Below, one piece after another: positions 1 to 64,000 of a DNA stretch of 64,000 bases (the first letter of the stretch is position 1; each line of letters begins with the position of its first letter). The notes below the pieces were generated by a model that was given only the letters and a program-made list of their open reading frames with translations, was not told where the DNA came from and made no database searches. The position numbers and the translations under genes were made by a program. Source of the DNA: a virus. The stretch covers positions 1 through 64,000 of IMG/VR virus record IMGVR_UViG_3300045973_001103, one strand, 5' to 3'.

Positions 1-72
1 ATCAAGGTGGCCGGCAGCGGGCTCGAACCGCTCTGGGGCTATCATCCCAGTCCTCCTGCGGACCACGGCCAC
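1..72 (-). other. tRNA-like cloverleaf (possible degenerate tRNA)
   Basis: On the minus strand a 7-bp acceptor-like stem (GTGGCCG with CGGCCAC) encloses a D-arm-like hairpin (GTCC/GGAC), an anticodon-arm-like hairpin (CTGGG/CCCAG whose loop holds T-GAT-A) and a good T arm (AGCGG-TTCGAGC-CCGCT). The span between the acceptor ends is only about 66 nt, there is no variable loop, the anticodon loop has 8 nt and no CCA follows. A normal tRNA has 72 nt here, so this is either a relic, an odd phage tRNA or chance. It touches the window edge, so a tRNA cluster could continue to the left. Confidence 0.25.
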
Positions 73-352
73 AAAATCCATGCTCCATTCCAGGAGCTTG
101 GTACACGCAGGTTACAGTCGTGCTTGTAGTTCGACTAGCCATTTTATTAATGAGCTGGGCCGAAGCTCGTGTTGGTGCTGGCACGTAACCGCCAGGACCG
201 TGACCGGATATCCGGCCATTCGTTTAACCACGTTCGGTTGTCTACTCGCATACCGGAGTACTGATGCCCAAGGCAGTATCCCAACCAGTGGAAGGGACTA
301 CCGGACTCTCGCAATACCGAGCTTGTCTTCAACGGCGCTGTTTCATAAATGG
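73..352. other. gene-free structured stretch
   Basis: No convincing reading frame is present; the 60-100 residue open frames here lack Shine-Dalgarno sites and have improbable compositions. The stretch holds several short inverted repeats, including the 12-bp palindrome CCGGATATCCGG at 203-214 and a stem GGCGCT/AGCGCC on the minus strand around 335-383. I see no second T-arm motif, so a run of normal tRNAs is not supported. Confidence 0.4.
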
Positions 353-400
353 TTACGGGTATGGGTGGCCCATCACTAGCGCCACCCCCACCGCCCGTAT
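353..400 (-). terminator. stem-loop after the small minus-strand gene pair
   Basis: Just downstream of the stop codon at 406 the minus strand can fold TACGGG/CCCGTA and GGGTGGC/GCCACCC into one long hairpin with an internal loop and an 11-nt apical loop. There is no T tract, so intrinsic termination is only suggested by position. Confidence 0.35.
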
Positions 401-405
401 CGGTA

Positions 406-735
406 TCAGGCTTTCTCGGGCTCCGGCACGGGGAGCTTGATGAAGGCGTACGTCACCTTCGTGTCGCCCGTCGCGGTCGCCTCCACCATCTCGTACGCGC
501 CCTTCCCGAACTTCTCCAGCAGGCGCTTCCTCATGTTCGCCTTGAAGTGCTTCGGCATGGCCTTGCCCAGCCCCGCCGAGATATCCTCGGGGGTGGCCAC
601 GTACACCGCGCCCACGTCCAGCGCGGCCAGCTTCACCAGCAGGTCAGCGTAGGCACCCTCGCGGACGCCCTTCGTCTTGACCGTGAACTGCGACTTGAAC
701 TGCTCTGCGGACAGTATCTTCCCGATTATGCTCAT
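406..735 (-). CDS. small basic protein of unknown function, paralogue of the 844-1134 gene
   Basis: A 109-residue protein. The start at 735 is chosen because GGGAGG lies 7 nt upstream; the longer open frame back to 840 has no ribosome site. The N-terminus (IIGKILSAEQF) matches that of the next gene upstream (VIGTVMSAEAF), and both have identical GGGAGG sites, so they look like diverged tandem duplicates. The C-terminal half is Lys/Arg rich and ends in an acidic-proline tail. No family recognised; DNA or RNA binding is only a guess from charge. Confidence 0.7.
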   Translation of the reverse strand: MSIIGKILSAEQFKSQFTVKTKGVREGAYADLLVKLAALDVGAVYVATPEDISAGLGKAMPKHFKANMRKRLLEKFGKGAYEMVEATATGDTKVTYAFIKLPVPEPEKA

Positions 736-843
736 ATCACTACCTCCCTTTGCCAATGACCTCCCAACTAAGACACCCTTGCGGGTGCTGTGGTGGTAAG
801 GATTTATGCGGCAAATTGTCCCGGTATCTCGCCGGGCCATAGC

Positions 844-1134
844 CTATAGCATAGGCAGTCTGCGCGCTAACAGTCCTATGACGTGGAAGCGGAAGACGCG
901 GGGCGCACTGTAGCGCTTGCTTATGCCATGCTCTCCACGCTCATAGGCGTTGTTAAGCATCTTGGCATAGTTATGCTTCGCCGGGGGCCTCTTGTTAGTA
1001 GCCTTAATGCTAGCGATGACAGCCTCCTCCACGCTCTGCGTGGTAACAGCAGGGGCTTTCTTCGGCGGCACTCTAACGAAAGCTTTGGCGAAGGCTTCAG
1101 CAGACATCACTGTACCTATTACCTTACCTATCAT
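844..1134 (-). CDS. small basic protein of unknown function, paralogue of the 406-735 gene
   Basis: A 96-residue basic protein, starting at 1134 with GGGAGG five nt upstream of ATATG. Its first 20 residues resemble those of the downstream gene (shared I-G-x-[IV]-[LM]-S-A-E-x-F pattern). It is the first gene after the repeat-rich block at 1171-1470, so that block may control it. The C-terminus is Arg rich. No function can be assigned. Confidence 0.65.
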   Translation of the reverse strand: MIGKVIGTVMSAEAFAKAFVRVPPKKAPAVTTQSVEEAVIASIKATNKRPPAKHNYAKMLNNAYERGEHGISKRYSAPRVFRFHVIGLLARRLPML

Positions 1135-1170
1135 ATAGCCTCCCAGACTATCTACTAACTAATGCTTGCT

Positions 1171-1384
1171 TGCTACACTATAAGGCAACCGCCTATGTTG
1201 TTAGTAACTATCTACTAACTGCTAATGCTTGCTACACTATAGGGCAACCGCCTTACCTGTTAGTAACTACCTATAGCCTATAGGCTAGCGGGCCTATGCC
1301 CCTATAGCCTATGCCCCTATGGGCTAGCGGGCTAGCCACTAGCCACGCTACATAGTAAGGCAACCGCCTAACTTGTTAGTAACT
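1171..1384. repeat. three iteron-like direct repeats of about 38 bp
   Basis: Copies at 1171-1209, 1230-1268 and 1347-1384 share GCTACA, then AGGCAACCGCCT (itself a dyad AGGC/GCCT) and then the perfect dyad GTTAGTAAC. The first two copies are 59-60 bp apart and also share the preceding TCTACTAACT. The order and spacing of the two dyads are kept in all three, which points to a protein-binding array rather than random duplication. Confidence 0.7.
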
Positions 1385-1397
1385 CAGCCGCCCGCCG

Positions 1398-1460
1398 CAT
1401 TAAATATTTTTATTTTTATTTTTTTATAAATTTTAAATAATAAAATAATTATAAGAAATA
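1398..1460. other. A/T tract, candidate unwinding element
   Basis: Roughly 60 bp of almost pure A and T in an otherwise GC-rich genome, placed 14 bp after the third iteron-like repeat. The position suits a DNA-unwinding element; this is inference from arrangement only. Confidence 0.4.
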
Positions 1461-2233
1461 ACCGCAGCGTAGCGCCCAGGCGCCTGGGGGGTCCCCTCGA
1501 ATTACCGCACAATTTTTTACCCACTTTTCCGACTACTCCGCCCGCCTATGAGACCCGCCACCACCCAGTCTACTACACTCCCTACTACCCCGCCTATCGC
1601 TTCCGTAACCCCGCCGTGGGCCCCGCGCACCTAGTAGGCAGCCCGGTGGCGTCCCGACGCCACCCCTCACTAGTCCGAGAAGATCGCCCCGTACGTGACG
1701 CCATGGCCTGGGGAGATCCCCGGGGAGCCGGCGGCCGCGCCGGCTGGGAGTAGTCACCGGCCCCGCGCCGGCCCGCCGGCGCTTAAGCCCGGATCTTGGG
1801 GACAGTATACCCGTTAGGGCCTAAAACACCCCAAAATGACCCTTTTTCACGAAAAAAGACCCTAAAATAGCTGTTTTTTCACGTTTTTAGGCGATAATAT
1901 ACCCTGCGGGGTATACCCGCGAAGATCCTATCAGCTACGCAAAATAACCCTTATTTATACTTATATACGCGTTACGCGCTTACGCGGGCGCGTATTCGCA
2001 CGCGCGCGAGGGAATTACTGGACCTCGGTACTAGAAACGCTTCTGTTTTTCTGGGAATAGCACGTTATAAACATAACCTTATAGATATTATAATTACATT
2101 CGGTTTTGGAACGGCTAGTACCCGCCGTTCCGGCCGCGGGAGACCTAGTGCCCTTTTCAAAATTTCGCTACTAGAAACTGATCTGTCCGCCCGCGTAGTT
2201 GGCTATAACTATATTATATGACATTACAATCAG

Positions 2234-2256
2234 AAGGCCGGGTTTCCCCGGCCCTC
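2234..2256 (-). terminator. intrinsic terminator of the radical-SAM operon
   Basis: A perfect 7-bp stem GGCCGGG/CCCGGCC with a 4-nt loop (GAAA on the minus strand) lies 27 nt beyond the last stop codon of the minus operon and is followed on that strand by TTCTGATTG. The T run is short, but the position at an operon end is convincing. Confidence 0.6.
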
Positions 2257-2282
2257 TAAGTGACTGATTGTCTAGTAGCTAG

Positions 2283-2909
2283 TTACCTGGTTGGTTTATT
2301 TTTCGGACGGAGACTTGGTGGGAGATCGGCGGAGTTAATCCACACGCCCTCGGCTACCTCGATCTCCATGGCCCTGCTGGGCTCCGGATGGGATACCGGC
2401 TCCGCCGGCTCTACGGCCTTGTCGATTATTTTCAGGCCCTCAAGAAACGTAGGTTCCTTGGTGACGAGCTTAGTGGGCGCCTGCGTACCCGCCGCGATCT
2501 GCCGGAACTGTGACATCCACGCCGGCCCCATGAGCCGGCTGATCAAGCTGGCCGGGATCTCGGCCTTGGTTATGGCCCGATCCTGGGACACCGGGGCGCA
2601 GACATGCTGCTCCAGGAACGTGAGGATCTCCGAGATCATCGGCTGCGGCAGGGGAAAATCGGGGCTGGTCCACTCCTCGTACAGGACCCCAGCTTCGCGG
2701 GTATACTTCATCACCAGGCGCAAAGTCATCGTTGTATGTATAAAACCCTCGTTGTCGCACGCGGTGATCGTGAGCATCATCACGGAGCCCCGGGGCATGG
2801 GAGCCTCACCAGCCGGCTTCGGAGCCCACCACGGGCAGGATTGGGGCCCTCCGCCCTTGTTTAAATGTACGCACGCAATGCCCGGGTTACAGTTTGCGCA
2901 ATCGCTCAT
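2283..2909 (-). CDS. protein of unknown function with N-terminal Cys cluster
   Basis: A 208-residue protein, last gene of the minus operon. The start at 2909 has GGAGG seven nt upstream and overlaps the previous gene by 23 bases; a longer frame to 3017 is only its shadow. Residues 4-24 hold four Cys (C-x2-C-x5-C and a later C) that could bind zinc. The middle and C-terminal parts show no family I recognise; the C-terminus is Pro rich. It is followed directly by the hairpin at 2234-2256. Confidence 0.75.
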   Translation of the reverse strand: MSDCANCNPGIACVHLNKGGGPQSCPWWAPKPAGEAPMPRGSVMMLTITACDNEGFIHTTMTLRLVMKYTREAGVLYEEWTSPDFPLPQPMISEILTFLEQHVCAPVSQDRAITKAEIPASLISRLMGPAWMSQFRQIAAGTQAPTKLVTKEPTFLEGLKIIDKAVEPAEPVSHPEPSRAMEIEVAEGVWINSADLPPSLRPKNKPTR

Positions 2910-3132
2910 AAACCGCCTCCATGGTCGAAATCTGCTTCCCGAGGCAGCGGCCCCACACCTGGTAGCTTCTGGCCTCCCTGGGGGTCTTGGCCTCCATCTG
3001 GTGGATAAGGGCCTCATAGCGCATCCGCTGAAGATTAGGCATCGTCATGGCGTAACGGACCCGGAAGGTAGCCTGCCAGCTCCCACCCAGCCGGTTCTCA
3101 TCGCAGATCTTGTTGAAGGCTTCTTCACTCAT
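2887..3132 (-). CDS. small protein of unknown function
   Basis: An 81-residue, mainly helical-looking, charged protein within the minus operon. It overlaps the gene on each side, consistent with translational coupling. No motif recognised. Confidence 0.65.
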   Translation of the reverse strand: MSEEAFNKICDENRLGGSWQATFRVRYAMTMPNLQRMRYEALIHQMEAKTPREARSYQVWGRCLGKQISTMEAVYERLRKL

Positions 3133-3337
3133 AAAAAGCGCAGTGCACCTCGCGGTGGACCCCCATCATCGAGCACTCTGTGAACCGGCAGCGCAGACAA
3201 TGCCGGATCGGCTTCATCCAGAACTGCATGTCCTGCTTGCTGCACACCTCGTAAGTGTGCCCGGGATTCCCGGTCGCACCGGTTACCGCGCCATTGCCGG
3301 CGGGGCTGCCCAGGGTAGGTTGCGTTGGGTCTGTCAT
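3125..3337 (-). CDS. small Cys-containing protein of unknown function
   Basis: A 70-residue protein with a Gly/Pro-rich N-terminal third and a C-x2-C-type cluster (CLRC followed by further Cys) in the second half, suggesting a small zinc site. Its ATG overlaps the stop of the gene before it as ATGA. Confidence 0.6.
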   Translation of the reverse strand: MTDPTQPTLGSPAGNGAVTGATGNPGHTYEVCSKQDMQFWMKPIRHCLRCRFTECSMMGVHREVHCAFYE

Positions 3338-3531
3338 TGGTCTGCTCCTTCGAACATGTATTTTAATTTTGCGCGGCGGTTGCGCGCGGTCTCAATAATA
3401 TCCTCGTAGCCAATGGTCGATTCGCAGGTGAAGCCGCAGTGCGGCACATCGCCAGGCTCGGGCACGTATGTGGCGCCGGGGCATTTATTGCACATGTCCC
3501 GCATCTCCTTGAGGGCTTCCTCAGCGGTCAT
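3334..3531 (-). CDS. small putative zinc-binding protein
   Basis: A 65-residue protein with a C-x2-C pair (CNKC) near residue 15 and a second pair (CGFTC) near residue 33, a plausible four-Cys zinc site, followed by a basic helix. It ends in GADQ, a tail also seen (AADQ) on the gene at 3749, where the same DNA forms the ATGA junction. Confidence 0.6.
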   Translation of the reverse strand: MTAEEALKEMRDMCNKCPGATYVPEPGDVPHCGFTCESTIGYEDIIETARNRRAKLKYMFEGADQ

Positions 3532-3752
3532 AAATCCGGCGCCCCAAGATCCTTGGACATCCGAGCGTACTGAATCGCCTTGCGGATAAACCGCAGCTTA
3601 CCTTTCTGGTCTTCTGGGAGGCAGGCGAGCGCCGCGGTGATATTGTTCTTCCAGCCCCAGTACAGGTACGGCTGCCGTCCCAGGCGGAAAACCACGGGCG
3701 GCCGCGGCGCGTCATGCCAGGGTATGCCCTCCGGCTGGTTGACCCATTTCAT
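3528..3752 (-). CDS. small aromatic-rich protein of unknown function
   Basis: A 74-residue protein. The start at 3752 is chosen because it makes the 4-base ATGA overlap used throughout this operon; an upstream in-frame start would overlap the previous gene by 70 bases. It has a Trp/Tyr-rich middle (YLYWGW) and a basic C-terminal helix. Function unknown. Confidence 0.6.
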   Translation of the reverse strand: MKWVNQPEGIPWHDAPRPPVVFRLGRQPYLYWGWKNNITAALACLPEDQKGKLRFIRKAIQYARMSKDLGAPDL

Positions 3753-3952
3753 TGATCGGCCGCCTCGATATCTCTCATTATACGCCGGTACATCCGGCCC
3801 AGCTTGATCCACTTCTGGCATTCCCGGCTGTCGTCTTTACTGTCGATGGCCTTGCTGACCGCCTCGCAGAACTTGGCCTCGAGGACGGGCCGCAGCATGG
3901 CGTTCCCTAGCCGGCGGCCGGATTCCCGTGAAGGTGGTGGGAGGATGTTCAT
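3749..3952 (-). CDS. small protein of unknown function
   Basis: A 67-residue, charged, probably helical protein with two isolated Cys. ATGA overlaps link it to both neighbours. No family recognised. Confidence 0.6.
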   Translation of the reverse strand: MNILPPPSRESGRRLGNAMLRPVLEAKFCEAVSKAIDSKDDSRECQKWIKLGRMYRRIMRDIEAADQ

Positions 3953-4314
3953 GGTTTCTTCCTGCAGTGGGTGTCGTAATCTTCGCAGATCGTGTGACCG
4001 TTAAGCAAGCGTATGTGGTTACATCCGTTGTGGTACTCCGGGCAATATGGCTGCATCCCGGCCGGGTTCTGACAGTACGCCCGGTTGGTACAGTGTTCCG
4101 CGGAGCACGCCCGGCACGTCTTCCCGCAGTTCCCGCAGGTGCCCGGTGGCATGCCGTTGGCCTTGCGCACACCGTCGGAATCCCGGTAATAGCTGCAGTG
4201 GACCAGCTCCTGGGGATTACCGGATAAGTCGCATTCCGGATTGCGGCAGCTGTAGCAATGGCAGATCGGTATCCCCGCGCGTAAACCCATCTGTGTGTCG
4301 CAGTATAATTTCAT
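3949..4314 (-). CDS. very Cys-rich small protein, probably multi-zinc
   Basis: A 121-residue protein with about 18 Cys plus several His, arranged in repeated C-x2-C pairs (for example CHCYSC, CGNCGKTC, CRAC). This density suits two or three zinc fingers or ribbons, or an Fe-S protein; the operon's first gene is an Fe-S enzyme. ATGA overlaps on both sides. Confidence 0.7.
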   Translation of the reverse strand: MKLYCDTQMGLRAGIPICHCYSCRNPECDLSGNPQELVHCSYYRDSDGVRKANGMPPGTCGNCGKTCRACSAEHCTNRAYCQNPAGMQPYCPEYHNGCNHIRLLNGHTICEDYDTHCRKKP

Positions 4315-4649
4315 CTGTCAGGCTCCTTGAGTTTGTTAACAATCGGCACCTGGGCCGGCGGATAATATTGCCAGCGGACCGCGTGCATGTACCCGGGGAT
4401 TCCGCCCTGGTACATGGTGCCGCCAACTGGCTCATGCAGCGCGGCGCCAATCCCGTCCACCCAGTAGCTGATCCACGCGCCGCCGGCCCAGCGGCGATAC
4501 CACTCGTGGTCGTGGAAGATCATGTCGAGCTTTTCGCGGAACCAGTGGCGCTCGTACGCGTGGCAATGAAGGATCTGTCCCGGGACCGAGTTACAAATAT
4601 CGGTGCGCGTACAGCGGTGGCAGTACAAGATCTTAGTTTTCGGCGTCAT
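4311..4649 (-). CDS. small Cys/His/Trp protein, paralogue of the 4646-4954 gene
   Basis: A 112-residue protein with an N-terminal C-x2-C-x5-C cluster followed by a region rich in His, Trp and Tyr. The segments CHRCTRTDIC and WYRRWAGGAWI align with CRGCEKLDYC and WYRKFCGGEWI of the neighbouring gene, so the two are diverged copies. It ends in KLKEPDR, the shared C-terminal tail of this operon. Function unknown. Confidence 0.65.
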   Translation of the reverse strand: MTPKTKILYCHRCTRTDICNSVPGQILHCHAYERHWFREKLDMIFHDHEWYRRWAGGAWISYWVDGIGAALHEPVGGTMYQGGIPGYMHAVRWQYYPPAQVPIVNKLKEPDR

Positions 4650-4954
4650 CTGTCAGGGTCCTTCAGCATATTCGCCGGCTTCCGCGCCGGGCGCCAGTAC
4701 TCCCGGTCCTTCACCCAGATATTCCCGGTGATGAACACCACGGTCTGCAGGCCCCAGCGCAGCCCGGTCGGCGGCCCGACCATCTGGTGGCAGTTGTACT
4801 GGATCCACTCCCCGCCGCAAAATTTTCTATACCACTGCCGGTGCGCCAGCATGCGGTCGAGGATAACCATGTACCAAACCCGCTTGTACCCGCTACAGGG
4901 CGGCCCGGCGCAGTAGTCCAGCTTCTCGCAGCCGCGACACCAGTGGAAGCTCAT
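4646..4954 (-). CDS. small Cys/Trp protein, paralogue of the 4311-4649 gene
   Basis: A 102-residue protein with C-x2-C and further Cys in the first 20 residues and conserved Trp-Tyr-Arg and Gly-Gly positions shared with its downstream paralogue. The end MLKDPDR is encoded by a sequence that also supplies the AAGGA ribosome site and the start of the next gene. Confidence 0.65.
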   Translation of the reverse strand: MSFHWCRGCEKLDYCAGPPCSGYKRVWYMVILDRMLAHRQWYRKFCGGEWIQYNCHQMVGPPTGLRWGLQTVVFITGNIWVKDREYWRPARKPANMLKDPDR

Positions 4955-5235
4955 CGGTCAGGGTCCTGTAGCTTGTCGACATACGCCTGGGCCGGCTTCA
5001 GCTTATCCACCCACTGGTCCATGAACGTCCGCGCGCAGGTGTTGGAGAAATCATGCAGCTGATCCCGCGTCAGGCTCTTGGGCACCCAGGAGCGGTTTCG
5101 GCACTCGTCGAAGATGATCATGCCGATGCTGGCCTGGTAACTCCAGTACCAGGACCCCGGCCGCTTATCCCGGCGGAGCTGCCAGCGGACCCAGCTGACG
5201 GCCCAGTACGTGATGTTGCCTATGATCCATTTCAT
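4951..5235 (-). CDS. small Trp-rich protein of unknown function
   Basis: A 94-residue protein whose first 40 residues contain many Trp and Tyr mixed with basic residues. A short hydrophobic start could be membrane associated, but no clean 20-residue membrane span is present. The end KLQDPDR is shared with neighbours. Confidence 0.6.
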   Translation of the reverse strand: MKWIIGNITYWAVSWVRWQLRRDKRPGSWYWSYQASIGMIIFDECRNRSWVPKSLTRDQLHDFSNTCARTFMDQWVDKLKPAQAYVDKLQDPDR

Positions 5236-5381
5236 CTGTCCGGACCCCAGAGCATGTTGTACTGCGGCCGCCGCAAAATTTGCTCAACGCCCCACAGCTG
5301 CTTGACGCAGTAAATCACCACGCCAGTCCCGCCAACTGCGAAGAAGATCGCTTCCGTCAAATTAGGTACAGGGCTCATCAT
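5232..5381 (-). CDS. 49-residue predicted membrane protein
   Basis: Too short for a usual gene caller but bounded on both sides by the same junctions as its neighbours: its first ATG forms ATGA with the stop of the preceding gene and its end NMLWGPDR joins the next start. It reads MMSPVPNL, then one hydrophobic segment (AIFFAVGGTGVVIYCV) and a basic tail (LRRPQ), a typical single-span membrane protein with a cytoplasmic basic end. Function unknown. Confidence 0.6.
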   Translation of the reverse strand: MMSPVPNLTEAIFFAVGGTGVVIYCVKQLWGVEQILRRPQYNMLWGPDR

Positions 5382-5593
5382 TCCTGGTCCCGCTCTTCCG
5401 CAGGCACCGTCAGGTCCAGGGGCGGGCCCACGATCCAGTTCTTACATCCGGCCGGGATGAGCGTGAGCGGAACCACCCGCGCTTTTTCTTCGAGGCCTTT
5501 TGAGATCCACCAGCCGCACGCGGTTGGGAACACGTCCGTACCGGCGGGGCGATTATGGAAGCAGGTCCAGCAGCAGGGGTGTGTATCGCTCAT
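5378..5593 (-). CDS. small Cys-containing protein of unknown function
   Basis: A 71-residue protein with an N-terminal CCWTC cluster and two later Cys, possibly a zinc or Fe-S ligand set. It directly follows the radical SAM gene with an ATGA overlap, so the two are co-translated. No family recognised. Confidence 0.6.
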   Translation of the reverse strand: MSDTHPCCWTCFHNRPAGTDVFPTACGWWISKGLEEKARVVPLTLIPAGCKNWIVGPPLDLTVPAEERDQE

Positions 5594-6444
5594 CTGTCAG
5601 GGTCCCGCAGCTTGTTGGGGCGGTGGTCTGCCACGCGCATGTGCGCTTTCATCTTGGGCGGCCGGCACCACATGTTCTGGAACTTCTTCCAGGCTTTATC
5701 GTACTCCACCGGTGGGTCGGACTTATACAGCTGTGCGAAGGGCAGGCAGCCGGCGCGGTACAGGGCCTGAAGACGGTTCTCCTCCTCGACCACGTTCTTG
5801 CCTATGATCACGTAGCAGCGGATCTTCCACCGGGGAAAGCCGAATGCGGCCAGGCGCTGAATAGCCACCGCGGTGGTCGTGTAGTCTGCCGGCCGGTCGC
5901 AGGCCAGCCAGATCTCAGCTATACGCTTGCGGATCTTGGCCAGGTCGGCTACCCTGGACTGGGTGAGGCGGCGCGACTCTATCCCGCCCCGCAGGCATAT
6001 CTGCCGCTGGGTCGCCAGCATCGCCATGACCTTACCCCAGTGCTTATCGGACGCCGCCATCAGGTTGTTGTCCTGGATGACGTTGCCCGGCACGATCTCG
6101 GGCAGCTCCCGGAACTTACCCTCAATGCGCGGGACGAAGCAGTAGGAGCAGGCGTTGGGGCAGCCACGGGAAGTGAACACGATCCCGGGGCGCATGTACC
6201 GGCCGGGAATGAAATCGTCCGCGGCCGACAGGAATGCTGGTCCCCCGATCTTCACCACCTGGGCGCGGGTCAGCCAAGCCTTGGCCAATTCATGGGCGCG
6301 GTCCCGGTCCCAGGTGAAAGTGCACGATACATGAACCTCGTCGTAGAACGGGGTGGCCGGGGTGGGCTTATCGAAGTAGGCGTGCTCATCAGTGGGGCAG
6401 TAGGAAGTCTTGCGCGCGAAAACCCGGGCGAGAGGTGTGGGCAT
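5590..6444 (-). CDS. radical SAM enzyme
   Basis: A 284-residue protein. The Cys triplet C-x3-C-x2-C (RGCPNACSYC, residues 95-102) is the signature that binds the 4Fe-4S cluster and S-adenosylmethionine; a Gly-Gly segment (KIGGPAF) lies before it. Proteins of this kind with a conserved VHVSCTF start occur in phages, but the substrate is unknown. The start at 6444 is chosen because a perfect promoter at 6452-6480 places the transcript start at or one base before this ATG; an in-frame TTG at 6480 overlaps the -35 box and cannot be transcribed from it. It heads an operon of small Cys-rich genes and carries the KLRDPDR tail. Confidence 0.85.
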   Translation of the reverse strand: MPTPLARVFARKTSYCPTDEHAYFDKPTPATPFYDEVHVSCTFTWDRDRAHELAKAWLTRAQVVKIGGPAFLSAADDFIPGRYMRPGIVFTSRGCPNACSYCFVPRIEGKFRELPEIVPGNVIQDNNLMAASDKHWGKVMAMLATQRQICLRGGIESRRLTQSRVADLAKIRKRIAEIWLACDRPADYTTTAVAIQRLAAFGFPRWKIRCYVIIGKNVVEEENRLQALYRAGCLPFAQLYKSDPPVEYDKAWKKFQNMWCRPPKMKAHMRVADHRPNKLRDPDR

Positions 6445-6451
6445 GTCGACC

Positions 6452-6480
6452 ATTGTATCAAACTGGGCCGGGTCTGTCAA
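6452..6480 (-). promoter_or_regulatory. sigma-70 promoter of the radical-SAM operon
   Basis: On the minus strand TTGACA (6480-6475), a 17-bp spacer and TACAAT (6457-6452), with TG in the extended -10 position (TGATACAAT). Predicted transcript start is 6445-6444, on the ATG itself, so the mRNA is probably leaderless. Confidence 0.85.
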
Positions 6481-6501
6481 GCGAGGCCATGTGTCAGTTC
6501 A

Positions 6502-6524
6502 TATCAATTTGTGTGAAATTGATA
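6502..6524. promoter_or_regulatory. palindromic operator candidate 1
   Basis: A perfect 9-bp inverted repeat TATCAATTT-GTGTG-AAATTGATA, 22 bp upstream of the -35 box of the minus-strand promoter. Its partner at 6566-6588 has the same arm design and spacer length. Confidence 0.55.
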
Positions 6525-6565
6525 CATCAACCTGGGCCGGCAAGCCCGGGGCATGTACTAATTGG

Positions 6566-6588
6566 TACTAATTTCCCCCAAATTAGTA
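6566..6588. promoter_or_regulatory. palindromic operator candidate 2
   Basis: A perfect 9-bp inverted repeat TACTAATTT-CCCCC-AAATTAGTA. Its centre is 64 bp from that of the first palindrome, close to six helical turns, which would suit cooperative binding of a dimeric repressor. Confidence 0.55.
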
Positions 6589-7010
6589 GGTGGGCCGGGC
6601 ATAGGTATTTCCCAGTTCAACTACAGAATATGCGTTAAACTATAGCAAAATGGATAGATAAACACTAATTTTGCTTGATTTCCGTCAAAAAGGGCCGGAA
6701 TCTAGCGGAAAAGGGCCTAATAGGGCCCGGGGCAGCGCAAGGCCCGGAAGGCCGGGGATCGGACCAAACCGCTGGTGGCGGGCCGCCAGGACCACCCTAT
6801 CGGTCCAAAAACAGGCTCCAACCTGGGAAATCGGGCGGCACGGAACCACACTTCCGTGTGTTTGAGGGAATGGACAAGGGTGTGAGCCCGAGTCCTGACC
6901 TGTATTTCAACCCCGGATCGGTCTGCTGCCAGCGGCGCTCCGGCTGTTCTCCCCAAGCCGCTGGCAGCTGGCCTCTGGGTGCCATAGGCACTCACATACT
7001 TCACTAATTA
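6589..7010. other. gene-free stretch between divergent gene blocks
   Basis: Open frames here have no ribosome site and an unnatural Gly/Pro/Arg composition. The stretch is notable for repeated GGGCC and GGGCCC words (6690-6780). I see no promoter matching the early or late types. Confidence 0.4.
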
Positions 7011-7052
7011 ACAACCATGCTCTTAGAAAAGAGAATGGAGCTGCATGGTTGT
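7011..7052. terminator. long stem-loop
   Basis: A perfect 10-bp stem ACAACCATGC/GCATGGTTGT with a 22-nt loop that can itself pair. It lies next to the hairpin at 7060-7088. It may back up termination of the minus-strand gene at 7200. Confidence 0.4.
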
Positions 7053-7059
7053 AAATTAA

Positions 7060-7088
7060 AGAACTAAAGCCTGTAGGGCTTTAGTTCT
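7060..7088 (-). terminator. intrinsic terminator for the 7200-7538 gene
   Basis: A perfect 12-bp stem AGAACTAAAGCC/GGCTTTAGTTCT with a 5-nt loop, followed on the minus strand by TTTAATTT. The T-rich tail on that side assigns it to minus-strand transcription coming from 7538. Confidence 0.65.
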
Positions 7089-7199
7089 GGAAGAGGGGAG
7101 GGGATGCACAAATATTTTCACGCTGGTGCACGAAGATACTCCTCTACTGATGTACATAATAGTGAAACAAAAAAATTTCGCGACAGCGCGCTTCGCGCA

Positions 7200-7538
7200 T
7201 TAAAGCGAGGGAATATGGGAGATCTGGGAAGGCCAGGCAACTGTCAGCAGCCGGGTTCGGCAATGCGCGCAAAGATAGAGAGGCTTCTCCGCCTTCTGCA
7301 GCGCCAGGCCCAGCTTCGGATGTGGGACCAGGTCGAGCGTGATCATGGTGATGCGCAGGTGGCCGCGGCGCTTCGTCGCCATGTAGAATTTGAAGTCGTT
7401 CAGGCGGGCCGTGAGCACCTTAAACGTCGCGAGGTGCATATGTATCAGCATGTGCCGGCAGCCCCACACCCCGTCATGTATACCAGAAGCCTCGGAGTAG
7501 ATCGGGATGATTATGCGTTTTTGCGATAGCTGTGTCAT
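7200..7538 (-). CDS. small protein of unknown function
   Basis: A 112-residue basic protein on its own short transcription unit. The overlapping plus-strand frame (7104-7529) has a good GGAGG site, but its protein is compositionally unlikely and the minus strand has a matching promoter upstream and a terminator downstream. A single CAHC pair occurs near residue 90. No family recognised; the last 20 residues look less natural than the rest. Confidence 0.6.
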   Translation of the reverse strand: MTQLSQKRIIIPIYSEASGIHDGVWGCRHMLIHMHLATFKVLTARLNDFKFYMATKRRGHLRITMITLDLVPHPKLGLALQKAEKPLYLCAHCRTRLLTVAWPSQISHIPSL

Positions 7539-7577
7539 GCTCGTATGGGTAAATTGTCACGATTTTGTAACCCCGAT

Positions 7578-7606
7578 ATGATACCAGCGCGGAACAGTAA
7601 AGTCAA
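7578..7606 (-). promoter_or_regulatory. sigma-70 promoter for the 7200-7538 gene
   Basis: Minus strand TTGACT (7606-7601), 17-bp spacer, TATCAT (7583-7578). It leaves a leader of about 30 nt before the ATG at 7538. Its -35 box lies 15 bp from the -35 box of the plus-strand promoter, a compact back-to-back pair. Confidence 0.7.
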
Positions 7607-7621
7607 GACCCCAGAATTTTG

Positions 7622-7650
7622 TTGACTTTTACGAAACCATTTGATAAAAT
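7622..7650 (+). promoter_or_regulatory. sigma-70 promoter of the main rightward early operon
   Basis: TTGACT (7622-7627), 17-bp spacer, TAAAAT (7645-7650) with an extended -10 TG (TTTGATAAAAT). The TTTGATA context just before the -10 box is shared with the promoter at 6452-6480. The first gene, with GGAGG, starts at 7675. Confidence 0.8.
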
Positions 7651-7674
7651 AATCCGCGAAAGAACGGAGGACCT

Positions 7675-7872
7675 ATGGAAGAAACTATCACCAAGTGCGA
7701 TGCGTGCGGTCAAGTCATTGGCGGTCGCCGAAAGAAAGTCCGCGTCGTAGATTCGGTTCAGTACTTCTTCCTTCACCAGTGGGTCAAGCTGGACATCTGT
7801 CACGAATGCTGGATCGGGCTGAAGGCGGTAGCTGCCTCCATCACCCTGGCCAACAAGGCGCGCGGAATTTAA
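7675..7872 (+). CDS. small zinc-ribbon-like protein
   Basis: A 65-residue protein with C-x2-C (CDAC) at residues 8-11 and a second C-x2-C (CHEC) near residue 42, a four-Cys zinc ribbon arrangement, with a basic loop between. First gene after the early promoter and with a strong GGAGG site, so probably made early and abundantly. Exact role unknown. Confidence 0.75.
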   Translation: MEETITKCDACGQVIGGRRKKVRVVDSVQYFFLHQWVKLDICHECWIGLKAVAASITLANKARGI

Positions 7873-7880
7873 AGGACAAC

Positions 7881-8174
7881 ATGGCAACTCAAAAATCAGT
7901 GAAATCCCTTCAAGCCGAGATCTCCAAGCTCAACAAGATCATCCACACCCTCAACCAGAAATACACCTTCAAGTACGAAAAGAACCGGCCGATCATGATC
8001 GTCCAGATCGGTGACGCGGCGACCGGCTGGATCGGTGACCCCGAGTCGGTGGCCTTCCTCATCCGTGAGCTGAAGCAGGCGCGCGTCGATGACACGCACA
8101 ACATCGTCATCTACCACTACGCCGCCAAGTTCACGATCGTGCCGGCCTCCGGGCTGCGCAGGACCTTCCCGTGA
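7881..8174 (+). CDS. small coiled-coil protein, paralogue of the 8696-9085 gene
   Basis: A 97-residue protein started at 7881 (AAGGA seven nt upstream). The first 30 residues are a coiled coil; the remainder forms a small alpha/beta-looking domain beginning IMIVQIG. That domain aligns with TMIVKVG and later segments of the gene at 8696, so the two share a C-terminal domain. Function unknown. Confidence 0.7.
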   Translation: MATQKSVKSLQAEISKLNKIIHTLNQKYTFKYEKNRPIMIVQIGDAATGWIGDPESVAFLIRELKQARVDDTHNIVIYHYAAKFTIVPASGLRRTFP

Positions 8175-8683
8175 GCTACTTCCCCTCCCTCAACTTCATG
8201 CAGCTGGGGTTCTTCGGCAAGAAGGCCCAGGCCGCGGCCGGCGGCGCCCCGGACAATCCGAACGGCTACGCCAACATCAAGCGCTTCTTCGGCTTCAAGA
8301 CCAAGCCGCTCCAGGAGCCCACAGAGCTGTTCAATGTCGGCTCCCGCGGCGGTGAGAAGCCTATGCTGCTGCCGGTGAAGCCGCCACCTCCCCCGCCCCG
8401 GTGGAAGTGCCAGTTCAAGGCGGACCTGGAGATGCGCGACAACCGAAACTGCCAGGTCATTATCACTCGCGACTGGGCCAAAGACCAGGACCGCATGACC
8501 CAGGAAGAACTCGAGAAGAAGTACGGGGCGGACTTCAGGCGGTGGTGCGCCACGCTGAAGCGGGAGATCAAGACCAAGAGATTTCATGACAGCGACCGCG
8601 CGCTCATCCGCACCGCGGATGTCAGCTACGTTTTGTTCAGCATACGGCAGTGGGTGGATGACACCGACGCCGGACCTCGGTAA
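8171..8683 (+). CDS. protein of unknown function
   Basis: A 170-residue protein started by GTG in a GTGA overlap with the previous stop. The N-terminal third is Gly/Ala rich, a Pro run (about residues 70-76) divides it from a charged C-terminal half. No family recognised. Confidence 0.65.
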   Translation: MSYFPSLNFMQLGFFGKKAQAAAGGAPDNPNGYANIKRFFGFKTKPLQEPTELFNVGSRGGEKPMLLPVKPPPPPPRWKCQFKADLEMRDNRNCQVIITRDWAKDQDRMTQEELEKKYGADFRRWCATLKREIKTKRFHDSDRALIRTADVSYVLFSIRQWVDDTDAGPR

Positions 8684-8695
8684 GGAGAACTGAAA

Positions 8696-9085
8696 ATGCC
8701 CCAGAACATAATATTGGCCAAACTGCGCAAAGACATAGCGGTACGTGATCAGATGATCCGCGCCCGTGACTCATGGGTCAAGGACCGTGACAAGCACATC
8801 GCCAACCTGAATAAAGGCCTGGCCGAGCAGGCACAGACCGTTATCAAGCTGCGCGCGGACCTGGAGCGCCGGGATAAGGTCATTGAGGCCTACCAGATCA
8901 AGAACGAGTTCATCTCCAAAGCTGGGCGTGAAACCATGATCGTGAAGGTCGGCTCTGTCGAGCACAAGTGGATGCCGAGCCCTGCGCAGTTCGCCGCGAT
9001 AACCAAGCGGATCAAGAACTCCAAGATCGATGAGAAATACAACATCCTGCTGACCCACGCATTCACCGAGGCGCACATACTTTAA
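8696..9085 (+). CDS. coiled-coil protein, paralogue of the 7881-8174 gene
   Basis: A 129-residue protein with an AAGGAGAA ribosome site. Residues 1-75 form a long basic coiled coil; residues 80-129 match the C-terminal domain of the 7881 gene (MIVxxG and a terminal I-D-x-x-x-N-I pattern). Possibly a DNA-associated small protein, but that is a guess. Confidence 0.7.
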   Translation: MPQNIILAKLRKDIAVRDQMIRARDSWVKDRDKHIANLNKGLAEQAQTVIKLRADLERRDKVIEAYQIKNEFISKAGRETMIVKVGSVEHKWMPSPAQFAAITKRIKNSKIDEKYNILLTHAFTEAHIL

Positions 9086-9939
9086 TGGCCATCGCGCGCG
9101 ACTACCAGCCGGAGTATCAGCCGCCCATTAAGAAGGCGAAGGCGGTCACCAACGGGTGGACCCACGGCGGGCTCATCACGGATCTCTGTGAGAACGTGAA
9201 CGGCACGGACTACATCTGCGGCGAGGTGTACGCCGGCAGCCGCTTCCTGGAGCGCCGGCCGTGCCCTGACGCGCTGCGCGTGCGCATGTCCTACTCCCGG
9301 CCGGACTTCGCCATCTACGAAATCAAGGTGTCCAGGCCTGACTTCTTGTCGGATCTCCGTTCGGACAAGTGGCAGACCTACCTCCCTTACTGCTCCCGCT
9401 TCTACTTCGCCACCCCTGAGAAAGGGGTCGCCACGATTGAGGATATCCCTTTCGTAGCCGGCTGGATGGTCCGCGGCGAAAAGGGCTGGCGCACGATCAA
9501 GACGCCCAAGGTGCGGCAGTTTGAGCCGGACTTCCACTACGCCCTGGCCCTGCTCATCAGCGAGCAGAAGTACCGGGTGCGGGCCGAGAACCTGGCGGCA
9601 GCCAACCGCAAGATGGCACATGGCCATAACGTCAGCTGGAGCAAGAAGGTTATTGATCGCGTGCGCGTCACCGAAGAGGCCATCAAGAATAACTGGGAGT
9701 CGCGCAAGAAGATCATGTCGGCCAAGGCTGCCATCAAACGGCACTTCGGCATCGACGTGGGTGAATACTGGCGCTTCAACGACATGGATTCCATCTTCAA
9801 GGACATGAAGATGGGGCTCGACGCGGCCGACGTAACCCAGATGCGTGCGAACCTAAAGATGCTCTCGGGGATTCTTGACCGCGTGGCCGGGAAGGAGAAG
9901 GCTCCCGAGACCATCGATTGGAACGCCAAGAAGGAATAA
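9085..9939 (+). CDS. MmcB-like PD-(D/E)xK nuclease family protein
   Basis: A 284-residue protein. Residues 73-105 carry the MmcB pattern: RPDFAIYEIKVSRPDF followed by a spaced SDKW-x-x-Y and SRFYFATP. The PD...E-x-K residues are the metal-binding and catalytic set of restriction-endonuclease-like nucleases; bacterial MmcB is linked to DNA damage repair. The C-terminal 130 residues are basic and helical and have no match I know. It lies two genes before a DNA methyltransferase. TAATG overlaps join it to both neighbours. Confidence 0.7.
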   Translation: MAIARDYQPEYQPPIKKAKAVTNGWTHGGLITDLCENVNGTDYICGEVYAGSRFLERRPCPDALRVRMSYSRPDFAIYEIKVSRPDFLSDLRSDKWQTYLPYCSRFYFATPEKGVATIEDIPFVAGWMVRGEKGWRTIKTPKVRQFEPDFHYALALLISEQKYRVRAENLAAANRKMAHGHNVSWSKKVIDRVRVTEEAIKNNWESRKKIMSAKAAIKRHFGIDVGEYWRFNDMDSIFKDMKMGLDAADVTQMRANLKMLSGILDRVAGKEKAPETIDWNAKKE

Positions 9940-10370
9940 TGGATACCAGCAAAGTTTACATCGAGATGTGCACCGCGGCCTATGAGCTCCAGGACGCTTG
10001 GGTTCCTCTGCCCTGGGACTATATCTTCTGCCGCGTGGAGCATTCTGTCACCTGCCTGCTGCCGGCCTCACCCGCCCAGGTGCGCAACACCCATTGGCTT
10101 GACGGCACGGTCCTGCGCAATGCCGAGTGCTGCGGCTCCAAGCGAGAGCACGTGTGGCTGCCGCGGCAGGACCAGATCCCGGCGATGATGCACACACAGA
10201 AGCACAGGACCTCCACCTTCCTGCTGCGCTTCGCTAAATTCTCCTGCTACAAGCCGCATGCGTCCATCGAGCAACTTTACGTGCGATACTGGATGGCACG
10301 CCACTCCAAGAAGACCTGGGTCCGCGGCGAGTGGAAGCACAGCCTCAAAGAAAAATATGGACAAAGGTAA
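9939..10370 (+). CDS. protein of unknown function, paralogue of the next gene
   Basis: A 143-residue protein started at 9939 in a TAATG overlap. It shares YI-x-MC near its start, HVWLPR-x-DQ in the middle and SIEQ near its end with the 10357 gene, showing a tandem duplication. Several Cys are present only in this copy. Function unknown. Confidence 0.65.
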   Translation: MDTSKVYIEMCTAAYELQDAWVPLPWDYIFCRVEHSVTCLLPASPAQVRNTHWLDGTVLRNAECCGSKREHVWLPRQDQIPAMMHTQKHRTSTFLLRFAKFSCYKPHASIEQLYVRYWMARHSKKTWVRGEWKHSLKEKYGQR

Positions 10371-10737
10371 GCAGTACATCTATATGTGCGCCCGGGCCCG
10401 CACATTCCGCAAGACCTGGATGCCTGCGCTTGGTGACTTCTATTACGACAAGGTCACCCAGGGCGTAGGTGTGGTCTACAAGCTCCCGTTCGATCGCACA
10501 GATCACGTGTGGTTGCCGCGCGCGGATCAGCTGCTAGATCTCCTGGCCGCGCGCTATAACGTGGCGTTCAAGCCGGCGTACACCCTCAACAAGTTTCACC
10601 AGTACATCATGGCCAGCACGCCCCGGTATTCCGGATCCATTGAGCAGATGCTGCTGCAGTTCATGATGCTCGAGGTTTACCAGAAAGTGTTCTTGAGTCA
10701 GAACTGGGTGGCCAGCGCCCCGTCGATAGAATTGTGA
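10357..10737 (+). CDS. protein of unknown function, paralogue of the previous gene
   Basis: A 126-residue protein. The start at 10357 is chosen because homology with the previous protein begins at its fifth residue. The HVWLPR-x-DQ motif is the best conserved part of the pair. The two genes overlap by 14 bases. Confidence 0.65.
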   Translation: MDKGKQYIYMCARARTFRKTWMPALGDFYYDKVTQGVGVVYKLPFDRTDHVWLPRADQLLDLLAARYNVAFKPAYTLNKFHQYIMASTPRYSGSIEQMLLQFMMLEVYQKVFLSQNWVASAPSIEL

Positions 10738-10751
10738 TATAAGGAGTTGCT

Positions 10752-11543
10752 ATGCTTGAAGCCCTGATGTGCGGTGACGTGATGGAGCAGCTGAAATTAA
10801 TCCCTGACAATTCAGTAGATTTGATTGTGACCAGCCCTCCATACAACGTCGGAATCAAGTACGACAACTACGACGACGCGCGCACCTGGGACAACTATTA
10901 CTGCTGGTGCGGCGCCTGGCTCGGACAGCTGCTTCGGGTCATGAAGCCCGACGGTCGCTGCTGCATCAATATGTACTTAAGTTTAGGTACATCTAAATTC
11001 CGGACCGCACCCCTCATGACAATAAACCAGTGGGCCGTGGCCCAGGGATTCAAGCACCACTCCATGGCACTGTGGTATGACGTCACCTTGACCAAGCTCA
11101 CCGCGTGGGGCAGCTGGCTGTCCGCCTCGGCGCCCTACGTCTCCGCGCCCTTCGAGGGCATCCTGATCCTGTACAAGGACCAGTGGAAGAAACAGAACAA
11201 GGGCGTGTCCACCACAACCAAAGAGGAGTTCCGTGAGTTCGCCTGCGGGGTGTGGAAGTTCGCTCCCAATCGCCGCAGTGACCACCCGGCTCCGTTCCCC
11301 GAGAAGCTGGCCGCCAGGTGTATCAACGGCCTGTCCTACGTCGGAGATACCGTCCTGGACCCCTTCCTGGGCACCGGAACGACCGCAATAGCCGCTAAAA
11401 AGGCCTCCAGGGGCTATATTGGCATCGATATAAGCCCAGATTACATCGAAAAGGCCAAAGTTAAGCTGGCCGCTGTGGTCGTGCCGCCTCCGGTTCCCTC
11501 CCCTAAAAAGGCACCAAAACTGGCCCCTGAAGCCGAAAAATGA
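10752..11543 (+). CDS. DNA methyltransferase, beta class (N4-cytosine or N6-adenine)
   Basis: A 263-residue enzyme. The catalytic motif IV TSPPY (residues 27-31) comes before the SAM-binding motif I DPFLGTGTT (about 203-211), which is the beta-class order. SPPY is most usual in N4-cytosine enzymes but is also found in adenine ones, so the base cannot be fixed. The Pro/Lys-rich last 20 residues look like a tail. Probably protects phage DNA from host restriction or marks it. GAGTTGCT lies before the ATG; the following gene starts inside its stop. Confidence 0.85.
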   Translation: MLEALMCGDVMEQLKLIPDNSVDLIVTSPPYNVGIKYDNYDDARTWDNYYCWCGAWLGQLLRVMKPDGRCCINMYLSLGTSKFRTAPLMTINQWAVAQGFKHHSMALWYDVTLTKLTAWGSWLSASAPYVSAPFEGILILYKDQWKKQNKGVSTTTKEEFREFACGVWKFAPNRRSDHPAPFPEKLAARCINGLSYVGDTVLDPFLGTGTTAIAAKKASRGYIGIDISPDYIEKAKVKLAAVVVPPPVPSPKKAPKLAPEAEK

Positions 11544-11890
11544 TGGAAAAGTTCATCCTCACGCTGCTTAAGACCACGGTATACCTCTATGACTCGGATT
11601 CCACCAAGCACCTCATCCGTGGCACGGTCTTATTGCCGCCCACCGACCGCAAGATCCTCATCACCATCAACAAAAAGCACGACGTCGCCGCTATCTTCCC
11701 GGAGGATCTCTCCGAGCCCACTACAACAGAGGCGCTATCACCTCTACTGCTGGTTCACTTCGACGCAAAGTCGCAGAAGTTTTGTGGGATAGTGATCACC
11801 GGCCTCAACGCGTTCATCATGGACTGGAAGGTTAAAGGTGGCATAGACTCCATCCTGCCGGCGCTCCGGAGATTCGCTGGTCGCTATTGA
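11540..11890 (+). CDS. protein of unknown function
   Basis: A 116-residue protein, ATGA-coupled to the methyltransferase. Beta-strand-rich pattern with hydrophobic alternation; no motif recognised. Confidence 0.6.
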   Translation: MMEKFILTLLKTTVYLYDSDSTKHLIRGTVLLPPTDRKILITINKKHDVAAIFPEDLSEPTTTEALSPLLLVHFDAKSQKFCGIVITGLNAFIMDWKVKGGIDSILPALRRFAGRY

Positions 11891-11934
11891 CACGGCGACG
11901 TGAACCATATAACATCATGGGGCAAGGAGAAACT

Positions 11935-12120
11935 ATGCCAGCAACAACAACCAGATTTACTTACTGCCGCAAGGGGCATGCGCCGATGTTTCACGTAGGG
12001 AAGAATTGCCCTCTGTGCGCGCAGCAGAAAGCTACCGTCACAATAGCCAAAGAATATTTCAAGGTGTCTTCTATGGTTAACCAGCTTCTCGCGAAGCTCC
12101 GCATTAAGAAGGCCGCTTAA
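11935..12120 (+). CDS. small zinc-finger protein
   Basis: A 61-residue protein started at 11935 with AAGGAGAA nine nt upstream. Residues 9-24 contain C-x3-H and C-x2-C (CRKGH, CPLC), a compact zinc finger, followed by a basic C-terminal helix. Perhaps nucleic-acid binding. Confidence 0.65.
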   Translation: MPATTTRFTYCRKGHAPMFHVGKNCPLCAQQKATVTIAKEYFKVSSMVNQLLAKLRIKKAA

Positions 12121-12127
12121 GGACAAC

Positions 12128-12544
12128 ATGATTTCTTTATCTGTGGTGAAGATCAAAGTCAAGGACGATAAGTATATGCTCACCCGTCATGAGCTGGACC
12201 AGGTGCGCAAGCTGATGCACAGCATCAAGGCCGCCGATCCGAAAGAGACGAAGAAAAATCTCGACGCCGTCCTGGGCGTGAAGCAGCACTTCGAGAACAA
12301 GAAAGAATACTCCCTGGTGCTTGACACTATCAAGTTCGGCGAGGTCTTCTACGTCTGGAGCACCCGGCAGCCCCTGAACCAGCAGGAGACCGAGCACATC
12401 ACCAAGACTGTACTCTGCGCCTTGAGCGCGCCCAACACGCTGTTGACCTTCCCGGACTACATCATGATCTCGTCCACTCCTCCGCCGGCCCGGACAAAGG
12501 TTAAACCTCGGGCGAAGAGGAAGAAGAAAGATGCCGACAAATAA
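12128..12544 (+). CDS. protein of unknown function with basic tail
   Basis: A 138-residue protein with AAGGA ahead of its ATG. The C-terminal 20 residues are strongly basic (KPRAKRKKK), suggesting nucleic-acid contact. It overlaps the next gene by 14 bases. Confidence 0.6.
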   Translation: MISLSVVKIKVKDDKYMLTRHELDQVRKLMHSIKAADPKETKKNLDAVLGVKQHFENKKEYSLVLDTIKFGEVFYVWSTRQPLNQQETEHITKTVLCALSAPNTLLTFPDYIMISSTPPPARTKVKPRAKRKKKDADK

Positions 12545-13112
12545 TACCCTGCCGCTCCACTGGTCGGACTACGCGGAGCTGGCCGCGCATGCGCATAGCC
12601 TTAATGAGAAGGCCCCGATGCTGTTTGCTATCCAGAGCTGGTACCACTCTGCGCATGACTACGCCGCCGACAAATTATCCATGCGCCCGTCGTCAGGTAA
12701 GTTGAGCGAGATCTCCTCGGCGCTGCGCTCACGCCTCGAGGACTGGGCGATAGTGCCCACCTGCGCGTACACGCGCGCGACCCGGCAGATTAACGTCCGT
12801 CTCACATTTGCGACGGAGAACGTAGTGGATCCTGCTTTCGTTTACAGGGATGATGTGCAGCTTGCGGCGCACCTCTCGTTGCAATTAAATCCTGCGTATG
12901 ATATAATAACTCGGTACCTTCAAGTAGCCAGCTCCACGATAATGGCCGTCAGGGCCCTGGAAATGCGGCCGCCGGTCACAAGTTCGGACATGCAGTACAC
13001 CGGCGTGTACCTCACGCACTATCCGTGGAGCGAGAAGGAACAGAAGCATATAAGGGTGGGGATGCCTTTCGCCATGTCAGTCTTCCTAACTTATGACAAC
13101 TTCGATTTTTAA
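12531..13112 (+). CDS. protein of unknown function
   Basis: A 193-residue protein with no motif I recognise. Its coding sequence contains an extended -10 promoter (12879-12907) reading toward the chaperonin gene. Confidence 0.6.
   Translation: MPTNNTLPLHWSDYAELAAHAHSLNEKAPMLFAIQSWYHSAHDYAADKLSMRPSSGKLSEISSALRSRLEDWAIVPTCAYTRATRQINVRLTFATENVVDPAFVYRDDVQLAAHLSLQLNPAYDIITRYLQVASSTIMAVRALEMRPPVTSSDMQYTGVYLTHYPWSEKEQKHIRVGMPFAMSVFLTYDNFDF
12879..12907 (+). promoter_or_regulatory. internal sigma-70 promoter candidate ahead of the chaperonin gene
   Basis: TTGCAA (12879-12884), 17-bp spacer, consensus TATAAT (12902-12907) preceded by TG in the extended -10 position. It lies inside the 12531 gene and would serve the 13130 gene and the chaperonin at 13401. 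No other stretch of this block has so good a match. Confidence 0.5.
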
Positions 13113-13129
13113 AACGCAGGTAGGGGTAG

Positions 13130-13453
13130 ATGGGAATAACAGCGCAGGACTTAATGGCCTTCGTTTCCGCACGGGAACGTCTGCTGAAAATCATACACCG
13201 AGAAATCGGCAGCTGTAACTTTGGTAAAGGTTACGAGGGTATTGTTTCAATAACTTTCCCCTCTTGTCTCGACGAGCATTTTGGAGACCACTCCTGTATT
13301 GTATCGCTCGAGGCAGCCAGGCAGTTTACGCGTAATAATGTGTGGTCCGGGGTCAGCTTATCCGCCGTCGTAGATAAGATGAACAAGGACATTGACCTGT
13401 ATGAAAAAAATCTTACTCGACACACCGATCAACCCGATAACCACGGGTCTTGA
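13130..13453 (+). CDS. protein of unknown function
   Basis: A 107-residue protein with TAGGGGTAG ahead of the ATG. No family recognised. Its last 53 bases overlap the start of the chaperonin gene in another frame, unusually long for this genome. Confidence 0.6.
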   Translation: MGITAQDLMAFVSARERLLKIIHREIGSCNFGKGYEGIVSITFPSCLDEHFGDHSCIVSLEAARQFTRNNVWSGVSLSAVVDKMNKDIDLYEKNLTRHTDQPDNHGS

Positions 13454-14909
13454 TAAAATAGCTCCGCTTTTGCTTACGTCCTTCGGTCCGGACAAGGGCA
13501 CCATTTTCTGTGGAGGTAAAACTGTGAGCCTATACTCCGGTCTGTTAACTCTCATCAAGCACGACGATCCTTTTGAGAACATAGCCATCAAGCTCGTGGA
13601 GGACATGGCCGCTGACGTGTACGCCAAGGCCGGCTCCGGGGTCAGCCTGGCTGCTGTGCTTACCGTGGGGCTTGTCCGGGCCTCCCGGCAGCTTATAGTC
13701 GCAGGCTACCACCCGCGGCGCGTCCACGACTGGCTGGAGACCATTGGCGCTGACTTTGCTACCCACCTGCAGGGTGAGGTTGATGCGGTTAAGAGCTGGG
13801 GCCTGCCGGGGCAGGAAGAGCAGATCATGAAAGCGGTGGCTATCACCGCGGCCAAGGATGAGAAGGTAGGGGCGCTCATCGGCGACATGTGCTACCAGAT
13901 CGGACAGTTCGCCCACATCGACATAGTCCAGGATGACATCCCCCAGGTCCGCGTAGAGTACCGCAATGGTTTCACCTTCAAGACAGCGCCGCTGTCTTAT
14001 CACTTCCTCAAAGGCAAGCGCAAGGAGTTTGCCAGCCCCAAGATCATATTCACTGACGGTGCCTTCGACGACGTTTCATCCATGGTCAAGATCCTCATGG
14101 CTGCTAACAAGGCCGAAGTGCCGCTGATCGTTATGGCCAACAGCTTGAGCCAGGACGTCATGTCACTGCTTACGCACAATCATAATATCGGCGCGTTAGA
14201 CATCATTGCTATCAAAGCACCCTCATTCAGCTTCGGGCAATTCCAGGCGCTGGAGGACCTGGCGATGATCACCGGCGGGATTCCCGTCAGCTACGCCATG
14301 AGCTCCAAGCCCACTGTGGAGCACCTGGGCACAGCTCCCCGCGTGGTGGTGGGTCAGGATTACTGTACGATATACTCCACCAATCCTGTGCCGGAAGAGT
14401 ACATCAAGCGCATCAAGCGGCAGACCGCCAAGGTGCGCAGTGACGTTCTGAAGATGGCCGTCAATGAGCGCGTCAGCAATCTGCTCGGGAAGGCCGCTGT
14501 GCTGCGCGTGGGCGGCTACACAGAGCGTGAGCGGCAGGAAGGTTACCAGAAGGTAGAGACCGCGGTGCACGCCGTCCGGGGCGCCCAGAGCGAAGGGTAC
14601 ATCCCCGGCGGCTACCAGGTATTCCGCAAGTTCCCTTTCCGCGCAAACCCAGACATTCCTACGCCGTTGTATACTGGCATGCAGTTCCCGTATACTGCCC
14701 TTATGGCTAACTATACTGGCGACGTGCCTTCACTAAACCGGATCACCAATAACCCGGTGGAGCTGTTCAACGTCAGGACCGGCAAGATCGAGAACATGCT
14801 TGATGCCGGAGTAATCGACTCGGTGAAGTCCATCCGCGTCGCCGTGGAATCCGCCATCTCTACAGCTAAGATCTTGGCGATCACCGGCGCCATAGTCACG
14901 GAGGCATGA
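13401..14909 (+). CDS. GroEL-like group I chaperonin, catalytic residues replaced
   Basis: A 502-residue relative of the 548-residue GroEL. Landmarks in order: FGPDKG (GroEL LGPKG), PFENIA, AGSGVSLAAVL (GDGTTTATVL), IKAPSFSFG (VKAPGFGD), TGGIPVS, VLRVGGYTERE, KVETAVHAVRGAQSEGYIPGG ([20 protein letters not shown]) and a matching last helix. By this hand alignment GroEL Asp52, Asp87 and Asp398, all needed for ATP hydrolysis, are Lys or Gly, Ser and Thr here, and the C-terminal GGM tail is absent. It may be an ATPase-dead subunit that mixes with host or phage chaperonin, or may work by other means. Start: ATG 13401; a TTG at 13392 is possible. Confidence 0.85.
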   Translation: MKKILLDTPINPITTGLDKIAPLLLTSFGPDKGTIFCGGKTVSLYSGLLTLIKHDDPFENIAIKLVEDMAADVYAKAGSGVSLAAVLTVGLVRASRQLIVAGYHPRRVHDWLETIGADFATHLQGEVDAVKSWGLPGQEEQIMKAVAITAAKDEKVGALIGDMCYQIGQFAHIDIVQDDIPQVRVEYRNGFTFKTAPLSYHFLKGKRKEFASPKIIFTDGAFDDVSSMVKILMAANKAEVPLIVMANSLSQDVMSLLTHNHNIGALDIIAIKAPSFSFGQFQALEDLAMITGGIPVSYAMSSKPTVEHLGTAPRVVVGQDYCTIYSTNPVPEEYIKRIKRQTAKVRSDVLKMAVNERVSNLLGKAAVLRVGGYTERERQEGYQKVETAVHAVRGAQSEGYIPGGYQVFRKFPFRANPDIPTPLYTGMQFPYTALMANYTGDVPSLNRITNNPVELFNVRTGKIENMLDAGVIDSVKSIRVAVESAISTAKILAITGAIVTEA

Positions 14910-15442
14910 TGCACGACCCTGAGTACAAGGCCTGGGTATACAACTGGTGCTGGAAGAACGTTATAGAGGATGAGCTGGAGCCGGGCAAGCCTTATCACAA
15001 GTCCCATTATGAAGGTAAGTGGCACATGGTCGATGTCTACACCATACACTTTAAGACCAAGCACTTCCGTGGGTTTTATCTGAACAAGGACGGAAAGAAG
15101 GACACCTCGGAGTTCAGTATCGGCAAGCAAGGAATCCTGCTGCCCTTCACCGGCCAGCCCGATAAAAACAAGCGCAAGATATTCGCCGGAGACGTGGTTC
15201 AGTTCTATACTCGCACGCGTGGCGTGGACGGTCCAGGCCTTATTCGCGAGGTGGTGTGGGATCCTGCCGGCCGCTGGCTCCCTTTCCTGTGCGACACGTT
15301 CATCCAGGACGAGCTTGGCGACTGGTTCGAGTTTGATGAGGCAACCAGATTTGAGGTTATCGGGAACGTGTATGAGAACCCCGAGCTGAAGAAAAAGATC
15401 GCAGATCAGGACGCGATATATGAAAAGGAAAGGAGATTCTAA
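14906..15442 (+). CDS. YopX family phage protein
   Basis: A 178-residue protein. The pattern LPFTG..DKN...I..GDVV.F, then VVWD and the end FEVIGNVYENPEL is typical of the YopX domain, common in phages but without known activity. The N-terminal 70 residues extend beyond the usual domain. Two adjacent ATG codons (14906, 14909) follow GGAGG. Confidence 0.8.
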   Translation: MMHDPEYKAWVYNWCWKNVIEDELEPGKPYHKSHYEGKWHMVDVYTIHFKTKHFRGFYLNKDGKKDTSEFSIGKQGILLPFTGQPDKNKRKIFAGDVVQFYTRTRGVDGPGLIREVVWDPAGRWLPFLCDTFIQDELGDWFEFDEATRFEVIGNVYENPELKKKIADQDAIYEKERRF

Positions 15443-15687
15443 TGCAAGAACAAACTGGCGAAGTTAAACACCTCACCCCCGAGGAGAAGCAGAACATACA
15501 GGACCTGCCCCGGGGCCGCCGCGGCGTCAAGGTCAACGGCAACTGGTGGATAGAAACCAAAGTAGAGCCTACTGTGAAGCAGCTCCAGTCCGGCGTTAAA
15601 GGCTGGCACCTCTGCCTCTGCGGCTCCGGCAAGAAGTTCCGCGAGTGCTGCCGCGTCAAGACTCCGTTCGTAAAGAGGACCCTGTAA
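15442..15687 (+). CDS. SEC-C motif protein
   Basis: An 81-residue protein whose residues 58-70 (CLCGSGKKFRECC) are a complete SEC-C zinc motif, as found at the end of SecA and in many small proteins, where it binds zinc and partner proteins. TAATG overlaps on both sides. Partner unknown. Confidence 0.8.
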   Translation: MQEQTGEVKHLTPEEKQNIQDLPRGRRGVKVNGNWWIETKVEPTVKQLQSGVKGWHLCLCGSGKKFRECCRVKTPFVKRTL

Positions 15688-16331
15688 TGCCCTGCATCGA
15701 CGTGAAAATGGGTGTAATAGGCAGTGGTAAGGACTACCAGGCCAAACTTCACATCCAAAAAGACCCCAGCTACGTCCAAATCGACTTCAAAGACGCCCTC
15801 ATCGACATGTGCGAGGACATTATCGGCTTCCCGATCCGGGCCCGGTACGACGAGTTCAAGGAGTACATTATCGGGTTTCAGCACCCAAATGTGGCCTTGG
15901 CAGGCAATTTACAGCGGGATAGCCTGGGCCTGTTCAACAAACAGTGCGTCCACGACTACCCTTACGCCATGACCGGCCGCCGGCTGCTCCAACGTGTGGG
16001 CACTGACGCCATGCGCAAGCGAGATCCCGACTACTGGACCAACGCCTGGGCACAGTCAGCCATCGCGGCGCTCCAGGCAGGTAAGAGCGTGTGCGTGGGC
16101 GACTGTCGCTTCCTCAATGAGATGCACGTAGTTGAGGTTCTCGGAGAGCAGATGGGCATCGGCGCCACTATCACCTTCTGCGACTTCCATTCCAAGCGCT
16201 ACGACGCTAACGCCGAGCACGAGAGTGAACGTCTGGCCCAGCAGATCCTGGCTGCAGACTGGAAAGATCTCCAGCAGATCTCCTACGCCGACGCACTCGC
16301 CGCGGCAGAGAAGGCAATCGTCCATGGCTAA
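15687..16331 (+). CDS. deoxynucleoside monophosphate kinase
   Basis: A 214-residue enzyme that would phosphorylate dNMPs for phage DNA synthesis. It has a P-loop (GVIGSGKDY, residues 9-17) and the phage dNMP-kinase signature GRRLLQRVGTD, DPDYW and VGDCRFLNE, similar in layout to phage T4 gene 1 protein. The start at 15687 forms a TAATG overlap. It lies ahead of the replication genes. Confidence 0.75.
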   Translation: MPCIDVKMGVIGSGKDYQAKLHIQKDPSYVQIDFKDALIDMCEDIIGFPIRARYDEFKEYIIGFQHPNVALAGNLQRDSLGLFNKQCVHDYPYAMTGRRLLQRVGTDAMRKRDPDYWTNAWAQSAIAALQAGKSVCVGDCRFLNEMHVVEVLGEQMGIGATITFCDFHSKRYDANAEHESERLAQQILAADWKDLQQISYADALAAAEKAIVHG

Positions 16332-16896
16332 CCCCTACCTGGTTGTAGGCATCGACCAGTCCCTGACCGGAACCGGCCTGGCTCTGATCCACCCGGATAA
16401 TGCTATAATGGCTCCGGAGGCCCCTCGCTACTCCACCACCAAGATAAAGCCCACAGTCCGCGGCGTGTTGCGCCTGATGTACATCGAAGAGGTGGTTACC
16501 CGCTGGATCCCGCCGAAGACGGACCTGTGCTTGATGGAGGGCTACGCCTTCGCTGCCCACGGACAAGCCTTTGGCCTGGGCGAGTGCGGTGGCATCATCA
16601 AGCGCGTGATACACCTTAAAGGTAAGCGGCTGATCGTGGTCGCCCCGGGCACGCTGAAGAAGTACGTGACCGGCAGCGGAGCCGCCAAGAAGAACGTGAT
16701 GCTGCTCCACGCGTTCAAGAAGTTCGGTACCAGCTTTGAGGAAGACGACGAGTGCGACGCGTACTGCCTTGCCCAGCTTGGGGCAGAGTACCTTGCTCGC
16801 GAAGCTGGTGGAGCATGCACCAAAGCCTTTGAAGAGACCTACAAAGCCGTAGTCAAATATAACCTAAAACTCGCAGGAGGAGAAGTCGATGAATAA
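16324..16896 (+). CDS. RuvC-like Holliday-junction resolvase
   Basis: A 190-residue RNase H-fold nuclease: first Asp in GIDQSLTGTG (residue 11), Glu in LMEGYAF and the acidic pair in DDECDAYCLA, the RuvC order. It should cut branched DNA before packaging. The start at 16324 overlaps the kinase stop by 8 bases. Confidence 0.8.
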   Translation: MANPYLVVGIDQSLTGTGLALIHPDNAIMAPEAPRYSTTKIKPTVRGVLRLMYIEEVVTRWIPPKTDLCLMEGYAFAAHGQAFGLGECGGIIKRVIHLKGKRLIVVAPGTLKKYVTGSGAAKKNVMLLHAFKKFGTSFEEDDECDAYCLAQLGAEYLAREAGGACTKAFEETYKAVVKYNLKLAGGEVDE

Positions 16897-17104
16897 CGAA
16901 CCTAATGGCAACAGCGCAGGCGCACCTGGCGGCAGCACGGCAACAAACCCTTGCTTGTTCATGAAGCTGCCCAAGTGCATGCGTCAAGATACGACCAAGC
17001 GCGTCGACGTCACGATCTGTAACGCGTGCATCGCCGGCCGCACCGAAGGCCACCTCTTCGAAATAAAGAAGAAGCTGGTCGGTGACAACAACCAGAGGAA
17101 TTAA
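16889..17104 (+). CDS. small Cys-containing protein
   Basis: A 71-residue protein with four Cys (last pair CNAC), a plausible zinc site, and a Gly/Ala/Asn-rich start. AGGAGGAGAA precedes its ATG. Function unknown. Confidence 0.6.
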   Translation: MNNEPNGNSAGAPGGSTATNPCLFMKLPKCMRQDTTKRVDVTICNACIAGRTEGHLFEIKKKLVGDNNQRN

Positions 17105-17105
17105 C

Positions 17106-17804
17106 ATGACCGACAAGCCCGGCAATGTCAACGACATCGATTACCTCACGAATGAGAAAAAGAAAATAATCGATGGCTGCCAAAAATGCCATGGTCTAAA
17201 CCTCAGCTGTACCTGCTACCATGACTACGACGTGGAGGTGCGCAAGGTGCGTGCGAACATCCCGCTGAAGTATCGCAAGGCTTCTCTGGACGTTATCACG
17301 TCTCCGCAGTCAGTGAAGCCCAAGGCCCAGCTCCAGGCATACATCGACCACATGAAGAAGAAGCGCAAGGACGGCACCGGCCTGTACCTGTGGGGTGGCG
17401 AGGGCACTGCGAAGACGTACCTGGGCTGCGCTGTACTTATTGAGGCGCTGCGCCAAGGTTACTCGGCGTACTTCACCACGCTGAACGACTGCATGGACAA
17501 CATCATCCGCAATAGGGAAGCCTTCGCGTATGTGCTTCAAAACACCACGTACCTCATGATCGATGACATGGGCTATGCCTACCGTCCCATCCGTGATGAG
17601 ATCGCGTATGTAGATTCGGTGTTGGACAAAGTGGTCCGCACCCGCTGCAACAACCTGCAGCCGAATATCCTGACGTCGCACAAGAACATAACACAGATGG
17701 CGCTGGCTAATCCGTCCGGGGCCCGCATCGCGTCCATCATCAAGGAGCACATGCTCCGCATTCAATTCACGGGACCTAACTTCCGGGATTCCATCGAGCT
17801 GTAG
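17106..17804 (+). CDS. DnaC-like AAA+ helicase loader
   Basis: A 232-residue ATPase. An N-terminal Cys cluster (CQKCHGLNLSCTC) is followed by a Walker A loop GGEGTAKT (about 97-104) in which the usual second Gly is Ala, and a Walker B LMIDDMG. The order matches DnaC/DnaI loaders with an N-terminal zinc domain. It sits two genes before the DnaB-like helicase it probably loads. The start at 17106 follows AGAGGAA. Confidence 0.8.
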   Translation: MTDKPGNVNDIDYLTNEKKKIIDGCQKCHGLNLSCTCYHDYDVEVRKVRANIPLKYRKASLDVITSPQSVKPKAQLQAYIDHMKKKRKDGTGLYLWGGEGTAKTYLGCAVLIEALRQGYSAYFTTLNDCMDNIIRNREAFAYVLQNTTYLMIDDMGYAYRPIRDEIAYVDSVLDKVVRTRCNNLQPNILTSHKNITQMALANPSGARIASIIKEHMLRIQFTGPNFRDSIEL

Positions 17805-17812
17805 GAGGATCT

Positions 17813-18178
17813 ATGCCGCCGAAGAAAAAGATTATAAAGTTGGGAAGCAAGAAAAAACCCGCAACCGCAAAGCAGTTCAAAGCTGCCCGTAAAAAGGTCC
17901 TGAAGCGCAAGCCTCGGGCCACACCGCATGATATGGTGATGGCCAAATTCAAGGAGCTCGTGCCCGCCATGGCCGAGGCTACCGGAGACGCGCTCGAGTC
18001 CTGGACCTTGTTCGCGCACAAGCTGCTCCTTGCCAAGCGCATGAAGACCACTGTGTTCACCGTCACGGTAAACCCACTGATGCTGGAGCACCGTGAAGTT
18101 CTGCAGAAGGAGTTCGGCTGCTCGATAATGAGCCCCACGGAAGCACGCTTCGGGATGGACAGCATCGAGAAATTTTAA
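17813..18178 (+). CDS. basic protein of unknown function
   Basis: A 121-residue protein with a strongly basic first 40 residues, rich in Lys, so probably DNA associated. It lies between the loader and the helicase genes, with GGAGG ahead of it. Confidence 0.65.
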   Translation: MPPKKKIIKLGSKKKPATAKQFKAARKKVLKRKPRATPHDMVMAKFKELVPAMAEATGDALESWTLFAHKLLLAKRMKTTVFTVTVNPLMLEHREVLQKEFGCSIMSPTEARFGMDSIEKF

Positions 18179-18189
18179 GGAGTCCTAAC

Positions 18190-19560
18190 ATGGCAGTGGA
18201 AAAAGAGATACTAAAACAACTGTTCTCTGACAAGGCCAACTTTAAGATCGTCAACGAGAAGAACTTGAAGGCGTCCATCTTCATTGAGGAAGCTGACGCG
18301 GACATGAACCGGTTCAAGATCCTCTTCGAGATCTCGTCAGACTACTATCGCAGCTACAATGAAGTCCTCTCCCGTGCCAGCCTGGTACGCGTGCTGGGGG
18401 CTTCCAAGGCTGACGACGATGTCAGCGGCAAGCTGCTCACGGCCTACGATGAAGTCCTGCTGACCGACGCTACGGCGCCGATGGCGTTCCTCATCAATAC
18501 CGCCAAGCAGGAGTTCAAGAAATCCAAGCTCCGCGCGGCTCTGACCAAGGCTGCCGAACTGTACCGTGCCAACGCCTTGGAGGATGTGGCTCCGTTCATG
18601 CAGAAGGAGTTCTTTGATATCACCCACGATATCGACGAGTTCAGCTCCGAGGCCTCTCTGGCTGAGTCTGTGGACGACCGCACGGCCGCCTACCTTAACG
18701 CCAAGAACGAACCGGGGGTGCCTACGGGCTTCCCCACCCTAGATAAGGCCACCAACGGCCTGTACCCTGGCCAGATCATAATCATTGCGGCCGGCACCAG
18801 CGAAGGTAAGTCCGCCATGCTGCTGAACGTGGCCCATAACGCCTGGAAAGCCAAGGCCAACGTCCTTTATATCACCGTGGAGAACTACCGGCCCGACATG
18901 ATGCGCCGTTTTGACGCTTTACACGCCATGGTGGGCTATAATGACCTCAAAATGGGCACCCTGAATGACTCCGAGAAGCTGCGCCTGGCAGCGGCTTTAG
19001 AGGCCCAAAAGAGGCAAGAAAACATACTTTACGTCGTGGATAAGCCTGTCGGGTGCACCCCGGAGTTCATTGAAGCCAAAATAAACGACCTGATGCCCCT
19101 CAAGTTCGATATTCTCGTCGTAGACTACATGCAGATCATGGACCTCAACTCGAAGGGCCGCATGGAGACCCATGAGAAGATGGGGCAGATCGCCGCGGAG
19201 CTGCGCCGGATCGGCCGCATCAAGAAGATTCCGGTCATCACCGCCGTCCAGGTCAACCGCGAGGGCATAAAAGAGAAGGGCAGCACCTATGGCGTCCAGC
19301 ACATCGCCCTGTCACAGTTCATCGCCAACCATGCCGACATCATCCTGTCCCTGCGTGCCATAGACCAGCAGCAGGCCATGGCGTCCGGTGTGGTGGACCT
19401 GGAGTGCGCGCTGATCAAGCACCGCGACGGGCCCAAGGTCCGCTTCGCCATCAAGGCCAACTTCGAGCGCATGAAGATGCAGGAGCACGAGATCATGGCC
19501 GAGGAGGTGTCGGTCATGGAGCCGGCGCCGGTTATGCAGTCTGAAGAACTGCCAATGTAA
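18190..19560 (+). CDS. DnaB-like replicative helicase
   Basis: A 456-residue helicase, the size of DnaB. The C-terminal RecA-like ATPase has the P-loop AGTSEGKS (about residues 200-207), Walker B ILVVDYMQIM and QVNREG of the H3/H4 region. The N-terminal 160 residues correspond to the primase/loader-binding domain and are diverged. It works with the loader at 17106 and the primase proteins at 19560 and 30185. Confidence 0.9.
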   Translation: MAVEKEILKQLFSDKANFKIVNEKNLKASIFIEEADADMNRFKILFEISSDYYRSYNEVLSRASLVRVLGASKADDDVSGKLLTAYDEVLLTDATAPMAFLINTAKQEFKKSKLRAALTKAAELYRANALEDVAPFMQKEFFDITHDIDEFSSEASLAESVDDRTAAYLNAKNEPGVPTGFPTLDKATNGLYPGQIIIIAAGTSEGKSAMLLNVAHNAWKAKANVLYITVENYRPDMMRRFDALHAMVGYNDLKMGTLNDSEKLRLAAALEAQKRQENILYVVDKPVGCTPEFIEAKINDLMPLKFDILVVDYMQIMDLNSKGRMETHEKMGQIAAELRRIGRIKKIPVITAVQVNREGIKEKGSTYGVQHIALSQFIANHADIILSLRAIDQQQAMASGVVDLECALIKHRDGPKVRFAIKANFERMKMQEHEIMAEEVSVMEPAPVMQSEELPM

Positions 19561-20060
19561 TGGACCTGAACAAGATCAAGCGTTATCGAAGCTGGGACCT
19601 GCTCACTATCGCGCAGGACTACGGCTTTGATTTCAGCCCAGTCGGAGGCAAGCTGCGGGGCCTGTGCCTGTTCCATGGGGACAAGGGCAGCCCCAACATG
19701 TTCATCTACCCGGAGAGCGACACCTTCTTCTGCTTCGCATGCAAGCGGGGCTGGTCCAAGTCCCAGTTCGTGGCGTATGCCGAGAAGGTGCCCAGGAAGG
19801 TCATCGACGGGATCTGGGACAAGGACACCGACATCAGGGAGCTGCTGGACGTACGGCTCAAACAGAGGATCGTAAACTACCGTGAACCCCTCTTGCTTTT
19901 GCTAGCCAAATTTTGCTATGATAATCGGAGCCGTAATACATTAGCTTATACAAAGAGGCTCACGGAACTGGACGTTGAAATTTCACACAAACACTTCATC
20001 GATTTCGAGACATACTCTCGGTTCGTTAAAATCATAGAGGAGCTTAAAACACATGGATAA
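19560..20060 (+). CDS. primase zinc-binding domain protein (first part of a split DnaG)
   Basis: A 166-residue protein with a CHC2-type primase zinc finger at residues 35-63: CLFHGDKGSPNM and CFACKRGW supply C-x2-H and C-x2-C. No RNA-polymerase or TOPRIM domain follows; these lie in the separate gene at 30185. The last third of the gene (from about 19,880) is clearly AT-richer than its surroundings. TAATG overlap with the helicase gene. Confidence 0.8.
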   Translation: MDLNKIKRYRSWDLLTIAQDYGFDFSPVGGKLRGLCLFHGDKGSPNMFIYPESDTFFCFACKRGWSKSQFVAYAEKVPRKVIDGIWDKDTDIRELLDVRLKQRIVNYREPLLLLLAKFCYDNRSRNTLAYTKRLTELDVEISHKHFIDFETYSRFVKIIEELKTHG

Positions 20061-20547
20061 AAGACTGATGACAATGCAGGAGTACGAGGCCAACCTCGCG
20101 GTCCTGAAGACACTGTTCGTTGACCTGGACATCACGGATCTTTCCCCGGACACGATCAACACGAAGATATGCGAGGTCGCAAACAACTTCAATAAAGCCG
20201 GCCGTTTCGCGATCGACTCGATCAACAACCTCCACCTGGCGCGCACCATGGTGGATGCCAACAAGCTCAACAAAGAACTCACCCTCAACTCCGCCATGAC
20301 CTCCGAGGCAGTACGGGACGACGTCAAGCTGAAGTCCGCGGACATGCGTGCGGCCGCCGCCAACAACATCGCTGCCGGCTCCGCCCGGGATCTCGTCTCC
20401 GCCAGCGAGTCCAAGCTCATGGCTGAAGCATACCACCTCTCCGTGATGTACGTGCACGGCAACCTGGAGAAGTCCGTGGACGTGTTGCGCGAGAAGATCA
20501 AGCTGTTCCAGAGCATGCTGTATCTCGACCCCACCGGGCACAGATGA
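20053..20547 (+). CDS. helical protein of unknown function
   Basis: A 164-residue, all-helical-looking protein with Ala-rich helices in the middle. It ends in DPTGHR, whose DNA forms an ATGA junction resembling those of the minus operon. No family recognised. Confidence 0.6.
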   Translation: MDKRLMTMQEYEANLAVLKTLFVDLDITDLSPDTINTKICEVANNFNKAGRFAIDSINNLHLARTMVDANKLNKELTLNSAMTSEAVRDDVKLKSADMRAAAANNIAAGSARDLVSASESKLMAEAYHLSVMYVHGNLEKSVDVLREKIKLFQSMLYLDPTGHR

Positions 20548-20762
20548 CCGAACTGAATGGGGCCGAAGCGCTGTATGCCTTTATGGGCTGGCTCACCAGC
20601 CGCAACGCAGTCTCCGGCCCCTTTTCAGGAAAGCATCTCGCAACGTCAGCAGCAGATTTGGTGAACGCATTTTGCGTAGTTAACAAGCTCGAGATAAAAG
20701 ACCCGAACTGGCACCACAACATAGTTCGTCCCGACGATAGGCTGATAGGGCCCGACAGATGA
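20544..20762 (+). CDS. small protein of unknown function
   Basis: A 72-residue protein whose end, RLIGPDR, matches the PDR tails of the minus-strand operon; the DNA beneath is again an ATGA junction. Function unknown. Confidence 0.6.
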   Translation: MTELNGAEALYAFMGWLTSRNAVSGPFSGKHLATSAADLVNAFCVVNKLEIKDPNWHHNIVRPDDRLIGPDR

Positions 20763-20776
20763 ACCAGGAGGAAGAC

Positions 20777-21118
20777 ATGTCTAATGCAACTGCTATTGGG
20801 TGGCGAACCGTCACCGTGACCGATGTAAGGAACATGCCGATTACGCGCAATGGCGTAAAGAAGAACATGCTGAAGTTCTTCGTTGATGTGACCGAGGGCG
20901 CCCGCACCAACGCATATCAGGCCAGCCAGCTTGTAGAGCCGGTTCTTATCCCCGGCCGCGCGCTGTACCAGTGGATACGCGTATGCAAAGTATCCCTGTC
21001 CGACATCGACGACAAGCTCAACCCCACACTCTTTGTAAACCAGCAGCTCCAGGCCAAGATAGTGGCCAACGGAGACTTCTACAACATCGTCGACATCAGG
21101 GCGATGCCAGTCAAGTAA
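20777..21118 (+). CDS. protein of unknown function
   Basis: A 113-residue, beta-rich protein. The start at 20777 is preferred because AGGAGG lies 8 nt upstream; the ATG at 20759 that overlaps the previous stop adds only MNQEED. It sits between primase and RecA genes and could be a small nucleic-acid-binding fold, but I see no decisive motif. Confidence 0.6.
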   Translation: MSNATAIGWRTVTVTDVRNMPITRNGVKKNMLKFFVDVTEGARTNAYQASQLVEPVLIPGRALYQWIRVCKVSLSDIDDKLNPTLFVNQQLQAKIVANGDFYNIVDIRAMPVK

Positions 21119-21130
21119 TCAGGAGAACAC

Positions 21131-21322
21131 ATGAACTACTCATACATCGCTAAGAACGGGAAGACTTACTTCCTTCATGAGAAGAAGAACGAGCGCGGAG
21201 GCCAGATGCGCTGGTTCAGCTTCAAGCAGGAGGGATCTATAGAGCTCCCTGCCGGCTACGCCGTGATCGAGGGGCCCACCGGCCTTCCGTTCGCCAAGAA
21301 AACCAACACCACAGGAGTCTAA
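21131..21322 (+). CDS. small protein of unknown function
   Basis: A 63-residue basic protein with AGGAG eight nt before its ATG. No motif recognised. Confidence 0.55.
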   Translation: MNYSYIAKNGKTYFLHEKKNERGGQMRWFSFKQEGSIELPAGYAVIEGPTGLPFAKKTNTTGV

Positions 21323-21324
21323 AA

Positions 21325-21561
21325 ATGAAACTACTGTTAGCCCTCATCACCATGGTCACCGGTGCGTTTATGCTCGCCGGCGGCATCATCGCCATAGCCG
21401 CAGTATCCGGCACCTTCCTGTACTTCCTCTGGAACTATATGGCACCCGTATACTTCACGTTCCTGCCGGCCCAGTACCTCCACCTCCCGTGGTGGCACTG
21501 CGTCTGTCTGCTCTGGATCATCCAGATCCTGAACCCTTTCAAAGTCTCCGGAGGTAAATAA
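21325..21561 (+). CDS. small two-span membrane protein
   Basis: A 78-residue protein with a long hydrophobic stretch at residues 3-37 and another at about 52-70. Such proteins may act at the host membrane; a holin role is possible but its place among early genes does not support that. Confidence 0.6.
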   Translation: MKLLLALITMVTGAFMLAGGIIAIAAVSGTFLYFLWNYMAPVYFTFLPAQYLHLPWWHCVCLLWIIQILNPFKVSGGK

Positions 21562-21562
21562 C

Positions 21563-22657
21563 ATGGGTAAACCCACCGACGAAGAAGAAGAGAAGAAACC
21601 TAAAGTAATCCCCACGCTGGCATCTGCCCTCGCGTCCATACAGAAGATGGGTATCGACGTGGCCGGAGCCGGCACCGACACCAAGATAGAGAATATCAAG
21701 AAGTTCCCCAGCGGCCTTCTGTGCCTCGACTACATCCTTAACGGTGGCCTGCCCTTCGGGCGCATCATCGAGATCTATGGCTGGGAGAGCTCCGGCAAGA
21801 CCACAATGTGCTTGCTCATAGCCGCAGAGGTTCAGCGCAACGGCGGCCTGGTGGCCCTGGTGGACGCAGAACACGCGCACGATCCGGCCTACGCAGCTAA
21901 CCTGGGCGTGGACGTAGAGAAGATGATAACCATGCAGCCTTATGGCGGTGAGGACGCACTGCGTGCGGTAGAGAAGCTTACCTCCACCGGCAAGGTCCAG
22001 TTGATCATCATCGACTCTGTGGCGTCCCTCGTGCCCGAGTGTGAGATCGAGGCTGAAATGGGTAAGCAGTTCGTAGGTACCCAGGCCCGCATGATGTCGC
22101 AGTCCCTGCGCAAGCTGACCGCTATCGCAGCTCAGACGAAGACCACCCTTATCTTCATCAACCAGCTCCGCAACAAAGTGGGCGTAGTATACGGCAATCC
22201 CGAAACCACCCCCGGCGGCCTGGCGCTGAAGTTCTATGCGTCCCTGCGCTTCAAGGTCAACAAGAAGTCCAAGATCAAGGATAAAGCCGAGAAGGTCGTA
22301 GGTCACATCATCGAGGTGAAGGTGGACAAGAGCAAGGTCAGCGAGGCCTACCTGTCCACGGACTTCCAGCTGCTTAACGGCGGCAAGGGTCTCAACCTGG
22401 TGGCCGACGTGGTGGACGCCGCGATCGCGGCCGGCATCATCACCAAAGTGAAGACCACGTACGTCTACAAGGAAACGGAGATCTGCATCGGCTACGATAA
22501 GCTGGTGGAGACCATAACCGCAAACCCTGATGTGTACGTCACCATCCGTAAGGATGTGACCGACGCTATAGCCGCGCTGAAGTCCATGCCGGTTAAGAGC
22601 ATCCACTCGGACACTGAAAGCAAAGTCGAAGCTCCTGAAAAGAAGACCAAAAAATGA
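21563..22657 (+). CDS. recA: RecA recombinase
   Basis: A 364-residue protein of the bacterial RecA type: P-loop YGWESSGKTT (about 72-81), VDAEHAHDP, IIDSVASLVP, the DNA-binding loop region and INQLRNKVGVVYGNPETTPGG. The usual bacterial loop GPESSGKT is GWESSGKT here. An acidic start and a Lys-rich tail flank the core. It should pair homologous strands during recombination-dependent replication with the Mre11/Rad50-like genes that follow. Confidence 0.92.
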   Translation: MGKPTDEEEEKKPKVIPTLASALASIQKMGIDVAGAGTDTKIENIKKFPSGLLCLDYILNGGLPFGRIIEIYGWESSGKTTMCLLIAAEVQRNGGLVALVDAEHAHDPAYAANLGVDVEKMITMQPYGGEDALRAVEKLTSTGKVQLIIIDSVASLVPECEIEAEMGKQFVGTQARMMSQSLRKLTAIAAQTKTTLIFINQLRNKVGVVYGNPETTPGGLALKFYASLRFKVNKKSKIKDKAEKVVGHIIEVKVDKSKVSEAYLSTDFQLLNGGKGLNLVADVVDAAIAAGIITKVKTTYVYKETEICIGYDKLVETITANPDVYVTIRKDVTDAIAALKSMPVKSIHSDTESKVEAPEKKTKK

Positions 22658-23838
22658 AAATACTCCTGACCGCGGACTGGCATTTCGATTGCAACAACCG
22701 GCTTGAAGACTTCGTGGCGTCGACCGAAAAGATTGTGAACTACGCCATCGATCATAAGCTTAAGCACATCTTCATCGTCGGTGATATGTACCGCAACTGG
22801 AAGCCGTCCTCGGCCGAGAGAATGGCCCTCCACGCCGTGCTGGCGAAGGCTGTCTTCGCCAGCATAGACGTGACCATCGTCATGGGCAACCACGACGTAA
22901 ACGACAAGGAGCAGAACTTCATTCAGCATGCGTTGAGCGAGTTCGTGGACATCGGCAGCGAGCGTATCGTCCTGGTCTACAATGAGCCCAAATCCCAGAT
23001 ACTGCGCGACGGGGACAAGTCCTACGTGGTGATGCTCATACCTCACCTGTGCAAGGCTTACCTCCGCCGCAAAGGCCCCAACGGCAGCACGTACAAAGAG
23101 GCCTTCCGGGACGTGCTAAAGCGGTCGTCAGCGGCCAGCCTGGTGCTGTCCCACACTTTGGTGATGGACGGCCTGGACGGGCCCATCAACCCTAACGATG
23201 AGCGCGGGCTGATGTTGTCCGATTTCAAGGATGTGCTCGCGGCGCCAATGTTCATGGGCGACATCCACAAGCATATGGTCCTGCAGCAGGATCCCATCGT
23301 AGCCTACATCAGCCCTCCGGAGCGCACCACGTTCAAGCACGTGGACGACCAGATGGGTTTTGTGGTCTACGACCTGGCGGAGAAGAGCTATGAGTTCGTG
23401 CCGCTCAACACCCGGAAGTTCTTCCAGATAGGGATAGACCTCAATAAGAAGGAGTTCAGCTTCCACGGAGTAGGCGAGAAGGTCAGCGCGGCCCTGGGAG
23501 ACGGGGATCGCACCGAGCTTATCGTATCTATCATAAAGGCCGCCGCGGAGGCTATGAACGACGCTGTAGTCAAGGTGGTGGTCACCGGGCATAAGCAGGA
23601 CCTGAACCTGATCAACCGGCATGCGGTGATAGAGCACCTCAAGCAGTGTAAGCCGTTCAAGATCGTCAAGGTTGCTTTTGACTCCACGGACGACACAGTT
23701 GCCCGGGACACTGCGTTCACCGGCCACATGACCGCCCAGGACGCCTTCCGGATGTGGTCAGAGAAGCAGACGTATGCGGACAAGGAGCTTGGTGTGGCCA
23801 TATTCGACGCGGGCATGGAGATCTTAAATGAAGCTTGA
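22654..23838 (+). CDS. SbcD/Mre11-like nuclease
   Basis: A 394-residue metallophosphoesterase with D-x-H (ADWHFD), GD (VGDMYR), GNHD, H (LSHTLV) and GDIHKH in the right order for SbcD/Mre11 and phage T4 gp47. The second metal motif GDMYR lacks the Asp of the usual GDxFD. It overlaps RecA (ATGA) and the Rad50-like gene (11 bases), so the three are co-translated. Confidence 0.85.
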   Translation: MKILLTADWHFDCNNRLEDFVASTEKIVNYAIDHKLKHIFIVGDMYRNWKPSSAERMALHAVLAKAVFASIDVTIVMGNHDVNDKEQNFIQHALSEFVDIGSERIVLVYNEPKSQILRDGDKSYVVMLIPHLCKAYLRRKGPNGSTYKEAFRDVLKRSSAASLVLSHTLVMDGLDGPINPNDERGLMLSDFKDVLAAPMFMGDIHKHMVLQQDPIVAYISPPERTTFKHVDDQMGFVVYDLAEKSYEFVPLNTRKFFQIGIDLNKKEFSFHGVGEKVSAALGDGDRTELIVSIIKAAAEAMNDAVVKVVVTGHKQDLNLINRHAVIEHLKQCKPFKIVKVAFDSTDDTVARDTAFTGHMTAQDAFRMWSEKQTYADKELGVAIFDAGMEILNEA

Positions 23839-26017
23839 ACGTCTGAAACTTGAGAATTTCATGGGATGGGTGGAGCTCGACATAGATCTGTCGAAATACT
23901 CCGGCGTGTTGGCCGTAATGGGCTGCATAGAATCCGACTTGGCCCACAGCAATGGTACCGGCAAGTCCAGCCTCATCACAGGCATCAACTACAGCCTGTA
24001 TGGCTCCGCCGTAGGTAAAAACCTGGACGGAATGATCCACCAGGAGTGCGGCGTGCCGGTGGATTCAGGGTACAAGACCACCCTGACATTCAGCCATAAA
24101 GACGCCAAATACGAGATAATCCGTCGTAAAAAGACCGGATCAGCCCAGAAAACCACCTTTAAGGACATCACCAACGACAAGCCAATGACTCTGACCCCCG
24201 AGGAGTTCCTGTGCATGCCGGAAGTGGTCTGGCAGAACACCGTGTACTCCGCACAGGGTAACCTGTCCGCTTTTGTGGACAAGCTCCCTTCAGCGCGCAA
24301 GGACATCCTCACCGAGATCTTCGGGATGAACAACTACCTGGACCTGGAGACCAAAGCCCGGCAGCTGGCGGCCAAGTCCGAAACCGACATGGGCAACATC
24401 ACCCATGCTGTAGCCCGCGCCCAGGCAGACCTCGAGTCATTGCCCGGCACCCAGGCAGATGTGGATAACGCGGACGCAGAGATCGTCAAGGCAGAGGCCG
24501 CCGAGGCTGAACTATCCAAGCAGATAACCGAAGCCGCGGTGCTCATCGCCTCCTTGACCGAGAAGACCGCGGACGCCGACCGTATTGACAAAGAGATCCG
24601 GGAAGCAGACCATGCCGCGCAGATCCTGGAGCTGCGGCATTTCGAAAGCAAGAACCGGTACGAGCGGGAACTCAATACTATTGACCAGAACATAGCTGGT
24701 CTTGAGGACACAATAGACACTCCCCCCGACCCTGCGGTTATGTCCGGCATCGAAGCACAGATAGCGATCGCGGAGTCCACCAGGCCGGCTCTGGAGGGCA
24801 AGCGCGCGGAGCACCAGGCCATTGACCGGGAGATCGTCCAGGCCAACAGCCAGCAGCGCCAGTACATCGGTGAGGCTACAGCTCTCAACAAGAAGTTAGC
24901 CAATATCCCGTCGGGGAAGTGCCCGCTGTGCGGAGTCACAATGACCGAGGAACACCTTAATGAGTACAGGGACGGTCTGACCACTGAAATAAGCAACCTG
25001 GATCAGGCAGTAAAAGAGCAGAGTGAGATAGTTTACAAATTAAGTATAAATCTCCAAAATATAGGGGAGGAGATAGCAAAGCTGTCCGCTATCGTGAACA
25101 GCGTGTCCTCTCTGTCGCGTGACCTCATAGTAGAGCGGGAGAAAAAAGATTCTCACGAGTACGCGGTGAAGAAGTTACAGACCCTGATGGAACAGAAAGA
25201 GAAAGTGTCGACCGAGTACCTCGCTGTCATCAATGACATGGTAGCCGCAGTTGCGGCGGCCAAGGAGATGGTGGCCCTTAAAAGGAAAAGCATGCCCGTG
25301 GTGGACGAAATTGCTGAACAGAAAGTTGAGCTGTCCAAGCTCCACGACACACTCATAGACCAGCGCCGGTCAGCGCACGCCACACTTGGGACCTACCAGA
25401 ACGCCCGCAGCCGTGCAACGTACAACCTCGAACAGAAAGATAAGATCCAGCAGAACCTGGCGCAGCTGGAGCAGGAGCTGAAGGATCTCACACGCAAGCA
25501 TAACGTCAACACTGAACTGGTGAAAGCCTTCGGCCCCACAGGCATCCCCACACTTATCCTGGAGAATTACCTGTCGGAGCTTCAGCAGTACCTCGACCAT
25601 TACATGGGCATACTGTCCGACGGTAAAATCCATGTCACCTTCCAGACGGTCAAAACGAATACGACCACAGCGAAGACCTCGGAAACCTTGAATATCATGG
25701 TGTCCGACATCAATGGGGAGCGTGATATCGCTCTCTACTCCGGCGGGGAAACCGTACGGATTTATCTGGCGATACGTCTCGCGCTGGCCAAGCTGCTCTA
25801 CCTCAAATCCGGCCATAAACTGGGCCTGATGATTATTGATGAGCTCGCATACTTGGACGACGCTGGGCTTATGGCCTTTGTAGACTTACTCAAACGAATT
25901 GAACCCGAGTTCGAACAGATCCTGCTGGTGTCACACCTCCCGGAACTGAAGAACGCCTTCGAGAACGCGCTGGTACTTTCACGCGACATCGAAGGTAAGT
26001 ACGTTCCCCAGGCGTGA
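23828..26017 (+). CDS. SbcC/Rad50-like ATPase
   Basis: A 729-residue SMC-type ATPase: N-terminal Walker A (SNGTGKSS), two long coiled coils separated by a zinc hook CPLC near residue 365, then the ABC signature YSGGETVR and Walker B LMIIDELAYLD. The size resembles phage gp46 rather than the larger bacterial SbcC. It should act with the preceding nuclease at DNA ends. Its middle (25,020-25,090) is AT-rich. Confidence 0.88.
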   Translation: MKLERLKLENFMGWVELDIDLSKYSGVLAVMGCIESDLAHSNGTGKSSLITGINYSLYGSAVGKNLDGMIHQECGVPVDSGYKTTLTFSHKDAKYEIIRRKKTGSAQKTTFKDITNDKPMTLTPEEFLCMPEVVWQNTVYSAQGNLSAFVDKLPSARKDILTEIFGMNNYLDLETKARQLAAKSETDMGNITHAVARAQADLESLPGTQADVDNADAEIVKAEAAEAELSKQITEAAVLIASLTEKTADADRIDKEIREADHAAQILELRHFESKNRYERELNTIDQNIAGLEDTIDTPPDPAVMSGIEAQIAIAESTRPALEGKRAEHQAIDREIVQANSQQRQYIGEATALNKKLANIPSGKCPLCGVTMTEEHLNEYRDGLTTEISNLDQAVKEQSEIVYKLSINLQNIGEEIAKLSAIVNSVSSLSRDLIVEREKKDSHEYAVKKLQTLMEQKEKVSTEYLAVINDMVAAVAAAKEMVALKRKSMPVVDEIAEQKVELSKLHDTLIDQRRSAHATLGTYQNARSRATYNLEQKDKIQQNLAQLEQELKDLTRKHNVNTELVKAFGPTGIPTLILENYLSELQQYLDHYMGILSDGKIHVTFQTVKTNTTTAKTSETLNIMVSDINGERDIALYSGGETVRIYLAIRLALAKLLYLKSGHKLGLMIIDELAYLDDAGLMAFVDLLKRIEPEFEQILLVSHLPELKNAFENALVLSRDIEGKYVPQA

Positions 26018-26047
26018 TACCGTATCTGTAGGTACGGGAGATTTTTC

Positions 26048-26914
26048 ATGCTCATTAAAGACTTCGACTTCGGCGTAGATATTACCGGTCCACTGATGAA
26101 TCTGTACTGCATTGGGGACCTTCACATCGGATCGCCAGCGTTCATGCAGCGCAGCTTCGATGCCCTGGCTGACATCGTCAGGCACGACAAGTACGCATAC
26201 TTCATCTGCCCGGGGGACGTCACAGACGACGATCGCCCTACTACCCGGCTCCTGCGCCGGGCCATGTTCAACGACCGCATGGAGGCCATGGAGCAGGAAG
26301 ACCTGCAGCACCTCGGTTGGATGGACAGGTTCGTCATCCCAAAGCTCAACAAGCTGATAAAGCCCGCCCGCTGCCTGGGCTTCCTGGACGGTGACCACTA
26401 CCGGGTGTACGCCAATGGGTTGAGCTCTGTCCAGTACCTGTGCGCCAAGAACAAAGTTCCGTACCTCGGCGCCGGCCAGGCCCTGCTGCGGCTTAACTTC
26501 AAGTACAAGACCTCCGGGGTGTCCACAGTGAAGATGCACATACATCATGGCAAAGGCTCCGGCGTGACCGAGGCCAGCGACATCAACGAGCTCCAGAAGG
26601 TTTCGTACCAGTGGCGCGCTGTAGACGTCTTTATCCGCGGGCACAGCCACAAGCCCAAATTCATACCGTTCTCCCGTTACTATGACACCAAGGAAAGACC
26701 TCCGGAAGTTCGCACAAAGGAAGGCTTCCTGATCAACGCTGGGTCGTTCCGCACCGGTATCCTCATGAACAAGGTTGACTACGCGGAACGTGAAGTGTAT
26801 CCGCCCACGAGCACCCGCTGCCCTATCCTGCACATGGCAGGCAGGAAGACCGCAGCGTCGAACAGCTCGTTCTTCGTGGAGATGTCCGCGTCGCTTACCC
26901 CGCAGCTAGGATAA
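26048..26914 (+). CDS. calcineurin-like metallophosphoesterase
   Basis: A 288-residue protein with GDLHIG, PGDVTDDD, GDHY, IHHGKG and RGHSHKPK, a full metallophosphoesterase set distinct from the Mre11-like gene. Substrate unknown; phage relatives act on nucleic acids or nucleotides. GGGAG precedes the ATG. Confidence 0.75.
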   Translation: MLIKDFDFGVDITGPLMNLYCIGDLHIGSPAFMQRSFDALADIVRHDKYAYFICPGDVTDDDRPTTRLLRRAMFNDRMEAMEQEDLQHLGWMDRFVIPKLNKLIKPARCLGFLDGDHYRVYANGLSSVQYLCAKNKVPYLGAGQALLRLNFKYKTSGVSTVKMHIHHGKGSGVTEASDINELQKVSYQWRAVDVFIRGHSHKPKFIPFSRYYDTKERPPEVRTKEGFLINAGSFRTGILMNKVDYAEREVYPPTSTRCPILHMAGRKTAASNSSFFVEMSASLTPQLG

Positions 26915-26915
26915 C

Positions 26916-27176
26916 ATGCGCATTGTTCAATTCCGCCGGCACCTGGATGGTTATGCTGTTCGCGTTACAGACGCACGCGACATTGCTATGCTCCAGCGCC
27001 GGCGGGGTTTTATCCCACTGATGGTGGTGAAGCAGGTGTTGCTAATCGGGCGCCGGAAATGCTACAATACCATCAGCGCCGAGTTCCTGTTCCGCGGCAT
27101 AAACGACACAACCCTGACCGCTTGGAAAGAGCAAGTCTGGGGAATCCTGAAGTACCGAAAGTACAAGGTGAAATGA
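26916..27176 (+). CDS. small basic protein of unknown function
   Basis: An 86-residue basic protein with a central hydrophobic segment (PLMVVKQVLLIG) too short for a sure membrane span. No family recognised. Confidence 0.6.
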   Translation: MRIVQFRRHLDGYAVRVTDARDIAMLQRRRGFIPLMVVKQVLLIGRRKCYNTISAEFLFRGINDTTLTAWKEQVWGILKYRKYKVK

Positions 27177-27177
27177 A

Positions 27178-27762
27178 ATGAAAACGGTATTCCTCGACAT
27201 GGACGGAGTTCTTGTAGACTTCGTTGGCGGGCTTCATCGCGCGTTAGGCCTGTACTATAACCAGGAGCTATACCCCTACAAAGCAGGCTGCTACGACATG
27301 TTCCCAGCTGCTGTGGCCGCCAGTCGCGGCCGGCACACCATGGACTCCCTTCACCGGGCCTGCTACTCTGCTCCGTTTTGGGCGAGGATGAAGTGGGACC
27401 GCCGCGGCCGTGAGATCCTGGGCATATGCGAGGCGTGCTCCACAGATGTGTACCTGGCCTCCTATCCGATGGATCACCCTGAAGCCTGGGCAGGGAAGCT
27501 GTGGTGGATCAACGAGAACATGCCGGCGTACAAGACGCGCGTTATGCTCATGACGGTCCACAAGCAGATCCTGGCCCGCCCGAACACCATCCTCATCGAC
27601 GACCGGGATGATAACGTGGACAAATTTATAGCTGCCGGCGGAGAGGCTTACCTTATCCCGCAGCCCTGGAACTCCAAGTACGAAATCTTCGACTCCGAAA
27701 CTGACTGGATGCCTGACTTTGACCTGTGGATGAAGACCGCATGCAAAACGACCTTGAGCTGA
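27178..27762 (+). CDS. HAD-family 5'(3')-deoxyribonucleotidase-like protein
   Basis: A 194-residue HAD protein: motif I LDMDGVLVDF (residues 6-15) and motif IV ILIDDRDDNV. The form D-x-D-G-V-L-x-D and size fit nucleotide 5'-phosphatases that adjust dNMP pools; the dNMP kinase at 15687 would work in the opposite direction. It overlaps the DNA polymerase by 22 bases. Confidence 0.75.
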   Translation: MKTVFLDMDGVLVDFVGGLHRALGLYYNQELYPYKAGCYDMFPAAVAASRGRHTMDSLHRACYSAPFWARMKWDRRGREILGICEACSTDVYLASYPMDHPEAWAGKLWWINENMPAYKTRVMLMTVHKQILARPNTILIDDRDDNVDKFIAAGGEAYLIPQPWNSKYEIFDSETDWMPDFDLWMKTACKTTLS

Positions 27763-30188
27763 ACCTACCATTAGTTTTCGACTACGCAATCACTCGCGAG
27801 ACCGACAAGGCCAAGATCGCGAGCATTGTGCCGTGTGACTGCAACCGCTGCCCACGCTACGCCGTGCGCAAGAAGATAGTCACTGGTGAGGGCAGCTACG
27901 AGCCCACCATGATGTGGATAGGGCCCCAGCCGGAAGAGACTGACGATATGTTCGGCCGCCCCTACCTGGGCGACCGCGGCGTGCTGATAAACCGGATCTT
28001 AAAGAAGGCCGAGATGGATCGGCGCGATGTCTACATCACCTACCTGGTGAAGTGCTTCGGCGGCCCCAAACTCAAGAAGCCTAAAGTCAAGGACGCCAAG
28101 GCCTGCTTCGAGTACCTCCAGAAAGAGATACGCTCTGTGGCCCCAAAACTGGTCATCCTTGAGGGTCCCGACGTGCTCAAGCTGTTCCTTGGGGACCGCA
28201 AGGCCAACCTCCAGCTCCTCCAGGGCGGCCTCATCAATTTGGAACAGTATCCCGGCATTGTTTTCATGCCCATCGTCAACATTGACTCGATCTTCGTGGA
28301 CGCCAACCATGAGACCCAGATCGTGCGCAACATCAAGCGCGGACACAAAGCTGCGGTGCACGGCGTGGCTCCTAAAATACCTACCGATTACGTCTTTCTG
28401 GAGACTGAAGATAAGCTGGACACCTTCATAGAGATGGTCAAAGGGTATGAGCACTTCGCCCTCGACATTGAGACGGACGGCGGCAAAGATTTCATGCACA
28501 CGAAGACGGTCTGCTGGGCTGTAAGCTGGGCGCCAGGTAAAGCCGCATACTTCCCGTGGCTCGACGACGGCAATACCAACCATTGGCCCGAGGAGCGCCG
28601 GAAGCCGCTTATTGATAAGTGGAACAAGTTCCTCGAAAACAAGAAATTACTCCTCCACAATGGGAAGTACGACCTCAAGATTTTACGCTATGAGCTTGGG
28701 ATAACTTCAGGCCTGTATTACCTCGACACGCTCATTTCCTCCAACATCATCGATGAGACCCAGATGTCCAAAAAGCTCAAGAATCTGGCCTGGGTGTACA
28801 CCGACATGGGCGGTTACGACGACGCGCTCGAGAAGGTGAAGCAGCGCCTGGGCGTCACCCACGATTACTCTAAGATCCCGCGCGAGATCCTCAAATATTA
28901 CGTCTGCGGCGACGTGGATTGTACCTTCCGCATCTTCAACACGCAGACTCCTATGATCAAGGAGCAGCGCCTGGAGTTCCTGCTGTACGGCCTCTACATG
29001 CCGGTCAACAATATCTTCATGGAACTGGAGTATAATGGCGTTTACGCCGACCGCGAGCACCTGATGCGGACCCAGAAGAAGTTTGAGGAGCGGATAGCCG
29101 GCCTGACGATACAGATCCATGCCTCCGTCGGCAAGGTGTTCGACATCACTGCCAACGAGCAGCTGGCTGATGTCCTGTTTAACGTCCTGAAGCTGCCAGT
29201 TATCCGCCTGACAGACACGATGGAGTCTACTGACAAGGATACGCTGAAGAAGCTGAAGGGCAAGCACCCTGTGATAGAGATGCTGCTCGAGTACCGCTCG
29301 ATATCCACGCTGCTGAACACCTTCGTTATCCCGCTTCTGCGCCTTTCCGAGGCGGACAACAGGGTGCACACCGACTACAAGGTGGGCGTACAGAACACCA
29401 GCCGCACCGCGTCGGCCCGGCCCAACCTGCAGAACCTCCCACGCGAGAACAAGGACATCAAACGGGCCTTTACCGCACGCCCAGGCTACATCTACTACGA
29501 GTTCGACTTCTCCCAGATTGAGATCCGCGTGCTGGCACACCTGTCTCAGGACAAGAAGCTGCTGGCTGACCTCAATTCAGGCATCGACATTCACCGCGTC
29601 ATGGCCTCGACGGTGTACGGCATAGCTCCAGACAAGGTCACCAAGGACCAGCGCTCCAACTCCAAGAGCGTTTCCTTCGGTATCATCTACGGTATGAGCT
29701 GGAAGACGCTCGCCGAGGACAAGGGCATGAGCAAGATCGACGCCAAACGCCTGTATGACAACTTCTTCACCGGCTACCCCGGGGTCGCCAGGTGGATTGA
29801 GGACGTCAAAGAATACGCACGCCAGTTTAAGTGCGTCTACACGCCCCTGGGCCGCATCCGGCACCTGGATGGCATAGACCATCCGATCAACTCGATCGCC
29901 TCCGGGTGTGCCCGTTGTGCTGTAAATAGCCCTATCCAGTCGCACGGCGCCGACATCACCAACTTGGCGCTCATCAACATGATACAGACCTTCCCTCCGG
30001 ACGTGAACGATTACACCTTCTGCTTCCAGATTCACGACGCCGTGGTGCTGGAGATGTCCGAGAAGAACCACCTGGAGCTGTGGCCCAAGATTAAGACCCT
30101 CCTGGAGACCACGGAACCTCTCTGCGTGCCCACCCCGGTAGGTATCAAGCGTGGCCCGAACCTTGGTGACATGGAGGAACTCGCTTGA
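27741..30188 (+). CDS. family-A DNA polymerase with N-terminal UDG-like and 3'-5' exonuclease domains
   Basis: An 815-residue replicative polymerase. Residues about 30-210 resemble family-4 uracil-DNA glycosylase: a C-x2-C (CNRC) and C-x16-C set for a 4Fe-4S cluster and the VYITYLVKC strand, but the catalytic GEAPG is GPQPE and the HPS/HPA motif is missing, so glycosylase activity is doubtful. The exonuclease has LDIET, LHNGKYD and YVCGDVD. The polymerase has motif A DFSQIEIR, motif B K-x3-FGIIYG and motif C QIHDAV. Phage SPO1 polymerase is a known case of such a UDG-like fusion. Start at 27741 (ATG) overlaps the upstream gene. Confidence 0.9.
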   Translation: MQNDLELNLPLVFDYAITRETDKAKIASIVPCDCNRCPRYAVRKKIVTGEGSYEPTMMWIGPQPEETDDMFGRPYLGDRGVLINRILKKAEMDRRDVYITYLVKCFGGPKLKKPKVKDAKACFEYLQKEIRSVAPKLVILEGPDVLKLFLGDRKANLQLLQGGLINLEQYPGIVFMPIVNIDSIFVDANHETQIVRNIKRGHKAAVHGVAPKIPTDYVFLETEDKLDTFIEMVKGYEHFALDIETDGGKDFMHTKTVCWAVSWAPGKAAYFPWLDDGNTNHWPEERRKPLIDKWNKFLENKKLLLHNGKYDLKILRYELGITSGLYYLDTLISSNIIDETQMSKKLKNLAWVYTDMGGYDDALEKVKQRLGVTHDYSKIPREILKYYVCGDVDCTFRIFNTQTPMIKEQRLEFLLYGLYMPVNNIFMELEYNGVYADREHLMRTQKKFEERIAGLTIQIHASVGKVFDITANEQLADVLFNVLKLPVIRLTDTMESTDKDTLKKLKGKHPVIEMLLEYRSISTLLNTFVIPLLRLSEADNRVHTDYKVGVQNTSRTASARPNLQNLPRENKDIKRAFTARPGYIYYEFDFSQIEIRVLAHLSQDKKLLADLNSGIDIHRVMASTVYGIAPDKVTKDQRSNSKSVSFGIIYGMSWKTLAEDKGMSKIDAKRLYDNFFTGYPGVARWIEDVKEYARQFKCVYTPLGRIRHLDGIDHPINSIASGCARCAVNSPIQSHGADITNLALINMIQTFPPDVNDYTFCFQIHDAVVLEMSEKNHLELWPKIKTLLETTEPLCVPTPVGIKRGPNLGDMEELA

Positions 30189-30844
30189 ACAAGTCTTTAG
30201 CGACCGTTCTCGCCGAAAAGAACGTCAGCCGGAAGATCCTGGACCAGTTCGGCATCTGCTACTACCGTGACGGCTCGGTGTATGGAGCTGCCAACCCCCT
30301 CTGGTCCCACAAAATATCCACCTGGCCGGCAGGTGAGCGCCTGGTCTACCCTTTGTACGATCTCCACGGTATTTACAAGGGACTAGCCTTCCGTACACCC
30401 GGCCTCAAGTTCTTCTACGACACCACTGAGAACGTGCAGCCCGCTGAGATCCTGTACGGACTTCACGAAACTAAGGCTTGCATCGCAGAACAAGAATATG
30501 CTATAGTCCTTGAGGGGATGTTTGACTTCCTCAAGTTGTACGAGTCTGGTATCGGCAACGTAGTCACGACACAAGGCACATATTTATCATGGGATCAGAT
30601 GTGCCTACTTAGACGGTTCTGCCGGTGCGCGCTGATATGCTATGACCCTGATGACGCGGGTCGGGAAGCAGCTGAGAAAGCTGCGGACACTTTAAGAAGA
30701 GGAGGTATTCTGCCTGTAATTGTGGATCTTGACGAGGAGATAGATCCAGATGAGTATGTGATGAAACATGGCAAGCAGAAGTTCTTGGAAACATGTTTCC
30801 GATCCCTAAACGCTACCGACTCAAAACAATCGATAGATCTCTGA
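30185..30844 (+). CDS. DnaG-like primase catalytic core (second part of a split primase)
   Basis: A 219-residue protein started by TTG, with GGAGG eight nt upstream and a TTGA overlap with the polymerase stop. It has the primase core order: YPLYDLHG and FRTPG (RNA-polymerase-like part), ILYGLHE, then TOPRIM with EGMFDFLKL, the acidic cluster CYDPDDAGREAA and DPDEYV. It lacks the N-terminal zinc finger, which is in the gene at 19560, and the helicase-binding C-terminus. Confidence 0.85.
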   Translation: MNKSLATVLAEKNVSRKILDQFGICYYRDGSVYGAANPLWSHKISTWPAGERLVYPLYDLHGIYKGLAFRTPGLKFFYDTTENVQPAEILYGLHETKACIAEQEYAIVLEGMFDFLKLYESGIGNVVTTQGTYLSWDQMCLLRRFCRCALICYDPDDAGREAAEKAADTLRRGGILPVIVDLDEEIDPDEYVMKHGKQKFLETCFRSLNATDSKQSIDL

Positions 30845-31347
30845 ACTGGTATATCCTGTGGGTAAACTCACGCCAATATCAGACCCAAACCTACAAATTT
30901 CTCGACGAGTATTCAGCATGGATCCCAGGTAAGAAAAACACTTCAAAGTTCGGCGACGATTGCGTAGAGATCTCCGAACCACTGTTCCCCGGGTACATCT
31001 TCATAGGCGTAAATGAAGAGACCCACCTCACCACCATAGAGGCCGCCGTCCACAAGGCGAGCCTCTGTTTTTATTTCCTCCGCGACATGCGCGGGGACTA
31101 TTATTCCATGACCTATCGTGAGCTGGAGAAGATGGTCACGACGGGGGACAAGCACGCGATGCCTAACTATGACGCCGGGCTGCGCGTGGGGCGCCGCGTC
31201 CGGATCGCTGTGGGACCGTACACCGGAGTCGTGGGCAAAGTTACGTCGATGACGAGAAAAGATATCCAAGTTGAGGCCACATGCTTAAAGAAAAATCTGC
31301 TTATAATAGTGAACCGGTCGAACTATCTCGTGCTGGAGCCAATCTGA
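30793..31347 (+). CDS. NusG-like transcription factor
   Basis: A 184-residue protein with an NGN-type N-terminal domain (NWYILWVNSRQ and PLFPGYIFIG) and a KOW-type C-terminal domain (VGRRVRIAVGPYTGVVGKV). NusG/RfaH proteins bind RNA polymerase and suppress pausing. As the phage has no RNA polymerase in view, it probably alters host polymerase for late genes. It overlaps the primase by 52 bases. Confidence 0.8.
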   Translation: MFPIPKRYRLKTIDRSLNWYILWVNSRQYQTQTYKFLDEYSAWIPGKKNTSKFGDDCVEISEPLFPGYIFIGVNEETHLTTIEAAVHKASLCFYFLRDMRGDYYSMTYRELEKMVTTGDKHAMPNYDAGLRVGRRVRIAVGPYTGVVGKVTSMTRKDIQVEATCLKKNLLIIVNRSNYLVLEPI

Positions 31348-31862
31348 TGCTTGGCAAGAACGTCCACTACACGTTCGAAGAGGTCATCAAGGAGATGGAC
31401 CAGCTTGAGACGTCGGACCTGATGGGGTGGATGACCTTGATATGCAAGCACTACCTCTCGGAGCGGGACATCGTGATACTCGAGGCGCTGAAGGCCAAAA
31501 CCGAAGGCAAGTACAAGCAGCGTGAGCTGTCCGTCTTGTTCGCGATCGCCCAGCCGCACCTGTCCGACAACTTCCGGCGCATCCGGCTCAAGATCCTGAA
31601 CCTGTACAACTTCCTCCAGTGCGATAACATGGTTTCCGAGTACTTTGCCGCCAAAGTGGACCTGACCAAGAAGCAGTATTCCCTCCTCCAGCTGGCCATG
31701 GCCGGCAACAGCTTCTACGACATCGCCAAGGTGGAGCAGGTCAGCAACCCAGACGTGTCGATCATGTTCAAAACGGTCCTGGCCAAGCTCGAGGCGACCA
31801 AGAAATACCCCTATTTGGTGAAGTTTCTGTATCGATACAAGGGCAAATTCATTAAAAATTAA
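31347..31862 (+). CDS. two-HTH DNA-binding protein, possible late regulator
   Basis: A 171-residue protein started at 31347 (TGATG overlap). Two stretches, LSERDIVILEAL...ELSVLFAIAQPHLS and LTKKQYSLLQLAMAG..IAKVEQVS, each look like the helix-turn-helix of sigma region 4 or LuxR proteins. It is the last gene before the first late promoter, whose -35 region overlaps its stop codon. A late sigma or activator role is inferred. Confidence 0.55.
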   Translation: MLGKNVHYTFEEVIKEMDQLETSDLMGWMTLICKHYLSERDIVILEALKAKTEGKYKQRELSVLFAIAQPHLSDNFRRIRLKILNLYNFLQCDNMVSEYFAAKVDLTKKQYSLLQLAMAGNSFYDIAKVEQVSNPDVSIMFKTVLAKLEATKKYPYLVKFLYRYKGKFIKN

Positions 31863-31879
31863 GTATAAAGTTGTATATT
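31851..31879 (+). promoter_or_regulatory. late-type promoter 1
   Basis: ATTAAA, 17 bp, TATATT, with GTATAAA at 31863-31869 and N4 before the -10 box. It drives the 31896 gene and the packaging genes after it. Confidence 0.7.
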
Positions 31880-31895
31880 AATAATGGGAGACCCT

Positions 31896-32834
31896 ATGTC
31901 TATTTCCGCAGCCACGCACGCCGAACACCCCGGTGGGCGCCCCCGCACAGGTTTAGGTACAGACCCCCAGGAAGCCACCACGCTCCGCCTGTACCTCCCT
32001 TACGTCTTTGACGATGACATCCAGCGCCAGGCCACCGCGCGCAAGCAGGTTCTGGATCTCCTGCAGAAGCCCGGCGGCATCGCTGACCAGGTTTATCAGC
32101 AGGAAGTGGACTTCCTGACCAAGTACGTAAACTCGTCCGTAAAATCCTACGCCGATTTCCAGGATCTGATGTACTCCAAGATACACCCCCAGTACATACA
32201 GATGATGGAGCGGACCATATTCCGCCCCGAGATCATATCTCGGATAGTCAACCCGGAGTCGGGCCAGCGGTCAGACAAACAGATGCGGTCCACGGAGAGC
32301 ATGGCACACCGCAAGATAGCGGATGTCCTCCGCAGCTTGCTGCGCTCGTTAGCCGGCCAGGAACGTCAGCTGCTGGGGCTTACGGACTCTGCCGGCCACT
32401 ACAGCATACCCTCCGCCAAAAACAACTGGCGCCACAATGAGGAAGTTTCCTTGGACGCTCCGGCATCCCAGGGTGAGGGCGCGCAGGATCTCATAAACGC
32501 CATCCCAGGCCCCGCCAGCGAGCAGCCAGAGCACAACATGAAGGCACTGGTTTCCGAAGTGGCGGCCGAGGCCCCTGCGGAGATCCGGGAGCACGTGGAG
32601 TCCATAGTTTCCACCATGGCCGAGCGCCTGGAGGAGGACATGAACCCCACAGAGCTGGCCGAGGACACCAGGGCGATTGTGGAGTGGTACGCCGCGGAGC
32701 GCCTCCACGTTATCGAGCAGCTCCCAGAGGGTGACGCCCCGGATAAGATATTCTGGCAGGACCCGGCCGTGCTGCAGAAGCTCTCTGACAAGATCACTGC
32801 CACCATTCTGGCCTACGAAAACGCAGAAGGATAA
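31896..32834 (+). CDS. protein of unknown function at the start of the packaging genes
   Basis: A 312-residue protein. The start at 31896 has GGGAG six nt upstream; the earlier ATG at 31884 overlaps that site. It is helical and acidic, with an Ala/Glu-rich C-terminal half. From position alone it might be the small terminase or a head protein, but no small-terminase HTH is evident. Confidence 0.65.
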   Translation: MSISAATHAEHPGGRPRTGLGTDPQEATTLRLYLPYVFDDDIQRQATARKQVLDLLQKPGGIADQVYQQEVDFLTKYVNSSVKSYADFQDLMYSKIHPQYIQMMERTIFRPEIISRIVNPESGQRSDKQMRSTESMAHRKIADVLRSLLRSLAGQERQLLGLTDSAGHYSIPSAKNNWRHNEEVSLDAPASQGEGAQDLINAIPGPASEQPEHNMKALVSEVAAEAPAEIREHVESIVSTMAERLEEDMNPTELAEDTRAIVEWYAAERLHVIEQLPEGDAPDKIFWQDPAVLQKLSDKITATILAYENAEG

Positions 32835-32835
32835 C

Positions 32836-33465
32836 ATGGACGGCATAGATACCTCACGCTTTGCGGATAAGAACGTCACCATCATCGAGATGCTCGAGAC
32901 CCTCAAGAAGGGCCAAGACGCATACGCTGTTTACACCAAGAATTACAAGCTCGACGAGCTGTACGAGTTCCTGACCAGTCTGTCGGAAATACCGGCAGAC
33001 CGCATCCCCCAGCGCCCCAACATCCTGAAGCGTGTGGCCAATACCATCGTGACCAGCTTCCGGCCGGAGACGGTCAATAAGCGGGACTTCAGCATGATCT
33101 TCGAGCAGGTGGACGACATTCTGAAGGTCGACGCCGGCCCCCAGGGCGCGCTCCTGCAGAACCTCGTCCGCGCTTGTCTTAACCGAATTTCTGATCTGGA
33201 GAATACCTCCCCCGCGGAGGACTCAAACAAGAACGTGGAAGCCTCCATCGTCAAGTACGTCGGTGAAGTCCGGAACCTGGTAGACTCCATCAACCAGCAC
33301 GCCAAATCTGCGTCAGAGATGCGTGAGGCCGTGGCGAAGCAGGCCCGCATGGAGAACCAGATCATCATGGACGCGGTCAAGGAGACCGTCAATACCATGT
33401 TCCCGGCCAAGATGGCCGAGTTTCAGCGCCTGCTGTTGAGCAAGCTGACCAGCTTTAAAAAATGA
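32836..33465 (+). CDS. helical protein of unknown function upstream of terminase
   Basis: A 209-residue mainly helical protein with coiled-coil-like heptads near residues 120-200. It could be the small terminase subunit by position, though this is unproved. Started at 32836 after AAGGATAAC. Confidence 0.6.
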   Translation: MDGIDTSRFADKNVTIIEMLETLKKGQDAYAVYTKNYKLDELYEFLTSLSEIPADRIPQRPNILKRVANTIVTSFRPETVNKRDFSMIFEQVDDILKVDAGPQGALLQNLVRACLNRISDLENTSPAEDSNKNVEASIVKYVGEVRNLVDSINQHAKSASEMREAVAKQARMENQIIMDAVKETVNTMFPAKMAEFQRLLLSKLTSFKK

Positions 33466-33938
33466 AAATCCTAAACGGGTATAGCGACCTGGCGCCTGCC
33501 TTCAAAAGCAAGGAAGAGTGCGTCATAAAGGGCATAGACTGGGCTACCCGGTTCGTGCGCCCGTTCCGTTGCCATGTTGTCCAGGTGCCTGCGTGCCTGG
33601 TCCAGCGCATATGCACCACCACGTACAGCAGCATCGCCCTGCCGCAGCACAAATTTCTGGTTAATTCCCTGCCGCAGCACCCGTTCTCATCAGTCCCTTT
33701 GACCAGCCTGCTGCGTGTTCCGCTCGGGCAGCTCCAGCCGCAGTTCGTGGTAGCTGTGGCACCAATCGCTGAGGTTTCCAACAACCCGTATTACCCAAAT
33801 TCAGGCATTATATCCGATCACGTGATCACTTTCTCCCGCATCACCAACGTCAACTACGTGGACGTCAACCCAGTGTACGACGTTGTTCTCGACGAAGGTG
33901 ACACTTACATCCTAAATAACACGGTGCGTGTACTATGA
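33462..33938 (+). CDS. Hint/intein-like small protein next to terminase
   Basis: A 158-residue beta-rich protein. Its end (VYDVVLDEGDTYILNN) has the look of the last Hint/intein blocks (VYDxxVexxHtYxxN), and LPQHKFLVN resembles the internal block-B region, but neither the C-terminal His-Asn nor a clear N-terminal Cys motif is present. A 14-bp in-frame direct repeat (33637-33650 and 33667-33680) encodes LPQH twice. It overlaps the terminase start by ATGA. It may be a relic of an intein or a separate virion gene. Confidence 0.45.
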   Translation: MKILNGYSDLAPAFKSKEECVIKGIDWATRFVRPFRCHVVQVPACLVQRICTTTYSSIALPQHKFLVNSLPQHPFSSVPLTSLLRVPLGQLQPQFVVAVAPIAEVSNNPYYPNSGIISDHVITFSRITNVNYVDVNPVYDVVLDEGDTYILNNTVRVL

Positions 33939-35746
33939 GCCTGCGCAACGCCGTAATTAAGGCCAAGCGCTTCAGCTTGTCACAGTTCGTGCACGATGAG
34001 ACGATAGACAGCGCCATTAAGTTCGTCACCGAGCAGATGAACCAGGTGACCACTGACGTAGAGTTTATCGAGCAGCCGGTCGGATTCAGGGAATTTGTCG
34101 AATCGAAGGACCATATGGACTTCCCGCCGCTCTCCGAGCGGCAGTACATGGTGTTCGACTTCATGATCGGCGACGACCCACAAACCGCATTCAGCAATGG
34201 TAACTCCCTCGCTATCCTCGCCTGGGGTAAAGGGTCCGGAAAAGACACATTGTGCGTGCTGATCCTGTGTTACGTCTGCTACCTGTGCCTCTGCATGAAG
34301 TCGCCACAGGTCTACTTCAAGCAGCCCGAAGGCGAGTGTCTGGACTGCGTGAACATCGCCCCGTCAGGCGCCAAGGCTAACGAGGTATTCTTCGAAAAGC
34401 TGCGTCAGCGCGTGCTCCGGTGGCGCTGGCTCAAAGACAAGTACCCGATCCGGAACTCTGGTGCGTTCATCAGCCAGGTCAAGCCCGACGCTGGTGAGCC
34501 CTACGTCACCATCACGAAGGACGGTATCATTTTCCCGAAGCTGATCCGTCTTCTTTCCAAGAACTCTGACAATGAGAGCGCCGAAGGTCTCAATACGCTC
34601 GTGTACGTTCTCGACGAAGCGTCCGCCTTCCAGGGCACCAACAAGGCACGCAACGCCTCCAAGATTTACCGTAACGTAAAGTCCTCTAGCACCACCCGGT
34701 TCGGTATGCGCGGCAAGGGTTTCATCATTTCCTATCCGCGCGAGATAGAAGACTTCACCATGCAGATGTACCGGGCGAACTTGAAGAACCTCCACGTATA
34801 CACCGACAAGGCCGCAACCTGGGAAGTGAAGCCGCTACACCTGTTCAGCGGCCAGTGGTTCGACTTTGAGGACGGAACCATCGACGTGGTGGTGGACGGG
34901 GTAATGAAGAAAGTACCCAACATCATCCGGGTTCCTCTCGAGTTCAAAGACGAGTTTGATACCAACCCCACCGATGCCAAAATGATGCTCATGGCCGATC
35001 CTCCGGAAACGGAGCACGGTTTCATCGAGTACCCGGAGAAGGTGACGGAGTGCATAGATCCGTCTTCCCGGCCGGTCGTAAACGTTGAGGACTACGTGGG
35101 AGATCCTGGCGGCAAAAACCGTAGCGGACCGAAGGTCTGTAAGCGCATCACCAGCTTCAACAGCAACATCGTCAGCCCTCACGACCACATTATCACGATC
35201 GACCTTGGCCGCAGCACCGACAAGGCCGCGCTGTCTATGTTCCACCGAGAAGTTATAGCCGGCCAGCCCATTTTCGTGCAGGATCTAGTGACTGGATGGC
35301 TTCCGGATCGCAAGAACAAGTACATGGTCTCGTTCACCAATGTGCGCGAGTTCATTCAGCAGCTGGCGGCCCGGTACAGCATCATGGGAGTGTGGTTCGA
35401 CCAGTGGCAGAGCGCATCGTTGCAGGAGGAACTTAACGCCGCGTCCATCCCCTCGTTCGAATATAACCTTGACCTGGCCGACTACAAGACTTTCAAGGAA
35501 ATGATTTACACCAAGCGGTACAAGCTGCTCCCTTTCGCCCCGCAGATCCTGGAGATCAAGCAGCTTATCTCCCTGGGGCACCGTGTAGACCACCCGTCCA
35601 CCGGCAGCAAGGACTACGTCGACACCATTGTCGGCGCCACCAAGGTGTGGTTGCTTAAGCACAAGGCCACCAACGAGGAAGACGGCTGGGGAGAAGTGGA
35701 GACGATCGAGGAAAACCTCACGATGCAGGACCCGTGGGCAAACTAG
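33935..35746 (+). CDS. terminase large subunit
   Basis: A 603-residue packaging motor. ATPase: Walker A AWGKGSGKD (about residues 94-102) and Walker B LVYVLDEAS. Nuclease: IITIDLGRSTDKAALS with the first metal Asp, and the C-terminal Asp in KDYVDTIVGA. It cuts concatemeric DNA and pumps it into the prohead through the portal at 39408. Confidence 0.9.
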   Translation: MSLRNAVIKAKRFSLSQFVHDETIDSAIKFVTEQMNQVTTDVEFIEQPVGFREFVESKDHMDFPPLSERQYMVFDFMIGDDPQTAFSNGNSLAILAWGKGSGKDTLCVLILCYVCYLCLCMKSPQVYFKQPEGECLDCVNIAPSGAKANEVFFEKLRQRVLRWRWLKDKYPIRNSGAFISQVKPDAGEPYVTITKDGIIFPKLIRLLSKNSDNESAEGLNTLVYVLDEASAFQGTNKARNASKIYRNVKSSSTTRFGMRGKGFIISYPREIEDFTMQMYRANLKNLHVYTDKAATWEVKPLHLFSGQWFDFEDGTIDVVVDGVMKKVPNIIRVPLEFKDEFDTNPTDAKMMLMADPPETEHGFIEYPEKVTECIDPSSRPVVNVEDYVGDPGGKNRSGPKVCKRITSFNSNIVSPHDHIITIDLGRSTDKAALSMFHREVIAGQPIFVQDLVTGWLPDRKNKYMVSFTNVREFIQQLAARYSIMGVWFDQWQSASLQEELNAASIPSFEYNLDLADYKTFKEMIYTKRYKLLPFAPQILEIKQLISLGHRVDHPSTGSKDYVDTIVGATKVWLLKHKATNEEDGWGEVETIEENLTMQDPWAN

Positions 35747-35754
35747 GAGACAAT

Positions 35755-36075
35755 ATGGACATTAAAAAGATGCTGGAGAACATGCGGAAGCGGCTGTCAC
35801 CCAAACCTGACGGCTCCGGCACGCCCCCGGGCCTGAAAGACAAGCGCAAGGATCTCTACGAGACCGATAAAACAGCCAAGGACGGCCCCCAGGGCGGCCC
35901 TTCGTTCGTTTCAGGTAGCGATCAGCCCGGAATGCCCGGAAACTCCACTGGCGAGGCTGCCCTGGACCACGCAGGACTCGGCGCGCCTGGCGATCAGTAC
36001 GGCGCAACCTGGGGTGAATCGACCACACGCGAGGGTTCATGGGGAGTAGGGGTAAACGTGCGCAGGCTGCCATAA
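35755..36075 (+). CDS. small Gly/Pro-rich protein
   Basis: A 106-residue hydrophilic, probably disordered protein with a basic start and Gly/Pro/Ser-rich body. It resembles in composition the 84-residue gene at 41256. Role unknown. Confidence 0.6.
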   Translation: MDIKKMLENMRKRLSPKPDGSGTPPGLKDKRKDLYETDKTAKDGPQGGPSFVSGSDQPGMPGNSTGEAALDHAGLGAPGDQYGATWGESTTREGSWGVGVNVRRLP

Positions 36076-36104
36076 TTTACAAAATATGTATAAACTCTCA
36101 TAGT
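36076..36104 (+). promoter_or_regulatory. late-type promoter 2
   Basis: TTTACA (36076-36081), 17 bp, CATAGT (36099-36104) with GTATAAA at 36088-36094. The -35 box abuts the preceding stop. It now reads first into the HNH gene; it probably served the structural gene at 36623 originally. Confidence 0.65.
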
Positions 36105-36112
36105 AAGTAGAT

Positions 36113-36610
36113 ATGACTATTGCCACGCAAAGAGCTAACAAGCGTATCAGAGACGCAAAGTGGAGAAAGGCACATCCTGCATATTGGGCTAAATACCACA
36201 GGGAGCACAAAGATGAGCACAACTCCGCATATCAGAAATGGCTCAAGGCTCATGCGGACGAGGTGGTAGCTTACCGTGCAGAATATTATTTAGCGCACAA
36301 GCAAGAGCTTATGGAGGGCATGCGCCAATACGCTAAAGATAACGCGGGTAGGATCAATGCCAAGAACATGCGCCGTTACGCTGCCAAACTCCATGCTACA
36401 CCACCTTGGCTCACCCCACAGCATTTCGCAGATATAGAGAAGCTATATGTTGAGGCGCATCGGTTGCAGGCGGTAGATGGAATTAAGCGCCATGTGGATC
36501 ATATTTATCCGTTGCGCGGAAAGACTTTAAGTGGTTTACATGTACCTTGGAACTTACAAATTTTAACAGCAGCAGAAAACAGAAAAAAGCGTAATAAAAT
36601 AGTCATATAG
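36113..36610 (+). CDS. HNH homing-type endonuclease
   Basis: A 165-residue protein: a basic helical N-terminal part rich in Tyr, His and Lys, then an HNH core HVDHIYPLRG...GLHVPWNLQ...AENRKKRNK. The gene is clearly AT-richer than its neighbours and has no strong ribosome site, which suggests a recent mobile arrival. It lies between a late promoter and a head gene. Confidence 0.85.
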   Translation: MTIATQRANKRIRDAKWRKAHPAYWAKYHREHKDEHNSAYQKWLKAHADEVVAYRAEYYLAHKQELMEGMRQYAKDNAGRINAKNMRRYAAKLHATPPWLTPQHFADIEKLYVEAHRLQAVDGIKRHVDHIYPLRGKTLSGLHVPWNLQILTAAENRKKRNKIVI

Positions 36611-36622
36611 ATGAGGATACCT

Positions 36623-38083
36623 ATGCTAAAAATTTCCAAAATTATACAGCCCGGGTCGCTTACCGGCGCGCAGATGGCCAAAGATATGGTGGACGCGATC
36701 GGGATGTCCGTGGATGAGAGCATCCGCAACGACTTCAAGGTCATGCTCGAGGGGCGCCTCCAGTACATCGCCCAGATAATTTTCGATTACAACAAGTCCC
36801 ACAGCGGCGGCAGCGGCCTGGTCGCCCTCAACGACACACGCCAGCAGCTTGAGACCATCGCCGACGAGATGGCGGAAGACATCAACGTGGCCAACATGCT
36901 TCCGGCCACCGCCGAAGAGATCCCGGCCGACCGCGCGACCCTCATGGGCCTCCTGGACATCGCCAACAAATACCCGACGTACTTCGACACCTCCCTGATC
37001 AACCACCTGGAGGACGCCATGGCGCAGACCGAGGACGTCACCCCGATACAGCAGGAGATGGTCGCCTCCGGAATGTTCTCCGCCCAGCAGCGCATGGACA
37101 TGTTCATCGCCAAAACCAAGTCCACCATGGAGCGCTACGAAGAGATGGCCCGCATGGACGTAGGGCAGAAGACCGTGGAACAGGAAATGCGCGAGCAGAA
37201 GAAGGGCGACAAGGCCAATGCAGCCGAGGAAGAGCAGAAACGCCTCCGCGAACTGGGCCTCGAGCCGGAAACCAAGATAGAAAACCTTACCCCCGAGATG
37301 CGCGCGGAAGTGGAAGAGCGCCAGGCCGAGCAGGCCGCGGCTCAGCTGCGCGAGGAAGAGAAGGCCAGGGCCCAGGGCGAGTCCCGCACAGAGTTCTATA
37401 AGGGCACGATGTCCCCCACCGGCGAGATCCCCGGCCTGGATCAGTTCATGAAGGACCTTCAGGTGATGGCCCACAGCTATTTCCCCGGGGACGAAGAGAT
37501 GCGCGCAACCCTTATCGCATACACCGGCGCCCTCATGGACGCGGCCGCCAAAGATCCCGACAACTGGCAGCAGATCGCCAAGGAAATGTTCAACAGCTAC
37601 CCGATGCTGGAGAGCCTGGCCTCCGAGATGCAGCAGAAGATCGACAGCCAGACCTACGAACGCGAGCAGAAGATACGCGCCCCTCACCGCCCGCCCCAGG
37701 AAACAACCCCCGAATCCCAGAAGATCGAAGAGCTGCCCGCTGACGTGTCCGTGACCCCGGAAGCGCCGATAGCGCCCACCTCCGCGATCATAGTCAAGAA
37801 CCAGGAGTTCGACGCCATGAAAGGCCAGGGCCCCTGGGAGCTGGATCTCGAGGCCAAGGCCATACGGCGCCGCAAGGTTATGGTGGCCAACGCCATCATG
37901 GGCCGCCCGCCCGTGCCCTTCACCATTAACGACACCGTGGGCTTCAGCCGCGGCAGCGCGATAGACAGCGGTAAGATCGTGGCCATCAAGGCGCACAGCT
38001 ACATCGTGGAGAACGCTGCCAAGAACCGGACAGAAGTGGACCACGAAGCGGTATTCGAAACATCAGCAACGGATCTGTTCTAA
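36623..38083 (+). CDS. virion-associated protein of unknown function
   Basis: A 486-residue protein. The start at 36623 has GAGGA seven nt upstream. Its middle (about 180-270) is an acidic Glu/Gln/Ala-rich coiled coil; the last 70 residues form a small beta domain (INDTVGFSRG...GKIVAIKAHSYIVENA) of the same type seen at 47473 and 58024. Likely a head or internal protein. Confidence 0.65.
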   Translation: MLKISKIIQPGSLTGAQMAKDMVDAIGMSVDESIRNDFKVMLEGRLQYIAQIIFDYNKSHSGGSGLVALNDTRQQLETIADEMAEDINVANMLPATAEEIPADRATLMGLLDIANKYPTYFDTSLINHLEDAMAQTEDVTPIQQEMVASGMFSAQQRMDMFIAKTKSTMERYEEMARMDVGQKTVEQEMREQKKGDKANAAEEEQKRLRELGLEPETKIENLTPEMRAEVEERQAEQAAAQLREEEKARAQGESRTEFYKGTMSPTGEIPGLDQFMKDLQVMAHSYFPGDEEMRATLIAYTGALMDAAAKDPDNWQQIAKEMFNSYPMLESLASEMQQKIDSQTYEREQKIRAPHRPPQETTPESQKIEELPADVSVTPEAPIAPTSAIIVKNQEFDAMKGQGPWELDLEAKAIRRRKVMVANAIMGRPPVPFTINDTVGFSRGSAIDSGKIVAIKAHSYIVENAAKNRTEVDHEAVFETSATDLF

Positions 38084-38102
38084 AATCAGTCAGGAGACGA
38101 CC

Positions 38103-39377
38103 ATGGAAAACGCTTTCAACAAACAAGCCGGCAGCGGAACCTACATGATGGAGAAGATGATGGAGGGTACCGCCTTCGCCGGCACAGGTACTCCGCAGGA
38201 GCTCGTCGAGCTGGAAAAGAACCTCCGGCAGCTCATCCAGGTGAAAATGTACCCCTACAATTACCTGGAGAAGTACCTCGTCTCCCAGGGCTACCAGCAG
38301 AGCGACATCCGCAACGTGTTCAAGCAGATCACGGGCGTGCCTGTAGAGGACTTCCTCTCCGACAACGCCAACATGATGTCGACCCCGGCCGCCATCCCGT
38401 CCTACAACATGGGCTGGGGCGAAGCCAAGGGCTCCAAGTTCGATTACCTGTTCATCATGCCCTGGGTCGCTGGCTACTCGATATTCGGGCAGAAGGGCGA
38501 CTTCCACCGCGAAGAGATCGGCAACTATCCGCTGCTCGCCGATGCCCGCGAAGACATCATGGGCAAGGTGAAAGAATACCACCAGCATGACAAAGTGGTG
38601 AACCTCGACCTTGACAAGCCGAAGGAGAACCACTTCTCCGGCTTCAGCGAGCCGAAGTTCTCTACCCTGTCAGCTGACGGCCGCTCCGTCGAGGAATACA
38701 TCACCATGAGCGGGACCGACAAGAATCCTCTGGTCGCCTCTGCCTACGTGAAGGACGCATATTTTAACGGCTTGATTTCAAAGCCGGACTTTGTTATCCT
38801 TTCAGCGCGCTACATTAAGGCCGCGGACGACAAAGAGAAGGCTGACGAGGACAAGGCCGCTGCCAAAGACGATGTGAAGGCGCTGGCAGACAAAGAGGAC
38901 GCAACACTCCTCGACGACGTTATCAAGGAAGACAGCCCCCAGGCTTTCTTCGACTCACAGGTGGGGAAGCAGGACGCACATAACCTCACCCCGTTCCTCG
39001 ACAGCATCGGAGAGTACCTGGCGGCCAAGTCAGCCGAGATCGCCCCGGAGTACATGTTCTCCCTGAAGAGCTTTAAGTACCAGGCCGTAGAGAAGTTCGA
39101 AGCCCACGAGAAGAACGTGAACACCTCCGACTCCCGGCCGATAGAGATGCTCAACAGCTCCGGCGTGATCGCCGTAATGCTGAACATCGGCAGCGCGAAG
39201 CAGTCCAAGGACGCGGCCAAGAAGTTCGCGTACATGGTGTTCTCCGTGATAGACGGGGCGCTGCAGACCACCGGAACCTTTAAAGGCACGGACGGCAAGG
39301 TATACGCCCTCTCTAAGGAAGGCGTGGCCAAGTACTTCGGCGGGTCAGACGAAAAGCAGGACATAAAACTGTTCTAA
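38103..39377 (+). CDS. virion protein of unknown function
   Basis: A 424-residue protein between terminase and portal. It has an N-terminal region with Met/Gly residues, a central domain with hydrophobic strands, and a Lys/Asp/Ala-rich linker near residues 235-260. No family recognised. Confidence 0.65.
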   Translation: MENAFNKQAGSGTYMMEKMMEGTAFAGTGTPQELVELEKNLRQLIQVKMYPYNYLEKYLVSQGYQQSDIRNVFKQITGVPVEDFLSDNANMMSTPAAIPSYNMGWGEAKGSKFDYLFIMPWVAGYSIFGQKGDFHREEIGNYPLLADAREDIMGKVKEYHQHDKVVNLDLDKPKENHFSGFSEPKFSTLSADGRSVEEYITMSGTDKNPLVASAYVKDAYFNGLISKPDFVILSARYIKAADDKEKADEDKAAAKDDVKALADKEDATLLDDVIKEDSPQAFFDSQVGKQDAHNLTPFLDSIGEYLAAKSAEIAPEYMFSLKSFKYQAVEKFEAHEKNVNTSDSRPIEMLNSSGVIAVMLNIGSAKQSKDAAKKFAYMVFSVIDGALQTTGTFKGTDGKVYALSKEGVAKYFGGSDEKQDIKLF

Positions 39378-39407
39378 AGAACTGAAAACTGAACTTGAGG
39401 TGAACCA

Positions 39408-41204
39408 ATGTCTAAGAAAGACACGAGTGACTTATCGCCAGATGACAAGGGGTTCGCACGGAAAGCGAACTCCATTCTCCCGCAGGGTATGCGCGGGGGT
39501 GGTAGCGGAGCCAAGTACGAAGCCATGATGGACAAATTCCAGGAAGGCGCTTTCTCACGTAAAGCCAGCGACGGCGGCATGGGTTTCATGGACGGCGGCG
39601 GATCAAGCCGCGTGCCCATCATGTACGTCGACCCGATGTTCGACCCGATCCTTCTGATGTTCCCGAAGGAGAACCTCAAGGAACTCAACCGGCGCCTGCG
39701 TCACTATTACTCATTTCACCCGATCGTCCGCAACCTGATCAACCTGCACTCCACCTTCCCGTTCGGCGACATGGAAGTTCGCTGCGAGGATAAGGAACTT
39801 GAGCCGTACTGGCAGGATCTCAGCGAGCGCCTCAACCTGATGCAGATGATCGTCCACATGTCCCGGGACTACGAGCTCCTGGGCGAATCCTTCCACGTAG
39901 GCAACTGGGACGACAACACGATGGAGTGGGAAGCTTTCCACCAGTACCCACCCGAGAACATCGAAGTGCACAAGGTCTACGCCGGCTCCGGCATAGCCTA
40001 CTTCCTCAAGCCCGACGAAGAGCTGCGCAAGATGATGAACTCCTCCAAGGAGATCGACCGCGCCGTAGTCGACATGCTGCCGGCCGAGTTCAAGGACCGC
40101 GTCTCCCAGGGCAAGCCCATCCACCTGGACAACTCCCGGGTGATCCACTACGCCAACAAGTCAGCCGGCTACCTTACCCGCGGCGAATCGCCGCTGAAGG
40201 CCGCCCTGAAGTACCTGCTGGCCGAAGACAAGCTTTATATGCTCATGCTGGTTTTCATCGACCGGCACATGTTCCCGATGAAGATCTGGAAGATCGGCTC
40301 CAAGGAGCAGAAGTGGCTGCCGTCAAAGAAGCACTTCGACATGCTCAAGGCCAAGCTGATAGAGGCCAAGGGCGATCCGGACTACGACCTTATCTACCAC
40401 GCGTTCCTGGAGATGGAATATAAGACCGGTGCCACCCAGCACGAGGATCTCATCAAGTGGTTCGACTGGACCCAGAAGCGTATCCTCATCGCCATGTTCG
40501 CCAACGAGGCTATGTTCGCCGAGGCTAACCCCTACGCGAAAGAGTCCATGTCGATCAAGCTGATCATGCACCGCTATATGCTCCAGCGCGCCCTGGTCAA
40601 CCGCCAGATCACCGACAAGGTGTGGCTGCCCGTCGCCAAGAAGCGTGAGTACATCCTCCGCAACCGCGCCGAGTCCTCCAACAACGTTTCGAACGACAAG
40701 ACCTACCTGCCCGACATCAAGAAGTACGCAGTGCCCAAGCTGTTCTGGCGCCCGTCTAACCTTGTCTCCGGCATGCAGGAGCAGGAATACCTCGCCAAGA
40801 TGCGCAAAGAGGGTGACCTGCCTGTGGAAGCGATCTACGACCTCCTGGGCTTCGACACCAACAAGATGAAGGAAGCCATCCACAACGAGCAGAATACCCC
40901 GCTCGACCCAATGTGGCGCGAGGCTCGCAAGAAGCTCATGGACGACCCTGTGGTGCGTAATGAGTCCCTCCGCGGCCGCAAGCTCAAGGACATCGAGCTG
41001 CCCCGCGACGTTGTGGATCCCAAAGCCAAGCCGGCCGCCGGCCGCCCCGCAGTGCCTGAAGCCGACAAGGCCATTCCGCCAGGCTCCGGCGCCGCCCCGG
41101 GCATGGTCCCGAACAAGCTGGTGTCTCCGCGCGAGAAGCAGCAGGAGAAGGGCGTGCTGCCCGCACCCATGGGCGAGGGCGAGTCCGGAATGCCCCAGGT
41201 GTAA
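39408..41204 (+). CDS. portal protein
   Basis: A 598-residue protein with the layout of large-phage portals: a conserved stem (YYSFHPIVRNLINLHSTFPF), an alpha/beta wing (ENIEVHKVYAGSG), a long helix after IHYANKS, and a Pro/Ala-rich C-terminal tail. It would form the twelve-subunit ring where terminase docks. Position after terminase and before protease and capsid supports the call. Confidence 0.7.
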   Translation: MSKKDTSDLSPDDKGFARKANSILPQGMRGGGSGAKYEAMMDKFQEGAFSRKASDGGMGFMDGGGSSRVPIMYVDPMFDPILLMFPKENLKELNRRLRHYYSFHPIVRNLINLHSTFPFGDMEVRCEDKELEPYWQDLSERLNLMQMIVHMSRDYELLGESFHVGNWDDNTMEWEAFHQYPPENIEVHKVYAGSGIAYFLKPDEELRKMMNSSKEIDRAVVDMLPAEFKDRVSQGKPIHLDNSRVIHYANKSAGYLTRGESPLKAALKYLLAEDKLYMLMLVFIDRHMFPMKIWKIGSKEQKWLPSKKHFDMLKAKLIEAKGDPDYDLIYHAFLEMEYKTGATQHEDLIKWFDWTQKRILIAMFANEAMFAEANPYAKESMSIKLIMHRYMLQRALVNRQITDKVWLPVAKKREYILRNRAESSNNVSNDKTYLPDIKKYAVPKLFWRPSNLVSGMQEQEYLAKMRKEGDLPVEAIYDLLGFDTNKMKEAIHNEQNTPLDPMWREARKKLMDDPVVRNESLRGRKLKDIELPRDVVDPKAKPAAGRPAVPEADKAIPPGSGAAPGMVPNKLVSPREKQQEKGVLPAPMGEGESGMPQV

Positions 41205-41213
41205 GGAAGCGTT

Positions 41214-41242
41214 TTTATAAATTAAGTATAAAGTTCTATAGT
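41214..41242 (+). promoter_or_regulatory. late-type promoter 3
   Basis: TTTATA, 17 bp, TATAGT (41237-41242) followed by AATAG, with GTATAAA at 41226-41232. It follows the portal stop and serves the protease-scaffold-capsid genes. Confidence 0.7.
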
Positions 41243-41255
41243 AATAGAGGTTGAA

Positions 41256-41510
41256 ATGGACTCAAGCGGAAATTTCGTGAAGCGGATACCTGTGGAAATA
41301 CAGGACGTCAGGTTTAAGTCTGAAAAGAACTCAGCTGACCCCGCTCGCAAATCCGATGATCCGGCAAGGCGCCAACTGGGCGACCCTTACCCGACTACCG
41401 AAGGGAAACCTTACGGAATGTCGGAAAACAACCCCGCAGCGAAAGGAGCACCCGGAATAAATACGGACCTTCGTGCGGTGGACACAGGGCAAGTTCCAGG
41501 CGGCGTATGA
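41256..41510 (+). CDS. small hydrophilic protein
   Basis: An 84-residue, Asp/Pro/Gly-rich, probably unstructured protein directly after a late promoter. Role unknown. Confidence 0.6.
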   Translation: MDSSGNFVKRIPVEIQDVRFKSEKNSADPARKSDDPARRQLGDPYPTTEGKPYGMSENNPAAKGAPGINTDLRAVDTGQVPGGV

Positions 41511-41707
41511 AGGACAAGTTCTTTACAACCGTTAGTGACAGGTTCGAAGTTCACAAGCGCAATATCGCGAAAGAACTTGAATATCTCGAGTACCTCGATT
41601 CGGATTACCAGGGAAAACTGTCACCTGAATTTACGGTGCAGATACGAGCGGCCCAGGCCGCAATGAAAAGAATGGAAGAGCTGATTGAAGAGCTCCCGAA
41701 GGACTAA
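41507..41707 (+). CDS. small helical protein
   Basis: A 66-residue charged, helical protein with ATGA overlap to the previous gene. Role unknown. Confidence 0.6.
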   Translation: MKDKFFTTVSDRFEVHKRNIAKELEYLEYLDSDYQGKLSPEFTVQIRAAQAAMKRMEELIEELPKD

Positions 41708-41711
41708 CAAG

Positions 41712-41885
41712 ATGGCGTTTACAAAATACGGAACCCCCGAACCACTCAAGGTGGTCACGGTCTGCGAGGAGTGTAAGCAGGACCGCCCGTTGATGAAGGT
41801 AACTAAAGCCGGGGTAACAAAACAGCTTTGCGGGGAATGCGTTAAAAAATGGCTCAAACCGGATTCAAAAGATACAGCGCAGTAG
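41712..41885 (+). CDS. small zinc-ribbon protein
   Basis: A 57-residue protein started at 41712, with C-x2-C at CEEC and again at CGEC, a four-Cys zinc ribbon. It overlaps the protease gene by 37 bases. Confidence 0.65.
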   Translation: MAFTKYGTPEPLKVVTVCEECKQDRPLMKVTKAGVTKQLCGECVKKWLKPDSKDTAQ

Positions 41886-43261
41886 AGATCCTCTCGGTTT
41901 ATAACAAACCGGCGGATATTTACCGTCTCGCGTCCGAGTGGGCGGAGTACGTAAAGCAAGGTGGCATCTTCTGCAAGGAAGGCGCCTGCCCTTTCGTCCC
42001 CGGAGAGAAGTTCAACTACGACCTCACCAATTTCCTGTACTATCGCGCACGCGCGATCACCGCGGACATCGCCAACCTCAACGGCGACCGCTTCCCGCAC
42101 ATGGAGCTGCGCCAGTCCTACCAAACTTTCCAGGGCAAGGGCGTGTACTTCAACCATGACAGCGACAAGCCCGAGAAAGCTTTCGGCATAATCCTGGACG
42201 CCGTCTACACCCCGGTCCACTTCAACAACGACGAGTTCCCCGATAAGTACGTCGAGCTGCTCTGCGCCATTGACCGCAAGGCCATTAACCATCTCCGCCC
42301 CGGCCTCCTGGGTGATATCGAGTCAGGGAAGGTCACCAGCACCTCCATGGGCACCATCGCCTCAATGGCCCAATGTTCCATCTGTGGAAACAAGGCCACC
42401 AACATGGAGCAGCTGTGCCTCCACGTGCATCCGCAGTCACCGCTTTACTGTAAGGGCCGCGACGTTTACGGCAAGAAATGCTACGAGGACAACTACGGCC
42501 TCTCCTTTATAGAGGACTCGATCGTGTACGTCCCGGCCGACGCCACCGCCCGCATGCTTGAGGTGTACGCGTCCAAGAACGACGTCTCCGTCAACCGGAT
42601 GGCCGAGCTGTTCGAGAAGTACGCTATCGCTTCCGGCAAGCCCGTCAAGCGCAGCGTCATAGAACTGTCGAGCACTTTCAAGACCACAGGTGGATTTATG
42701 CCAACAGCAGCCAAGCCCGCAGCCCAGCCCGCCCCCGGCCAGCCGGCCGTGTCACCTTACCAGGCGGCAGTAGGGGAACTCAACACTGAAGTGCCCGACG
42801 CGACACAGAAGCTTTTCGAAACCAAGATGCGCCGGATCATAGAGGAAGAGCTGCGCAAGATGTACGGCCCGGCCCTCGAGCAGATGGACAAGTCAGTCCG
42901 CCCCCAGGTGAAAACCCTGGTGGAACAGGAATTTGAGAAGGTGAAGGGCGACATCGGCGCCGTAGTACCTGGCATGGACCAGGCGGAAGCCGGCCCGGCC
43001 GCAGAGGATGAGAAGGGCCAGGCCAAGCCGGCCCCGGCCGCCCCAGCAGCTCCGGCCGCCGCGGCCCCCGCCGCCCCGGCTCCAGCCGCCGCAACACCTC
43101 CGGCAGCACCCGTAGAGTCAGCGATGCAGTACCCGCTGTCTTTCGTGGAAGATTTCTCGGCATGGAACGAAGCCGATAAGAACATGTTGGTACAGGCCGT
43201 AACTTCGGGCAAGTCCTGGTCGTTTAAGGGCGTGCTCGAGTTCCCTGTAAAGGAAGCTTAA
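41849..43261 (+). CDS. probable prohead protease
   Basis: A 470-residue protein. Its first 200 residues have the order expected of phage prohead serine proteases: a strand region with NGDRFP, a catalytic His (KGVYFNHDSD), and a Ser region (GKVTSTSMG). A Cys/His cluster (CSICG...CLHVHP...CKGRD...CYED) follows, probably a zinc site. The C-terminal third is an Ala/Pro-rich linker and tail. The order portal-protease-scaffold-capsid supports it. Confidence 0.65.
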   Translation: MAQTGFKRYSAVEILSVYNKPADIYRLASEWAEYVKQGGIFCKEGACPFVPGEKFNYDLTNFLYYRARAITADIANLNGDRFPHMELRQSYQTFQGKGVYFNHDSDKPEKAFGIILDAVYTPVHFNNDEFPDKYVELLCAIDRKAINHLRPGLLGDIESGKVTSTSMGTIASMAQCSICGNKATNMEQLCLHVHPQSPLYCKGRDVYGKKCYEDNYGLSFIEDSIVYVPADATARMLEVYASKNDVSVNRMAELFEKYAIASGKPVKRSVIELSSTFKTTGGFMPTAAKPAAQPAPGQPAVSPYQAAVGELNTEVPDATQKLFETKMRRIIEEELRKMYGPALEQMDKSVRPQVKTLVEQEFEKVKGDIGAVVPGMDQAEAGPAAEDEKGQAKPAPAAPAAPAAAAPAAPAPAAATPPAAPVESAMQYPLSFVEDFSAWNEADKNMLVQAVTSGKSWSFKGVLEFPVKEA

Positions 43262-43263
43262 TT

Positions 43264-44688
43264 ATGGGAGTAGCTAAAATACTTCAATCTTTAGGCTTGA
43301 AAAAGCAGGCTGCAGACATCGGCTCAACCGGCGTGGACGTAGTTCCGGGCGAGCAGGGCCAGCTTATTGAGCAGAAAGATCAGCTCGAACAACAGAAACA
43401 GGAACTCGAACAACAGATTGCCCAGGTGGACCAGAAAATGGCCACCGCCCCGATGACCCCACAACCCCCAAAGGAGGAATCCACAATGGATCCTATCGCC
43501 ACACCCGCACCCGCAGCCGCTCCCGAGAAGCCCGTACTTCCCACACCCGCAGCCGCAGCCCCCGCTGCCGCACCGGCCCCCATCGCTCCCGCCGCCGCAG
43601 TAGAGACCGGCAAAGAGCACGAGAAGAAAGAGACCAAGGAAGAAGAGAAGAAGGAAGAGGCCAAGAAAGAAGCCGCTTTCTCCATCCGCTTCGCCCAGGG
43701 CAAAACCTTTACCGACAGCTACTTCGTAGCCGAAGAGAAAGGCGAGTTCCGCGCCGCCCGCGCTTCCAGGATCATCCCCGTCCCCGTACAGGAAAAGATC
43801 CTCAAGTGCCTGGCTGCCACCGGCAAACCGCCGGAAGACGTCATCACCCCCACTGAGATCATCGACCAGATGACCTCCCAGGGCGTGAACTCGCTCGAAT
43901 CCTTCGAAGGCGCCGTCACAGCGCTCGAAGCCAACGCCTCCATCCTGTCCCGCAAGGCCGGCATGTTCGCGTGGAACGAATCCGAAGTAGAAAAGCCCGC
44001 CAAAGTGAAGGCCGGCGAGATGCCCATGATGTCCATGGACATGAAAGAGTTCAAAGACGGCCAGAAGATGCACCCGGCCCCCTCCGGCACAAGCTCGAAG
44101 ACCAAGCAGTACTTCGGCCGCCTTCCCGGCGCCGCCGGCGGAGAGCCCACAGTGGCCATCAATCCCCAGTCCAGCGCCAACGTCAAGGACAAACTTGACT
44201 TCATGCGCCGCGCGCTGGAAGAGATGAAGCAGCAGAAGGACGAAGCCGTAGCCAAGGCCGACTCCGCAGAGAAGAAGGTCGGAGAGATGGAAAAGGGCAA
44301 CGAGGACAAAGAGTCCGCCGGCCTCATGGAATCCATCGTGAAAGACCTCATCGCCAAGAAGCTCGCCTCCGAGAAGGACGAGCAGGGCCTCGTGGCCGCG
44401 CTGGCGAAAATAGATCGGAAAAACCTGGCCGCAGTCGCTTCTTTACTGAAGCTGCTCGGCAAGTCGGAAGGGTCAGCAATGGGCGGCGGTCTGCCCGGAG
44501 CGAAGCCCGCAGTAGGTATGGAGCCCAAGCCGGCCCCGTTCGGAGGCGCGAAGCCCGCAGCCCCGTTCGGAGCAGAACAGCATCCCAAGGCCTCCATGTC
44601 CGTGCTGCCTCCGACTTTCCTGAACGAAAATGAGCCGGAAGTAGGCAATGGGTCTGCCTTCCTGGCGAAGTACTGGGACGCGAAATAA
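43264..44688 (+). CDS. probable scaffolding or prohead core protein
   Basis: A 474-residue hydrophilic protein with an N-terminal Gln/Glu coiled coil, an Ala/Pro-rich section, a Lys/Glu run, a second coiled coil (about 310-350) and a Gly/Pro/Ala tail. Composition and place just before the capsid genes suit a scaffold that is degraded by the preceding protease. No sequence family recognised. Confidence 0.55.
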   Translation: MGVAKILQSLGLKKQAADIGSTGVDVVPGEQGQLIEQKDQLEQQKQELEQQIAQVDQKMATAPMTPQPPKEESTMDPIATPAPAAAPEKPVLPTPAAAAPAAAPAPIAPAAAVETGKEHEKKETKEEEKKEEAKKEAAFSIRFAQGKTFTDSYFVAEEKGEFRAARASRIIPVPVQEKILKCLAATGKPPEDVITPTEIIDQMTSQGVNSLESFEGAVTALEANASILSRKAGMFAWNESEVEKPAKVKAGEMPMMSMDMKEFKDGQKMHPAPSGTSSKTKQYFGRLPGAAGGEPTVAINPQSSANVKDKLDFMRRALEEMKQQKDEAVAKADSAEKKVGEMEKGNEDKESAGLMESIVKDLIAKKLASEKDEQGLVAALAKIDRKNLAAVASLLKLLGKSEGSAMGGGLPGAKPAVGMEPKPAPFGGAKPAAPFGAEQHPKASMSVLPPTFLNENEPEVGNGSAFLAKYWDAK

Positions 44689-44717
44689 GAAGTAAAAATC
44701 AGACTAGGAGAAAACAA

Positions 44718-45284
44718 ATGCAATTCATAGGAACATTCGGTCGCGGTCTCGGGATCAACCCCGACGAAGTAAAGCTGGAAGACTCAACCAAGTTCGTATT
44801 CGCTGACGACATGGGCGTATACGGCGGGTCCCCGATGACCCTGGTGGCGAACTCCGGCGTAAGCACCCTGACCTCCTGGGCCAAGCTGGCAGCTGCTCAC
44901 CTGAGCCTCAACGTGCCCGTGTACGGCATCGCGAAGTTCCAGAAGAACAGCTACTCCGATGAGACCTTCGACAAGACAGGCCTCTACGGTTCCGGCAAAG
45001 GCACCGTGATACAGCTCGGCCGCGTTTCCCTGTACAACAACGTTTTCCGCACCGCGGACAACGGCATCGTGCAGGTGTTCGCGTTCGACAACAGCATCAC
45101 GAACTACGCCCCCATGGACAAGATGTACGTCAACTGCGACGTGCTGTCATCTCACTTCGGTCAGATGACCAACGTCCTGGTCGGCGGAACCGGCGCGGAC
45201 GCCAACGGCAATACCGAGTTCGGTGTCGTGTCGGCATACTACGCCAACGCCACCCAGCCGGTGCTCGAGATCACAGTGAAGTAA
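44718..45284 (+). CDS. capsid-module protein, possibly head decoration
   Basis: A 188-residue, beta-rich, Gly/Asn-rich protein between scaffold and major capsid. Such a place is often held by a decoration or head-stabilising protein; I see no motif to confirm. AGGAG precedes the ATG. Confidence 0.5.
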   Translation: MQFIGTFGRGLGINPDEVKLEDSTKFVFADDMGVYGGSPMTLVANSGVSTLTSWAKLAAAHLSLNVPVYGIAKFQKNSYSDETFDKTGLYGSGKGTVIQLGRVSLYNNVFRTADNGIVQVFAFDNSITNYAPMDKMYVNCDVLSSHFGQMTNVLVGGTGADANGNTEFGVVSAYYANATQPVLEITVK

Positions 45285-45297
45285 ACTGTGCGACCAA

Positions 45298-45329
45298 GGG
45301 GTCCGGGGCTATAAACGCCCCGGGCTCCC
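45298..45329 (+). terminator. terminator-like hairpin between capsid genes
   Basis: A 7-bp stem CCGGGGC/GCCCCGG with a 7-nt loop, flanked by GGG/CCC. The following T run (TTTCGTTTT) is 7 nt away, so termination may be partial, or the hairpin may protect mRNA ends. Confidence 0.5.
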
Positions 45330-45452
45330 ACAAATTTCGTTTTACAGTGTACTGAATCAGAAAGCAGAACCAGAAAGAAGACTACACCACATTATGTGGG
45401 TTATGAGGTTGCCAACACCTCGCGAAAAGCAAAGCTGGCAGGTAAAATAACC

Positions 45453-46487
45453 ATGGCATACAGCCCAAGACCCGAAGTAGCCGGCGCGTTCGAAAAGATC
45501 TGGTCACCTCAGTATGAGACGACCACGAACGTAAAAGGCACCGGTGTGGAACGCGGAGCGCGCGCCCTCGTAAAGAAGGCGTCCTTCGAGCAGGTTCCCA
45601 CCCTCGACCAGAAAGAAGCAGCGTTCGACGCGATCCTGCAGAACCCGGGCCCCTCGTTCAAGCGCGTGGCCTTCGCGATGCAGACACCCCTCAAGGACAG
45701 GAACGACTACGTCGCAGTGGGCCGCAAGCTCCTGCTGACCGACGAACTGCCCCAGGGCGAAATCCCCGCGTACGACCTGGACATCCCGGAGTACCCCGCC
45801 CTTGCAGTCGGCGCCCGCGGTACGCCTCCGCTGGTGGAAGCCAACATCCAGCGTATCTTCATACCCACCTTCTCGATCAACATCACGAGCTCGGTGCACT
45901 ACGAAGAGATCCAGATAAGGCGCTTCCCCGCCTTCGACCGCGCCAAAGAACGCGTGGCCATCGCTAACGCGATCACCGAGGACGATCAGGTCTTCGGGCT
46001 GCTCGATCGCGCCGTACAGGTCGGCCCCAACCCGATCATCGGCGTAACCGGGCCCGCACAGCGCGCAGACATGGTAAGGATGGCAGGACACCTGCTCTCC
46101 AGGCAGCTCGCCCCGGGCGCATACGTCATGCACCCCATGCGCTACACGGACATCCTGTCCTGGAACGCAGACCAGCTGGACCAGGTCTCCCTGAACGTCA
46201 TCGTGGAAACCGGCCAGTTCGGCGTGCTCCACGGCATCAGGCTGATCATGTCGACCCGCGTGAAGCCCACCAGGATCTACCTCACAACCACACCCGACAA
46301 ACTCGGCCGTATCCCCGAGCGCAAGGCCGTGGAAGTGAAAGTAGTTGACTGGCCAAAAGATACCCGCTACTATGTGACCTCATGGGAACAGGTAGGCTTC
46401 GGTATCCACAACACCGCCGGTGTCGTGGGAATGGACCTCAACGGTCTGTCAGCGAACGAGCTGCCCGCTCAGTTCCCTCTGTGCTAA
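45453..46487 (+). CDS. major capsid protein
   Basis: A 344-residue protein with features of the HK97-fold capsid of large phages: an N-arm, a central region with VEANIQRIFIPTFSI and repeated hydrophobic strands, and a C-terminal VTSWEQVGFGIHNTAG. Its codon use is highly biased to C-ending codons, consistent with heavy expression, and it is flanked by hairpins at 45298 and 46516. The start at 45453 lacks a strong ribosome site; an upstream in-frame GTG (45396) is possible. Confidence 0.7.
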   Translation: MAYSPRPEVAGAFEKIWSPQYETTTNVKGTGVERGARALVKKASFEQVPTLDQKEAAFDAILQNPGPSFKRVAFAMQTPLKDRNDYVAVGRKLLLTDELPQGEIPAYDLDIPEYPALAVGARGTPPLVEANIQRIFIPTFSINITSSVHYEEIQIRRFPAFDRAKERVAIANAITEDDQVFGLLDRAVQVGPNPIIGVTGPAQRADMVRMAGHLLSRQLAPGAYVMHPMRYTDILSWNADQLDQVSLNVIVETGQFGVLHGIRLIMSTRVKPTRIYLTTTPDKLGRIPERKAVEVKVVDWPKDTRYYVTSWEQVGFGIHNTAGVVGMDLNGLSANELPAQFPLC

Positions 46488-46515
46488 CGACAGAGCAGTA
46501 GAAGGGCAAGTAGAT

Positions 46516-46540
46516 CCCCCGGGGGCTAGTCCCCCGGGGG
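46516..46540 (+). terminator. strong intrinsic terminator after the capsid gene
   Basis: Two copies of CCCCCGGGGG pair over 10 bp around a 5-nt loop (CTAGT), followed by TATCTTTAAA. Position directly after the capsid gene supports termination or mRNA 3'-end protection. Confidence 0.75.
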
Positions 46541-46575
46541 TATCTTTAAAAACGAACCTGAAGGAGACCACGAAT

Positions 46576-46977
46576 ATGGCCGACAAATCAGAAGCGGATA
46601 AAGCAGCAGACCTCAAAGCCTTTAATTTTTCCTCGTACAACAAACTCCACTGGATGCTCGGCGGCGAGGACTATGCCCTCAAGACCGCCAAGGATCTCTT
46701 TGTGCAGGACCTTAAGCGCGCACAGAAGTATGAGCAGGACCTGTGCATCGCCCGCGGCGGCACCAGAGTGATGGACGACAACCTGTTCAACCACGTCTGT
46801 AAGCTCGCAGACCAGTGTAAGAGCTTTTACGAAGTGGAAGCCCTTGCGCGCTTCGTCTTCGATGACAACCGCATGCCGGAGATGCCCGAGATCCGGACCA
46901 AAGCGGAAGCACTGCGCAAGATCATGCCGGTGTTCGACATTCTCAAGGCCACCAAAAACGTCAGAAGGAGCTTCTAA
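46576..46977 (+). CDS. protein of unknown function after capsid
   Basis: A 133-residue helical protein started at 46576 with AAGGAGA. It contains two scattered Cys. Probably a head-completion or internal protein by position only. Confidence 0.6.
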   Translation: MADKSEADKAADLKAFNFSSYNKLHWMLGGEDYALKTAKDLFVQDLKRAQKYEQDLCIARGGTRVMDDNLFNHVCKLADQCKSFYEVEALARFVFDDNRMPEMPEIRTKAEALRKIMPVFDILKATKNVRRSF

Positions 46978-46979
46978 TC

Positions 46980-47474
46980 ATGTCTTCATGGAATTTTAAC
47001 GTACCCAAGTCCGACGCACTCAACACCCTTAATCGCCTGGCGACCAAAGGCATGGACCCCCTCCAGGACGACTCCAAAGCCGTCATGGACATCGCGTCGA
47101 CCGCGGCCGGCGTGGCCTCCAACGATCCGGAGAAAGAACGCTTCCTTGCGGACCTGTACAACAAGTCCGACATGTCCCAGGGTATGGACCCCAAGTCTGA
47201 ACTGTACCAGTTCATTCAGGAAGAGGCCACCAACAGCCTGCAGCAGGTCCAGCAGCAGCTCGCCCCGATCATCACCAAGTACCCGGACCAGGGCGACAGG
47301 GACCGCCTTACCGGCGACTACAAGGAAAGCTACATCGACAAGCGCTTTAACAACATCAAGGACGCCTGGGAAGACATCCGCCCCAGCCAGACCGTCAACC
47401 CGGCTCCCGGCCAGCAGGCCGCCCCAGTCGCTGCCCCAGGGATGGCCCCGGCGGTGGCAAGGCGGTCACTTTAA
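46980..47474 (+). CDS. head-region protein, zero-frame product of a +1 frameshift gene
   Basis: A 164-residue helical protein with a Pro/Ala/Gly-rich end. Its last codons AGG CGG TCA CTT before TAA C match the RF2 frameshift site. Ribosomes that stop give this short form; ribosomes that shift +1 continue into the 47473-48336 frame, giving about 451 residues. Function unknown. Confidence 0.7.
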   Translation: MSSWNFNVPKSDALNTLNRLATKGMDPLQDDSKAVMDIASTAAGVASNDPEKERFLADLYNKSDMSQGMDPKSELYQFIQEEATNSLQQVQQQLAPIITKYPDQGDRDRLTGDYKESYIDKRFNNIKDAWEDIRPSQTVNPAPGQQAAPVAAPGMAPAVARRSL

Positions 47475-47475
47475 C
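47455..47475 (+). promoter_or_regulatory. programmed +1 frameshift signal of RF2 type
   Basis: AGG CGG TCA CTT TAA C, read in the zero frame. It matches E. coli prfB AGG GGG TAT CTT TGA C in the Shine-Dalgarno-like element, its 3-nt distance to CTT, the slippery Leu codon, the stop and the following C. Slippage of the peptidyl-tRNA from CTT to TTT puts AAC in the A site and enters the frame at 47473. Confidence 0.7.
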
Positions 47476-48336
47476 CGGTCGGCCAGCGCCGCATTCTTCG
47501 ACAGCGAGCGCGTGGTCATGAAGGCCGCGGTGGACTCTGAAGTCCCCGTGGGCACTCTCGGCACCATTATCCGTGCGGACCAGGAAGATTCAGACCTCAA
47601 CACGTATGAGGTCCAGTGGGACAACGGCGTGCACAGCGACGGCATGCGCGAATACAACATGGAGATCGCCCCGGAGACCAACCAGATCGCTCCGCAGTCG
47701 TACCTGGAGCGCTTTGAAGCCCGGCAGATCCGGAAATCCATACCGGAGATCTTCGCGTCCGCGCGCCGGCTCCGCATGTACCTGCGCCAGGCCGCCAACA
47801 AGCAGAGCCCGCAGGAGATCATGGCCGAGTTCAAGAGCAAGGTCGTACCGTTCCTTGACAATTATACGTACCAGAAGCTCGACACCGGTGACCAGATCAT
47901 CATCCCGGACTCCTCGGAGATGTGGAATCAGATCCACACTGAGCTGGACACCTACCACGACCTGCTGAAGCCCTTCATGGATCAGCCGGACGTAGAAGCG
48001 GTTGTCCGCGAGATCGAAGAGTACCACACCCAGGTGCAGCCCGAGAGCACACCGAAGCACGACCTCGCCAAGCTGAAGGACGTGCCTGATGCTGCCCTGC
48101 TGCCCAACGGCCGCCCGATGCACTCCCCGGACGAACCGGTGGAACACAGCGAGCTGGGCGCCACAGTGGAGAACGTTATCGACAGCCTTCCCTCGGAAGA
48201 GACCGGCATGGATGAACTCCTTGACCGTTGGACACAGTCGCAGTCGCCCGAACAGAAAGCGCAGATAGAGCAGCGCATCAGGAACCTTCACGACAAGATG
48301 CTGCATGCCTATTTGCTCTCCACGAAAAGAATTTGA
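47473..48336 (+). CDS. C-terminal part of the frameshift-fused head-region protein
   Basis: A frame of 287 residues with no plausible start of its own: the first ATG (47518) has no ribosome site and falls inside a domain (SERVVMKAAVDSEVPVGTLG...YEVQWDNG) of SH3/KOW type. Reading from the shift site gives a natural NRSASAAFFDSERV junction. The rest is helical and acidic. Expressed most simply as an extension of the 46980 gene; if separate, its start would be 47512 (GTG) or 47518. Confidence 0.65.
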   Translation, partial: NRSASAAFFDSERVVMKAAVDSEVPVGTLGTIIRADQEDSDLNTYEVQWDNGVHSDGMREYNMEIAPETNQIAPQSYLERFEARQIRKSIPEIFASARRLRMYLRQAANKQSPQEIMAEFKSKVVPFLDNYTYQKLDTGDQIIIPDSSEMWNQIHTELDTYHDLLKPFMDQPDVEAVVREIEEYHTQVQPESTPKHDLAKLKDVPDAALLPNGRPMHSPDEPVEHSELGATVENVIDSLPSEETGMDELLDRWTQSQSPEQKAQIEQRIRNLHDKMLHAYLLSTKRI

Positions 48337-48377
48337 GGGTAACCTCAAGAAGTGAAATCGAACAGTAGGAGAAGACA

Positions 48378-49208
48378 ATGAACGAAACGACAGCTAACCC
48401 TAACCCTGTGACCGCCCCCGCGCCCACCGCAGCCCCTGTGGCCGCCGCGGCGCCCCAGACAGTGAAGATGGTGCGCTATCAGAACATATCCGCGGTGGCC
48501 CTGCCCATCCCGGAGCTCAACGTGATCGTGCCCAAGGACGGATTCTCTCCGCCCCTTCCGGAAGCCACTCCGACACTTAAGGCTTACGTCACCGGCCAGC
48601 TCTTCAAGGCCGAGAACGTGGACATCCCTACGATGGGCATGCAGGCCCAGGCCGTCACTCAGGGTGACGTTAACGCCAACGACAACCAGGGCGTCCGCGC
48701 CCCGCTCGTCGCCGGCCCCGGCCAGCCCACCGCGAAGGTGGACTACAGCCCGATCAAGGTCAGCACGACCGAAGAGAAGCTGAAAGGCTACGACAACTCC
48801 GCAGAGGTAAAGAAAGCCCTCGCGAACACCGTGATCTCCGTGGGTTCAGAGCAGAACCCGATCAACCTGTTCGGCGAGATCCCGGCCGATGAGGCAGTGC
48901 GCCTTATTAAGGCCCAGGGCAACGGCAGTTTCTCAACAGAAGTAAGCGGCGGCGAGTACATCGCCGACGAAGCGCAGAAGATCATAGCCAGCGCCGCGGG
49001 GGTATCCTCCGTGACCGCCAGGCCCATCCCGATGCCTGAAGGGCTTCCGGCTGACCTGGTGCCTTTCTTCCAGCAGACAGGCCTGCAGAAGAAGATCTTC
49101 ATTTACAAGACACCCAACTGGGAAATGCTGAACAAGATCCAGGGTTTCGAAAGGGACGCCAACGTCCTGTCCTGCATCAAGCAGCGCCTGGCTGAACTCG
49201 GAAAATAG
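48378..49208 (+). CDS. virion protein of unknown function
   Basis: A 276-residue protein with an Ala/Pro-rich first 25 residues, then a beta-rich region (VRYQNISAVALPIPEL) typical of virion proteins, and a mixed C-terminal half. AGGAGAA lies before the ATG. Confidence 0.6.
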   Translation: MNETTANPNPVTAPAPTAAPVAAAAPQTVKMVRYQNISAVALPIPELNVIVPKDGFSPPLPEATPTLKAYVTGQLFKAENVDIPTMGMQAQAVTQGDVNANDNQGVRAPLVAGPGQPTAKVDYSPIKVSTTEEKLKGYDNSAEVKKALANTVISVGSEQNPINLFGEIPADEAVRLIKAQGNGSFSTEVSGGEYIADEAQKIIASAAGVSSVTARPIPMPEGLPADLVPFFQQTGLQKKIFIYKTPNWEMLNKIQGFERDANVLSCIKQRLAELGK

Positions 49209-49222
49209 AAAAGGAGAACGCG

Positions 49223-49687
49223 ATGAACGCTGACAAAGTAAAGCTTCGTGTATTCCATCGCACGAAAAATGACATTTCGCTCCTCTGGTCCATGGAGAAT
49301 CTGAATCCTGACCAGCGGACAAACGTCAAGGTACTGTGCGAAGGCAAGACGCTGAAGTTCACTATCACCGAAGCCGATGATAAGGACGACGTAGCCCGGA
49401 ACACCATGATCTGCTTGATCGACCATGAAGTCAATGGCCTCAAGCACGATGCTAAATACACCCTTCAGGTGTTCCTCGGGGGAGACCAAGGAGAGCCGAT
49501 CGTTCGCAAGATCGTCGTGCTCGAATACGGTGTGCTCCCTCCGTTCGACCGGGACAAGAAATCGTCCAGGGTCCATCTTATGGGCTGGGAAACCTCCAGC
49601 TCGACGTGGGTGAAGTTACCTGTGGTGCGCACGGCTGACGGCAGCTACGCGATACCTATGGTGATGGTGCCCGCAGACAAGAAGTAA
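49223..49687 (+). CDS. beta-rich virion protein of unknown function
   Basis: A 154-residue protein with alternating hydrophobic strands resembling an immunoglobulin-like fold (ending VMVPADKK). Preceded by AAGGAGAA and followed by a terminator. Confidence 0.55.
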   Translation: MNADKVKLRVFHRTKNDISLLWSMENLNPDQRTNVKVLCEGKTLKFTITEADDKDDVARNTMICLIDHEVNGLKHDAKYTLQVFLGGDQGEPIVRKIVVLEYGVLPPFDRDKKSSRVHLMGWETSSSTWVKLPVVRTADGSYAIPMVMVPADKK

Positions 49688-49697
49688 ACAAACGATG

Positions 49698-49720
49698 GCG
49701 GGGGCCGCCGGGGCCCCCGC
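49698..49720 (+). terminator. intrinsic terminator
   Basis: A 9-bp stem GCGGGGGCC/GGCCCCCGC with a 5-nt loop followed by TTTAAT, just after the 49223 gene. Confidence 0.75.
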
Positions 49721-49737
49721 TTTAATCACGAGGGACT

Positions 49738-50082
49738 ATGCTACAGCTGCCAAAACAACTCCTGATCTGCGGCAAGACCTGCGACGTAACCTACACCCCT
49801 GAACAGGGCGGCGGGGTTACGGATCTGTCTACAGGCGCAATCACTGTAGGCGCCGGCATCCAGAGCGAGGCGCTCGAGGTGCTGTGCCATGAGGTGTCAG
49901 AGTTCATCCTCTACAGCCAGGGCCATCGCTTCACCCGGTATGAGGAAGGCAACGACGGAATCCGGTTCGTGATGAGCCACCACGATTTTGAGAATTACAT
50001 CAGAGAGTTCACATTCGTACTCGAGCAGATCATGGGCACCAAGAAGATCAAGAGCAAGCCCCAAGGGAAGAGCAAGAAATGA
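49738..50082 (+). CDS. putative HExxE metallopeptidase-like small protein
   Basis: A 114-residue protein with LCHEVSEFIL (residues about 49-58), an HExxE core that in several phage families marks zinc peptidase-like proteins, and a Lys-rich tail. Metal binding is possible; activity is unproved. ATGA overlaps with the M15 peptidase gene. Confidence 0.5.
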   Translation: MLQLPKQLLICGKTCDVTYTPEQGGGVTDLSTGAITVGAGIQSEALEVLCHEVSEFILYSQGHRFTRYEEGNDGIRFVMSHHDFENYIREFTFVLEQIMGTKKIKSKPQGKSKK

Positions 50083-50603
50083 CCGATTTAGAGCTGGCAG
50101 TCCACCTCACCACCAACTTCACCGTGGGTGAGTACCTGCGTACCGACCACGCGGAGTACGCGGCCGCCAACCAGATAGTCACCTTGGCGCAGATGGGTAA
50201 GCTGAAGCAGGTGGCTACCCTCGAGGAGATCGTGCGGGCAACCCTGGGCTGCGCGCTCCACAACCATTCAGGCTACCGCTGCCCAGCCCTTAACTCGGCC
50301 GTAGGATCTAGCGGCCGCAGCCAGCACCTCCTCTGCGAGGCTGTGGATTTCGATCGCTGGGGGTCCGTGTACACCGCCGAGACCCTCAAGAAGGACTTTG
50401 ACACTATCGTGCTGGCGGCCAGAGCCGGCAAGCTGCGGTTTGGTCAGCTGATCATGGAGAACGCCAAGCGCTACACCAAGACCGGCACCGAGGTGTCCAT
50501 GTGGCTGCACATCAGCCTGGGCGCCCCGTGGCGGCCGGCGGAGCGCTGTGGGCAGCTTCTGTCCATGAAAGATGGCGTGTACACCAGCTTGGGCGTCGTG
50601 TAA
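50079..50603 (+). CDS. M15-type D,D-carboxypeptidase / peptidoglycan peptidase
   Basis: A 174-residue protein of the M15 family: SGYRCPALN, SSGRSQHLLCEAVDF (H-x6-D zinc ligands) and the third ligand in MWLHISLG. Phage proteins of this kind cut peptidoglycan cross-bridges and serve as endolysins or virion hydrolases. No signal peptide is present; no holin lies next to it. Confidence 0.8.
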   Translation: MTDLELAVHLTTNFTVGEYLRTDHAEYAAANQIVTLAQMGKLKQVATLEEIVRATLGCALHNHSGYRCPALNSAVGSSGRSQHLLCEAVDFDRWGSVYTAETLKKDFDTIVLAARAGKLRFGQLIMENAKRYTKTGTEVSMWLHISLGAPWRPAERCGQLLSMKDGVYTSLGVV

Positions 50604-50632
50604 TTTACTTTTTACGTATAAAGGCCTATATT
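50604..50632 (+). promoter_or_regulatory. late-type promoter 4
   Basis: TTTACT, 17 bp, TATATT (50627-50632) then AATA, with GTATAAA at 50616-50622. The -35 box starts on the base after the preceding stop codon. Confidence 0.7.
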
Positions 50633-50653
50633 AATATATAGGGAGATTCAAAC

Positions 50654-51415
50654 ATGGCTCTGCCGTTAAAACTGTTCCAGAACGTAACCGTCCAGTGGGT
50701 AATACCCGCGGGGATCACTGCCGAACTATACGACACCACCAGTCTGTACCGGTCCTCATCCGAAGCGCAGAACTACACTTTTCTGGCCTCCATACCTTTC
50801 GCCAACTCCGGAGTGCCGCAGACCTTCTGGTCCGATGCCTCCGTCGGTCTGGCCGCCAAGGGCAGCTACCATTACATGGTGGTCTTCAGCAACAGCGCAA
50901 CCGGCCTGATCTCAAACAGCTATCTGACGTACAAAGCACTGTCTCCGCGCGAGCAGCGCCTGGTCCTGCAGCTCCGTGACTCCCTGTCGCGCTTCATCAC
51001 CAATCGCCTGGCGGACGAGGAAGTCCGGCAGTACATGGACCAGGGCATACAGAACCTGAACGTCTACTCGCCCACAACCAATTTCGACATCTTCACCCTG
51101 CCGGCCAGCCTGGAACCCCTTGTCATCCTGGGCGCCATCATCATGGGCGTCGCCAACAACATGCTCGGCATCGGCTTCACCGACATCAGCTACAGTGATC
51201 AGGGCTTCAGCTTGACAGCTACCCGCATGGACAAGATGACCCAGACCTTTGACAAGGTTCTCGGATCGTACAATGCTCTGCTCGCCATCGCGAAGCTGGA
51301 CTACGCCGAGGGCGGAGAGGGCGTTGGCACGGTCATGCTCCCTATCGGTATGGGCGGCAACCTGAACCGGGGCATCATGAACGTCTTCGATCTCCTGTCA
51401 GCGGTGGGACGGTAA
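50654..51415 (+). CDS. virion protein of unknown function
   Basis: A 253-residue protein. Residues 1-95 look like a fibronectin-III-type beta domain (strands around YTFLASIPF and YHYMVVFSNS); the rest is helical with a hydrophobic stretch (LVILGAIIMGVANNML). Probably a neck or tail structure. Confidence 0.6.
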   Translation: MALPLKLFQNVTVQWVIPAGITAELYDTTSLYRSSSEAQNYTFLASIPFANSGVPQTFWSDASVGLAAKGSYHYMVVFSNSATGLISNSYLTYKALSPREQRLVLQLRDSLSRFITNRLADEEVRQYMDQGIQNLNVYSPTTNFDIFTLPASLEPLVILGAIIMGVANNMLGIGFTDISYSDQGFSLTATRMDKMTQTFDKVLGSYNALLAIAKLDYAEGGEGVGTVMLPIGMGGNLNRGIMNVFDLLSAVGR

Positions 51416-51416
51416 T

Positions 51417-52454
51417 ATGGCTAACCCTACCTGGTTCCAACCAACCCAGCAGGATCTCACGTATGAAGAGGCCGGCATTCAGACACAGGCTGAAGCGGCG
51501 CCCGGCAAGTACTGGGTCACTCCCGACGGTACCATGCTGATAGTGCCTACATACCATAATGACTTTGCGAAGCAGTTCCTCGGCGGAGAAGACAACGCGT
51601 ACTCCGCCGGCTGCGTGCGTGTGGGTTTCGATGAGAGCTTATCGATGTACTGCCAGGCCCAGGACTGCCCGGCGTTCAATAACCCAGCCCTGGAGCTGTT
51701 AGCACGGATACCCTCCATGGTAGCGGCCGAAACAATGCAGGACCGCGGAATCCTGGCCAGCTTTACAGTCAAAAAGTTTGTAGCGTCAGCATTTAGGTTC
51801 GGGGATTACGTCCAGTACGTGATCGATAAGCAGAAAGTTACGGGGTGTCTTCATCTCATGGCCGCGTCATCAATAGATCGTTCCAAAGTCATTGAAGAGC
51901 AGCTCACCGTGGACCACCTCACTATCACCTTCCACGACAAGCTTTTCGACTATTATCTCGCCGTGCCCAACATGCCGCCAGGCTGGTACATCACTGAGAT
52001 CGGTGGCATGAAAGTCGGCTTCGGATCCAAGTATCAGCTGAAGAAGTTCATGCTCAAGCTGAAGGAAGAGTTCTTCAGTGACGGCCAGATCCCCGGCAGC
52101 AACATCAAGATCGCCCCAATCCCCGAGATTGAGGAGCCGATCGTGCGCCGCATGGGCAGCGAAGTCGTATTCCCCGAAGGCTACTTCGACCCCGAGGAAG
52201 CCGCGCTGATATCCCAGCAGCTGTTCCAGAAGGCATATGAGGACCTGGTGCCAGAAGAGGCCGAGGAAGTCCTGAAAGCCGTCAGGAACCGGTATGTGGC
52301 CGCCTCTGTGCCCATCATAGAGCACGGCATACCTCTTGAGGTCAAGAAGAAGCTGGAGAAGGGTTCAGTAGGTCCCCAACTGTGGGAGATCTCCGAGGGT
52401 AATGAGGATAGCAATAAGGCCCTCAACGGCCGCCCGACCGGGCCCATGCTGTAG
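51417..52454 (+). CDS. virion protein of unknown function
   Basis: A 345-residue mixed alpha/beta protein in the late block. It is separated from the preceding gene by one base. No family recognised. Confidence 0.6.
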   Translation: MANPTWFQPTQQDLTYEEAGIQTQAEAAPGKYWVTPDGTMLIVPTYHNDFAKQFLGGEDNAYSAGCVRVGFDESLSMYCQAQDCPAFNNPALELLARIPSMVAAETMQDRGILASFTVKKFVASAFRFGDYVQYVIDKQKVTGCLHLMAASSIDRSKVIEEQLTVDHLTITFHDKLFDYYLAVPNMPPGWYITEIGGMKVGFGSKYQLKKFMLKLKEEFFSDGQIPGSNIKIAPIPEIEEPIVRRMGSEVVFPEGYFDPEEAALISQQLFQKAYEDLVPEEAEEVLKAVRNRYVAASVPIIEHGIPLEVKKKLEKGSVGPQLWEISEGNEDSNKALNGRPTGPML

Positions 52455-52457
52455 CTT

Positions 52458-52486
52458 TTTACATTTAATGTATAAACCCGTATAGT
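52458..52486 (+). promoter_or_regulatory. late-type promoter 5
   Basis: TTTACA (52458-52463), 17 bp, TATAGT (52481-52486) then AATAG, with GTATAAA at 52470-52476. The best match of the five to a normal -35/-10 pair. Confidence 0.75.
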
Positions 52487-52509
52487 AATAGAGAGCTTTT
52501 GGAGGCAGA

Positions 52510-53745
52510 ATGGAAGTTAAAGCATTCAAAGTGTCAGTAGGCGACGCAGCCGGATACACCGTCAACGTCACCCTAACCAAAGAAGATGAGGGTCATCAGC
52601 AAGAAGTTGTTGACTCGCTTTTTTATTTGGGCGCCAAGGTGAAGGACAGCAAGCAGGAAGGGGACAACCTCATCCTGATCTGCGACGTCATCGCCCGGGA
52701 CATCAACAGCTTTGTGGACCACCTCAAGACCGAGCTCTCCAGCATCATGGCACGCCCTGTGGCTGCCCCAGCAGAATTAGCGGAACCGAAGGCAGCATCA
52801 ATTTCAGGAGGAAAAGTCATGGAACTTATTTTCAACAAGCAGACATTCATGTCCGTCAAAGAGAAGATGGACCCCGCGAAGTACGTAGAGCAGGGCGAAA
52901 AAGAAAAACTCGATTTCAAACCCACTGCCCCGGCAGTCCCCACGAGCCAGAAAACTGAGAACGGTCTCGGCGCACAGTTCGTGGAACAGGGAGAGAAAGG
53001 GAAACTGCAGTACCCCAACGTAGGTAAGGAGATCAAAATGGATAAGTCAGCCGCACAGCAGCTCCCCGGTTCCGACAAAGTGGACGCCGGGAGCGTAATC
53101 GAACAGGGACAGAAAGAGAAGCTTCAGTTCCCTACCAAGCCGGGCCCCGATCCTAAAGTGAAGATGCAGGGCCTTGATAACAGCAACGAAGCCCGCAAGC
53201 AGATAGAGCAGGGCGAGAAGGGCAAGATCCAGCACGGCCAGTCCGCCGGCAAAGATATCAAGATCGAATGGCAGGTCAACAGCGACACCTCGATCGGCGC
53301 ACAGTTCATGGAGAAGGGCGACAAGGGCGGCAACAAGACCGTCTCCGGCCCGGCCAAAGAACCTGGCGTGTCCGCCCAGAAAGAGTCCGGCGCCGATAAG
53401 TTCATCGAGCGCGGCGAGAACACCAAGCCCATCCAGAAGCAGTTCTCCCTTAACTTCAAGCGCGCCAGCGCCGAAGAGAAAGAAGTGGCCGTCACCGAAG
53501 CCATCGACAACGCCATCCTCGAACTCGAAGTGGCCGCGTCCAAGTGCGGAGTGGACATGAAGAACACCCGCATGGTCGTGGTGTACACCGCGCTCCAGGC
53601 CCTCAAGGAAGGCGTAAAGAAACAGGGCAGCCTGTTCGCCCTCACCGTCCCGGCCGTAGTGCCCGAGACACTGAAAGTGACCGCATCGGTGAAAGTGATC
53701 GACGCGGACGCAGCGGCCATCGAAACCGGCAGGCGGATATTCTAA
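52510..53745 (+). CDS. repeat-containing virion protein (EQGEK repeats)
   Basis: A 411-residue protein. After an N-terminal globular part (1-100), six degenerate copies of a [VI]-E-Q-G-[EQ]-K-x-K-[LI]-[QD] motif occur at about residues 125, 157, 196, 231, 266 and 298, separated by Pro/Lys-rich, probably unstructured spacers. The last two copies are worn (MEKGDKGGNK, IERGENTKPI). The C-terminal 100 residues are a compact alpha/beta domain. The repeats look like docking motifs for a multi-copy partner. Confidence 0.7.
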   Translation: MEVKAFKVSVGDAAGYTVNVTLTKEDEGHQQEVVDSLFYLGAKVKDSKQEGDNLILICDVIARDINSFVDHLKTELSSIMARPVAAPAELAEPKAASISGGKVMELIFNKQTFMSVKEKMDPAKYVEQGEKEKLDFKPTAPAVPTSQKTENGLGAQFVEQGEKGKLQYPNVGKEIKMDKSAAQQLPGSDKVDAGSVIEQGQKEKLQFPTKPGPDPKVKMQGLDNSNEARKQIEQGEKGKIQHGQSAGKDIKIEWQVNSDTSIGAQFMEKGDKGGNKTVSGPAKEPGVSAQKESGADKFIERGENTKPIQKQFSLNFKRASAEEKEVAVTEAIDNAILELEVAASKCGVDMKNTRMVVVYTALQALKEGVKKQGSLFALTVPAVVPETLKVTASVKVIDADAAAIETGRRIF

Positions 53746-53765
53746 TCAACAGCCGGAGACCTACC

Positions 53766-55031
53766 ATGGCGCATAAACTCAACCTCGTGAAAACTCGGAT
53801 CATCTCCTCGAAAGAGGAGTTGGTCGCGTTTAAAGTGGAAGCGACCGTAGCCCTGCTGAAGTTCGCAGAGAGCAACGATTGTGACCTGGACGCGATCTCG
53901 CAGCTTCTCGCTGCGAAGTACGCCGAGATAGACCAAGCTCTCGCAGACGGGAACAAGGTCGAGACCGAGGTTGAGATTTATCCCCAGCCGGAAGCTCCGG
54001 TTCAGAAGCAGGCCTGCATGCAGCGCATTGCCGAACCCCTCCATCAGCCGCTCCCCGTCCAGATCGACAATGGGAATCCTGAAGCCCAGGACCCCGCCGA
54101 CCTGCTCGAGGCGCAGCAGGAACGTGAAATAGCTGAAGGAAACATAACCATGGAAGATATCGCCAAACTTATGTCAGAATCCCCCGAGAAGCAGGCGGTG
54201 GCCACCGATATTATGGCCGTTGCTCCGCAGCTGGGAGAAAAGACCGCCTGGGCCCTGATGACCAATGTGGCCCATGGGAAGTACTCCGCCGACGAGCTGA
54301 AGGCTGTTAAAGCCGCACTGAAGGTTCTGGCCGCGGAAGGGGAAGAGGGCGAAGAGCCGGCCGCCGAGGGCGATGACGAAACCGCCGGCGTACACGAGCC
54401 TAAGTCCAAAGAAGACGAATCCATCGAAGGGTTCAACTTCGCCGCCGTCGACGACCTTGTCGTGCGGTTCAACAAGCTTTTAGCGGAAGTGGACCCCGAG
54501 ATGTCCATGCTCCCTCCGATCACCATCGAGGAAGTAAAGCGCAAGCTCTCCGTGGCCAAGGGTGCCGAGCACACAGTACCTGAAGTCACCGGAGATCCGG
54601 ATTTCGTACAGTCCCAGCAGCCCAGCAACGTGGGCGCTAACCTGCTCCTGCCGGCTTTCCACCAGCTCCCTCCTGAAGAGAAGGGCGCCATCATGGAAGG
54701 CATCGAAGTAGGGGACCAGGACAACACCATCGACCAGTGGTACGCCGAGAACGGCATGGACGTCATCGCCGACATGGCCAAGGGCGCCCAGGAGATTCTC
54801 ACCCAGATGGGCGAAGAGCAGATCACCGGGCAGCAGGTAGTGGAACGCTTCCTCGCTGATTCCGGCGGGAAGGGCCACATCACTGCGGAGAACGTTAAGG
54901 AAGTAGTCGGGGAGATCAAGGCAGAGGCCGCCCCGGCCGCCGCCCCGGAACAGGAAGCGCCTGAAGTAGAACAGGCCGCAGTTCCCGAGGTAACCCCGGC
55001 CGCGGAGCCCGTCGCTACACCGGAGGCATAA
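53766..55031 (+). CDS. acidic virion protein of unknown function
   Basis: A 421-residue acidic protein started at 53766 (the open frame extends upstream in shadow). It has helical domains joined by Glu/Ala/Pro-rich linkers and ends in an Ala/Pro/Glu tail, a composition shared with the scaffold and protease tails of this phage. Confidence 0.6.
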   Translation: MAHKLNLVKTRIISSKEELVAFKVEATVALLKFAESNDCDLDAISQLLAAKYAEIDQALADGNKVETEVEIYPQPEAPVQKQACMQRIAEPLHQPLPVQIDNGNPEAQDPADLLEAQQEREIAEGNITMEDIAKLMSESPEKQAVATDIMAVAPQLGEKTAWALMTNVAHGKYSADELKAVKAALKVLAAEGEEGEEPAAEGDDETAGVHEPKSKEDESIEGFNFAAVDDLVVRFNKLLAEVDPEMSMLPPITIEEVKRKLSVAKGAEHTVPEVTGDPDFVQSQQPSNVGANLLLPAFHQLPPEEKGAIMEGIEVGDQDNTIDQWYAENGMDVIADMAKGAQEILTQMGEEQITGQQVVERFLADSGGKGHITAENVKEVVGEIKAEAAPAAAPEQEAPEVEQAAVPEVTPAAEPVATPEA

Positions 55032-56287
55032 TGGCCTGGGACTTTACCCGCACCAGCGACATAGGCCCCGCACACATCCGTGAGGATCTGCGCGAATTTA
55101 AAGAGATCGGAAATAACCTGACTGACGCCCAAAAGGTCGTAAAAGAAATGGTCAACGAAGATAAAGACGCTCTCAAGAAGGCCGCGGATCTCGGCACCCA
55201 CGTCAACGAAGGCAATGACGGCGGGATGTACGCCGAAACCGTGGATACCGATTTGACCCACCGGGACAAGGTGGTTCCTACCTGGGACGATAAAGATCCC
55301 AACGGCGTCTCCAAGGGCCATGCCGACCAGCGTGAGCACAACGAGACCATGCTGACCAACCAGGTGATGGACCGCGTGGACATCCCCAAGGTGGACTTCC
55401 GTGACCCCAAGCAGCCCAGCTCCAACGCTGACGGCAATCTCTACGACGGCGCCAACCGGCCCGATAAGGCCCCCGAGGGCGAAGTGCTGGGCTTGACCCC
55501 GTCCTACAGCGCAGCTGAGATCTACATCGCTATCACCCCACGGCAGTCTGCCTGGGGCTTCGGCCGCGAATCCCTGTTCGACCAGTTTATCGGGAACGTG
55601 GGCGAGATCCTGGAGACCTGCAAGGCCCACAAGGCCAGCCGGGCCGCCGCGCGCGAGGCCGTGATCAAGGTGCACGCCAGCCTGTTCGCGAAGCACGAGT
55701 GGATGTCACCCATCCTTGACCGCTTCCTGGACCGCGCTTACGGCACTACCGCCAAGGTGAAGTCAGCCCTATCTACCCTGGAAGGCTGCATTTCCGATTT
55801 CGTAGTGGTCGCGCACAAGAACGGCTGGGACAAGACCCGCGCGCTGAACGCCTCCGTCATGGAGTTCTCCTCATGGATAGAGAACTACCCGGACACACAG
55901 ACCTTGATCGAGCAGAAGATCGATGCGGCCTACGGGGTCAGCCCCGAAGTCATTTCGAAGTTCATGCCGCAGTCTGAAGCCGGCCAGGCAGCCATTAAGC
56001 TGCGCGCCGCCTATAATAAGTTTCCTTTACCCTACGCCGAGTTCCGCCGCTGGTGCTCCGCGCAGCAGGTTTCCGTGCCTACCCTGTACGCTTTAGAGAG
56101 GATAGCCCTCGAGCTGAACTATATCGCCATGCCTGAAACGCTGGTGGTGTTCGCCGACGAGCAGGAACTATACGTGAGCGACGACAAGACCAAAACCCAG
56201 GCGCTCCCGAAAAACGTAGATCCTACCAAAACGCCCGAGGAGATAAAACTCCCTGACGGCACACCCCTGAAGCGCATGAAGGAATAG
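55031..56287 (+). CDS. virion protein of unknown function
   Basis: A 418-residue protein: hydrophilic Asp/Lys-rich first 150 residues, then a helical domain (about 155-370) and a short Pro/Lys tail. Its ATG shares a base with the previous stop after GGAGG. No family recognised. Confidence 0.6.
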   Translation: MAWDFTRTSDIGPAHIREDLREFKEIGNNLTDAQKVVKEMVNEDKDALKKAADLGTHVNEGNDGGMYAETVDTDLTHRDKVVPTWDDKDPNGVSKGHADQREHNETMLTNQVMDRVDIPKVDFRDPKQPSSNADGNLYDGANRPDKAPEGEVLGLTPSYSAAEIYIAITPRQSAWGFGRESLFDQFIGNVGEILETCKAHKASRAAAREAVIKVHASLFAKHEWMSPILDRFLDRAYGTTAKVKSALSTLEGCISDFVVVAHKNGWDKTRALNASVMEFSSWIENYPDTQTLIEQKIDAAYGVSPEVISKFMPQSEAGQAAIKLRAAYNKFPLPYAEFRRWCSAQQVSVPTLYALERIALELNYIAMPETLVVFADEQELYVSDDKTKTQALPKNVDPTKTPEEIKLPDGTPLKRMKE

Positions 56288-56299
56288 CACGGGAACCTT

Positions 56300-57772
56300 A
56301 TGAACGAACCAACGCACCCTCTGACCAACGAAGCCCCTGTCGTGGAAACCGCACAAGCCCCTGTGACCCCGGAGGATATTGCTATCCCCGAAGTTCCGGA
56401 GAAGAACACGCCTCCGTGCTCTGCCGTTGCCCCACATCAGCTGGCTACCCCCGAGGATGCAGACCTGGTTTCCGCCGTTCAGAAGCTGTCTGGTAAATTC
56501 CCCAACGTAGACCCCAATCTGCTCACCTGCCTGATCAAAGAGATCCAGTCCATGACCGGCTACCGCAAGCCGGCCGAGCCCACCGCGGCCGAGCCCGCTA
56601 CCTGCGGCGTCGCCACCATCATCAACATGGCTCCGGCCATCCGCGCCGGACGCTTCGGCATGAAGGAGATAGTGGAGATCGGCCTGGGCTTCAACTACGC
56701 CGAGTTCAAGGCTGACCTGAAGCGCCTGTACAGCCACCAATCCAACACCCTGACCATTATCGCCATGCAGAATGCGTTCCGCAACAAGTACGGCCTTAAC
56801 ATCACCCTGGAGGGCGCGCTCCTCAACGATGACGATGAGACCTACTGGCGTCTCAAGCTGGCGGCCGCCGTGGAGAAGGTGGAGAAGAACCAGCTGGAGG
56901 TCGGTGACGAGGTTGTTATCCTGACCGCCAATCACAATTTCGGCAAAGTAGCCACCCTCATGAACCTCACCAACGAAGAGGCCACCGTGATCGTGGACAA
57001 CATCGCCAACAACCCTCTGATCGTGGGCGCCCCTTTCGTCAACCTGAAGCTGCTCACCGGCACAGAGAAGCAGGCCATGCTGCAGATCGGCACCGTGACC
57101 GCCAAGTACCTCCCGGAAGGTCTCCGGCCGGATACCCTGGCGGCGTGGCATCGCGCTCTGGGGCAGTACATCTACACTAGCAACCTGCCCGGTATGGAGC
57201 CCATCACCCTCCATAGGGTCCTGAACGCCAGCCAAACCTGTGAGCACAAGGGCTGCCTGGGCGACTTCTCCAAAGAGGTCAATGCTGAGAACCTGGTTTC
57301 AATCTACGGCCGCATCGCAGATGTCAGCACAGTGGCCGCCATTAAGGTGACTCCCGTTAATGGGCAGACCGACTTTGCTGCGCGCACCGCGGTGGCCGAC
57401 ATTCTGGACGAGATGGTCAGTGACAGGACCATCACCGACATAAAGGTCCGCTTCTCCGGCAGCACAGGATATTACATTGTGGTGTCCTTCAACAACATGG
57501 CCAAGATCAAGACGCACCAGGACCGCATACAGGCCATGATCACACCTTATCTGGAGAACAGCAAGGTAGGGTTCGTCCTGGGCGCCACCACCAAGCCCAA
57601 CGCCATTTCCATAGCCACCGACGTGCGCACAGTGCCCGCAGCATACTCGGTCAATCAGGATACCGGCCTCGTGTGCGTGCCTCTTGATCCTATGAAGCTG
57701 TCAGATTTTGACCCGAAGCGGGCCACCATCTCCCAGCTGAGTGAGGCATATGGACTCGGCATTACAGCGTAG
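56300..57772 (+). CDS. virion protein of unknown function
   Basis: A 490-residue alpha/beta protein with a Pro-rich start. A stretch near residues 200-260 (VGDEVVILTANHNFGKVA) looks like a small beta-barrel. No family recognised. Confidence 0.6.
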   Translation: MNEPTHPLTNEAPVVETAQAPVTPEDIAIPEVPEKNTPPCSAVAPHQLATPEDADLVSAVQKLSGKFPNVDPNLLTCLIKEIQSMTGYRKPAEPTAAEPATCGVATIINMAPAIRAGRFGMKEIVEIGLGFNYAEFKADLKRLYSHQSNTLTIIAMQNAFRNKYGLNITLEGALLNDDDETYWRLKLAAAVEKVEKNQLEVGDEVVILTANHNFGKVATLMNLTNEEATVIVDNIANNPLIVGAPFVNLKLLTGTEKQAMLQIGTVTAKYLPEGLRPDTLAAWHRALGQYIYTSNLPGMEPITLHRVLNASQTCEHKGCLGDFSKEVNAENLVSIYGRIADVSTVAAIKVTPVNGQTDFAARTAVADILDEMVSDRTITDIKVRFSGSTGYYIVVSFNNMAKIKTHQDRIQAMITPYLENSKVGFVLGATTKPNAISIATDVRTVPAAYSVNQDTGLVCVPLDPMKLSDFDPKRATISQLSEAYGLGITA

Positions 57773-58022
57773 CATCATGGACCTGCTTAAATCCGGAGCA
57801 GAACTTTTAAACCGCAGCAAGGTTCCTTCAGAAAAGCAGTTCCCCAGTATACCAGAGGAGTTGGCCGGACAGCACTCTTATTTGTTTGACATCATCCGCG
57901 ATCACGTTATAGACTGGGATGAGGACAAAATAACTCTGGATTTTTCTCGGCGCAGCAACACAGGCAAGTTCGTTTTATCTCGTGCAGCAGGTTCTAAATT
58001 CACGATGACGAGGAGCAAGTAA
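57750..58022 (+). CDS. small protein of unknown function
   Basis: A 90-residue protein started at 57750 with GAGG five nt upstream; it overlaps the previous gene by 23 bases. No motif. Confidence 0.6.
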   Translation: MDSALQRSIMDLLKSGAELLNRSKVPSEKQFPSIPEELAGQHSYLFDIIRDHVIDWDEDKITLDFSRRSNTGKFVLSRAAGSKFTMTRSK

Positions 58023-58023
58023 T

Positions 58024-60246
58024 ATGGCGAAGAAAGAATTAACCGTGGGCACCGACGTGACCCGCAAAGAAACCGGACAGATAGGTAAGATCATGAACAT
58101 GTACTCGGGGAATTACATCGTCGAGCTGTCAAGCGGCGATACTACCCGGCACGAGACCCGCATCGTGTCACCTGCCGTCATGGACACCGACTACAGCGTA
58201 GGCAAGAAGTCCGCCTCGTTCGTAGTGAACGCCGACGAAGAAGCCGCTTTCCAGCAGCAGAAAGACATCTGGACCAAGGGCATCTACAACCTGATGATAA
58301 AGTACATCGGCGCCACTTCACCGATACCTCCGTCAGAAGAGTGCATCGGCGCAATCTACACCTTCGCTAAAGACGCGGCCAACGACATCGCCGTCTCCCG
58401 CTCCGGAGAGGTTTTCACCAATGCGATGCAGACCTTCGTGGACAACAGCGCCCGCTCCAAGACCTCCTACGCACGCCAGGCTGCCGACAGGGCCTACCAG
58501 GAACTCCTCGCTTCAGTGAAGGGAGATCCGGCGGCCGAGCAGCAGGTTACCGCGATGTACCAGAAGCAGATGGAAGCGCTCAAGGAGAAGGAAGGCGAAG
58601 CCCGCCAGTCCGCCTCCACTGTGAAGCCGACCGACTACGCCGACCAGGGTTATATGGAACGCGTGGCCCAGGCCATCTGGATCGCCACCGACATAAAGCC
58701 TCGCATAGAGGCCATGATCTCCAACGCGGCCACCGAGGCCGGCACAGACCCCTCGGCCGTCATGGAACAGCCTGTACCTCCGGGTGAGCAGGAACTGGCC
58801 ACTATCGCCAAGACCAACCCGGAAGCTGCCCAGAAGCTGTCCGATCGCTACAACCAGCAGATCGAAGCCCTGCAGCCGGTCGCCATCCGCATGAAGCAGC
58901 TCCTGAAGTCCTCCGAAGAGCTGAAGGCCATGTGGAGCGTGCTGCCGCAGAACACCGCGGCCCGCGTCATCCAGAACATCAACAAGGCCTCCACCCCGGC
59001 CGAGATCCTGGCCTCGATCACGCACTTCGCCGTCAACACCCTGACAGCGCCTACAACCGGCACGCAGACCAAGCACAAGCGCCGCGAGCCCAAGATGCAG
59101 CAGTACGAGCGCGTGCATCCTTACGCGGTGGACCAGGCATACCCCGAGTTCGCCAACGTGTCCGATGTCCCGGAAGAGAAAGAGATGCTCGCCTTCCGCC
59201 GGCGCTTCCTTGACGCCATCTGTTCAGAAGACACCGCGGGCGCGGAGAAGATCCTTGCCCAGATGGAGCAGGTGAAGACCGAGTACCAGACCGCCTACAG
59301 CGATCTGCTCCAGGGCGCTGACGCCCCCAAGCCCGGGGAAGCTAACCCGGAACTCAACTCCGCCCGCGACGAGTTCGCCAAGGCCATGATCGACGTTTCC
59401 CGCCAGACCAAGGAATGGGAAGGCCAGGCCAAAGAGCAGCTCCAGAAGGCCAAACCGCCGGAAAAGAAAAAGAAGTCCGAGGCAGCCGTCACATCCGGTT
59501 ACGGCCCCGGCCAGCCGGTCAAGTACAAAGACCTGCCCGGAGTCCATTTCATCGTCAGCTACGATGATAACGACGCCCGCAAGCTGTACCTTATCGCCGA
59601 GAGCGACGTAAACTCCCACGACCGCACCGAGCTGGTTGTCGCCAACATCGACGAGATCCAGGCCCTGCGCGTGTACAACATCGACATCGGTGACGTGGTG
59701 GATGCTTTCGGATCAGTCGGCCGCGTGACCGACGCTTCAGCCAAAGATCTGGGCTACGTGTACGCCGAACTCCGCGGCGGCCAGATCGTACCCATCGAGC
59801 TCGCCAAGACCGCGACTCCGTGGCACTACGCCGAGCCGATAGAGATCACCCGGTGCGCCACTTGCGACGCCCCTGTATCTCACGGCGGCGAGCACAACTG
59901 TCCTTTCATCGGCCTGCCTATGATGGGTAAGCCCAAGGGGAAACCTGAAATGCCTACCGACGCAAAGAAAGACGAAAAGACGGCATCCATAGACCTCAAC
60001 GCCGCGCTGGAAAGCCTCGACGTGGCCGCCACCTTCCCCGCCCCTGCCAAGGGTGTGGAAGTATACGAGGACGAGACCAACCAGATAGAGATAGGCTCGA
60101 CCGTGAAGAAGTTCGGAACCATGATCACCGGCACCGTTGTAGGCTTCAAGCGCAACTGCCACGTGGTCGACTGGGAGAACGGCGTGACCGAGCCCTGCTG
60201 GCCGCAGGAGCTGGTTCTGGTGACCATACAGGAAGATGCAAATTAA
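58024..60246 (+). CDS. large virion protein with SH3/KOW-like domains
   Basis: A 740-residue protein, the second longest plus-strand gene of the late block's length class. It starts with an SH3/KOW-like domain (VTRKETGQIGKIMNMYSG), has a long helical middle, then further beta domains near residues 540-600 and 680-735 (GTVVGFKRNCHVVDWENG). A C-x2-C...C cluster (CATCDAP...HNCPF) near 615-630 may bind zinc. Probably baseplate or tail-hub associated by position; function unknown. Confidence 0.6.
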   Translation: MAKKELTVGTDVTRKETGQIGKIMNMYSGNYIVELSSGDTTRHETRIVSPAVMDTDYSVGKKSASFVVNADEEAAFQQQKDIWTKGIYNLMIKYIGATSPIPPSEECIGAIYTFAKDAANDIAVSRSGEVFTNAMQTFVDNSARSKTSYARQAADRAYQELLASVKGDPAAEQQVTAMYQKQMEALKEKEGEARQSASTVKPTDYADQGYMERVAQAIWIATDIKPRIEAMISNAATEAGTDPSAVMEQPVPPGEQELATIAKTNPEAAQKLSDRYNQQIEALQPVAIRMKQLLKSSEELKAMWSVLPQNTAARVIQNINKASTPAEILASITHFAVNTLTAPTTGTQTKHKRREPKMQQYERVHPYAVDQAYPEFANVSDVPEEKEMLAFRRRFLDAICSEDTAGAEKILAQMEQVKTEYQTAYSDLLQGADAPKPGEANPELNSARDEFAKAMIDVSRQTKEWEGQAKEQLQKAKPPEKKKKSEAAVTSGYGPGQPVKYKDLPGVHFIVSYDDNDARKLYLIAESDVNSHDRTELVVANIDEIQALRVYNIDIGDVVDAFGSVGRVTDASAKDLGYVYAELRGGQIVPIELAKTATPWHYAEPIEITRCATCDAPVSHGGEHNCPFIGLPMMGKPKGKPEMPTDAKKDEKTASIDLNAALESLDVAATFPAPAKGVEVYEDETNQIEIGSTVKKFGTMITGTVVGFKRNCHVVDWENGVTEPCWPQELVLVTIQEDAN

Positions 60247-60520
60247 GGTAACACTATCAAGCCAGCATTACCTGCTGGACGGGCTTATCTACTCCTCCAC
60301 GAACGTGGGGGATAGCCCGTTGGCGGTGATGTCGTCCCTGGCCGCCGGGGACGTGGAGCGCGCGGAGTTCGCCAAGAAGTTCAACCTGATACTCCCCGGC
60401 ACCGCTGGCACAGTGGTCGGCACCACCTCGGTTCTCGGCGCCCCACGCTTCGCGGTCCTGTTCGAAGGCACAGCCGGCGTGGTTCCTGTTCCCGGTAAAT
60501 TCTTAAGCCAGGTCGAATAA
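60236..60520 (+). CDS. small beta-rich protein
   Basis: A 94-residue protein overlapping the preceding gene by 11 bases, with Gly/Val-rich strands in its second half. Role unknown. Confidence 0.55.
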   Translation: MQIKVTLSSQHYLLDGLIYSSTNVGDSPLAVMSSLAAGDVERAEFAKKFNLILPGTAGTVVGTTSVLGAPRFAVLFEGTAGVVPVPGKFLSQVE

Positions 60521-60522
60521 CT

Positions 60523-61713
60523 ATGGGAAGCCAGTTTCCGAACCAGTACAACTCGCCAGGTTCCCCATGGGGCACCGCGCCCGGAGTTGTGGACGGCGAG
60601 TTCAAGGTTCTGAATACTACCGGTGGGCCGGCAGCCATCTACCAGGCAGGGCAGATCAAGGTGACCATGGTCGCCGGCCAGTACAACACGGTGCAGATCA
60701 CGTGGCCCTCGGTCGCCGGGGCAGTCAGCTACTCGGTCTACACAGGCTTCAGCTTGTTCGTCAGCCAGGCAGAACTGAAGACCACGCAGCAGGCGACGAC
60801 CTACGCCTACCAGTTCAACCCGACTGTACCCACCGACCTTATTGTGCAGGTGTGGGTGAAGGCCAACTACGCCGCGGCCGAGTCCGTGTACATCCAGTCG
60901 GAGCCGGCCAACATAGAGTCCAACAAGGACTTCTTCGCGCGCAAAGAGAACCCGCTCGAGACCGGGTACTCGGCGGTAGTGGGCGACAACGACTACATGC
61001 GCTTCTGCGCAGCTGAGATCCGCAGGCGTGCTATCCTGATGATCCAGAACGACGCTGAAGAGTTTATCGTCTACATGCGCCGCTGGTCAGGGGCATACTG
61101 TAACTGCAACCAGACCCAGGCCAACTTGGTCAGTGGCAACGACGCCATACAGGGCGAGCTGAACGACCCGAACAAGGGCATCGGCGCTGAACCAGACCTC
61201 TCGGCCGACCCGCAGGGTGACGCACTCTCTCGCTGCCCCAAATGCCTGGGCACCGGAATCATCGGCGGTTACTACTATGGCATCGGCACGCTGTTGCGCT
61301 ACGGCAACCTGCCACCGCGGGCGATCATCTACAAGAACTTCGCGATCGACCTGCCACACAATTTTAACACGTGGACTGTCTGGGAACCGAAGCTCCACGA
61401 GCATGATCTTGTTCGTCGGGTGAAGACAGCAGAGGTGTTCGAAGTCACCAACCCGGCTCGCGGCGAATGGCGCGGAGTTCCTTTCCACCAGGAAGCGAAC
61501 TTGAAACTACTGCCTCCCGGAGATGCCCGGTATCTTGTCACAGACGGTATCATCCAGAAGGCCCTTGGACAGTACGGAACCCTGGACACATACAATGGCA
61601 CACCACTCGTCAATGGCCAGATCGCTCGCCGCGTTGAAGATTCAGTTGTTAACGGCGGCAGCGCGGAGTCTGCTTCAGATGTTATCATCGGCGGCGGCGG
61701 CGCAGGGGATTAA
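60523..61713 (+). CDS. virion protein with fibronectin-III-like domain and Cys motifs
   Basis: A 396-residue protein. Residues about 40-130 have the strand pattern of a fibronectin III domain (VQITWPSVAGAVSYSVYTG). A Cys set (CNCN, then CPKCLGTGI) near 190-245 resembles a DnaJ-type zinc site. A Gly-rich tail ends it. Probably a tail or fibre-attachment protein. Confidence 0.6.
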   Translation: MGSQFPNQYNSPGSPWGTAPGVVDGEFKVLNTTGGPAAIYQAGQIKVTMVAGQYNTVQITWPSVAGAVSYSVYTGFSLFVSQAELKTTQQATTYAYQFNPTVPTDLIVQVWVKANYAAAESVYIQSEPANIESNKDFFARKENPLETGYSAVVGDNDYMRFCAAEIRRRAILMIQNDAEEFIVYMRRWSGAYCNCNQTQANLVSGNDAIQGELNDPNKGIGAEPDLSADPQGDALSRCPKCLGTGIIGGYYYGIGTLLRYGNLPPRAIIYKNFAIDLPHNFNTWTVWEPKLHEHDLVRRVKTAEVFEVTNPARGEWRGVPFHQEANLKLLPPGDARYLVTDGIIQKALGQYGTLDTYNGTPLVNGQIARRVEDSVVNGGSAESASDVIIGGGGAGD

Positions 61714-61726
61714 CAAGGTATATTAT

Positions 61727-62095
61727 ATGGCTGTCAAAATACAAAACCGTGCGGACACGAAGCTCAACTGGGAAACCAACAACCCCATCCTTGCGATGGG
61801 CGAGATCGGTTACGACACCGACTCCAACGCCATTAAGATCGGCAATGGTGTGGACCGCTGGCTGGTGCTCCCTTATATCACCAACGCCAATGGGATGACC
61901 CCGCCGGTCATAACCACAGTCCAGCGCGACGCGATACCGGCTCCTACACTGGGGCTCACAATTTTCAACTCGGACACGCTCTCGCTTGAGTCTTACAACG
62001 GCTATGGCTGGAGCGTTCCCGGCGGTGATATACAGTGGGATGGCGGCTCCGCATTCCTTGCGGGCGGCACAATAATCGATGGAGGATACGCATAA
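61727..62095 (+). CDS. fibre-type protein with Mtd-N-like domain
   Basis: A 122-residue protein. Its first 50 residues ([39 protein letters not shown]) match the small N-terminal repeat found in phage fibres and major tropism determinants. The C-terminal half is beta rich. It directly precedes the collagen-like gene, which begins with the same domain. AAGG precedes the ATG. Confidence 0.7.
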
Positions 62096-63840
62096 TGTCT
62101 GTCAGAATACAAATTCGCAGGGATCTCGCAGCCAACTGGACCACCGCCAACCCGAAGCTCTTGCTCGCCGAGGCAGGGTTGGAGATCGACACTAACAAGC
62201 TCAAGTACGGTGATAATCTCCACTACTGGAATGACCTTCCTTATTTCGCAGGCGGCGCTACCGGCGCAGGACCTGGCGCTACCGGCGCAACCGGGGCTAC
62301 CGGATCAGCTGGCGCAACCGGCGCGGCCGGAGTCACCGGAGCTGCCTCAACAGTCCCCGGGCCTACGGGATCCACAGGACCCCAGGGCCTTCAGGGTCTT
62401 CAGGGCGGAGACGGCGCACAGGGCGCTGCTGGCCCCACAGGCGCACAAGGCAACGTAGGTCCCACAGGCGCGACCGGCGCCCAGGGCGGAGACGGAGCAA
62501 ACGGATCTACCGGACCTACTGGCGCACAGGGCATAGCTGGCCCAGCAGGGGCCACAGGTGCACAGGGATCTGATGGTTCCAACGGAGCTACCGGGGCCGC
62601 TGGCGCAACAGGCGCCGCATCCACCGTTCCCGGACCCACTGGGGCCCAGGGCTCTGACGGCGCGGCCGGCGCGACAGGCGCGACGGGCGCTACCGGTGCA
62701 GCTTCTTCAGTAGCCGGGCCTACCGGCCCGCAGGGATCAGACGGCGTGGCCGGCGCGACAGGTGCTACCGGAGCGGCCTCCACGGTCCCCGGCCCCACAG
62801 GAGCCCAGGGTTTTCCTGGCCCTGTAGGTCCTCGCGGCACCACCGGTGTCACCGGAGCAGATTCCAATATACCTGGACCTACCGGAGCCCAAGGCGGTGA
62901 CGGCGCAATAGGTTCTACTGGCGCGACGGGCGCTACCGGAGCAGCTTCCGTGGTCCCCGGCCCCACCGGGGCCCAGGGTTCTGACGGTGCCGTAGGGTCT
63001 CAAGGCCCTACCGGAGCAACCGGCGCAGATTCATTAGTCGCAGGACCCACGGGTGCACAGGGTTCTGATGGCGCGGCCGGCGCGACAGGCGCGACGGGCG
63101 CTACCGGAGCGGCCTCTGTCGTTCCCGGACCTACCGGAGCCACCGGCAACGCGGGCGCGCAGGGCGCCACAGGCATAGGCATCACCGGACCCCAGGGTAA
63201 TCAGGGTGTAGCCGGCCCCACAGGCCCCCAGGGACAGCAGGGCATCCAGGGTGTCCAGGGCGATCTCGGACCTACCGGACCCCAGGGCGTACAGGGGCTT
63301 CAGGGTAACCCCGGAACTCCCGGAGCCGCGGGCGCAACAGGAGCCACCGGAGTCGGAGTATCCGGCGCGACAGGTGCTACCGGCCCCGCGGGGGCCACAG
63401 GCGCTACCGGAGTGGGCGTCACCGGCGCAACCGGAGCAGGCACAGGCTTGATCATCAGGCCGATAACCTTCAGCGGAACCGCACGCATGGTTCTGGTCGC
63501 AGCCGGTAGCTCGGCCGACGTTAACGCGATCGGGGTCACGTTCACCGGTGGCAACACCGTGGCGATCACCGGAGTCACCGGCACTGCCCAGCTGCAGTCC
63601 ATGACCCTGTCTTACGACGCCAACGTGAATGCCAGCACCGGGGTCACCATCACCTACCCTGAAATAGGCGGCGTGGCTGCTCTGGCTGGATCTCAGTTCC
63701 CTATATTCATACCTTATGGGGCCACCAATGTCATCGGAGCGATAACCGCGATCACCATCACCAACACCGCGGGAGTTATGTCGATCGCGAAGACGGGGCT
63801 CGCAACTAACGCGGCCGGAACGTTCCGGGTGCAATTCTAA
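62095..63840 (+). CDS. collagen-like tail fibre protein
   Basis: A 581-residue protein. Residues 1-50 are an Mtd-N-like domain ([15 protein letters not shown]-x-DLPY); about 54-450 are Gly-X-Y repeats rich in Ala, Thr, Pro and Gln; the last 130 are a beta-rich domain (from [10 protein letters not shown]) probably serving trimerisation or receptor contact. The triplets are broken eight times by GA[AD]Sx[VI][PA]GPTG, mostly every 28 residues. Start at 62095 by TAATG overlap. Likely a host-binding fibre. Confidence 0.85.
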
Positions 63841-63861
63841 TCACGGCTCAAGAGGTAAATC

Positions 63862-64000
63862 ATGGCAATCCCGATATTCAACGCGAAGGTCAATCTGTCC
63901 AACTCAACACCGTTCAGCGCGAACGAGTTCGACATAGATCTCTCCCTCGTCGACGCAGAGGGCGTATTCTCCGGCAATGACATCGCTATCGGGGATTTCA
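63862..64000 (+). CDS. partial gene, probable fibre or virion protein
   Basis: The first 46 codons of a gene cut by the window edge, started at 63862 after AGAGG. It begins MAIPIFNAKVNLSNS and continues with acidic, beta-type residues. No function can be assigned. Confidence 0.55.
   Translation, partial: MAIPIFNAKVNLSNSTPFSANEFDIDLSLVDAEGVFSGNDIAIGDF

What the first reader, a model, noticed from the sequence alone, without database searches (positions are those of the whole stretch)
47455..47475. RF2-type programmed +1 frameshift joining two head-region frames
The end of the 46980 gene reads AGG CGG TCA CTT TAA C. The E. coli prfB (RF2) site is AGG GGG TAT CTT TGA C: same Shine-Dalgarno-like element, same 3-nt spacing, same CTT slip codon, stop and following C. 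The downstream frame (47473-48336) is clearly coding but has no plausible start, and its first domain begins before its first ATG. A +1 slip gives a smooth 451-residue fusion. Use of the RF2 mechanism to make short and long forms of a virion-region protein would be unusual.
Basis: partly seen in the sequence, partly recalled or inferred. Interest (0 to 1): 0.87.

Follow-up and report, generated by a model that had tools for sequence, protein, structure and literature searches.

The report
RF2-like frameshift in phage virion-region gene
In an uncultured phage, a short gene just after the major capsid gene ends in a near-copy of the ribosome-slipping signal that bacteria use to make release factor 2, and slipping there would add a 287-residue second half that has no start codon of its own, so the phage probably makes a short and a long form of one protein.

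Summary
AGG CGG TCA CTT TAA C lies in frame at 47460-47475. The +1 frame continues to 48336 and gives a 451-residue fusion. But the stop is TAA, not TGA, and the Shine-Dalgarno-like element has one mismatch (duplex -6.5 against -10.3 kcal/mol for prfB).

The motif occurs once in the record; shuffles give none. In a codon-usage segmentation of the window, 47459 is the only frame change that keeps no start codon after inspection. The 13 codons between the slip site and the first GTG/ATG look coding, and neither start has a Shine-Dalgarno site.

The nearest relative (capsid 96% identical) keeps the upstream gene as a complete short protein, lacks the downstream half, and has the next gene directly behind. 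So the second half is a lineage-specific C-terminal module, as in known phage frameshift extensions. No homologue of the module was found, so conservation of the site is untested and an indel cannot be excluded.

Best reading: programmed +1 frameshifting of RF2 type that adds a C-terminal domain to a fraction of a virion-region protein. The nearest precedents, SPP1 gp17.1* and Listeria phage PSA, slip at CCC. Confidence 0.66. New variant of a known kind.

The parts
46980..47474 (+). gene 1 (zero frame): 164-aa short form with a Pro/Ala-rich C-terminal tail
   Evidence: ORF with strong SD (-8.0); 44% identical homologue in L002 ending in its own stop after a Pro/Ala-rich tail
47460..47465 (+). 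Shine-Dalgarno-like element AGGCGG, 3 nt upstream of the slip codon
   Evidence: duplex with anti-SD -6.5 kcal/mol (9 nt) or -8.1 (12 nt), one internal mismatch
47469..47472 (+). slip site CTTT (CTT to TTT, +1)
   Evidence: identical to prfB CTTT (PMC12421855)
47472..47475 (+). zero-frame stop TAA followed by C
47473..48336 (+). +1-frame extension (g2): 287 aa, N-terminal SH3-like part then a mostly helical part; no start codon of its own
   Evidence: codon usage and GC3; sub-threshold SH3_12; no sequence homologue found
47512..47520 (+). first possible in-frame starts after the stop (GTG 47512, ATG 47518), without SD
48333..48348 (+). hairpin TTGAGG-GTAA-CCTCAA over the g2 stop, counterpart in L002 directly after gene 1; marks the 3' edge of the module
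48378..49208 (+). next gene (gene 3), conserved in L002 directly after gene 1
45450..46487 (+). major capsid protein (context)
   Evidence: PHROG major head protein, E 2.4e-28

Best explanation
The end of gene 1 is a programmed +1 ribosomal frameshift cassette of the RF2 (prfB) type. Most ribosomes stop at TAA 47472 and make a 164-residue protein. A fraction pause there with AGGCGG paired to the 16S rRNA 3' end, peptidyl-tRNA-Leu slips from CUU to UUU, and translation continues with AAC in the +1 frame to 48336, giving a 451-residue form that carries an extra C-terminal module (SH3-like plus helical). The module is a lineage-specific addition between gene 1 and gene 3, and the frameshift sets the ratio of extended to unextended protein. 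Shown: sequence elements, two coding frames, lack of a start, and the unextended gene in the nearest relative. Inferred: the slip itself, its efficiency, and a structural role.
For: RF2 geometry (SD-like element, 3 nt, CTTT, stop, C), with 1 match in the window and 0 in shuffles. The best codon-usage switch point lies 12 nt before the slip, with most weight in 47453-47471. After checking the flagged segments, the only startless coding frame in the window begins at 47459. The 13 codons 47473-47511 score as in-frame coding: 62% of true in-frame segments score as high, none of the off-frame ones; permutation 0.8%. No SD at the internal starts. L002 carries gene 1 with its own stop after a Pro/Ala tail and no extension, so the short form is a natural product. 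+1 slips that add a C-terminal domain to virion proteins are known in SPP1 (CCC_UAA, PMC6316719) and Listeria phage PSA (PMC5009743).
Against: No homologue of the extension was found, so conservation of the site and frame change is untested. The SD-like element has an internal mismatch, and the stop is TAA, used by under 1% of prfB sites (PMC12421855). Codon usage slightly favours a switch 12 nt upstream of the slip (2.9 nats), where an inserted base would also explain the data. No downstream RNA structure stands out (z -1.0), though prfB needs none.
Confidence: 0.66

Rival explanations
1. An indel: gene 1 and the extension are (or recently were) one continuous frame, and a single-base change before 47472, from assembly error or a real mutation in this genome, broke it; the RF2-like motif is a coincidence in a G-rich linker.
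For: The codon-usage optimum for the switch is at 47459 rather than 47471 (posterior 0.63 against 0.04), and the +1 frame just before the stop reads as a plausible linker (GGHFNRSAS). No relative shows the frame change.
Against: Needs a coincidence of about 2e-4 to 2e-3 per gene end. No other frame break survives inspection in the 64-kb window, so the assembly looks clean. The short form matches a complete gene in L002.
Confidence: 0.2
2. The extension is a separate gene that starts at GTG 47512 or ATG 47518, by reinitiation after gene 1 stops about 40 nt upstream.
For: Gene 1 is a stand-alone gene in L002; reinitiation over a short gap is known in general (own knowledge).
Against: No SD at either codon (-2.4 and -3.2 kcal/mol, no better than random positions). 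Thirteen codons upstream of them look coding. A start there would cut a predicted first strand (low-confidence model).
Confidence: 0.08
3. The frames are joined by another event in the overlap, such as a -2 shift or a slip at another codon upstream of the RF2-like motif.
For: The +1 frame is open all the way up to 46978, so the switch could occur further upstream; -2 shifts reach the same frame in phage Mu (PMC5009743).
Against: GC3 and codon usage keep gene 1 in frame 0 up to about 47440, and I saw no other obvious slip sequence in 47440-47472.
Confidence: 0.06

Closest known systems
prfB (release factor 2) +1 frameshift cassette, E. coli AGGGGGTATCTTTGAC
   Same: SD-like element, 3-nt spacing, CTTT slip, stop, following C, +1 direction
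   Different: TAA instead of TGA, so RF1 can also terminate and RF2-specific autoregulation is not expected; mismatched SD; at the end of a 164-codon virion-region gene instead of near codon 26 of prfB; no release-factor gene in the record
SPP1 gp17.1/gp17.1* (tail tube protein, +1 at CCC_UAA)
   Same: Phage structural gene, +1 slip on the last sense codon before UAA, C-terminal domain added to a fraction of the protein
   Different: Slip codon CCC, tail tube protein with an FN3 extension; here CTT with an SD-like element and an unrelated protein
[quoted passage not shown]
   Same: +1 slip, extended forms of virion proteins
   Different: CCC slip codon, with a pseudoknot in the capsid gene; no RF2-type cassette described in the papers read
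Phage lambda G/GT tail chaperone frameshift
   Same: Ratio of short and long proteins from one phage gene
   Different: -1 slip, tail chaperone; here +1 and next to the capsid gene

Membership tests
RF2-type (prfB) +1 frameshift cassette | CTT codon directly before an in-frame stop, giving CTTT | tested here: met
   CTT TAA at 47469-47474
RF2-type (prfB) +1 frameshift cassette | SD-like element ending 3 nt before the slip codon | tested here: met
   AGGCGG 47460-47465, spacer TCA; duplex -6.5 with one mismatch against -10.3 for prfB: met in position, weaker in strength
RF2-type (prfB) +1 frameshift cassette | TGA stop followed by C (RF2-specific) | tested here: not met
   stop is TAA followed by C; TAA is the minority stop in prfB sites (PMC12421855)
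RF2-type (prfB) +1 frameshift cassette | long coding +1 frame without its own start | tested here: met
RF2-type (prfB) +1 frameshift cassette | encodes release factor 2 | tested here: not met
   no RF-1 family (PF00472) match in the record
Programmed +1 frameshift of a phage structural gene | site and frame change conserved in relatives | tested here: inconclusive
   L002 has gene 1 without the extension, L003 has neither; no other relative found
Programmed +1 frameshift of a phage structural gene | both products found in virions or lysates | not testable with these tools
   needs proteomics

The most novel reading that the evidence does not exclude
An RF2-type cassette (SD-like element, CUU slip, stop) works outside prfB, in a phage, as a ratio-setting device for a virion-region protein, and its output rises when host release factors run short late in infection, linking virion composition to the translation state of the host.
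Probability: 0.13. Interest if true: 0.75.

Novelty: new variant of a known kind. Interest (0 to 1): 0.5.

Why it matters
In the RECODE set analysed in PMC10885494, all +1 sites with CUU before a stop belong to prfB, so a phage gene with the same cassette would show that the RF2 mechanism is portable and can be used to set protein ratios. It would also give a simple rule for finding hidden C-terminal extensions of phage proteins that gene finders miss.

Tried and rejected
Homologues of the extension in IMG/VR, INPHARED, GTDB genomes, plasmids and the records of the two relatives: none. Wider searches with capsid, gene 1 and gene 3 alignments: only L002 and L003 again. Phages with distant capsid relatives (phage G, LE2-3, Finch, Tunturi_5, one uncultured) show no detectable counterpart of gene 1 or the extension near their capsid genes. 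AlphaFold of the 451-aa fusion from a single sequence is uninformative (pLDDT 40). Foldseek with the small SH3-like domain gave no significant hit. A second prfB-like string, GGGGGTATCTTT at 46536-46547, is the 3' arm of a terminator-like hairpin and lies in no relevant frame: rejected. Other startless segments flagged by the segmentation (30946, 53730, 63139) are explained by an upstream ATG (30793), an ATG at 53766 with SD, and low-complexity collagen repeats. Rfam: no match around the site.

Full report
Context. The window is 64,000 bases of a 66,412-base uncultured virus record. The region holds a terminase-like gene (33935-35746), portal (39408-41204), a protease-like gene (41849-43261) and the major capsid gene (45450-46487), then a small gene (about 46576-46977), gene 1 (46980-47474), the extension frame (47473-48336) and gene 3 (48378-49208). 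All lie on the + strand.

Observation. The end of gene 1 reads AGG CGG TCA CTT TAA C, exactly as reported. The +1 frame is open from 46978 to 48336, and a four-base step at CTTT gives a 451-residue protein. The motif AGGNGGNNNCTTTRAC occurs once on both strands of the window and never in 100 dinucleotide shuffles; AGGNGGNNNCTTTRA is absent from both relatives' records.

Is the second frame coding, and from where? GC by codon position changes phase between 47370 and 47490. A codon-usage switch model puts nearly all its weight between 47417 and 47471, best at 47459. The 13 codons from 47473 to 47511, which lie before any start codon downstream of the stop, score as in-frame coding at a level reached by 62% of real in-frame segments and by no off-frame segment; 0.8% of permutations reach it. 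GTG 47512 and ATG 47518 have no Shine-Dalgarno site, while most genes here do. A Viterbi segmentation of the window finds a nearly unbroken chain of genes with starts at the frame changes. Four segments were flagged as startless; three have ordinary explanations, and only 47459 remains. This argues for translation continuing from gene 1, and against a generally error-ridden assembly.

Relatives. Only two were found. L002 (capsid 96% identical) has gene 1 (44% identity over 130 residues), which ends in its own Pro/Ala-rich tail and stop; gene 3 follows after a conserved stretch of about 50 bases with a hairpin. In the window the same stretch follows the extension. So the extension sits as a block between gene 1 and the leader of gene 3, gained here or lost in L002. 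L003 has neither. The extension has no detectable relative, so conservation, the strongest test, could not be made.

Mechanism. The review PMC5009743 gives 3 nt as the spacing of a Shine-Dalgarno stimulator for +1 slips and CUU_U as by far the best shift site, measured with UAG in place of UGA; the mechanism therefore does not need UGA. In prfB, over 99% of stops are TGA and the rest TAA (PMC12421855). A TAA site can be read by RF1 and RF2, so I expect a fairly fixed ratio of products and not RF2 autoregulation. Phages use +1 slips to add C-terminal domains: SPP1 gp17.1* at CCC_UAA (PMC6316719) and Listeria phage PSA. The same review reports the suggestion that domains landing out of frame by recombination can come to be expressed by frameshifting; the comparison with L002 fits that picture.

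Weighing. The motif by chance at this very gene end has a probability of about 2e-4 from codon statistics and at most a few per thousand empirically. Codon usage does not discriminate well between a slip at 47471 and an indel a few codons upstream. I put the programmed shift at 0.66, an indel at 0.20, and the rest on reinitiation or another slip. A role of the protein in the virion is inferred only from gene position; the extension begins with an SH3-like domain (sub-threshold Pfam match; low-confidence model).

Novelty. CUU before a stop with a +1 shift was prfB-only in the RECODE data examined in PMC10885494. I found no report of an RF2-type cassette in a phage gene in the papers searched, which is a limited library. 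Known kind (programmed +1 frameshift in a phage structural region), new variant.

Noticed in passing
46516-46549: Very stable hairpin CCCCCGGGGG-CTAGT-CCCCCGGGGG followed by TATCTTT between the capsid gene and the next gene; looks like a (partial) terminator and chances to contain the prfB string GGGGGTATCTTT.
   Followed up: partly
L003:109-2328: Portal gene of the relative is interrupted at residue 161 by about 517 bases that the window lacks; the reading frame is open through it (747 aa ORF in L004), so possibly an intein or an inserted domain.
   Followed up: no
L003:9799-10896: TnpB-like protein (zinc-ribbon motif near the C-terminus, read by eye) in the structural region of the relative, next to a DNA-ligase-like gene (8561-9643).
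   Followed up: no
61727-63840: Two adjacent tail-fibre-like genes; the second has an Mtd_N (major tropism determinant) domain and long collagen repeats.
   Followed up: no
L007:8511-10180: Bacillus phage G, a distant capsid relative, has an annotated two-piece joined gene (gp22/gp23) a little upstream of its capsid gene; may be another recoding site in this wider group.
   Followed up: no
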